Positions 1-33,224 of a stretch of 33,224 nucleotides of DNA are shown here, one piece after another. Numbering within the stretch: position 1 is the stretch's first letter; each line of letters opens with the position of its first letter. The DNA is from Clostridiales bacterium DTU074. Lineage in GTDB: Bacteria; Bacillota; Clostridia; Caldicoprobacterales; Caldicoprobacteraceae. Both the position numbers and the translations under genes were made by a program. Under the pieces are notes generated by a model, which saw only the letters and a program-made list of their open reading frames with translations, searched no databases and was not told where the DNA came from. The stretch lies in the NCBI GenBank assembly GCA_001513075.1, contig LFSE01000025.1:1-33224 (forward strand), written 5' to 3'.

Positions 1-80
1 GTATTTTTTTGAATCCTTTAGAGAGAATCTTGGAAGGATATGTATTCATGCTTATACCGTAAACCTATGTAGGATCAGTA

Positions 81-109
81 TTGTAATACCAGCTCAAAAA
101 TGATAAAAT
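81..109 (+). promoter_or_regulatory. Candidate sigma-A promoter for nagA
   Basis: A TTGTAA -35 box (81-86) is separated by 17 bases from a TAAAAT -10 box (104-109). A TG at 101-102 makes this an extended -10. Transcription would begin near 115-117, giving a leader of about 95 bases before nagA. A second TATAAT at 126-131 has no good -35 partner. Confidence 0.4.
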
Positions 110-162
110 TAAAATTAGGATAGAATATAATATTCCTCCTTGGTTAAAGGTACTGTGCGGGC

Positions 163-180
163 AGCCGAGGGGGCTTTTTT
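163..180 (+). terminator. Weak terminator-like hairpin in the nagA leader
   Basis: AGCC (163-166) can pair with GGCT (172-175) around a GAGGG loop, followed by a run of T to 180. The stem is only 4 bp, so it may be a leaky attenuator, the terminator of an upstream gene, or chance. A 14-base perfect AT palindrome follows at 181-194. CCTCC at 135-139 could also pair with the ribosome site at 197-201. Confidence 0.3.
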
Positions 181-209
181 ATTAATATATTAATTGGGAG
201 GTGGAGCAT

Positions 210-1361
210 ATGATGATTATAAGAGGAGGAGCTGTGTATCAGAAAGACAGATGGGAACATGATGCTGATATTCTTATTGAGGATGGAAAAATTCTTGGTA
301 TTGCCCCGAAAGGGAAATATGATGGGGAACAGATAATTGATGCAAGCGGATGTTATGTCTGTCCGGGCTTTATCGATGTCCATATCCACGGATGTGTGGG
401 CCGGGATGTTATGGATGGCAGCGTGGAGTCACTGGAAGAGATGGCAAAGTTTGTAGCCAGTCACGGCACGACTTCCTTTTTGGCTACCACCACCACTTCG
501 TCACGGGAGGCAACCAGAAACAGTCTGAAGGCCGTTAATGATATTATGAAAAAACTGTATCAGGGAGCCGAAATTTTGGGGGTTCATCTGGAAGGACCTT
601 TTATAAACCCGGGTGCAAAAGGCGCTCAGGCCGAGCAATACATACTTCCTGCCAGCCGTGACGGCTTTGTCGATCTGGCAGGTGAGTATGAGGGCATCAT
701 AAAGCGGATAACAATGGCGCCGGATGTTGAAGGAGCCAGGGAATTAACCGAGTATCTGGTAAGTAAGGGGACAGTTGTCTCCATGGGACACACCGTTGCC
801 AGCTATGAAAAGTGTATTGAAGGAATTGAGTGGGGCATGAGGCATGCAACTCATTTTTACAATGCAATGACCCCTCTTAAGCACAGGGAGCCGGGAGCTG
901 TGGGTGCCTTTTTGGAAAGGGATGATACAACCATCGAGCTTATTGCTGATTTTGTCCATGTTCACCCAACGGCTCTGAAGATAGCTATTGGCCTAAAAGG
1001 GTATGATAAGGTGGCCTTGATCACCGACTCAATGGCAGCTGCCGGCATGGCTGATGGAGAATATTACTTGGGCTCAGAAGCAGTGATTGTGAAAGATGGA
1101 GTAGCTCGGCTTAAGGAAGGCGGTAATTTGGCAGGCAGTACCCTTACACAGGACCAAGCTTTGCGAAATATGGTTTCCATAGGATTTGCCCTTAGTGACG
1201 TTGTAAGGATGCTAACTGAGGTACCGGCCGGTATAGCGGGTGTAAGCGATTATAAGGGACGAATAGAGAAGGGCTACGATGCCGATCTGGTAATTCTTGA
1301 TAATGAACTTAACGTAAATAGGGTATTTATCAGGGGTAATCAATATGATATCTGCAGTTAA
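210..1361 (+). CDS. nagA: N-acetylglucosamine-6-phosphate deacetylase
   Basis: Cytoplasmic enzyme that removes acetate from GlcNAc-6-phosphate, giving glucosamine-6-phosphate for glycolysis or cell-wall synthesis. The 383-residue length is normal for the family. Visible amidohydrolase motifs are HIHG (58-61), HLEGPF with metal-ligand Glu128, GHT with His194, HATHFYNAM with His212 and His215, and ITDSM with catalytic Asp273. These line up closely with Escherichia coli NagA numbering. I chose ATG 210 because GGAGG at 197-201 lies just upstream of it; an upstream in-frame GTG at 201 would overlap the ribosome site. No nagB lies nearby. The GH3 enzyme at 21802 could supply its substrate after phosphorylation. 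The MFS gene follows 48 bases downstream and may be co-transcribed. Confidence 0.95.
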   Translation: MMIIRGGAVYQKDRWEHDADILIEDGKILGIAPKGKYDGEQIIDASGCYVCPGFIDVHIHGCVGRDVMDGSVESLEEMAKFVASHGTTSFLATTTTSSREATRNSLKAVNDIMKKLYQGAEILGVHLEGPFINPGAKGAQAEQYILPASRDGFVDLAGEYEGIIKRITMAPDVEGARELTEYLVSKGTVVSMGHTVASYEKCIEGIEWGMRHATHFYNAMTPLKHREPGAVGAFLERDDTTIELIADFVHVHPTALKIAIGLKGYDKVALITDSMAAAGMADGEYYLGSEAVIVKDGVARLKEGGNLAGSTLTQDQALRNMVSIGFALSDVVRMLTEVPAGIAGVSDYKGRIEKGYDADLVILDNELNVNRVFIRGNQYDICS

Positions 1362-1409
1362 CAATAGGATCAAATTTTTGGTGAACAGCACTGTGGACTG
1401 AGCTGATGT

Positions 1410-2864
1410 ATGGCGCTATTTGGGGGATATGAAGCGGTGAGTAAAAGGATGAGATTGGACCTGGCACTAATGAAACAGAAGTTCGTACTGTTTAGAAATT
1501 TGGCCATTCCCAACGATTTAAGGGAAGATTTAAGCAGGATTGCTTGGGGCGTTAGCTTAGGCTTTGTGTTCTTTGTATGTTTGAATGGTGCGCCCTTTGC
1601 AGGTTTTGTCCGCCACCTTGGCGTTGGTGATTTTATGTACGGGGTGCTTATGGGTCTTCCCGTTATGAGCGGCTTGTTCCAGATGATGGCTGCTTATGTC
1701 CTGGAGAAAACCGGTGCCAGGAAGAAGCTGTTTATGATAGGGGGGGTTCTGCAACGCCTTTCCATCATTCCGGTTGTAATCCTCCCCTTAATCATTCCCA
1801 ACGAACTTAAAGGCCTTACCATAGGCCTTATAGTATTCTTTTTGTTGGTTTCAGCAGTAGGCGGTGCATTTAACGGTGTGACGTTTATATCCTGGATGGC
1901 CGCATTGGTGCCATTAAAAGTGCGTGGCCGCTTCTTCAGCCAGCGCCAGATGATGTTCACCTTTACAGGGCTGATAGGAGGATTGCTGGCCAGCTATGCG
2001 CTGGATCTCATTGATGGCTTTGTCGGCTTTGCTGTGGTGTTTAGCATAGTTACCGTATTTGCCTTGCTGGATATCATGTGTTTTATACGCGTTTATGATC
2101 CCCCCATGGTAAAGCCGCAATACAAAATATCGATAAAAAAAATTACAAACGAAGTACTGCAGCATCCCAACTACAGAAGATTCCTGATATTCTGGGCGGT
2201 ATGGGTCTTTGGAGTAAACATATCGGGGCCGTTTTTCAGCGCCTACATGCTTGATTATTTGAAGATGAGCTATTTGGAAATAACCATATACACTCAGATG
2301 GTCAGCAACCTTCTTACCATCCTTGTAGTTAAAAAATGGGGCGGCTTAATTGATGTGTTTGGCAATAAGCCGGTGCTTCGCATCTGTGGCACTGTGGCCG
2401 CTGTTTTGCCCTTGTTCTGGTTGTTTGCTACTCCGGAGAACTATATAGCCATTCCGCTGATTCATGTTGCAACCGGCCTGTTCTGGAATGGTATCGATTT
2501 AACATCTAATAACCTGATTATGGCCCTTTCTCCCGATGAAAACCGCTCCTTCTACATTGCCACCAGTTCAATGGTAACTTCTATTGTAGGCAGCATACTC
2601 GCATATGCGCTGGGCGGGCTGTTTATGGAGCTCACGGGAAAATGGATTGATGGTCTTAATATCATAATCCTTGGCCGTCGTTTGATCAATTATCATATGC
2701 TATTTATACTGTCTTCGCTCATACGCTTTATCGGCATAACCTTCCTGCTATCCCCCATAAAGGAAGAGGAGTCTGCTAATACCAGAGAAGTCCTTCAACG
2801 TTCCATCCAGGCGGTGGGAGTTTACAGGAAGAATATAGGGAATTGGAGAAAGTTCAGGTTGTAA
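1410..2864 (+). CDS. MFS-family permease, substrate unknown
   Basis: A 484-residue integral membrane protein with about 12 hydrophobic segments in two halves. A soluble N-terminal stretch of roughly 45 residues precedes the first segment. A typical cytoplasmic loop with Gly, Arg and Lys occurs between segments 2 and 3 (around KTGARKK). The fold is major facilitator superfamily; nothing visible fixes the substrate. Being 48 bases after nagA suggests amino-sugar or muropeptide-derivative transport, but this is only context. The start is uncertain: ATG 1410 has no clear ribosome site, while in-frame GTG 1437 has a G-rich stretch (1422-1426) at suitable spacing. It converges on the transglutaminase gene with only 4 bases between the two stop codons and no visible terminator. 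Confidence 0.85.
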   Translation: MALFGGYEAVSKRMRLDLALMKQKFVLFRNLAIPNDLREDLSRIAWGVSLGFVFFVCLNGAPFAGFVRHLGVGDFMYGVLMGLPVMSGLFQMMAAYVLEKTGARKKLFMIGGVLQRLSIIPVVILPLIIPNELKGLTIGLIVFFLLVSAVGGAFNGVTFISWMAALVPLKVRGRFFSQRQMMFTFTGLIGGLLASYALDLIDGFVGFAVVFSIVTVFALLDIMCFIRVYDPPMVKPQYKISIKKITNEVLQHPNYRRFLIFWAVWVFGVNISGPFFSAYMLDYLKMSYLEITIYTQMVSNLLTILVVKKWGGLIDVFGNKPVLRICGTVAAVLPLFWLFATPENYIAIPLIHVATGLFWNGIDLTSNNLIMALSPDENRSFYIATSSMVTSIVGSILAYALGGLFMELTGKWIDGLNIIILGRRLINYHMLFILSSLIRFIGITFLLSPIKEEESANTREVLQRSIQAVGVYRKNIGNWRKFRL

Positions 2865-2868
2865 TGGG

Positions 2869-5229
2869 CTAGGTGTGTTTCAACCGTTTTGTCAAGCCGG
2901 TTCGCCTTAATACCAGTTTGAATATATATGGATAGAATCCCAGCAGGCTTTTTATGTTGTTTTCGAGGTTTCGGTAGAAGTAGCGGATCCTGTCCATGTC
3001 GTGTTCGGTTAAATGATATCCGCCAAACTGATTTTTTATGATCAGATGGCATATTTGATACATGGAGCCCGCAGGGTTTATCAGCCATGAATCTACCCGC
3101 TGTGCATATGCGTATGGTGTTTCCCCCCGCTTGATAGGAAAGCCGTAAAGTTTAAGGAGCCAAAGAATTTCCTGATAACAGTAACTCAGCTGTCTTTCAT
3201 AAGGCAGCTTTTTTATTCTATGCCAGCGCAGTATATCCCACAATTTTACACCACCCAGAATTATCGCCGTTAAACCCAATAAAATCAGTAAAATCAGCAA
3301 GGTTTGCAATATGCCGCTCCACGGCGATAAGGTGTCTTGTGTTTCGGATGAATCGAGGTGATCAGGAATATAGCCGGCTTCCTCCTGATAGTCCTGCAGG
3401 TAGTCCATATATTCTTCCAAATAAGGATCCTCGTTCATTCCTGTATTCTGTTGTTCGACCGTTCCGTGCTGGCTCTGTTCCGCCGGCGTTGGATCGAAGG
3501 TCAGCCAGCCCACCTTTGGAAAGTATACCTCCACCCAGGCATGGCCATTTAGCTTTTTCACCTCATAGACATTACCTTCCACAGGTTGGGAAGGCATCAG
3601 GAACCCTTCCACATACCTGGTGGGCAGCCCGGCTGCCCGGCCAAGCACCGCCATTGCAGTGGCAAAATATGTGCAGTAGCCTTTTTTTAGCTCAAAAAGG
3701 AAATAATCTACAAAATCAACGCCCCCTGGGGTCTCTGGCGGATATATGGTATAGGAATAATTCTCCATGAGGTAGGATTGAATGGCCAGAGCTTTGTCCA
3801 AAGGCGTTTCGCTTCCAATTACGATAAAATCTGCCAGATCTATCACTCTTTGGGGAAGGGATTCGGGAAGGGCGGTATAATATTTTTGAACATGCAGCAG
3901 CTTTTCGCGGTCCATATCTTCCCCTTGCCATGTTTCGGCAATGGGCCGGCGCCAGTCGATTATCGGAACGTATTCATTTATAAAATCCCGGAACATTTGA
4001 TCGGCTGTGTTTGGGATCCTGACGTGTAACAGGTAGCTTTCCGAAGACGAAATGTCCCGGGAAGTAAAGGTTTCACCCTTGCCGTTAAAATACGCTACAA
4101 AACCACCCCATTTTTGGACATCGATATCTTCCAGTCGTTGGGAATTGAAAATGACGGATGTTTCGATTCCGATATGGGTTACCGAGGCTTTCACTATATT
4201 GAAGAAGCGCTCCTGAAGTTCATGATTTGTGTCCCTCCATATCGGTTCATCCCAATCAAATGCTTTATTTCTTGCTTTGTTTGAGTATGAACTCTTTAGT
4301 TTGTAACGATGGTCGTCAATGGTGTCAATCCAGCTGTTCCCAGTATATTCGTTGAGCTGGGAACCTCTGAGATATAGGGGAGCCGAGGAAGTTATCTTTA
4401 AAACAACATCATCACTGATCTTTATAGGCCCTCCCAGCTCATTTGACGATGATGGAAAGCCGGTATATGAAAGTCGAAACGGCTTACGCGGGCTTGAAAA
4501 CACCGACCAATCCGTCCATCTTTCAGTTATGTCATTGACCTTGCGTTCCAGGTATTCCCACTTAAGTTTTTGTGTATTTCTTGGCAGGATTATATATGAG
4601 GTGAGCACCACTGCAACTGCCAAGGGGATGACAGAAACCTGCCAAACACCGTAATTGGGCATGCTATGCAAGCGGGATAGCCTTTTATGGTATTTGGACG
4701 ACAGGAGTAAGAGCCATGCCAATGCAAATGGCCATAAATAGGGAAGTATATGGATATGCCCCAGTGCCCATTCCGTGCCTATAACTCCGATGCTAAAGAT
4801 CAGGGGAACCAGAAACCACTCTGTCTTAACGATGAAAATATAGATAATTAGGGAAAGGGCAAATACAATCAGCCATGCGCTGGGGTATGAATACTGGCTT
4901 TGCAAAAAGGTTGCTCCAAGGGTGTAATCCAGCAGCCATTCCAGCCATTCCAAAATATCAACCAGCCATTCTTCAGATGCCAGATAATATATGTATATAC
5001 CCAGGAAGGCAGCGGTTAAGGGAAATAAAACGGCTGCAGCATAGCGGTTGTACAGATACAGTGATAGGATTATATAGGCTGCTGCCGTCATTCCTAGGAC
5101 GGAAATGAAAGGAACAGGCAAATATAGGGAGGCAACAATCGATTGGGCCAGACTGCCTACCAGGAGTAAAAATACAACTCCCTTCATTATGTAATTCAAA
5201 GCTGAGCCGGATGCTGTCGTGTTTTTCAT
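2869..5229 (-). CDS. Membrane-anchored transglutaminase-like protein (TgpA/DUF3488 type)
   Basis: A 786-residue protein. Residues 1 to about 215 contain several transmembrane segments (DUF3488/TgpA N-terminal type). An extracellular region carries the transglutaminase core with a full catalytic triad: Cys519 in KKGYCTYFA, His563 in NGHAWVEV and Asp579 in TFDPTP. One further membrane segment lies near 638-660, and a cytosolic DUF4129-like tail follows. Family members are thought to act as surface transglutaminases or proteases, but substrates are poorly known. It is last in an operon with MoxR and DUF58; its ATG overlaps the DUF58 stop by 4 bases, which implies coupled translation. This trio is a recurrent conserved set in bacteria. 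Confidence 0.92.
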   Translation of the reverse strand: MKNTTASGSALNYIMKGVVFLLLVGSLAQSIVASLYLPVPFISVLGMTAAAYIILSLYLYNRYAAAVLFPLTAAFLGIYIYYLASEEWLVDILEWLEWLLDYTLGATFLQSQYSYPSAWLIVFALSLIIYIFIVKTEWFLVPLIFSIGVIGTEWALGHIHILPYLWPFALAWLLLLSSKYHKRLSRLHSMPNYGVWQVSVIPLAVAVVLTSYIILPRNTQKLKWEYLERKVNDITERWTDWSVFSSPRKPFRLSYTGFPSSSNELGGPIKISDDVVLKITSSAPLYLRGSQLNEYTGNSWIDTIDDHRYKLKSSYSNKARNKAFDWDEPIWRDTNHELQERFFNIVKASVTHIGIETSVIFNSQRLEDIDVQKWGGFVAYFNGKGETFTSRDISSSESYLLHVRIPNTADQMFRDFINEYVPIIDWRRPIAETWQGEDMDREKLLHVQKYYTALPESLPQRVIDLADFIVIGSETPLDKALAIQSYLMENYSYTIYPPETPGGVDFVDYFLFELKKGYCTYFATAMAVLGRAAGLPTRYVEGFLMPSQPVEGNVYEVKKLNGHAWVEVYFPKVGWLTFDPTPAEQSQHGTVEQQNTGMNEDPYLEEYMDYLQDYQEEAGYIPDHLDSSETQDTLSPWSGILQTLLILLILLGLTAIILGGVKLWDILRWHRIKKLPYERQLSYCYQEILWLLKLYGFPIKRGETPYAYAQRVDSWLINPAGSMYQICHLIIKNQFGGYHLTEHDMDRIRYFYRNLENNIKSLLGFYPYIFKLVLRRTGLTKRLKHT

Positions 5230-6437
5230 AATGTTCTCTCCAGTATATGATCTAACCGTTCATTGACGGGAACCGCTATACAGCCTATATCTCTTTTGTT
5301 GAGTTCATCGATCATCCGTTGATGTTCTGTGTTTACCTGGCCGGACGGATGTACAAACAGAATAAACGGGTGTATATCCGACTGTTTGAAGCGGCACAGG
5401 TGATTAAAAAGGTTATAGTTAAGGCTATGGACAATGAGAATTATACTCTGCCCTTTGGGAAAACCGGCGGATTCAATCAACAGGATTTCGTCTGCAGAAA
5501 AGGGACTGTTGAATGGCAGCACTGAAAGATAATCAAAAAACTGGGGAAAATCATCCGGGTTCTTGCCGCTTATCTGCTGACGTTCGCTGTGATAAACAAT
5601 AAGCTGTACCGGAATGCTTTTTGAAAGGATAAAATGTACAATGGCAACCGCACATTCCACCGCCTGATCTTCTATCTGGTGTCTTGTCATGTCGTCAGCG
5701 GGGAAGGGGGAAGTCTCGATAAATATGAGTATCTGGGACTGGGCGTTGGTCTCATAATTTTTTACGTAAATATCCTGCAATTTGGCCGATACATTCCAGT
5801 GTATTTTTTTTAACGGGTCACCGTAGCGATACTGCCTGATATCGGCCAGGGAAGCCGGTTCTTCGGTGGCAAAGAACTCCTGTTTGGAGCTTCCTTCATT
5901 CTGTACCAGGGGAAGGGGTAAAGCCGGAATATTTAGGATTCTGGGATTAACCTTTAGAGTTAAAGGCTTGTAGTATGCCTGATTAACCAGGTTCAGTGAC
6001 AGGGCAAACAAACCAAAGGGATCCCGTACTTCAATCCGGGTAATACCTAGAGTATATTCCCCCCTTAAACTGCATATAAAATTCTCCCTTATCTCGTTGT
6101 ACTGAAAGGGAAGAATCGACAGCACTTCTTCCTTGTAATTGTTGCTTAAGATCGATTCCGGCACTTTATAGAACACCTTCATGTATGGATATATGAACGG
6201 TTTATCGTTGTGGATTTGTATTGAAAGCGTGACCGGATCTCCTTTGCTGGCCTGTTGAGGGGTTATACTCTGCAGATATCGGAAATCCATAAGCACCCAT
6301 ATATTGGTGGCCAGGGCATAGATGATGAGGGACAAGATGACCGATACACCCATAAAGTATATTTTGTCCCCCGAATAAAGCCCCAACCCGAGAAAAACAA
6401 CCCCAAGGCCTATGACGAGTCTGCGCAGGTATCTCAT
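5226..6437 (-). CDS. DUF58 domain protein
   Basis: A 403-residue protein with two hydrophobic segments at the N-terminus (about 5-20 and 28-50), a beta-rich central part, and the DUF58 signature at 201-214 (RQYRYGDPLKKIHW) leading into a von Willebrand A-like C-terminal half. DUF58 proteins associate genetically with MoxR ATPases and transglutaminase-like proteins; a role as client or adaptor of MoxR is inferred from the literature on related systems, not from this sequence. It overlaps both neighbours by 4 bases, so the three genes are almost certainly one transcript. Confidence 0.92.
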   Translation of the reverse strand: MRYLRRLVIGLGVVFLGLGLYSGDKIYFMGVSVILSLIIYALATNIWVLMDFRYLQSITPQQASKGDPVTLSIQIHNDKPFIYPYMKVFYKVPESILSNNYKEEVLSILPFQYNEIRENFICSLRGEYTLGITRIEVRDPFGLFALSLNLVNQAYYKPLTLKVNPRILNIPALPLPLVQNEGSSKQEFFATEEPASLADIRQYRYGDPLKKIHWNVSAKLQDIYVKNYETNAQSQILIFIETSPFPADDMTRHQIEDQAVECAVAIVHFILSKSIPVQLIVYHSERQQISGKNPDDFPQFFDYLSVLPFNSPFSADEILLIESAGFPKGQSIILIVHSLNYNLFNHLCRFKQSDIHPFILFVHPSGQVNTEHQRMIDELNKRDIGCIAVPVNERLDHILERTL

Positions 6438-7384
6438 GTCCGTATCACAGGAACGTAAACGGTATTTAGAATTGATTTGAGGATCCTTTCCACCGTCATT
6501 TCCTTAAGTCGTGCCTCGGGTTTGAGGATTAGGCGATGGGCCAATACCGGGGTAACCATTTTTTGAACATCATCGGGTATTACATAGTCCCTGTCTTCAA
6601 GCATTGCATAGGCTTGGGAAGCCCGCATGAGGGCCAGGGCTCCCCGAGGACTGGCTCCCAGCGTCAGATCATTGTGTTCCCTGGTCAGGGCAACAATTTC
6701 GGCTATATATTCCTTTATTGCTTCGGCCACTGTTATATGTTTTACCCTCTCCTGGATTTTAAGGACTTGCTGGGCGCTGGCCACCGGCTGTAAGTCCTTT
6801 AAGGGGTTTCGGGTTTGAAAACGGGAAAGAATAAACATCTCATCCCTTTTTGTCGGATAACCGATGGAGACTTTCATAAAAAACCGATCAAGCTGGGCTT
6901 CAGGGAGAGGATAGGTTCCTATATATTCAACCGGATTCTGTGTTGCCAATACGATAAAAGGTTCGGGTACCGGATAGGTTTTGCCATCTACTGTTACCTG
7001 CCGTTCTTCCATAACTTCCAACAGGCTTGACTGGGTTTTTGGCGATGTACGATTTATTTCATCTGCCAGTATCACCTGACTCATTATCATGCCGGGATGG
7101 AATTCCATTTCACCCGTTTTAAAATTATACATGGAAAAACCAGTTATATCCGATGGCAATATGTCCGGGGTGAACTGGATCCTCTTGAAGGAGAGATTGA
7201 GGGATCTTGCCAGGCAGGATACTAGGGTGGTCTTGCCGACCCCCGGGACATCTTCTATAAGAACATGTCCGCCGGCCATTAGGGCTATGAGTATAAGACG
7301 TATCACATCGCTTTTTCCGACTATTACATTTTCTATGTTTTCCTGAATATCCTGGACAAGTTTTTTGGGATTGGTCACTTTCAT
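6434..7384 (-). CDS. MoxR-family AAA+ ATPase
   Basis: A cytosolic ATPase of 316 residues. The Walker A motif is DVPGVGKT (about 45-52), Walker B is VILADEINR (about 104-112), and sensor 1 lies in LATQNPVEY. A C-terminal lid domain follows. MoxR proteins act as chaperone-like ATPases that activate or assemble partner proteins, often with MIDAS/VWA domains, here presumably DUF58. I prefer ATG 7384 because AGGA lies about 8 bases upstream of it; an in-frame GTG two codons earlier sits too close to that site. It is the first gene of the minus-strand operon. Confidence 0.94.
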   Translation of the reverse strand: MKVTNPKKLVQDIQENIENVIVGKSDVIRLILIALMAGGHVLIEDVPGVGKTTLVSCLARSLNLSFKRIQFTPDILPSDITGFSMYNFKTGEMEFHPGMIMSQVILADEINRTSPKTQSSLLEVMEERQVTVDGKTYPVPEPFIVLATQNPVEYIGTYPLPEAQLDRFFMKVSIGYPTKRDEMFILSRFQTRNPLKDLQPVASAQQVLKIQERVKHITVAEAIKEYIAEIVALTREHNDLTLGASPRGALALMRASQAYAMLEDRDYVIPDDVQKMVTPVLAHRLILKPEARLKEMTVERILKSILNTVYVPVIRT

Positions 7385-7566
7385 ACCCACTTTCCTTTAA
7401 GTTTACTGTCAGAGTAAAGGCTTGCATACTGCAGCCCGTTGTGGTTTTTCAAGCTTGGTACGGGCATATTTTAATCAAAACTTCGGTTGAGCAAGGAGAA
7501 TGCTGCTATGTTGTTTGTTCCGTATATACTTCATTATAATATATATAGATATATACCATCTATAAT

Positions 7567-7575
7567 ATTATATCA
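7567..7575 (-). promoter_or_regulatory. Candidate extended -10 promoter for the moxR operon
   Basis: On the minus strand this reads TGATATAAT, an extended -10 element. No convincing -35 box lies at 16-18 bases, which is tolerated for extended -10 promoters. It would give a leader of about 175 bases. The region is very AT-rich, so chance matches are likely. Confidence 0.3.
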
Positions 7576-7758
7576 TACACTTTTGGCTTATGAAAAAAAC
7601 AATTAACCCCTAATATTAAAATATACCCCTTAAATTGCGGTAGCTAACATTATCAAAGCGGGGCCGAAAAAAATCATTTAGCGGTCGATAAAAATAATCT
7701 ACTTTTCTGAGTAAACTTCTGCAACCGGTTTATATTAAATTATGTAAATGTGTTTTTG

Positions 7759-7767
7759 TGATATAAT
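7759..7767 (+). promoter_or_regulatory. Candidate extended -10 promoter for birA
   Basis: The sequence is TGATATAAT, the same extended -10 word as in the opposite direction. It lies 39 bases before the birA ATG at 7807, leaving a short leader with the ribosome site AGAGGAAG. The -35 region is weak. Confidence 0.45.
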
Positions 7768-7806
7768 TGTTGAAAAATAATGTGCCTGTGAGAGGAAGTT
7801 GATATC

Positions 7807-8796
7807 ATGCGGGATGCTGTTTTGGCCATTCTGTTGGAAAATATGGATCGCTATGTTTCGGGTCAGGAGATGAGCAGAACTCTGGGTATCACCCGGGCTG
7901 CTGTTTGGAAATACATAAAGCTTTTTGAAAATGAGGGTTACCTGATTGAATCATCTACCAAAAAGGGATACAGGTTAAAACACGTTCCCGATGTCTTGGA
8001 CTGGGTGGTGTTGACCAACAGGCTTAACACCACAGTATTGGGGAAAAACATGGAGTGCCATCCAACCCTGGCTTCCACCAATGCCAGAGCCAAGGAATTG
8101 GCCTTAGGAGGTGCTCCCGAAGGCACGGTGGTTATAGCGGAAGAACAGTCCGGTGGGAGGGGGAGGCTGGGGCGAAGGTGGGTATCCCCGCCCGGAAAGG
8201 GAATATGGATGTCGATCATTTTAAAGCCCAAACTGCCGCCTGAAAAGGTTCCCAGGGTAACCGTTATGACAGCGGTTGCTCTGATAAGGGCATTGAAACA
8301 TGCTGCCGGCTTGGAAGCCGGTATTAAATGGCCCAACGATATCATATGTAATGGTAAAAAACTGTGCGGTATCCTGGCTGAGGTTAATGCCGAGCCGGAT
8401 ATCATAAATTATGCGATAGTTGGAATTGGAATCAATGTAAACCTTTCAGCTGACGATTTTCCCGAGGAAATAGAAAACATCGCTACATCCATTAAAATAG
8501 AAACGGGCAGGGAATTCAGCCGCCGGAGTATATTTCAGGCTGTCCTTGAGAGTATGGAGGAAATATATCTGAATAGCTTCAATGATGAAAATTTCGAAAG
8601 GCTTTTGAGGGATTACAGGGCTTATTCCGTTATATTGGGGAAGAGAATATCTGTAGTTGGGTCTGCCGGAGAGTTTGTCGGAAAAGCCATTGATTTTGCA
8701 GAAGATGGCTCATTACTTGTTCAGAGCGATGATGGCAGGCTTGAGAAGCTTTGGGCGGGAGATGTATCCATAAGGGGGGAGAAAGGCTATGTATAA
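7807..8796 (+). CDS. birA: Biotin-protein ligase / biotin operon repressor (two-domain BirA)
   Basis: A 329-residue cytosolic protein that activates biotin to biotinyl-AMP and transfers it to carboxylase carrier proteins. Residues 1-60 form a winged helix-turn-helix (SGQEMSRTLGITRAAVWKYI), so this is the regulatory class that can repress biotin genes. The ligase core shows the ATP/biotin loop GGRGRLGRRW (116-125), the KWPND motif (174-178) and KLCGILAE. The C-terminal small domain is present. The ATG at 7807 has an AGAGG ribosome site about 10 bases upstream. Its stop overlaps the next gene by 8 bases. No biotin synthesis or uptake gene is in the window. Confidence 0.95.
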   Translation: MRDAVLAILLENMDRYVSGQEMSRTLGITRAAVWKYIKLFENEGYLIESSTKKGYRLKHVPDVLDWVVLTNRLNTTVLGKNMECHPTLASTNARAKELALGGAPEGTVVIAEEQSGGRGRLGRRWVSPPGKGIWMSIILKPKLPPEKVPRVTVMTAVALIRALKHAAGLEAGIKWPNDIICNGKKLCGILAEVNAEPDIINYAIVGIGINVNLSADDFPEEIENIATSIKIETGREFSRRSIFQAVLESMEEIYLNSFNDENFERLLRDYRAYSVILGKRISVVGSAGEFVGKAIDFAEDGSLLVQSDDGRLEKLWAGDVSIRGEKGYV

Positions 8797-9712
8797 AGGA
8801 TTTATCACCGATGTGCCGGGAATAGAAGTGGGCCATGCCCATGATTACAATGGAGGAACCGGCTGTACGGTGGTTATTTGCCGGGAAGGCGCCGTAGGTG
8901 GTGTAGATGTAAGGGGTTCGGCTCCGGGAACAAGGGAAACCGACCTATTGCGCCCTACCAATCTGGTGCAGAAAGTGCACGCCGTTATGTTAAGCGGCGG
9001 TAGTGCATTTGGCCTGGCTGCAGCCAACGGCGTTATGAGATATCTTGAGGAACAGGGAGTCGGCTTCGATACGGTCATAGCAAAAGTGCCCATTGTAGCC
9101 GGTGCTGTGGTTTTTGATCTGGAATATGGGGATAGCCGGGCCCGACCCGATGAAAATATGGGTTATCAGGCATGCAAAAATGCCGGCAGTGGGCCAGTAC
9201 CCCAGGGAAGCGTGGGTGCCGGAACGGGGGCTACAGTTGGAAAGATCCTTGGAATGAGAGGAGCCATGAAAGGCGGAATTGGTACCTCATCCATCCGCTT
9301 GTCCGGAGGAATAGTGGTAGGGGCTATAGTGGTGGTTAATGCATTGGGCGACGTTGTCGAACCTGATACGGGAAAGATACTGGCGGGGGCAAGGGATCCC
9401 GACACCGGCCGGTTTATTGATACCCGGAAGTTTTTGTTGGGAAATGGTGATCTGAAAGAGGCTACAGCCGGCAATACCACCATTGGCGTGATAGCTACGA
9501 ATGCTCTGCTGGATAAGGAACAGGCCAATAAAGTTGCTTCCATGGCCCATGACGGCCTGGCCATTGCCATAAGGCCGGTTCATACCATGCTGGATGGAGA
9601 TACCCTGTTTGCCCTTGCAACAGGAAAGGTCCAAGCCGATGTAAACGTTATTGGTACTGCTGCCGTTGAAGCTGTTGCCAGAGCGGCGGTAAATGCTGTG
9701 ATGAGTGTCTGA
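8789..9712 (+). CDS. S58 (P1) family aminopeptidase, DmpA/BapA-like
   Basis: A 307-residue N-terminal-nucleophile peptidase homologue. Family members self-cleave into two chains, and the new N-terminal Ser or Thr attacks peptide or amide bonds of D-amino acid or beta-peptide substrates. Here the conserved AGNTTIGVIATNA stretch puts the likely cleavage at Asn229-Thr230, with Thr as nucleophile; this is inferred by analogy with DmpA and BapA. Other family motifs are SGGSAFGLAAANG (69-81) and GVGAGTGATVGK. There is no signal peptide, so it is cytosolic. The start overlaps birA by 8 bases behind a purine-rich ribosome site, indicating coupled translation. The physiological substrate is unknown. 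Confidence 0.9.
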   Translation: MYKGFITDVPGIEVGHAHDYNGGTGCTVVICREGAVGGVDVRGSAPGTRETDLLRPTNLVQKVHAVMLSGGSAFGLAAANGVMRYLEEQGVGFDTVIAKVPIVAGAVVFDLEYGDSRARPDENMGYQACKNAGSGPVPQGSVGAGTGATVGKILGMRGAMKGGIGTSSIRLSGGIVVGAIVVVNALGDVVEPDTGKILAGARDPDTGRFIDTRKFLLGNGDLKEATAGNTTIGVIATNALLDKEQANKVASMAHDGLAIAIRPVHTMLDGDTLFALATGKVQADVNVIGTAAVEAVARAAVNAVMSV

Positions 9713-9809
9713 AAGCCGGGCTTAATTATAAAGGAATTGGGAGAAAACATCTTGATATGTCAGCATGAGCATTAAGATTGCTTTATTTAAAGCTAAAAGA
9801 ATTTATATA

Positions 9810-9832
9810 AGGGATTATTCCTGTTTTTCTTT
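9810..9832 (+). terminator. Weak intrinsic terminator after the birA / S58 pair
   Basis: AGGGA (9810-9814) can pair with TTCCT (9818-9822), including one G-U, across a 3-base loop, followed by GTTTTTCTTT. The stem is short and AT-rich, so efficiency would be modest. Confidence 0.3.
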
Positions 9833-9879
9833 ATTGACCGTTTGTGAAGAGTAAATTAATATATAATAATCTGTTGAAC

Positions 9880-9907
9880 TTAAGCAGAATTAAATAAGCA
9901 TTATACA
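9880..9907 (+). promoter_or_regulatory. Candidate promoter for the structured RNA
   Basis: TTAAGC (9880-9885) and TATACA (9902-9907) are spaced by 16 bases. Transcription would start about 9914-9918, just before the outer stem of the folded RNA at 9926. The -35 match is only partial. Confidence 0.3.
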
Positions 9908-9925
9908 TACAGTAGAAATTGTTGG

Positions 9926-10079
9926 AACATTGAAAAGGCGTACTTGGCTGGCATGGTGCAGGATGGGTGCAATCGAAAGAAAATAAGCCGGTGGCAATCG
10001 AGAGTGGGGAGGGTTGTTGCCTATAGCCGGCGTCATAAGCCTATCCGGTCAGGCTGGCTAATGGTACGCTAGTAATGTT
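9926..10079 (+). ncRNA. Candidate structured RNA, rod-like with central bubble (6S-like shape)
   Basis: Nested pairings close one another over about 150 bases. AACATT 9926-9931 pairs with AATGTT 10074-10079, GCGTAC 9938-9943 with GTACGC 10064-10069, and TTGGCT 9944-9949 with GGCTAA 10056-10061 (two G-U). GGATGGG 9961-9967 pairs with CCTATCC 10040-10046 (one G-U). Then comes an internal loop of 19 bases (9968-9986) against 8 (10032-10039). The tip is GCCGG 9987-9991 with CCGGC 10027-10031 and GGCAA 9993-9997 with TTGCC 10017-10021. A single rod with a large central bubble recalls bacterial 6S RNA, but I cannot confirm this by sequence. It could instead be a 5' leader controlling the ABC exporter genes downstream. 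Confidence 0.5.
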
Positions 10080-10152
10080 TATAGGGCGGATTAATATTAC
10101 GTTGCAGCTGCTGATCGATATTGCCTTTGCTGTTGAGGCTTTAAAGCGTTAA
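10075..10152 (+). CDS. Possible 25-residue leader peptide upstream of the ABC exporter
   Basis: An ATG at 10075 opens a 25-codon frame ending TAA at 10150-10152, 21 bases before the hairpin at 10174. The peptide is hydrophobic in the middle with basic ends. There is no clear ribosome site, and the ATG lies within the outer stem of the candidate RNA. Leader-peptide attenuation is known for the related Bacillus subtilis bmrCD exporter operon, which is why I list it. Absence of a ribosome site argues against it. Confidence 0.17.
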   Translation: MFIGRINITLQLLIDIAFAVEALKR

Positions 10153-10173
10153 AATCCCATATAAGCCGTGGAA

Positions 10174-10202
10174 AAACCCCTGAGGGTAAAAACCAGGGGT
10201 TT
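10174..10202 (+). terminator. 9-bp hairpin between the structured RNA and the ABC genes
   Basis: AAACCCCTG (10174-10182) pairs perfectly with CAGGGGTTT (10194-10202) around an 11-base loop. The arm ends in TTT and continues TATATTG, so the T run is poor. It could end the structured RNA transcript, or act as an attenuator for the ABC operon starting 80 bases downstream. Confidence 0.5.
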
Positions 10203-10282
10203 ATATTGTGGAGATCAAAGGTTGTAACGGTGCCTGAACATCCATAGACATTTATACAAAAAATAGGATCGGGGGTATTTCC

Positions 10283-12034
10283 TTGGATATTTTACGAAGA
10301 ATTATGGGTTATGTTGCCCGGTACAAGTGGAAGGCTATTGTGGCCATGACATTTTTGGTTTTACTAATAAGCCTGAACCTGATAACTCCTTACCTGACGA
10401 AAATTCTGGTGGACGATGTGATTCGTGGGGGCAAACGCAATCTGCTGATCCCAATTTTGGCAGCTGTATTTGGGTGTGCTGCATGCAGGGGCGTTCTTTC
10501 GTATTGTCGTGCCCATCTTTTTGAAGGGGTGTCTCAGAAGTGTCTGTACGATCTCCGCAATCACATGTATACCCATCTTCAGGGCCTGTCATTTTCATTT
10601 TATGATGATAATCGTGTTGGTGAACTCATGTCGAGAATGACGGGGGACCTGGAAGGTATACGCATGTTTATAGTCGGAGGCCTGTCGGTATTGATGGAAA
10701 ACGCCATTTATTTTATCGGTACGACCATAATGTTGTTCTATCTGAATGTGGAACTGGCTTTGGTTACTCTGGCCATATTGCCCTTTATTGCGTGGGTGAC
10801 TCTGAAGTTCAACAAAGCCATACGACCGGCCTATAGTGAAATACGTGAACAACAGGCCAATCTGAATACTGCAGCCCAGGAGAATATCTCAGGCGTCCGG
10901 GTTGTCAGGGCATTTGCACGGGAGGATTATGAAATCCGAAAATTCGAGAAAGAAAATCGTTTGAATCAGGAAAAAAACGTCAATGCCAGCTTTATATGGG
11001 CGAAATTCTATCCACTGATCGAGTTTTTAAGTGGATTTTGTGCGGTTGCATTGATTGGGTACGGGGGATGGATGGTAGCCGTCGGTAGGATCACCTTGGG
11101 GACCGTTGTAGCTTTTAACGGTTATCTGTGGATGTTGATTATGCCGGTAAGGATGCTGGGCTGGATTGTGAATATCATAGGGCATGCCGTTACATCGGGA
11201 AAAAGGGTTTTTGAAATCCTGGATACCGGCTCATCCATAAAGGAAAAACACAATCCATATTCCCCCGATGAATATCGTGGCGATGTGGTGTTTGACAATG
11301 TTTCCTTCTGCTATAAGGAAAAACCCATACTTTTTAACATAAACATAAATGCTACTGCCGGAAAGACAATCGGAATTATGGGTGCTACCGGTTCGGGGAA
11401 GACATCGATAATTAACCTGATCGGAAGACTGTATGATGTAACGTCGGGGAGAGTGCTGGTAGACGGAGTAGATGTCCGTGATTGGAAGCTAAGTGCTCTG
11501 AGAAGCCAGATAGGGATTGTAATGCAGGATACATTTTTGTTCTCGGATACTATTGAGGGGAATATATTGTATGGTAATCCGAATGCAACCAGGGAAGATG
11601 TTATACGGGCGGCAAAGATTGCGGAAGCCCACGACTTTATTATGGAAATGCCTGAGGGTTATGATACCGTTGTGGGTGAGCGGGGCGTCGGCCTTTCAGG
11701 CGGTCAAAAGCAGCGTATTGCCATAGCAAGAGCTATTATCAAAAACCCGAGAATACTTATAATGGACGATTGTACCTCAGCAGTTGACATGGAGACCGAA
11801 TATCAGATACAAAAGGCGCTCAAGAGGATTATGAAAGGCCGGACCACCTTCATAATTGCCCACCGGGTTTCTTCGGTAAAGGATGCTGATGAGATAATAT
11901 TCCTGGATAGCGGTCGGATTGTTGAAAGGGGAAGGCATGAGGAGCTGCTGGCCTTGAAGGGGCGTTACTATGAGCTGTATATGCAGCAATATAAGGATTT
12001 GGATGAATTCCAGTCCAGAAAGCGGGTGATATAA
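10283..12034 (+). CDS. ABC exporter half-transporter, degenerate-site subunit
   Basis: A 583-residue fusion of a six-helix type I exporter membrane domain (about 1-315) and an ATPase domain. Walker A is GATGSGKT (367-374), the signature LSGGQ is intact (471-475), and the H-loop is IIAHRV. Walker B ends MDD: Asp496 replaces the usual catalytic Glu, the hallmark of the degenerate ATP site in heterodimeric exporters such as BmrCD, LmrCD and TM287/288. Start is TTG 10283 with GGGGG at 10271-10275, 7 bases upstream; no better start is visible. The partner gene begins 1 base after the stop. Likely multidrug or lipid export, substrate unknown. Confidence 0.93.
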   Translation: MDILRRIMGYVARYKWKAIVAMTFLVLLISLNLITPYLTKILVDDVIRGGKRNLLIPILAAVFGCAACRGVLSYCRAHLFEGVSQKCLYDLRNHMYTHLQGLSFSFYDDNRVGELMSRMTGDLEGIRMFIVGGLSVLMENAIYFIGTTIMLFYLNVELALVTLAILPFIAWVTLKFNKAIRPAYSEIREQQANLNTAAQENISGVRVVRAFAREDYEIRKFEKENRLNQEKNVNASFIWAKFYPLIEFLSGFCAVALIGYGGWMVAVGRITLGTVVAFNGYLWMLIMPVRMLGWIVNIIGHAVTSGKRVFEILDTGSSIKEKHNPYSPDEYRGDVVFDNVSFCYKEKPILFNININATAGKTIGIMGATGSGKTSIINLIGRLYDVTSGRVLVDGVDVRDWKLSALRSQIGIVMQDTFLFSDTIEGNILYGNPNATREDVIRAAKIAEAHDFIMEMPEGYDTVVGERGVGLSGGQKQRIAIARAIIKNPRILIMDDCTSAVDMETEYQIQKALKRIMKGRTTFIIAHRVSSVKDADEIIFLDSGRIVERGRHEELLALKGRYYELYMQQYKDLDEFQSRKRVI

Positions 12035-12035
12035 A

Positions 12036-13820
12036 ATGCTGAGACAGCGAATTACAGATGATGAGGTGTTGGAAAGACCGTTTAATAAAGAACAGTTTAA
12101 GCGGCTTATGGGGTATATGAAACCGTACAAAAAACAGCTAGCCATTACATTGGTTCTTATGATCATAGCTGCTGTTTGCGGTTTGCTCGGCCCACTCATT
12201 CTGCAGATAGCTATAGACAACTATATGTCAAGGGGACAGCTGGCAGGTTTGATGCTAATTACGCTGACTTTTCTCGGAGTTAACTTCATTAGTATGTTGT
12301 GCGTTCGTAGCAGGGTCAGAATTATGGTTGTAGTTGGACAGGAGGTGCTGTTCAGACTTCGCCAGGATCTGTTCAACCATATTCAGAAGCTCTCATTTAC
12401 CTTTTATGACAGCAGGCCTGCGGGAAAGATACTGGTCCGCATTATAAACGATGTAAATTCGCTGAGCGATTTGCTGACCAATGGTATTATTAATGTGGTG
12501 ACCGATGTTTTTACCCTGGTTGTGGCCTTGGCGTTTATGTTCTCAATACACTTTAGACTGGCTCTGATAACCCTCACCACGGTGCCTCTGATGTTTTTGG
12601 TTGTCACTCTGTTGAAAAGGACCATCAGGGTACGATGGCAGACAGTTCGCAAAAAGGTATCGAACATGAATGCCTATCTCCACGAAAGCCTTGCAGGTAT
12701 GCGGGTAACCCAGGTATTTGTTCGCGAACCCGAAACCCGCGAAATATACCGTCAGCTTAGCGGAGACATATATCATTCCTGGATGGATGCGATAAAGGTA
12801 AACAATCTGTTCTGGCCCAGCATTGAACTGATAGCAGCAATAGGAACGGTTCTGATTTATTGGTATGGTATAAAATTTTTGGATCAGGGTACGGTAACGG
12901 TGGGTGTTTTGGTTGCCTTTACCGGCTATGTATGGCGATTCTGGCAGCCTTTGAATAACCTGGCTAATTTTTATAATTCACTGCTTGTGGCCATGGCTTC
13001 CACCGAGCGTATATTTGAAATGCTCGATGAAAAGCCGGATATAACCGATGCTGCCGATGCTGTTGAAATGCCCCCGATTAAAGGCGAGGTTACTTTTGAA
13101 AATATTACCTTCTATTATGAACCAGAAAAGCCGGTGCTGGAGAACGTCAGCTTCACCGTAAGGCCGGGAGAGACTATCGCTCTTGTTGGTCCGACCGGTG
13201 CTGGCAAGACAACCATCGTCAATCTTTTAAGCCGGTTCTATGATCCTGTTGAAGGAAGAGTCTTAATTGATGGAGTGGACATCCGAGGTGTGGTTCTCCA
13301 TTCCCTTAGAAAACAAATGGGAGTCATGCTGCAGGATCCGTTTATATTCTCGGGCACGGTTATGGACAATATTCGGTACGGACGGCTGGATGCTACCGAT
13401 GAGGAGGTAGTAGAGGCAGCCAAGATAGTGCATGCCCATGAGTTTATTAAAGATATGGAGGACGGATATTACACCCAGGTGCAGGAGCGGGGATCCCGGC
13501 TATCCCAGGGACAAAAACAGCTTATATCCTTTGCCCGTGCCCTGCTGGCTGATCCCAAAATCCTCATCCTTGATGAGGCTACGTCCAGCATAGATACCCG
13601 CACCGAGATACTGATCCAGAACGGCTTAAAGGAGCTGCTTAAGGGCAGAACATCCTTTGTTATAGCCCACAGGTTGTCCACCATAAGGAATGCAGATCGC
13701 ATCATGGTGATTGACCATGGCAAGATAATTGAGTGCGGCAGCCATGAGGAGCTGATCAGAAAGAAGGGTATATATTATAACCTTTACAAAGCCCAGTATA
13801 AATATTTGAAAGCTATTTAA
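12036..13820 (+). CDS. ABC exporter half-transporter, catalytic-site subunit
   Basis: A 594-residue partner of the preceding subunit, with the same membrane-domain plus ATPase order. Walker A is GPTGAGKT (385-392), and Walker B is ILILDE with canonical catalytic Glu514. The signature is altered to LSQGQ (489-493). In a heterodimer each ATP site uses Walker A/B of one chain and the signature of the other. Asp496 of the first chain plus LSQGQ of this chain therefore form one degenerate site, and Glu514 plus LSGGQ form the competent one. This complementarity supports one heterodimer. A strong terminator follows 16 bases after the stop. Confidence 0.93.
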   Translation: MLRQRITDDEVLERPFNKEQFKRLMGYMKPYKKQLAITLVLMIIAAVCGLLGPLILQIAIDNYMSRGQLAGLMLITLTFLGVNFISMLCVRSRVRIMVVVGQEVLFRLRQDLFNHIQKLSFTFYDSRPAGKILVRIINDVNSLSDLLTNGIINVVTDVFTLVVALAFMFSIHFRLALITLTTVPLMFLVVTLLKRTIRVRWQTVRKKVSNMNAYLHESLAGMRVTQVFVREPETREIYRQLSGDIYHSWMDAIKVNNLFWPSIELIAAIGTVLIYWYGIKFLDQGTVTVGVLVAFTGYVWRFWQPLNNLANFYNSLLVAMASTERIFEMLDEKPDITDAADAVEMPPIKGEVTFENITFYYEPEKPVLENVSFTVRPGETIALVGPTGAGKTTIVNLLSRFYDPVEGRVLIDGVDIRGVVLHSLRKQMGVMLQDPFIFSGTVMDNIRYGRLDATDEEVVEAAKIVHAHEFIKDMEDGYYTQVQERGSRLSQGQKQLISFARALLADPKILILDEATSSIDTRTEILIQNGLKELLKGRTSFVIAHRLSTIRNADRIMVIDHGKIIECGSHEELIRKKGIYYNLYKAQYKYLKAI

Positions 13821-13836
13821 AAAAGCCATAATTTAT

Positions 13837-13865
13837 CACCTACCCGATGAGGTAGGTGTTTTTTA
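13837..13865 (+). terminator. Strong intrinsic terminator of the ABC exporter operon
   Basis: CACCTACC (13837-13844) and GGTAGGTG (13851-13858) form a perfect 8-bp stem with a 6-base loop, followed directly by six T, then ATT. Confidence 0.9.
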
Positions 13866-14041
13866 TTGCCATATTACACAGATAAGCTTTGGATACAATT
13901 TAGGAACGGATTCTATATTATGGGAATATATTGTAATATATCAAACGCCAGAATCAGCCATGGACTGCAGACAAATAGCATCTGTTAACGAAGATCGGTC
14001 AGCGGCGTCAGCAGGATTTGTATTACTGTGGAGGGAAATAT

Positions 14042-14320
14042 ATGGTGTACGGTGAAAGTTACGGCCTGATTGCATTTCACTCGAGGCAACATGCTGTTCA
14101 TTTCAGCCAGGTTTTGAAAATGGCAGGGTGTTCAAATCAAATAGTGCCTTCTCCCAAAGGGATATCCTTGGGATGCGGCCTGTCGATAAAGTTTTCCCTG
14201 CACATGACTGCCAAGGTTATGAATATATACAGCAGATATAAGTATCCCATCACCGGTTTTTATCAGATAGAGCATAGGGGAGGTCAGACTATTATCAGAA
14301 GAATGCCCTATCCCCAATAA
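14042..14320 (+). CDS. DUF3343 (putative Se/S carrier-like) small protein
   Basis: A 92-residue protein matching the DUF3343 pattern: an early hydrophobic strand with a helix (YGLIAFHSRQHAVHFSQVL), a middle PSPKGIS stretch, then a conserved Cys-Gly pair in SLGCGLSIKF. The family is described as putative selenium/sulphur carrier-like on weak grounds; actual function is not established. Usual partners (cysteine desulphurase or selenium genes) are not in the window. The basic C-terminal extension of about 35 residues past the usual domain is less conserved to my eye. I chose ATG 14042 because GGAGGG at 14030-14035 lies 6 bases upstream; a longer frame from 14018 would swallow the ribosome site. 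Confidence 0.75.
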   Translation: MVYGESYGLIAFHSRQHAVHFSQVLKMAGCSNQIVPSPKGISLGCGLSIKFSLHMTAKVMNIYSRYKYPITGFYQIEHRGGQTIIRRMPYPQ

Positions 14321-14403
14321 GGAGGTTGCTGAATAATATTGCTTTACTCCTTTGTTTAAAAAAAGTTCAATATGGGTATAGAATATTTTACAGAAAAATT
14401 TTC

Positions 14404-14432
14404 TTGCATAAATAGATTGATGTTGTTAGAAT
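14404..14432 (+). promoter_or_regulatory. Candidate promoter for panT-coaX
   Basis: TTGCAT (14404-14409), a 17-base spacer and TAGAAT (14427-14432). The predicted start, about 14438-14440, falls at the 5' edge of the folded leader. Confidence 0.4.
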
Positions 14433-14438
14433 AATATT

Positions 14439-14527
14439 CATCAAAGCCGGTATCCCTCGTAGAGCCGGACTTGGATTTAACTCTATGAGACAAGATACCG
14501 TCAGGTATCCGAAGCCGGAACTTGAAC
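14439..14527 (+). promoter_or_regulatory. Structured 5' leader of the pantothenate uptake operon, riboswitch-like
   Basis: CGGTATC (14448-14454) pairs perfectly with GATACCG (14494-14500). Nested inside, CTCGTAGAG (14456-14464) pairs over all 9 positions (one G-U) with CTCTATGAG (14481-14489), leaving a 16-base loop. A second GGTATC at 14504-14509 can instead pair with the same GATACC across a 4-base loop, so the two folds are exclusive. The motif GGTATCC then GCCGGA(A)CTTG occurs twice, at 14449-14473 and 14504-14524, the second copy ending 3 bases before the ribosome site. This is the architecture of a cis-regulatory RNA. The known pan motif RNA, found upstream of pantothenate synthesis genes and often in tandem, should be compared; I could not recognise it here. 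Confidence 0.5.
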
Positions 14528-14540
14528 GGAGGTGTAAAAC

Positions 14541-15137
14541 ATGACACTGACCACACGCAAATTAGCAGTTACAGGTATGCTGGCCGCAATTTCGATCATC
14601 CTCGGTCTTACTCCTGTGGGCTTGATTCCCTTGCCCTTCAGCCCTACCAAAGCCACCATCATGCATATCCCGGTTATCATCGGGACCATTGTTGAAGGCC
14701 CTATTGTCGGACTTATTATTGGTGCCATATTCGGCTTATTTAGCATGTATCAGGCGGCTACAATGCCTACCAATCCTGCCCAGTTTGTATTCCTGGATCC
14801 GCTGGTCGCCCTTTTACCCCGCTTGCTCATTGCAATAACCACCTATTATGCTTACAGAGGAGTGAGGCAGGTTTTAAGCAAGGATACCCGGGCGGTGGTG
14901 CCTGGTATGGTGGCAGCTGCGGTGGGAACATTGACCAATACAGTAGGTGTGCTTCTGACAATCTATTTACGCTACGGGGCTAAGTATGCTGAAATACTTG
15001 GCATACCCCCCGAAACGGTGGGAGGCTTTATATTGGGTATCGGTATAACCCACGGGATTCCCGAGATAATAGTGGCTGTAATCATTGTAACAGCAGTACT
15101 GCAAGGTTTACAGCGAATTTACCGAAAAGTTTTTTGA
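14541..15137 (+). CDS. panT: ECF transporter S component, probably pantothenate-specific
   Basis: A 198-residue protein with about six membrane segments, typical of the small substrate-binding subunits of energy-coupling factor vitamin transporters. The start RKLAVTGMLAAISIILG and the following PTKATIMHIPVIIG loop are common in this superfamily. Pantothenate specificity is inferred mainly from the downstream type III pantothenate kinase gene, 54 bases away. The ATPase and EcfT subunits are not here and would be shared from elsewhere. The ribosome site GGAGG (14528-14532) precedes ATG 14541 by 8 bases. The upstream leader suggests regulation at RNA level. Confidence 0.8.
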   Translation: MTLTTRKLAVTGMLAAISIILGLTPVGLIPLPFSPTKATIMHIPVIIGTIVEGPIVGLIIGAIFGLFSMYQAATMPTNPAQFVFLDPLVALLPRLLIAITTYYAYRGVRQVLSKDTRAVVPGMVAAAVGTLTNTVGVLLTIYLRYGAKYAEILGIPPETVGGFILGIGITHGIPEIIVAVIIVTAVLQGLQRIYRKVF

Positions 15138-15143
15138 CACACT

Positions 15144-15167
15144 ATAGGCAGGGTTTTCCCTGCCTAT
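15144..15167 (+). other. Intercistronic 10-bp hairpin between panT and coaX
   Basis: ATAGGCAGGG (15144-15153) and CCCTGCCTAT (15158-15167) form a perfect stem with a TTTT loop. The following bases CTAATTTG are not a T run. It may partly terminate, protect the panT mRNA 3' end, or set the ratio of the two proteins. The coaX ribosome site follows about 11 bases later. Confidence 0.7.
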
Positions 15168-15191
15168 CTAATTTGAAGGAGTGATGAACAT

Positions 15192-15959
15192 ATGCTGTTG
15201 GTTATGGATATAGGTAATACCAATACCGTTGTTGGGGTATACGATAACAATACATTGATAAATCATTGGCGTCTGTATACTGATCGGGATAAATCGGCTG
15301 ACGAAATTGCCATGATTATAATGAATCTGTTCGGGCATCATGGCATATCCCATAGGAGTATCAATGCCATTGCCATTTCATCGGTTGTGCCCACTATGAT
15401 GGGAGCTCTTGAAGAGATGTGCCGGAAGTATTTTAATATAGAGCCGCTAGTCGTTGGACCGGGGGTAAAGACCGGGATAAACATCCGCTATGAGAATCCC
15501 AAGGAGGTAGGGGCTGACAGGATAGTAAATGCGGTGGCCGCATATGAGATATATGGCGGACCGATTATTGTGGTGGACTTCGGAACGGCCACCACCTTCT
15601 GCGCTATTTCCGAGAAAGGTGAGTATTTAGGCGGATGTATTGCTCCGGGGATTACCATATCCACCGAGGCATTGTATCAGAGGGCTGCCAAGCTGCCTAA
15701 GGTTGAACTTGTTAAGCCGCCTCAGGTTATATGTAAGAACACGGTTAACAGCATACAAGCCGGGATCGTTTACGGCTATATAGGACTGGTGGATCATATC
15801 GTAAAGCTTATGAAAAAGGAGCTGGGGAGGGAGGACACAAAGGTAATTGCTACCGGCGGTCTGGCCGGTATGATAGCCGAGGGGTCCGGGACCATACAGG
15901 AGATTGCTCCCTATCTGACCCTGGAAGGTCTGAGGATAATATATCAAAGAAATCAGTAG
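15192..15959 (+). CDS. coaX: Type III pantothenate kinase
   Basis: A 255-residue cytosolic kinase for the first step of coenzyme A synthesis (pantothenate to 4'-phosphopantothenate). The type III class is feedback-insensitive to CoA. The phosphate loop [10 protein letters not shown] starts at residue 6. [13 protein letters not shown] and the ASKHA-type [10 protein letters not shown] follow, then GGCIAPGI and NTVNSIQAG. Length is normal. The ATG at 15192 follows GGAG with good spacing. With panT it forms an uptake-and-trap pair. Because CoaX itself is not feedback-inhibited, control at the upstream leader would make sense, but that is inference. Confidence 0.96.
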
Positions 15960-15968
15960 GTATATAAA

Positions 15969-15997
15969 TTTACAAACTGTTTTTTTTGTGTTATCAT
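15969..15997 (+). promoter_or_regulatory. Promoter for the unknown membrane protein
   Basis: TTTACA (15969-15974), a 17-base spacer and TATCAT (15992-15997), each box matching consensus at five of six positions. It lies 50-80 bases before the next gene. Confidence 0.55.
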
Positions 15998-16050
15998 GAT
16001 AAAAATAGTTATGTGCTGTCAATTTATGCACTGGTATATTATGGGGGTAG

Positions 16051-16572
16051 GTGTTTTTTTTGAATATACTGCTGCGCTTCGTGCAGTATCTGGCAAAAAA
16101 AGTAATAGTTTTGGCTATAATAGTATGTTTGGCCGTTCTGGCCACCTTGATAGCCTATGACTGTGCAAATATATATATAGTTGTTACTGAAGGGATGACC
16201 CTGAGGGCTACTTCGATATTGGAAGGACAGGAAAATGTTGTATTGCAAAAATTTTTCACCCAGGCTTATTTAAAAGCCGATCCTTTGATGAACAATAATG
16301 TATATAACGATTTCATCATCCAGGACTATAACATTAAAATGAGGGTTAAATGGTTATGGGCGTGGCCGTGGGAGGAGCGGGTAAAAGCTGTTATCGAAGA
16401 ATCCATACCTAAAATCGTAGGTAAACCCAGGGATGATGAACAGCCGGTTAAAACGCCGCCTTCGTGGCAAAATGGTGAGAAGATAGTTTTGCTGGAGAAG
16501 CAGGATGGCCATTGGAAGATTGCCGGGATTATATTCAAAAGTTCTTTGGATCGGTCCGATACCCAGGAATGA
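16051..16572 (+). CDS. Unrecognised membrane-anchored protein with small extracytoplasmic domain
   Basis: I do not recognise a named family. The 173-residue product has one strong N-terminal membrane segment (about 17-41) and an outside domain of about 130 residues. That domain contains FTQAYLKADPLMNN, a Trp-rich KWLWAWPWEER stretch, an acidic/Pro-rich insert and a final EKQDGHWKIAGI strand. The last element resembles the C-terminal strand of NTF2-like (SnoaL/DUF4829-type) domains, a tentative guess. GTG 16051 is the longest start. In-frame TTG 16060 fits better with AGGTG six bases upstream, so the true protein may be 170 residues. It has its own promoter candidate and is 32 bases before an AEC permease, perhaps one operon. 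Confidence 0.75.
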   Translation: MFFLNILLRFVQYLAKKVIVLAIIVCLAVLATLIAYDCANIYIVVTEGMTLRATSILEGQENVVLQKFFTQAYLKADPLMNNNVYNDFIIQDYNIKMRVKWLWAWPWEERVKAVIEESIPKIVGKPRDDEQPVKTPPSWQNGEKIVLLEKQDGHWKIAGIIFKSSLDRSDTQE

Positions 16573-16604
16573 TTTATATTAACTATAAGGGAGTTTTTAA
16601 ATAA

Positions 16605-17549
16605 ATGGCAGTACTGGATGCTGTACAAAGCGTTTTAAGCATCTTGCTTATGATCTCCATCGGTTATGTCCTTAGTTTAAAAGGCTGGTTCAGTCAGGAG
16701 ACGCCGGCACTGTTTTCCAGATTGGTGGTCAAGGTATCTCTGCCCGCTTTGATGATATCGAACTTGTTAACCACATTCGACAGGAGAACTTTATTGGAAG
16801 CAGGAATTGGCCTTGTGCTTCCGATGTTTGTGATTATTTTTTTATTTGGGATCGGAAGGCTCCTTTCAGGAGTACTGAAAGTGCCTTCTGACAGGCGGGG
16901 GGTTTTCTTGTCCCTTTTTGCCTTTTCAAATACAATATTTATCGGACTTCCGGTTAATGTGGCACTATTCGGTGAACAAAGCGTTTCCTTTGTGCTCTTG
17001 TATTACATATCAAATACGGTATTATTCTGGACCATGGGTGTAAATAGGATTCGGTTGGACGGCCAGTCTGATTATAAATCCGCATCTGTCCGGCAGACAA
17101 TCAAAAATTTTTTATCCCCTCCCTTGATGGCCTTCATAATTGCCGTGGTGTTTATTATGCTTGGTGTGGAACTTCCCAAGTTTGTAATGGATACAAGCCG
17201 GTATATCGGTAATCTTACCACTCCTATGTCCATGCTGTATGTGGGCAATGTCATCCATTCCATCAGGCGCGATGAGATAGAGCTTGACAGGGAAATGCTG
17301 GCCGTTATATCAGGCAGATTTATAATTGCTCCTCTGATGATACTGGGGCTGATGTATTTTATACCTGTGCCCGAGCTTATGAAAAAGGTGTTTGTTGTGC
17401 AGGCCGCCATGCCTGCAATGACTCAGATAGCTATAGTTTCCAAGGCCTATAAGGCTGATCACAGGTACGCTGCGGCCATGATTACCGCTACGACCATTGC
17501 GAGTCTTGTCTTTATTCCGTTGTACATGCTTGTTTTGAGCGGAATCTAG
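16605..17549 (+). CDS. AEC (auxin efflux carrier-like) family permease 1
   Basis: A 314-residue membrane protein with about ten hydrophobic segments in two similar halves of five, as expected for the AEC/BART superfamily. The mid-protein half-helix FAFSNTIFIGLPV is the recognisable family element. Bacterial members include malonate, malate and other organic-anion carriers; the substrate here cannot be read from sequence. The gene is 32 bases after the membrane-anchored unknown. A second, diverged AEC gene sits at 18595. Confidence 0.88.
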   Translation: MAVLDAVQSVLSILLMISIGYVLSLKGWFSQETPALFSRLVVKVSLPALMISNLLTTFDRRTLLEAGIGLVLPMFVIIFLFGIGRLLSGVLKVPSDRRGVFLSLFAFSNTIFIGLPVNVALFGEQSVSFVLLYYISNTVLFWTMGVNRIRLDGQSDYKSASVRQTIKNFLSPPLMAFIIAVVFIMLGVELPKFVMDTSRYIGNLTTPMSMLYVGNVIHSIRRDEIELDREMLAVISGRFIIAPLMILGLMYFIPVPELMKKVFVVQAAMPAMTQIAIVSKAYKADHRYAAAMITATTIASLVFIPLYMLVLSGI

Positions 17550-17566
17550 GGAGTTTGATTAGATGC

Positions 17567-17595
17567 TTGTGCTTGATATGAAGAAATGCTAAAAT
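17567..17595 (+). promoter_or_regulatory. Candidate promoter for the acyltransferase gene
   Basis: TTGTGC (17567-17572) and TAAAAT (17590-17595) are separated by 17 bases and lie about 65 bases before the chosen ATG. An overlapping pair (TTGATA with TAATGT, 16 bases apart) is also possible. Confidence 0.4.
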
Positions 17596-17659
17596 AATGT
17601 GAGTGTTTTTATAGCTGTATACCTAGCCGAACCCTGCGGGTATGAAAGGGTGTATTATG

Positions 17660-18418
17660 ATGGATGCTGCCAATAACAATGGGGAACACAATAAAAATAA
17701 TGAAAAAAGCAGCAGAAACGGAAGATGGTTCCGCCTCTTTGGCAGTCCCAGGTTTAGAAAGGCTCTGAGGATTATATGGAATAACCCCAAGCTGTTTATC
17801 AACGCCATCTATAGCTTTTTTGTGTGCTTTAGGCTTTTTGGTTTAAAATTTTATAGGTTTCCGGTTATAGCTGATTTTGGGAGCAAAATAAGGAAGGCTC
17901 ATAAGGCTAAATTGGAAATACAAGGGAGATTGTATCTCGGAGGCAGGTATATAGGCGATCAGAGCGGAGCTGATACCTATATGAAGCTGCCTAGGGGTAC
18001 AACTTGTCGAATACTGGGGAGGGTAAAGCTGGGCCCCGGAGTTCGGGTCATACTTGAACCTGGCGCTAATTTTTCTATAGGTGATAATACCTATATAACC
18101 GCAGCATCAATTATACATTGTTCAACCAGCATCAGTATCGGCAGGGATTGTGCCATTGCCTGGGGAACCACTATTATGGATACTGACTTTCACAGCATAG
18201 TATATGAGGACGGAAACCAAAACTCCATAAGCAAGCCTATCGTGATCGGGGATAAGGTTTGGATAGGATGTAATTGTACCATTTTAAAGGGAGTGACAAT
18301 AGGGAATAACAGCGTGATTGCTGCCAATTCCCTTGTTAACAGGGATGTTCCGCCAAATTCGCTGGTGGCAGGCAATCCGGCAAGGGTGGTAAAAACCGGG
18401 ATCGATTGGCTGGCATAA
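17660..18418 (+). CDS. Hexapeptide-repeat (left-handed beta-helix) acyltransferase
   Basis: A 252-residue cytosolic enzyme. After a polar, Asn-rich N-terminus and a basic region come repeated hexapeptide turns (SIGDNTYI, SISIGRDCAIAWGTTI, VIGDKVWIGCNCTILKGVTIGNNSVIAA) and the usual ending NSLVAGNPARVV. The DTDFHSI loop supplies the probable catalytic His, as in maltose- and galactoside-type O-acetyltransferases and WcaF/VatD relatives. The acceptor is probably a sugar or surface glycan. The start is chosen at ATG 17660, 7 bases after AAAGGGTG; ATG 17657 or an upstream ATG 17642 would also be in frame. Its own promoter and a following terminator suggest a single-gene transcript. Confidence 0.85.
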   Translation: MDAANNNGEHNKNNEKSSRNGRWFRLFGSPRFRKALRIIWNNPKLFINAIYSFFVCFRLFGLKFYRFPVIADFGSKIRKAHKAKLEIQGRLYLGGRYIGDQSGADTYMKLPRGTTCRILGRVKLGPGVRVILEPGANFSIGDNTYITAASIIHCSTSISIGRDCAIAWGTTIMDTDFHSIVYEDGNQNSISKPIVIGDKVWIGCNCTILKGVTIGNNSVIAANSLVNRDVPPNSLVAGNPARVVKTGIDWLA

Positions 18419-18482
18419 CTCATACCAAGTAGGGACTGGTGAAGCCGGTTGTTCCGTTAAGCGAATAATAATCTGTTTATAA

Positions 18483-18510
18483 AGTGGCATAAGGGGCACT
18501 CTTTTTTTTT
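18483..18510 (+). terminator. Intrinsic terminator after the acyltransferase
   Basis: AGTG (18483-18486) pairs with CACT (18497-18500) around a 10-base loop, followed after one C by nine T (18502-18510). The stem is short but the T run is the longest in the area. Confidence 0.5.
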
Positions 18511-18594
18511 AACCAAAAACCGCTCGCGGGAAATTGTTTCATGTTATCAAGCTGTAATACAGGCAATTTGGGGGCTGAAAGGAGTTTATACAAA

Positions 18595-19521
18595 GTGTTA
18601 TTACATATCCTGTTATATAATATTGCTCCTGTATTCTTTTTGATTAGCCTGGGCTATATACTGGGCAAAAAATTCAAATTAGACATTCGTTCCCTAAGTA
18701 AGCTAAGCATATATATATTTGTTCCTGCAATTATTTTTTTGAATCTCTACGAAACCGAGATTAATTTTAACCAACTGCTACCCGTAATTTTCACCGTTAT
18801 ATTTGTTCTTGCTCTATCGGCAGTTGGTTCTATAGCAGCTAAGATATATCGATACGGTGATGCTAGGAAGAACACGATAAAAAATGCCATTATGTTTTAT
18901 AATTCAGGGAATTTCGGCATACCCCTTATATCTCTGGTTTTTGCCAATACACCGGTGACCGATTATGCGGTGTCCATACAGATAATGATCATGATAAGTC
19001 AGAACCTGCTTAATTATTCCCTTGGCTTTTATAACGCCGCCAGGGGCAGCATGGATTTCAAGTCATCTCTGAAATCAGTCCTAAAGATGCCGGCAATTCA
19101 TGCCATAATAGCTGCATTGGTTGCAAAGGCAATTCCCTGTGATCTTCGTAATTTTTTTCTGTGGCCTGCCGTGACATACGCAGGAAATGCCATGATCGCC
19201 GTTAATTTGCTTATACTTGGGATTCAGCTATCATTAACTAAGTTTGAGTTAAAGAACAAGGATGTCTATTTTGCTGCCTTTTTGCGACTCTGCATAGGTC
19301 CCGTCATTGGATACTTGCTTATATTGTTATTACGGCTTGAAGGAGCAATGGCTAAAGTTTTAATGATATCTTCCGGGCTTCCTACCGCCGTCAATACTGT
19401 GTTAATTGCAGCCGAGTTTAATAATGAACCCGAATTTGCCACCCAGGTGGTGGTCGTGACAACCCTGTTTTGCCTTTTTACCTTGCCGCTGGTGATATAT
19501 TTTGCTCAGATGGCTTTCTAA
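18595..19521 (+). CDS. AEC family permease 2
   Basis: A second AEC/BART-type carrier of 308 residues, about ten membrane segments, with the family element MFYNSGNFGIPLISLVF and a late SSGLPTAVNTVLIA segment. It is clearly diverged from the AEC permease at 16605, so it is not a recent duplicate. I start it at GTG 18595 because AAAGGAG (18578-18584) lies 10 bases upstream and the first helix begins directly after; ATG 18541 would add 18 residues without a good ribosome site. It is 49 bases before the GH42 gene and probably co-transcribed with it. That may hint at export or import of a sugar-derived acid, but nothing in the sequence proves it. Confidence 0.87.
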   Translation: MLLHILLYNIAPVFFLISLGYILGKKFKLDIRSLSKLSIYIFVPAIIFLNLYETEINFNQLLPVIFTVIFVLALSAVGSIAAKIYRYGDARKNTIKNAIMFYNSGNFGIPLISLVFANTPVTDYAVSIQIMIMISQNLLNYSLGFYNAARGSMDFKSSLKSVLKMPAIHAIIAALVAKAIPCDLRNFFLWPAVTYAGNAMIAVNLLILGIQLSLTKFELKNKDVYFAAFLRLCIGPVIGYLLILLLRLEGAMAKVLMISSGLPTAVNTVLIAAEFNNEPEFATQVVVVTTLFCLFTLPLVIYFAQMAF

Positions 19522-19570
19522 ATTCCTGCCTTTATAAGGGTGGGATATATAAAAAGGAAGGTGGTATAGG

Positions 19571-21640
19571 GTGAAGGTGAAGTATCCTCCAATCAACCCT
19601 AAATGCGCTCATTTCCTCCACGGTGCCGATTACAATCCGGATCAGTGGAAGGCTACCCCCGATGTTTGGGATGAGGATATGCGCCTGATGAAGCTGGCTC
19701 ACTGCAATGCAATGTCGGTGGGGATATTTTCCTGGGCAAGTTTAGAGCCCGAGGAAGGTCGATTCGAGTTCAGCTGGCTTGATACTATCATGGACAAATT
19801 GGCCGAAAATGGTGCTTACGCCGTTCTGGCAACACCCAGCGGAGCCAGGCCGGCATGGCTGGCTGAGAAGTATCCTGAGGTGCTTCGCGTCGGGGCAGAC
19901 CGGGTTAGGATACTATTCGGCGCCCGTCACAACCACTGTTATACTTCGCCGGTATACCGGGAAAAAACCCGTCTTATCAATCAGAAGCTTGCCCAACGCT
20001 ATAAGGAGCATCCGGCGCTTCTGGTATGGCATGTTTCCAATGAGTACGGAGGCGAATGCCATTGTGAGCTGTGTCAGGAGGCTTTCAGGGAGTGGTTGAA
20101 GAAAAAATATGACGGGGATTTGGATAAGCTGAATCATGCATGGTGGACCGCATTTTGGAGCCATACTTATACTGATTGGAGCCAGATACAATCCCCGGCA
20201 CCTCATGGCGAAAGATCAATTCACGGCCTCAATCTTGACTGGAAGCGCTTTGTTACACATCAGACCATAGAGTTTTTTAAGAATGAAATTGCCCCGTTAA
20301 AGGAAATTACGCCCGATGTTCCCGTAACTACGAATTTTATGGGCTTGTATCCCGGCCTCAATTACTGGAAATTTGCCCGGGAGGTAGATGTGGTTTCGTG
20401 GGATAACTATCCCACATGGCATGGCAGGGAAGCTGACTGGGAGCTTGCATTTAAGATTGGCTTTGTACATGATATTAACCGATCTCTTAAAGGCGGAAAG
20501 CCCTTTATGCTTATGGAGAGCACACCCAGCATGACCAACTGGCAGCAGGTGGCAAAACTGAAGCGCCCGGGAATGCATCTGTTGTCTTCCATACAGGCGG
20601 TAGCCCACGGCTCTGATACCGTCCAGTATTTCCAATGGCGAAAAAGCAGGGGATGCTCCGAAAAATTCCACGGAGCTGTTGTGGATCACTGTGGCCATGA
20701 AAATACCCGGGTGTTCAGGGATGTTGCAGAGGTGGGAAAGGTCCTTGAAAAGCTGGATCCAGTTGTAGGCTCAACCGTAAGGCCCGATGTGGCAATAATA
20801 TATGATTGGGAGAACTACTGGGCTATAGAGGACGCCCAGGGGCCAAGGCGGGAGAAGAAGAATTACCAGTTGACCTGTCAGATGCATTACCGCCCCTTCT
20901 GGAAAAATGGGGTCCCAGTGGATGTCATAGATATGGACTGTGATTTTTCGGGTTATAAGCTGCTTATAGCTCCCATGTTATACATGGTGCGTCCTGGAGT
21001 GGCCGAGAGAATAGAGAAATTTGTTGAGACCGGTGGCACCTTCGTGACCACCTATTGGAGCGGTATTGTTGATGAAAATGATCTATGTTTCCTGGGAGGT
21101 TTTCCGGGTCCCTTGCGAAGGGTAACGGGCGTCTGGTCAGAGGAGATAGATGCGCTGTATGATCACGATATAAACCATGTTGTTGTTAAGGACGCAGGCT
21201 CCCTGGGTCTTAAGAATGAATACGAGGCAAGGGAATTGTGCGATTTAATACATGCCGAAACCGCTCGGGTATTGGCTATATATAAGAGCGATTTTTATGC
21301 CGGCAGGCCAGCGTTAACAGTAAACATCTTTGGAAAGGGCATGGCATATTACATAGCCTTTAGAAATAATGACGATTTTCTGGATGATTTCTACGGTCGG
21401 CTTATAAATGAATTGAACCTTAAGAGAGTTGTTGATGCCCAGTTGCCCGAGGGGGTTACGGCGCAGCTTCGAACAGATGGGGAACAAAACTTCATATTTC
21501 TCCTGAATTTTGTTCCGGAAGCGAGGACGGTGGATCTGGGCAGCAAGGCATATGAGGACATGCTTAACCATGAACGGGTTACCGGATGCATAACCCTGGA
21601 GGGATACGGAGTCAGGATTTTACAGGAATCCTTAAGCTAG
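19571..21640 (+). CDS. GH42 beta-galactosidase
   Basis: A 689-residue cytosolic retaining glycoside hydrolase that releases terminal beta-galactose from galactosides. The TIM barrel shows the acid/base Glu158 (WHVSNEYGG) and the nucleophile Glu316 (PFMLMESTPS). Four zinc-ligand cysteines typical of GH42 are present: Cys123 and the cluster Cys163, Cys165, Cys168. A trimerisation domain and a C-terminal beta domain complete the normal family length. There is no signal peptide. The GTG start at 19571 has AAGGAAGGTGG about 6 bases upstream. No sugar permease, GalK or LacI gene is adjacent; only the AEC permease precedes it. A strong terminator follows. Confidence 0.95.
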   Translation: MKVKYPPINPKCAHFLHGADYNPDQWKATPDVWDEDMRLMKLAHCNAMSVGIFSWASLEPEEGRFEFSWLDTIMDKLAENGAYAVLATPSGARPAWLAEKYPEVLRVGADRVRILFGARHNHCYTSPVYREKTRLINQKLAQRYKEHPALLVWHVSNEYGGECHCELCQEAFREWLKKKYDGDLDKLNHAWWTAFWSHTYTDWSQIQSPAPHGERSIHGLNLDWKRFVTHQTIEFFKNEIAPLKEITPDVPVTTNFMGLYPGLNYWKFAREVDVVSWDNYPTWHGREADWELAFKIGFVHDINRSLKGGKPFMLMESTPSMTNWQQVAKLKRPGMHLLSSIQAVAHGSDTVQYFQWRKSRGCSEKFHGAVVDHCGHENTRVFRDVAEVGKVLEKLDPVVGSTVRPDVAIIYDWENYWAIEDAQGPRREKKNYQLTCQMHYRPFWKNGVPVDVIDMDCDFSGYKLLIAPMLYMVRPGVAERIEKFVETGGTFVTTYWSGIVDENDLCFLGGFPGPLRRVTGVWSEEIDALYDHDINHVVVKDAGSLGLKNEYEARELCDLIHAETARVLAIYKSDFYAGRPALTVNIFGKGMAYYIAFRNNDDFLDDFYGRLINELNLKRVVDAQLPEGVTAQLRTDGEQNFIFLLNFVPEARTVDLGSKAYEDMLNHERVTGCITLEGYGVRILQESLS

Positions 21641-21648
21641 GTTATAAA

Positions 21649-21680
21649 GGATGGCTGTCATAAGCCATCCTACTTTTTTA
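21649..21680 (+). terminator. Strong terminator after the GH42 gene
   Basis: GGATGGCT (21649-21656) and AGCCATCC (21663-21670) form a perfect 8-bp stem with a 6-base loop. TAC and then six T follow. Confidence 0.9.
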
Positions 21681-21704
21681 TAGGCCCTTATTATCGGGCT
21701 AAGA

Positions 21705-21734
21705 TTGATTTGTTTTTATGAATGGGGGTATAAT
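21705..21734 (+). promoter_or_regulatory. Promoter for the GH3 lipoprotein gene
   Basis: TTGATT (21705-21710), an 18-base spacer and a perfect TATAAT (21729-21734). It sits between the GH42 terminator and the GH3 start, giving a leader of about 60 bases. Confidence 0.65.
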
Positions 21735-21801
21735 TTTACTTGAGTTTGGCTGCGTCCTGAAATATATTGTCTTTGGAATGTATCATATGGGAGGGTTCAT
21801 C

Positions 21802-23181
21802 ATGAAAAACTACTGCAAAACGTGGTTTGTTTGGCTGATATTTTTGATTTTGGGCTTAATTTTGCTGACAAGCTGTTCTTTCCGTATGCCTCCGGAACAT
21901 GAAAAACCGGAGGATGAGGGAGGAGGCGCCGAAAATGAATCCGATCAGCAATCGAATAGTGATGAGGGGGAACAACCTACTTCTCCTTCGGAGGATGGCG
22001 AGTCGTCTGCTGAAGATGATACCGCAAAGCCGGAGGAAGAGCCTCAGGACCCCGCTGTTTTGTTTGAGGAACAGGTACAGGCTTATCTCGATAGTATGAC
22101 GCTAAGACAAAAGATCGGTCAGATGATAATTGTCGGCTTTGATGGGTATGAGCCCTCCGAAGCCGTTAAAGATATGATACAGAACTATCATGTAGGGAGC
22201 GTAATATTATTTACCAGAAATATTAAGGATAGTTCTCAGCTGGTAAAGCTGAATAATGATCTGAAAGCTCTGAACAAGGATAATTTGCTTCCCTTGATAA
22301 TATCCGCCGATCAGGAAGGGGGAAGGGTTAAGCGCCTGCCTGCCGATGCTACCCGCTTTCCGGCAAACCTTGTGATTGGGAATAAGAAATCAGCTCAACT
22401 GGCATATGACGTTGGCAAAGTTACCGGATTGGAGATGAAGGCCTATGGCTTTAACCTCAATTTTGCACCAGTATTGGATATATTCAGCAATCCTGAAAAC
22501 ACCGTTATCGGTGATAGAGCTTTGGGAACTGCTCCTGAGACGGTTGCAGAACTGGGAATTGCTATTATGAAAGGCCTGAAGGCCGGTGGGGTTATTCCGG
22601 TAATCAAACACTTTCCCGGGCACGGTGATACAGTGCTGGATTCTCATATAGATCTGCCCAGTGTAAACCATGGTTGGGAAAGGCTGGAGAGTTTTGAGCT
22701 GATTCCCTTCAAAAAGGCCATTGAAGCGGGTGCCGATATGGTGATGGTGGCTCATATTGTATACCCCAACATTATGGATGAAGAATTACCCGCGAGCCTA
22801 TCCGAGGAAATGATCACCGGAGTGTTACGGGAAAGGCTGAAATTTGACGGCGTGGTCATATCCGACGATATGGATATGGGAGCCATTCAGAAACATTACA
22901 ACATGGGAGAAGCTGCCGTACGGGCGGTACTTGCCGGGACCGATATAGTATCGGTATGCCACAGTTATGAACGACAAAAGCAAGCCTATGAAGCCATCCT
23001 TAAGGCTGTAGAGGATGGAACCATTCCACCGGAGCGTATTGATGAATCGGTAAGGCGTATAATCAGATTGAAGCTTAAATACGGTTTGACTGATGAGCCT
23101 GCTGACCCCGATGCCCTGCATAATGTGGTCGGGACAGAAGAACACCAGGCTGTAGCTGATAAAGCATGGGGAAAAGAATAA
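21802..23181 (+). CDS. nagZ: GH3 beta-N-acetylhexosaminidase, lipoprotein (NagZ/YbbD-like)
   Basis: A 459-residue lipoprotein. The signal peptide ends in the lipobox LTSC with acylated Cys25, so the enzyme sits on the outer face of the membrane. Residues 29-84 are a flexible, strongly acidic linker rich in Glu, Asp, Ser and Pro. The GH3 barrel carries KHFPGHGDT (269-277), the NagZ-type loop whose His/Asp pair acts as acid/base, and SDDMDM with nucleophile Asp355. It should cleave terminal GlcNAc from peptidoglycan fragments, feeding nagA after uptake and phosphorylation. ATG 21802 has GGGAGGG 6 bases upstream and begins the signal peptide; a longer frame from 21718 lacks both. Confidence 0.93.
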   Translation: MKNYCKTWFVWLIFLILGLILLTSCSFRMPPEHEKPEDEGGGAENESDQQSNSDEGEQPTSPSEDGESSAEDDTAKPEEEPQDPAVLFEEQVQAYLDSMTLRQKIGQMIIVGFDGYEPSEAVKDMIQNYHVGSVILFTRNIKDSSQLVKLNNDLKALNKDNLLPLIISADQEGGRVKRLPADATRFPANLVIGNKKSAQLAYDVGKVTGLEMKAYGFNLNFAPVLDIFSNPENTVIGDRALGTAPETVAELGIAIMKGLKAGGVIPVIKHFPGHGDTVLDSHIDLPSVNHGWERLESFELIPFKKAIEAGADMVMVAHIVYPNIMDEELPASLSEEMITGVLRERLKFDGVVISDDMDMGAIQKHYNMGEAAVRAVLAGTDIVSVCHSYERQKQAYEAILKAVEDGTIPPERIDESVRRIIRLKLKYGLTDEPADPDALHNVVGTEEHQAVADKAWGKE

Positions 23182-23388
23182 ATGTTAGGAATATTATTCT
23201 AATTACTGGCGCTTTACGGCAGAAATACGTAAACCTGCCTCGAACTTCCGTTAAAACTTGCTTCGCCCAGACATTGATTGCGGCTACCCTTTACTTTGTT
23301 AATGGGTGTTGCGCTTGTCTCAAGGTGGTTTCAATAGTATTACTGCATGCGCTAAGCTTATATTCTTCTTTTATTTCCGTTCTAATTC

Positions 23389-23397
23389 TGTTATACT
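23389..23397 (+). promoter_or_regulatory. Candidate extended -10 promoter for uvrA
   Basis: TGTTATACT is an extended -10 element, 64 bases before the uvrA ATG. The -35 region has no convincing hexamer. The 280-base gap between GH3 and uvrA holds no gene that I can support. Confidence 0.4.
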
Positions 23398-23461
23398 TTA
23401 TTTTGAATCATTTTAAGCTGGATATTATATAGGGAGATGAAGGAAGAAGGTATATGAACGT

Positions 23462-26311
23462 ATGAACAGCAGCAAGGTCATATTCGTAAAAGGTGCCAGA
23501 GAGCATAACCTAAAAAATATAGATGTAATAATTCCCAGAGATAAGCTGGTGGTGTTTACCGGGCTGAGCGGTTCTGGCAAATCATCTCTGGCTTTCGATA
23601 CTCTTTATGCCGAGGGACAGCGCAGGTATATTGAATCCTTGTCGGCTTATGCACGGCAGTTTCTGGGACAGATGGAAAAGCCGGATGTGGACTACATTGA
23701 AGGTTTATCACCCGCCATATCCATTGACCAGAAAACTACACGGCGAAACCCCCGTTCTACTGTAGGAACGGTTACCGAGATATACGACTATCTTCGCCTT
23801 TTGTTTGCGCGAATAGGTATTCCCCACTGCCCCAGCTGCGGTAGAGAAATTCAACAGCAGACGGTGGAGCAGATGGTGGACATCATAATGGAAATGGAGG
23901 AAGGCACCAGGATTCAGCTTTTGGCCCCGCTGATCCGGGGAAGAAAGGGGGAATACGTACGTCTGTTGGATGATATTAGAAAGGATGGCTATGTCCGCGT
24001 CCGTATAGACGGGGAAATGCGAGAGCTTTCGGAAGAGATAAAGCTGGATAGAAATAAAAAGCATACCATCGAGGTGGTAGTGGACAGGATAATTATCAGG
24101 CCGGGTATTGAACGGAGGCTGGCGGATTCGTTGGAGACGGTATTGAATTTAAGCGGTGGCTTGGTTGTGGTGGACGTAGTCGGGGGCCAGGAGATGCTTT
24201 TCAGCCAAAGCTATGCCTGTCCTGACTGTGGAATAAGCATAGAGGAACTGACACCCAGGATGTTTTCATTTAACAGCCCGTACGGTGCATGTCCCACCTG
24301 CCACGGCCTGGGTGTTTTTTTGGAACTGGATCCGGATTTGATAATCCCGAATCCCAGTTTGTCTTTGGCTGAGGGGGCTATTTCGGTTCCGGGTTGGAAT
24401 AGTAAGAATGAGGACAGTATTGCGGGAATGTATATGAAAGCCTTGGCTGAACACTACGGTTTTAGCCTGGATACTCCTGTGGAAGATCTGTCTGAAGAGG
24501 TATTGGATGCCATACTGTATGGTACCCGTGGAAAGAAAATACGGGTTGAATACAGCAGGAGCTATGGCTCAGGGTACTTCATGGCTCCATTTGAAGGGAT
24601 CATTCCCAATCTGAGGCGCAGATATCAGGAAACCGATTCGGATTACAGCCGGGAAGAGATTGAGCAATATATGAGTGAAAACCTCTGCCAGGCCTGTAAT
24701 GGTGCAAGACTGAAACCCGAAGTTCTGGCCGTTACGGTCGGCGGGTTGAACATACACCAGGTAACCAATATGTCGGTTAAGGAAGCTTTGGATTTTTTTA
24801 ATGGTTTAAAGTTGACCGACAGGGAACAGCTCATCGCCCATCAGGTGCTTAAGGAGATCCGTGCTCGCCTGGAATTTATGATAGATGTGGGACTGGACTA
24901 TCTTACGCTGTCACGGGCAGCCGGCACATTATCGGGCGGTGAAGCGCAGAGGATCAGACTGGCTACCCAGATCGGCTCCAGTCTGGTAGGGGTCCTTTAT
25001 ATATTGGATGAGCCCAGCATAGGCCTGCATCAGCGGGATAATGCCCGGCTAATTAAAACACTGAAGCGGTTGAGAGACCTGGGTAATACGGTCATAGTCG
25101 TAGAGCATGACGAGGAAACCATACGTTCGGCTGATTATATAGTTGACATAGGTCCGGGAGCCGGGGTTCACGGAGGTCATGTGGTTGCAACCGGCTCCGT
25201 TGAAGATATCATAAATACTCCTGAATCCATCACGGGGCAGTATTTAAGCGGTGTGAAGCGTGTGAAAATCCCTGCGGTCAGAAGAGACTGCGGAGGCAGA
25301 TGGCTTGTAATAAAGGGAGCCCGTGAAAACAATCTGAAGAACATCGATGTAAGGATACCTTTAGGGGTAATGACCTGCGTAACCGGAGTTTCCGGCTCGG
25401 GCAAGAGCACTTTGATAAATGAAATTCTCTACAAAGCCCTGGCAAGAGAGCTTAACCGGGCCGGCGTAAAGCCCGGCCGGCATGACTGTATCCTGGGCAC
25501 CGAGCACTTGGATAAGGTAATAAATATAGACCAGTCCCCCATAGGCAGGACACCCCGATCAAATCCTGCCACTTATACCGGAGTTTTTGACAGCATCCGG
25601 GAAGTTTTTGCCATGACCGGCGAAGCCAAGGTGCGGGGTTATAACAAAGGGCGTTTCAGCTTTAATGTGAAGGGGGGCCGATGTGAGGCTTGCCGGGGAG
25701 ACGGTATTATAAGAATCGAGATGCATTTTCTGTCGGATGTATATGTACCCTGCGAGGTTTGTAAGGGGAAGAGATACAATCGGGATACCCTGCAGGTCAA
25801 ATATAAAGGAAAAAACATAGCCGATGTTTTGGATATGACAGTGGAAGAGGCTATGGTATTCTTTGAGAATATACCCAGGATATATCGTAAGCTCAAGACC
25901 TTGTACGATGTTGGGCTGGGATATATTAAGCTTGGACAACCCTCAACCACCCTTTCGGGAGGGGAGGCACAGAGGGTTAAGCTGTCCACCGAGCTAAGCA
26001 AGCGAAGCAACGGCCGGACCATATATATACTGGACGAGCCTACTACGGGCCTGCACATTGCCGATGTGGACAGGTTAATCGATGTTTTGCAGAGGTTGGT
26101 AGAAGCCGGCAGCACGGTGGTGATAATCGAACACAATCTGGATGTTATTAAGACGGCTGATTATATTATCGACCTCGGACCGGAAGGGGGCGACAGGGGA
26201 GGAATGATCGTAGCCGAAGGAACTCCCGAGGAGATCATAAAAGTGGAGAACAGCTATACAGGTAAATTCCTGAAACCCATACTTGAGGGAAGATTGTTGG
26301 AAAGGGTGTGA
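23462..26311 (+). CDS. uvrA: UvrABC nucleotide excision repair damage sensor, UvrA
   Basis: A complete 949-residue UvrA. It binds bulky DNA lesions as a dimer and loads UvrB. Both ABC-type ATPase modules are present: Walker [11 protein letters not shown] near residue 35 and [10 protein letters not shown] near 645, each with an LSGGEAQR signature and a Walker B plus DEP segment. Cysteine pairs for the zinc modules are visible ([24 protein letters not shown] with CEVCKGK). The ATG at 23462 lies about 11 bases after a GGAAGAAGG site; a nearby out-of-frame ATG is ignored. uvrB and uvrC are not in the window. The next small gene starts 5 bases after the stop. Confidence 0.98.
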
Positions 26312-26316
26312 TTCTG

Positions 26317-26634
26317 ATGGAGAGAGCTTTTCGATATCAGACGGGCGAGACCGATGAAATAGTCGGGGAACTGCGGAAAAACGGAAATGTAGAGGTAGAC
26401 GTGGATTCGGAGGATAAAATAAGACCATTTCTTAAGGATTTGGAGAGGTACGGGATATACGAGCTGGTTGACATTCCTTGGGATTACGAAGCCATAAGCT
26501 TTTTTGAAAATCAGGATTTTGTATGCAGGGTTCATGTGGAGGATCGGGAAGACAGGTCTCATGCCACCTCCCTGTATATAGATTTTTTTAGTGAGTATAT
26601 CGAGAAGAGCTATGATGAAATATTCTGGGGTTAA
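26317..26634 (+). CDS. Small acidic protein of unknown function downstream of uvrA
   Basis: I do not recognise a family. The 105-residue product is acidic, has no membrane segment or cysteine cluster, and ends with an aromatic, acidic helix (YIDFFSEYIEKSYDEIFWG). The central part alternates short strands and loops (KNGNVEVDVDSEDKI, YGIYELVDIPWDYEAISFF), consistent with a compact alpha/beta domain. The ATG at 26317 is 8 bases after AAAGGGTG; a GTG at 26308 overlapping the uvrA stop is less likely. Co-transcription with uvrA is very likely. Its stop codon shares a TTAA with the stop of the convergent DUF4363 gene. Confidence 0.7.
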   Translation: MERAFRYQTGETDEIVGELRKNGNVEVDVDSEDKIRPFLKDLERYGIYELVDIPWDYEAISFFENQDFVCRVHVEDREDRSHATSLYIDFFSEYIEKSYDEIFWG

Positions 26635-27011
26635 AAAACATTAACAAGGCTCAGGGACTCCTTTTCGGGAATATGTAGGATAAATAGCTTGAGTACGGCA
26701 ATTTCAGCCAGAGCATCGGCTTTTTCACGAATTTCTACCAGCTGCTTTACCCTGGCCAGGCTTGAGTCAATATTGTCGACTTCTTCATGGTTGATGAATA
26801 TCTGCCAGGATTTTTTGTTTTCATTCCATAGTCGGGTGATGGCTTTTACCTGATTGTCGGCTGATGGCCAGTTGTCGTTTTTGATGGCAGCTTCCAGATG
26901 ATCCAGGTGTCGTCCCAGATTGCCGGCTGAGCTTTCCAGCATGTTTTGCGTCCACACGGCAAAGGTTATGAAAATTATTACTGATATTATCAGGAATATC
27001 ATCAGTCTCAA
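26631..27011 (-). CDS. DUF4363 family protein
   Basis: A 126-residue protein with an N-terminal membrane segment (about 3-20) followed by an all-helical, charged outside domain. It contains the family's NW...A...V..L...W...K..W pattern (NDNWPSADNQVKAITRLWNENKKSWQIF). DUF4363 genes are commonly found next to DUF421 genes in spore-forming Firmicutes, as here, 5 bases downstream. The domain has regularly spaced Leu, suggesting a helical bundle. Function is unknown; an envelope or spore-membrane role is inference from the partner. Confidence 0.85.
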   Translation of the reverse strand: MRLMIFLIISVIIFITFAVWTQNMLESSAGNLGRHLDHLEAAIKNDNWPSADNQVKAITRLWNENKKSWQIFINHEEVDNIDSSLARVKQLVEIREKADALAEIAVLKLFILHIPEKESLSLVNVF

Positions 27012-27016
27012 GGTGT

Positions 27017-27694
27017 TTACCTCCGATTTTCCTTTATTTCTATCTGCAGGTTTCCTTGGCTGTCCAGGTAAGCATAGAACACATCACGAGCTTTTAACCC
27101 ATTAACCTGCAGTTGCTGCATAAGCCAATCGATATCCAAACCGGCTTCGGTGAGATTTTTATGCTGGATATGTCCGTCCATAATCAAATTATAAGGCAGC
27201 CCTTCATACCGCGTGGGAAGATTAAGATCTTCCGGTGTTGCAGGCCGTTTTTGTGCTTTGGGTATAACGGTCAGCTGTCCGTTGGTTTCCAGAATGGCAT
27301 ATTCTACATCCGATACATTGACTATATTATTCGTTCGGAGCTGTTCCAGAAGGTCGTTTACATTAAATCTTAGCCGTGCAAGTTCTTTTTGTACGATTTT
27401 ACCGTTCCGGATCACTATGCTGGGAGTCCCGCATATGATCCCCCTTGCTCTGCCGCTTTTCAGGATGATATAGGATAACAGCACCTGTGACAAGAGCAGT
27501 GTAAACGCCGGGACAAGCCCATTTATAAGAGGTATTCCTGGAGCCTGCATGGGCACCGAGGCTACTTCGGCAATCATTAACGTGATGACCAGCTCGAAGG
27601 GCTGGAGCTCCCCTACCTGTCTCTTACCCATGATCCTCATGCCAATAACTACACCAATGTACAATATTAAAGCCCTAAAAAACGTATTAAGCAT
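27017..27694 (-). CDS. DUF421 (YetF-like) membrane protein
   Basis: A 225-residue protein with three membrane helices at the N-terminus (the MRIMGKRQVGELQPFELVITLMIAEVAS region is the family signature) and a cytosolic domain with GTPSIVIRNGKIV and the LRFNVNDLLEQLR pattern. YetF relatives occur in the spore membranes of Bacillus, but their molecular role is not settled. The gene precedes DUF4363 in an apparent two-gene operon. The ATG at 27694 has AAGGGTGAG upstream at about 11 bases. Confidence 0.9.
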   Translation of the reverse strand: MLNTFFRALILYIGVVIGMRIMGKRQVGELQPFELVITLMIAEVASVPMQAPGIPLINGLVPAFTLLLSQVLLSYIILKSGRARGIICGTPSIVIRNGKIVQKELARLRFNVNDLLEQLRTNNIVNVSDVEYAILETNGQLTVIPKAQKRPATPEDLNLPTRYEGLPYNLIMDGHIQHKNLTEAGLDIDWLMQQLQVNGLKARDVFYAYLDSQGNLQIEIKENRR

Positions 27695-28033
27695 ATGCCC
27701 AAAAACTCACCCTTGTTCCTCATATTTTCCCTTGCTGCGAAATCTTTTATTATCAAATTGCGGTTATTTCACAACCGGCAAGTTTTAAGCTTAATTACTT
27801 TTTAGTAACTTGAGCTGTAATATAATGTCTGAATTATTGCTATTTTTGCAGTTTATATTAGGTTGGCTTTTATGGGTGCATTTTATTCCCGATTCTGTTA
27901 TATGACTTGTTGTTTCGTTGTGGATACCGCATAAATCATCTTATTTTCATTTTTTATTTAGCACTTTACTAATTTACTATAATAAAGTATAATATAACTC
28001 GGTCGTATATTAGGAATGAATGGAGGAATTAAA
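27695..28033. other. Divergent intergenic region, DUF421 / amino-acid ABC operon
   Basis: 339 bases without a supportable gene. It contains the DUF421 ribosome site, an imperfect inverted repeat (TTGCGGTT 27758-27765 with AACCGGCAA 27773-27781, one bulge), a TATAAT at 27821-27826 without a clear -35, and the promoter at 27965-27993. Confidence 0.6.
27965..27993 (+). promoter_or_regulatory. Promoter of the amino-acid ABC operon
   Basis: TTTACT (27965-27970), a 17-base spacer and a perfect TATAAT (27988-27993), 41 bases before the first gene. Confidence 0.7.
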
Positions 28034-28843
28034 ATGAAGAAAAGCATTATATTTCTACTGGCGATTGCAATGATGACAGGAGTTTTGTTATCTGCATGTT
28101 CAGGAGCACAGCAGACGGCTAAGGATACATCGTTGGAAGACATTAAAAAAGCCGGCAAATTCATAGTAGGATTGGACGATTCCTTCCCTCCAATGGGATT
28201 CAGGGATGAGGCTGGAAATATTGTCGGATTTGATATCGATTTGGCCAAAGAAGCCGCCAAGAGGCTGGGTGTAGAGGTGGAATTCAGGCCTATTGACTGG
28301 AACAGCAAGGAGTTGGAGCTTAAGAATAAAAAGATTGACATGATATGGAACGGGCTTACCATTACCGAGGAAAGAAAGAAAAATATGGCCTTTACAAAAC
28401 CATATCTTGCTAATAAACAGATCATCGTGGTGCTTGAAGGATCTGATGTAAAGGGGAAAGCTGACCTTGCCGGAAAAAAGGTGGGGGCACAGTTGGACAG
28501 CAGCGGTGCCGAGGCGGTTCAGAATGATGAAGAAGTCTATAATTCGCTGGAGGAATTGGTGCTGTATCCCGATTATCTTGAAGCTTTTCTTGATTTAGAA
28601 AACGGTAGGATTGCAGCTCTTGTAGTTGATGAGATTCTGGGCAAATATTATATTGCTAAGAGAGGCAGCGGATATAAAGTTTTGGACGAAAACTTCGGCG
28701 ATGAAGAGTATGGCGTTGGTCTCAGACTGGAGGACAAGCAGTTATTGGATGCTTTGAACAAAGTACTGGATGAGATGAAGGAAGACGGGACAATGGCTGA
28801 GATTTCCAAGCAATGGTTTGGTGAAGATATTATTTTGAAGTAA
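28034..28843 (+). CDS. Polar amino-acid ABC transporter substrate-binding lipoprotein
   Basis: A 269-residue family 3 solute-binding protein. The signal peptide ends LLSAC with lipid-modified Cys22, so it is tethered outside the membrane. The SBP_bac_3 motifs are FIVGLDDSFPPMGFRDEAGN, FDIDLAKEAAKRLG and KIDMIWNGLTITEERKK. It delivers a polar amino acid (His, Gln, Arg or cystine type; not resolvable here) to the permease downstream. The start ATG 28034 has GGAGG 7 bases upstream; the in-frame ATG at 28016 lies before this site. The stop codon lies inside a 13-base tandem repeat. Confidence 0.93.
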   Translation: MKKSIIFLLAIAMMTGVLLSACSGAQQTAKDTSLEDIKKAGKFIVGLDDSFPPMGFRDEAGNIVGFDIDLAKEAAKRLGVEVEFRPIDWNSKELELKNKKIDMIWNGLTITEERKKNMAFTKPYLANKQIIVVLEGSDVKGKADLAGKKVGAQLDSSGAEAVQNDEEVYNSLEELVLYPDYLEAFLDLENGRIAALVVDEILGKYYIAKRGSGYKVLDENFGDEEYGVGLRLEDKQLLDALNKVLDEMKEDGTMAEISKQWFGEDIILK

Positions 28844-28867
28844 TATTTTGAAGTAATATTTTGAAGG
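28831..28867. repeat. 13-base tandem repeat spanning the lipoprotein stop codon
   Basis: The 13-base unit TATTTTGAAGTAA is present exactly twice (28831-28843, 28844-28856), followed by a partial third copy to 28867. The TAA ending the first copy is the stop of the binding-protein gene. Confidence 0.9.
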
Positions 28868-28891
28868 ATAGAGCGCTAGCGAATTCTATAT

Positions 28892-28924
28892 GCAGCCTCA
28901 AAACAGGCAAAGTTTTGAGGCTGC
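28892..28924 (+). other. Intercistronic 13-bp hairpin between binding protein and permease
   Basis: GCAGCCTCAAAAC (28892-28904) pairs perfectly with GTTTTGAGGCTGC (28912-28924), 7-base loop. An outer stem, ATAGAGC (28868-28874) with GCTCTAT (28943-28949), can enclose it. No T run follows, so it is more likely an mRNA-stabilising element giving excess binding protein than a full terminator. Confidence 0.8.
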
Positions 28925-28978
28925 AAGCTGTAATCAAAACAGGCTCTATGCATTTCTATTAATTATGGGAGAGAAAAA

Positions 28979-29653
28979 ATGCAGGAACTATTATCGGAAG
29001 TAATTGTCCCAACTGCCAGCTATATATCCAGAATCATTGTTCCCATGCTGGAGGGTACGGTGGTTACCCTTAAGCTGTTCTTTATTACCATTATACTGTC
29101 AATACCGCTGGGGGTACTTGTTGCGCTGGCTCGCATCTCCAAGTACAGGCTGCTTAGCAATGCCGTCGGAGTATATATATGGCTATTACGCGGTACTCCC
29201 CTTCTGCTCCAGGTTTTCTTTGTATATTATGGTTTGCCCAATTTTGGTATTGTGCTCGACAGCTTCCCGGCAGCTTGTATTGCTTTTGTTCTTAACTATG
29301 CTGCTTATCTGGCCGAGATTTTCAGGGCCGGCATACAGTCTATTGACAAAGGACAGTATGAAGGAGCCAAAGTGCTTGGTTTCACATACTGGCAGACTAT
29401 GTGGAGGATCATTCTTCCCCAAACCGTAAGGAGGGTGCTGCCTCCTGTCAGCAATGAAGCCATAACCCTTGTCAAGGATACGGCCCTGGTCTATGCTATC
29501 GGCCTGGGAGAACTTTTAAGGGCAACCAAAATTGCGGTATCCAGGGATGCGGTGACATCACCTTTTGTTGTGGCTGCGGTATTTTATTTGGCCATGACAT
29601 TTTTGCTTACCAAGTTATTTGATAAACTGGAAAAGAGATTTGCAATATACTGA
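28979..29653 (+). CDS. Polar amino-acid ABC transporter permease (HisM/GlnP type)
   Basis: A 224-residue inner-membrane subunit with about five helices. The coupling loop [22 protein letters not shown] matches the EAA motif that docks on the ATPase. Only one permease gene is present, so it probably works as a homodimer. The ATG at 28979 has GGGAGAG upstream. It lies between the binding-protein and ATPase genes, separated from the former by the 13-bp hairpin. Confidence 0.95.
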
Positions 29654-29669
29654 TAGGAGTTTGGGACGT

Positions 29670-30428
29670 ATGTATATGATTGAGGCCAGAAATATTCATA
29701 AATCCTTTGACAATTTACACGTTTTGAAAGGTATTTCGCTGATGGTTGAAGAGGGTGAAGTGATAGCCATTATTGGGCCTTCCGGTTCGGGAAAAAGTAC
29801 GTTGTTACGCTGTCTTATACATTTGGAGGTCATTGACAGAGGGGATATTATTATCCAGGGACAACCCTTTGCGTACGAGGCTGAAGATGGAAAGAGCCAC
29901 TATGTTGACGACAAAAAGATCAGGGAGATATGTAAAAAGCTGGGGATGGTGTTTCAGAATTTCAATCTGTTTCCCCATAAAACCGTGCTGGAAAATATTA
30001 TTGAAGCGCCTATTGTAGTCAATAAAATGGATAGAAAAGAGGCTATCGATATAGCTGAAGACTTGCTTAAAAGGGTAGGATTGGAGGATAAAAGGGACAA
30101 TTATCCGTCCCAGCTTTCGGGGGGGCAGAAGCAAAGAGTGGCAATAGCAAGAGCTCTGGCTATGAAACCCGACATAATGCTTTTCGATGAGCCCACATCA
30201 TCGCTGGATCCCGAGCTAACCGGAGAAGTGCTCAAGGTGATGCGGGATCTGGCTGAAGACCGTATGACCATGCTGGTTGTTACTCACGAAATGGGCTTTG
30301 CCAGAGAAGTAGCTGATCGGGTGATTTTTATGGATGGTGGGGAGATAATTGAGGAGGGATGTCCCAACGACATTTTCCGAAATCCCAGCAACGTGAGGAC
30401 CAGAAGCTTTCTTGAACAGGTGTTGTAA
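29670..30428 (+). CDS. Polar amino-acid ABC transporter ATPase (GlnQ/HisP type)
   Basis: A 252-residue ATPase. Walker A is GPSGSGKST, the Q-loop is [12 protein letters not shown], the signature [15 protein letters not shown], Walker B with catalytic Glu is [13 protein letters not shown], and the H-loop is VVTHEMGFA. The protein carries an insert after the first strand group ([16 protein letters not shown]) that is common in this subfamily. I choose ATG 29670, 10 bases after AGGAG; a longer frame from 29619 would overlap the permease gene. It completes the three-gene importer. Confidence 0.95.
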
Positions 30429-30506
30429 CTGTGAGTTTGCTGATGGAGCTACCTTGAGCTGTTATTAGAATAACAAATCCAGCTTGTTTAAATCCGTGGA
30501 AATATT

Positions 30507-30561
30507 AGATATCAATGGGCGGGAAGAGGTGCATCCGGCTAACGCCCATTGATATCTTTTT
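30507..30561 (+). terminator. Very strong terminator of the amino-acid ABC operon
   Basis: AGATATCAATGGGCG (30507-30521) is perfectly complementary to CGCCCATTGATATCT (30543-30557), a 15-bp stem with a 21-base loop. T residues follow to 30561. A smaller inverted repeat, GTTATT and AATAAC (30461-30474), lies upstream. Confidence 0.9.
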
Positions 30562-30612
30562 ATGCGTTTTGGATGGCAGACTCGAAAGCATGTTATGGAT
30601 AAATGTGTATCC

Positions 30613-32961
30613 TTATGCATAGAGGGGACTGATAGAATCCATTTTTTTTCTGTACTCTCCCGGTGTAATGCCGTATTTATCCTTAAAGAGCTTTATATAG
30701 TACTGGTTGCTACCGAAACCAACATTTTCGGCAATAGTTTTTATTGAATGGTCGGTTTCCCTTAAATATTTTAACGAGATGTCCAACCTGACTTCATTAA
30801 GATAGTCATTGAATTTTTTGCCCATTTTTTCGTAGAAGATTCTGCTAAAGTGCTGTCTGGAAAGAGAGAAATACTCGGCAGTGATTTCTAAATTTATATT
30901 TTTGTTATAATTTTCATGTACGAAATTTATGATATCATTAACCAGGGATGAATGGGGATCGATCCTGTTGGATTTTATATGGCTGATTACTTTGTTCAAC
31001 ATATGTTCGCACCAGATTTTTGTGTTTTTCATGGTTTTTATATTAAGAACTTCTTTATATATATTTGAATCCAGGAAAAGGGTTGAAATACCGTTTGATT
31101 CCAAAAATTTTAAGATGTCGTTTATTATTTGGACAATATACAGCTGGAAATACTCATATGATATATTCTTTTCTATAATACTGTTAAATAATTTGTTAAA
31201 GTTGGCAATTGCTTTTTCGTTATCGCAGTTCAATATACTCAACAGCAGTTGTTTTTCATCCATCATCATTGGCTGATTTGACGATTTTGCCGGTTGCACT
31301 ATATCGTTTGCGTATATGACATTGTTTTTGTTGCTCTTTATTCCTATATAGTTTATTGCGTCTATGGCAGTTGTATACGAATACGATAAATCCATAATAT
31401 TGTTCACCGTGAGGCCGACGCTGATATATATATTATGGCCAATTTGCTTTTTGACGGCTGAATTTATTCTTTCGGGTATGCCTGTAGCGTTTCCGCCGGC
31501 TTTGTTATTCCAGGATATCAATATAAGCGTATCGTCCTCCGTGTAATTATATAGGATCTCCATGTTTTTGTAGTTCAATTCTTTCTTAATTACACTATTT
31601 AAAATTTCTTTAAGGAACTGGCATTTAGATATATTATTTCCTTCCAACATTTCAATCGTATTTTCGATGAGTATAACGTAAACTGTAAAGTCGGATGCAT
31701 CCTTAATATCTATACCCAGGAAGTCGGCTCTATTTAAAACGGATTTTATGTCATTATTTTTTCCTTCTATTATATTTTTGAAGAACAACTCCTTCAATAA
31801 GGGGAGATTGGCTGATAATTTCTCATTAATTTCATAGTTTTGTTCTTCAAGCAAATGATATTTGTACTTAATGTACTGAAATTCATTTCTGTTATTTGTT
31901 ATTTCAGCTGGATTGGCGCGTTTGGCTATGAAGTAGATTAAAGATTTGATGGGGTTGTATAATCTGTTGGAAGTATAATATGCTATTACCAAAGAAACGC
32001 AGGATATTGAAAGAAAGGCGATTATTATATTTATCAAAGGTTTAAGACTGGCGTAGGTATAGAAATTGGGAGAGATAATTAAAGTTCTTAAACCATATTT
32101 GTTTAAGCCGGAATAAAATGTCATAATATTGCGGTTATATTTGCTGGCAGTAAAACCCGATTTCTCGGTGTTATGGATTGAATCAATAATACCCGTTAGC
32201 AGATTATTATCGTATTTATTCCTGAGTTCATCAGGTAAAAATATCTCATTCTTGTTTTTGTCCACTATAAAAAACATGTTGGCCATATCCTGTTCGGTAT
32301 CATCCTGAAGGAACAGATTTTCTCCCTTTATATCCACTACTAATAATGCATTGTTTTCAGTAAACGGTATCTTTCTGATAATCGTCAGAATATTTCCTAA
32401 ATATTTGTTATAGCCGGTATAATCTTCGGGATATTTTATTTTACGGCTGAACAATGAGTAACCAAAATTGGGGGTATCGGTATTCTTCAATATTTTTATA
32501 ATTTCCCTGTCATAGAATTCATCTTCATGATAGTATCCTAAATCGGAAACGATAAGCTTATTATCGGGATAGTAAATATATATTGAATTAATTTGCTTAT
32601 ACAGTGTGCGGCGTTCTGCGCATAAGCTATAAGTAATGTATAATAGAGCATTCATATTTGAAGAATTTTGGTATAACTCATCGATATCAGCGCAAAAAGT
32701 CTGTATAGTTTTATCAACAAGCAATCCGTTGGTTTTCTTTATAATCTCGTATATATCCCGTTCCACATGTTTATTGTATTGTTCAACTGCAAATATATTT
32801 TGTCTTTTGCTTCTCTCAAACAGCTCATTATTGTAATTGGTATAGCTTACCGTAAAGAATAGGGATATAGGTATTAAAGATAATAATAATAGGCAGATAA
32901 ACAATTGATTGAAAAATGAGCCCTTTACATCACTAAAGTTTTTTTTTGCTCTTAAGTTCAT
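30613..32961 (-). CDS. Membrane-anchored AraC-family transcriptional regulator with extracellular sensor
   Basis: A 782-residue one-component regulator. A first membrane helix (about 20-39), an extracellular Cache-like sensor of roughly 265 residues and a second helix (about 308-328) lead into a cytosolic linker. The C-terminal 100 residues hold two helix-turn-helix units of AraC/XylS type (LEITAEYFSLSRQHFSRIF; IKTIAENVGFGSNQYYIKLFK; ending YGITPGEYR). In Firmicutes such proteins usually control adjacent carbohydrate ABC transporter or hydrolase genes, probably beyond 33224. I use ATG 32961 with GGAGG about 12 bases upstream; an in-frame TTG at 32982 lies too near that site. The gene is visibly AT-rich: 31141-31200 has 13 G/C of 60, against 31 of 60 in uvrA at 23641-23700. 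Confidence 0.92.
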   Translation of the reverse strand: MNLRAKKNFSDVKGSFFNQLFICLLLLSLIPISLFFTVSYTNYNNELFERSKRQNIFAVEQYNKHVERDIYEIIKKTNGLLVDKTIQTFCADIDELYQNSSNMNALLYITYSLCAERRTLYKQINSIYIYYPDNKLIVSDLGYYHEDEFYDREIIKILKNTDTPNFGYSLFSRKIKYPEDYTGYNKYLGNILTIIRKIPFTENNALLVVDIKGENLFLQDDTEQDMANMFFIVDKNKNEIFLPDELRNKYDNNLLTGIIDSIHNTEKSGFTASKYNRNIMTFYSGLNKYGLRTLIISPNFYTYASLKPLINIIIAFLSISCVSLVIAYYTSNRLYNPIKSLIYFIAKRANPAEITNNRNEFQYIKYKYHLLEEQNYEINEKLSANLPLLKELFFKNIIEGKNNDIKSVLNRADFLGIDIKDASDFTVYVILIENTIEMLEGNNISKCQFLKEILNSVIKKELNYKNMEILYNYTEDDTLILISWNNKAGGNATGIPERINSAVKKQIGHNIYISVGLTVNNIMDLSYSYTTAIDAINYIGIKSNKNNVIYANDIVQPAKSSNQPMMMDEKQLLLSILNCDNEKAIANFNKLFNSIIEKNISYEYFQLYIVQIINDILKFLESNGISTLFLDSNIYKEVLNIKTMKNTKIWCEHMLNKVISHIKSNRIDPHSSLVNDIINFVHENYNKNINLEITAEYFSLSRQHFSRIFYEKMGKKFNDYLNEVRLDISLKYLRETDHSIKTIAENVGFGSNQYYIKLFKDKYGITPGEYRKKMDSISPLYA

Positions 32962-33224
32962 AGGATGTCTATACCTCCTCAAGTACTAAAAAATATGAAA
33001 TTGAATAATATAAATATATCTTTTGATACTGGAACAGCATGATATATGAATTGGCAGATTCAGTAACAAGTTTAATTCTACTGTTTTAGCATTATATTTA
33101 TATTCATATTATTTAAATATTCTATGTTAAGATATAAATTCCTTCTTAGTTTTGTTTTTAATGCGTAAGCGTAAAATAATACCCACCTTGACGAGAAAAC
33201 ATCATTTTGTGGGCACAAATTGCA

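Follow-up and report, generated by a model that had tools for sequence, protein, structure and literature searches.

How does a bacterium that should depend on imported vitamin B5 adjust the making of its importer, and what part does the leader in front of the importer gene play? The question is raised by the panT-coaX operon of Clostridiales bacterium DTU074, analysed here within a window of 33,224 nt (assembly GCA_001513075.1, contig LFSE01000025.1, positions 1–33,224 of the forward strand). PanB and PanC were not found in this genome, which is 96% complete, and the organism should therefore depend on pantothenate uptake. CoA feedback has been reported solely for PanK-I and not for PanK-III (CoaX) (PMC12570885), in line with the original prediction, which took CoaX to be free of feedback inhibition; since type III kinases lack this feedback, control at the level of uptake would be sensible. 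The parts of the locus are the following.

14404–14432, + strand: putative promoter, TTGCAT (14404–14409), 17-nt spacer, TAGAAT (14427–14432)
14444–14472, + strand: pan hairpin H1, from covariation and a match to the synthesis-operon pan model; P1 14444–14446/14470–14472, P2 14447–14451/14464–14468, P3 14453–14454/14462–14463, bulged A14452 and A14469
14448–14500, + strand: long alternative stem of the original prediction, dominant in the predicted free fold; it excludes H1 P2 and H2 P1
14498–14529, + strand: pan hairpin H2, from covariation and a match to the synthesis-operon pan model; P1 14498–14501/14526–14529 (proposed switch helix), P2 14502–14506/14520–14524, P3 14508–14510/14517–14519, bulged A14507 and A14525
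14528–14534, + strand: Shine-Dalgarno sequence GGAGGTG, its first two bases within H2 P1
14541–15137, + strand: panT, ECF transporter S component for pantothenate, 198 aa (PF12822; family-profile PDB matches)
15192–15959, + strand: coaX, type III pantothenate kinase, 255 aa (PF03309, NF009847)

The panT frame opens with an ATG at 14541, and a PDB search with a profile of its family gave 4rfs_S and 6zg3_C as sole matches, both of which we take to be ECF-PanT. The order panT then coaX recurs in 37 of 78 related loci. A promoter had been proposed at the 5' edge of the leader, and the -10 box TAGAAT would place the transcription start near 14439, although the -35 box TTGCAT is weak and a scan for consensus promoters did not list this one; similar boxes occupy the corresponding position in Caldicoprobacter leaders and in those of the window's genus. 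Between the upstream ABC transporter operon and the leader lies a small ORF (14018–14320) with a putative Se/S carrier domain (PF11823). Between panT and coaX, positions 15144–15167 form a perfect 10-pair hairpin (ATAGGCAGGG-TTTT-CCCTGCCTAT), and several relatives have similar GC-rich hairpins at the equivalent position; this hairpin may limit the expression of coaX or protect the panT message.

Tandem hairpins of the pan family

Leaders were taken from the panT homologues of relatives and from 80 named genomes (Caldicoprobacter, Clostridium, Tepidibacter, Lutispora, Caloramator and others). Across Clostridia, panT leaders carry tandem hairpins of a common design directly ahead of the start codon. 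In both, an A bulging from the 3' strand separates the basal P1 from the five-pair P2, and a second bulged A, in the 5' strand, separates P2 from the short P3. The hairpins were parsed cleanly by script in 70 of 86 panT leaders and in the window; several Clostridium leaders with a misplaced H2 in the first parse were left out of the statistics. In an alignment of 43 leaders the bulged A's are invariant or nearly so, and standard pairs fill 91.4% of cells against 76.4% after shuffling. Double-sided changes were seen in 17 of the 23 pairs (10 of 11 in H1), double changes numbered 172 against 55.8 in shuffles, and the covariation score was 0.539 against 0.252, a value reached by none of 500 shuffles. 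Sliding the partners by one column halved the pairing. H2 P1 is short (2–4 pairs, and merely GU/AC in some lineages) and had no double-sided changes among these leaders, so that covariation backs it less than P2 and P3. With covariation and conservation extending over dozens of genera, and with models that find each other's members reciprocally, the chance that the leader is an unregulated, functionless structure is vanishingly small.

By its model matches, the panT leader is a member of the pan family (RF01749). The pan motif had been named beforehand as the nearest described candidate, which was borne out; the leader had also been thought to represent a class unlike those described, and such a new riboswitch class is ruled out by the same matches. 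The Rfam pan cut-off of 36.2 bits is passed by orthologous leaders of relatives, G001 from the same genus with 37.3 bits, G011 with 44.7, and G047 and G058 with 41.8 each, and in 6 of 20 named panT loci. The window leader itself was not reported by cmscan with Rfam, either for pan (gathering score 36.2 bits) or for any riboswitch class; weak matches to RAGATH-20, mir-4659 and the XIST A repeat lay far under their cut-offs and were dismissed as chance. Our own model (A3) drew exclusively on synthesis operons, with 28 pan RNAs whose alignment is 93.0% paired with double changes in 15 of 21 pairs. With filters off it matched the window at 14444–14533 with 33.7 bits (E 6e-6), the next-best place scoring 12.5, and with filters on it missed the window and gave 38 matches among panT loci. 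The missing Rfam match thus looks like a loss to the speed filter, since our own model finds the window only with filters off. In the reverse direction, a model of panT leaders gave 25 matches among 29 synthesis-type loci. The window also carries the hallmarks of the family, namely tandem hairpins, two bulged A's per stem and pantothenate-pathway genes downstream. With filters, RF01749 misses many panT-type pan RNAs (loci L061–L138), and an update of its seed with panT leaders would help.

The long alternative stem

The original prediction rested on two perfect nested stems and a competing hairpin. Both stems are present, with seven Watson-Crick pairs between 14448–14454 (CGGTATC) and 14494–14500 (GATACCG) and an inner stem between 14456–14464 (CTCGTAGAG) and 14481–14489 (CTCTATGAG) that is not quite perfect, as it holds one G-U pair (14459–14486). 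The competing hairpin is confirmed in that GATACC at 14494–14499 is able to pair with GGTATC at 14504–14509. The region 14430–14530 has a folding energy of -31.1 kcal/mol, where shuffles have -20.6 ± 3.0 (z = -3.47; equalled by none of 200), and the long stem dominates the predicted fold, with a probability of 0.98 for the pair 14450–14498. Relative to the optimum, the pan fold costs 4.5 kcal/mol in the window, and 10.4 and 8.1 kcal/mol in the close relatives L062 and L065; the corresponding values are 1.5 kcal/mol for L061 and 0 for L063 and L064.

Could the long two-part stem then be the main regulatory structure, with the pan hairpins secondary to it? Its dominance in the predicted folds of the window and its close relatives speaks for this, as do two leaders of a sister family in which the outer stem keeps 7 of 7 pairs with other letters (TAGCATT/GATGCTG and TGGCATC/GATGCTG). 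We nevertheless regard it as very unlikely. Among the 43 leaders the two named stems are paired in 54.8% of cells against 54.0% after shuffling; the long stem is limited to Caldicoprobacter-like genomes, which are the window's family, and in part to one sister family, and is absent from most panT leaders. Its strands moreover overlap the strongly conserved pan hairpins. When panT leaders were tested for duplexes against shuffled linker or flank, the P1 strand had no general upstream partner outside the window's family, and by this test and the pair counts the long stem is ruled out as a conserved fold family-wide. The proposal of a structured cis-regulatory leader for the pantothenate-uptake and type III kinase operon thus stands, and that of the nested stems as its conserved fold does not; H1 and H2, which are better conserved, had been overlooked. 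Missing covariation and a match to a described class had been named in advance as the outcomes that would speak against the prediction, and each is found in part, the first for the named stems family-wide and the second in the pan family. Since it is thermodynamically dominant in the window's family, the long stem may be a local ON fold, and a lineage-specific role of this kind is possible from the modelled energies.

One basal helix on two expression platforms

At panT genes, H2 P1 extends with its 3' strand into the Shine-Dalgarno sequence, and the two coincide in nearly all of the leaders. A signal of the type A[A/G]CGG[A/G]GG was found at H2 P1 in 67 of 80 panT leaders by a strict definition and in 75 of 80 by a loose one, with the start codon mostly 6–9 nt downstream of it. 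The 3' end of the leader had been described as abutting the ribosome site; the arrangement goes further, in that the last helix strand (14526–14529) overlaps the Shine-Dalgarno sequence (14528–14534). Synthesis-type pan RNAs are followed by an intrinsic terminator in 28 of 30 cases, and the 3' strand of P1 with its extension (e.g. CAGAGGGAU) is complementary to the 5' arm of the terminator (AUCCUUCUG). The duplex of P1 strand and terminator arm has a mean energy of -7.4. Exchanging the arms among loci weakens this to -6.3 (the best of 300 swaps reached -7.1), and shuffling them gives -5.0. The layout is that of riboswitches, with a conserved aptamer-like structure overlapping either the Shine-Dalgarno sequence (panT) or the antiterminator strand (synthesis operons). 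This double use of H2 P1, as read from the sequences, is new, and we infer that formation of P1 turns the gene off on both platforms. Computed accessibility of the window's Shine-Dalgarno sequence is the same in the two folds (mean unpaired 0.22 against 0.25), a measure that is uninformative here because in either fold the sequence also forms pairs with bases near the start codon.

It seems probable to us that the tandem pan RNA is an OFF switch at the level of translation, for panT and probably also for coaX. Under ample supply of the CoA pathway, H1 and H2 would be stabilised by an effector; in the stabilised H2, P1 (14498–14501/14526–14529) would close over the ribosome site and panT would stay untranslated, and with a drop in supply P1 would open and the importer PanT could be made. 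Within the window's family the 5' strand of P1 (14498–14500) would be sequestered by the long stem, which would thereby constitute the ON fold. In synthesis operons the formation of P1 would instead free the terminator; the same binding event would lead to termination there because the P1 strand is part of the antiterminator.

Uptake genes, the effector and known systems

For pan RNA, an orphan since 2010, synthesis operons were so far the only known location. The motif was described upstream of panB, panC and panD, with synthesis genes only in the published text (PMC2864571), and two RNA-seq studies placed it in panBCD 5' UTRs. The literature searched gave no mention of pan RNA at uptake genes (panT). 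A phylum-wide search with the panT-leader model gave matches in 54 of 398 genomes, and the 29 matched loci that were inspected, with frames assigned by sequence motif, lay directly before a panT-like frame in 27 cases and before panB in 2. The Rfam pan model exceeded its cut-off in 144 of the 398 genomes; 30 of these loci were inspected and lay before panB, panC-panD, birA-panT, or a Rossmann/DUF2520 protein followed by panB or panC, this protein being PanE/PanG-like by context. The presence of pan RNAs at uptake genes, often panT with coaX, and in a genome without panB and panC, is new at the level of genome sequence, and the family appears to control vitamin B5 uptake as well as its synthesis.

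Some loci depart from the simple pattern. In L208 and L212, a bioY-like S component (PF02632 in L208), panT and coaX form an apparent single operon downstream of a pan RNA and terminator, which by the order of these elements places the terminator platform at uptake operons as well. The genome that contains L203 (G384:C44:25950–29000) carries a pair of panT-like genes; both have a pan RNA and a ribosome-site platform of their own, and two further pan RNAs of this genome lie at synthesis genes. In L210 (G398:C1:11300–14350) a pan RNA and terminator stand before an OPT-family transporter (PF03169, 329–1981) and a type II pantothenate kinase (NF009842, 1989–2831), which makes the transporter a candidate for a new importer of pantothenate or pantetheine.

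The occurrence of pan RNA at synthesis, uptake and kinase genes, and in a genome without PanB and PanC, would place the signal at or below pantothenate in the pathway, and its position at an importer gene in pantothenate auxotrophs makes it unlikely that the signal requires pantothenate synthesis. The importer-gene location points to the shared end product, and the effector should be CoA, one of its precursors or a protein sensing them. Direct sensing and sensing through a protein partner seem to us about equally likely, each having a little less than an even chance. If direct, the tandem hairpins would bind CoA, 4'-phosphopantetheine or pantothenate free of protein; the identical logic of the basal helix on two platforms, the regulation of one pathway at its synthesis, uptake and kinase genes, and the lack of a recurring regulator gene beside pan RNAs in the loci inspected are consistent with this, and the want of a CoA riboswitch has been described as conspicuous (PMC9971707). 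Each hairpin is, on the other hand, poor in conserved unpaired bases, and the literature searched since the 2010 description yielded neither a ligand nor a protein partner for pan RNA. A protein-binding element was proposed by Weinberg et al. 2010 from the simple tandem structure (PMC2864571); a dimeric protein sensing CoA status would then sit on both hairpins, much as on the bulged-A operators of coat proteins, and the repeated bulged A's within a short stem suit such a partner, although no candidate is found among the neighbouring genes. The widest claim, in which pan RNA would be the missing sensor that directly detects CoA or a precursor and, across Firmicutes, stops synthesis by termination and uptake by ribosome-site closure, we hold to be rather unlikely. 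With about 100 nt and the ribosome site inside the second hairpin, panT leaders are compact objects for ligand tests.

Among known systems, the guanidine-II riboswitch also consists of two small tandem hairpins that govern access to the ribosome site, but its loops and conserved bases appear to differ from those of the window leader. THF and other vitamin riboswitches occur upstream of ECF S components and are precedents for RNA control of an ECF vitamin importer, whereas the window leader has no Rfam match to any riboswitch class. The closest likeness is to the described pan motif itself, in the tandem hairpins, the two conserved bulged A's per stem, the pantothenate-pathway genes and the reciprocal model matches. 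The copy in the window differs from it in standing before the importer gene panT (with coaX) and not before panB, panC or panD, in having H2 P1 over the Shine-Dalgarno sequence and not over an antiterminator, and in its extra long alternative stem.
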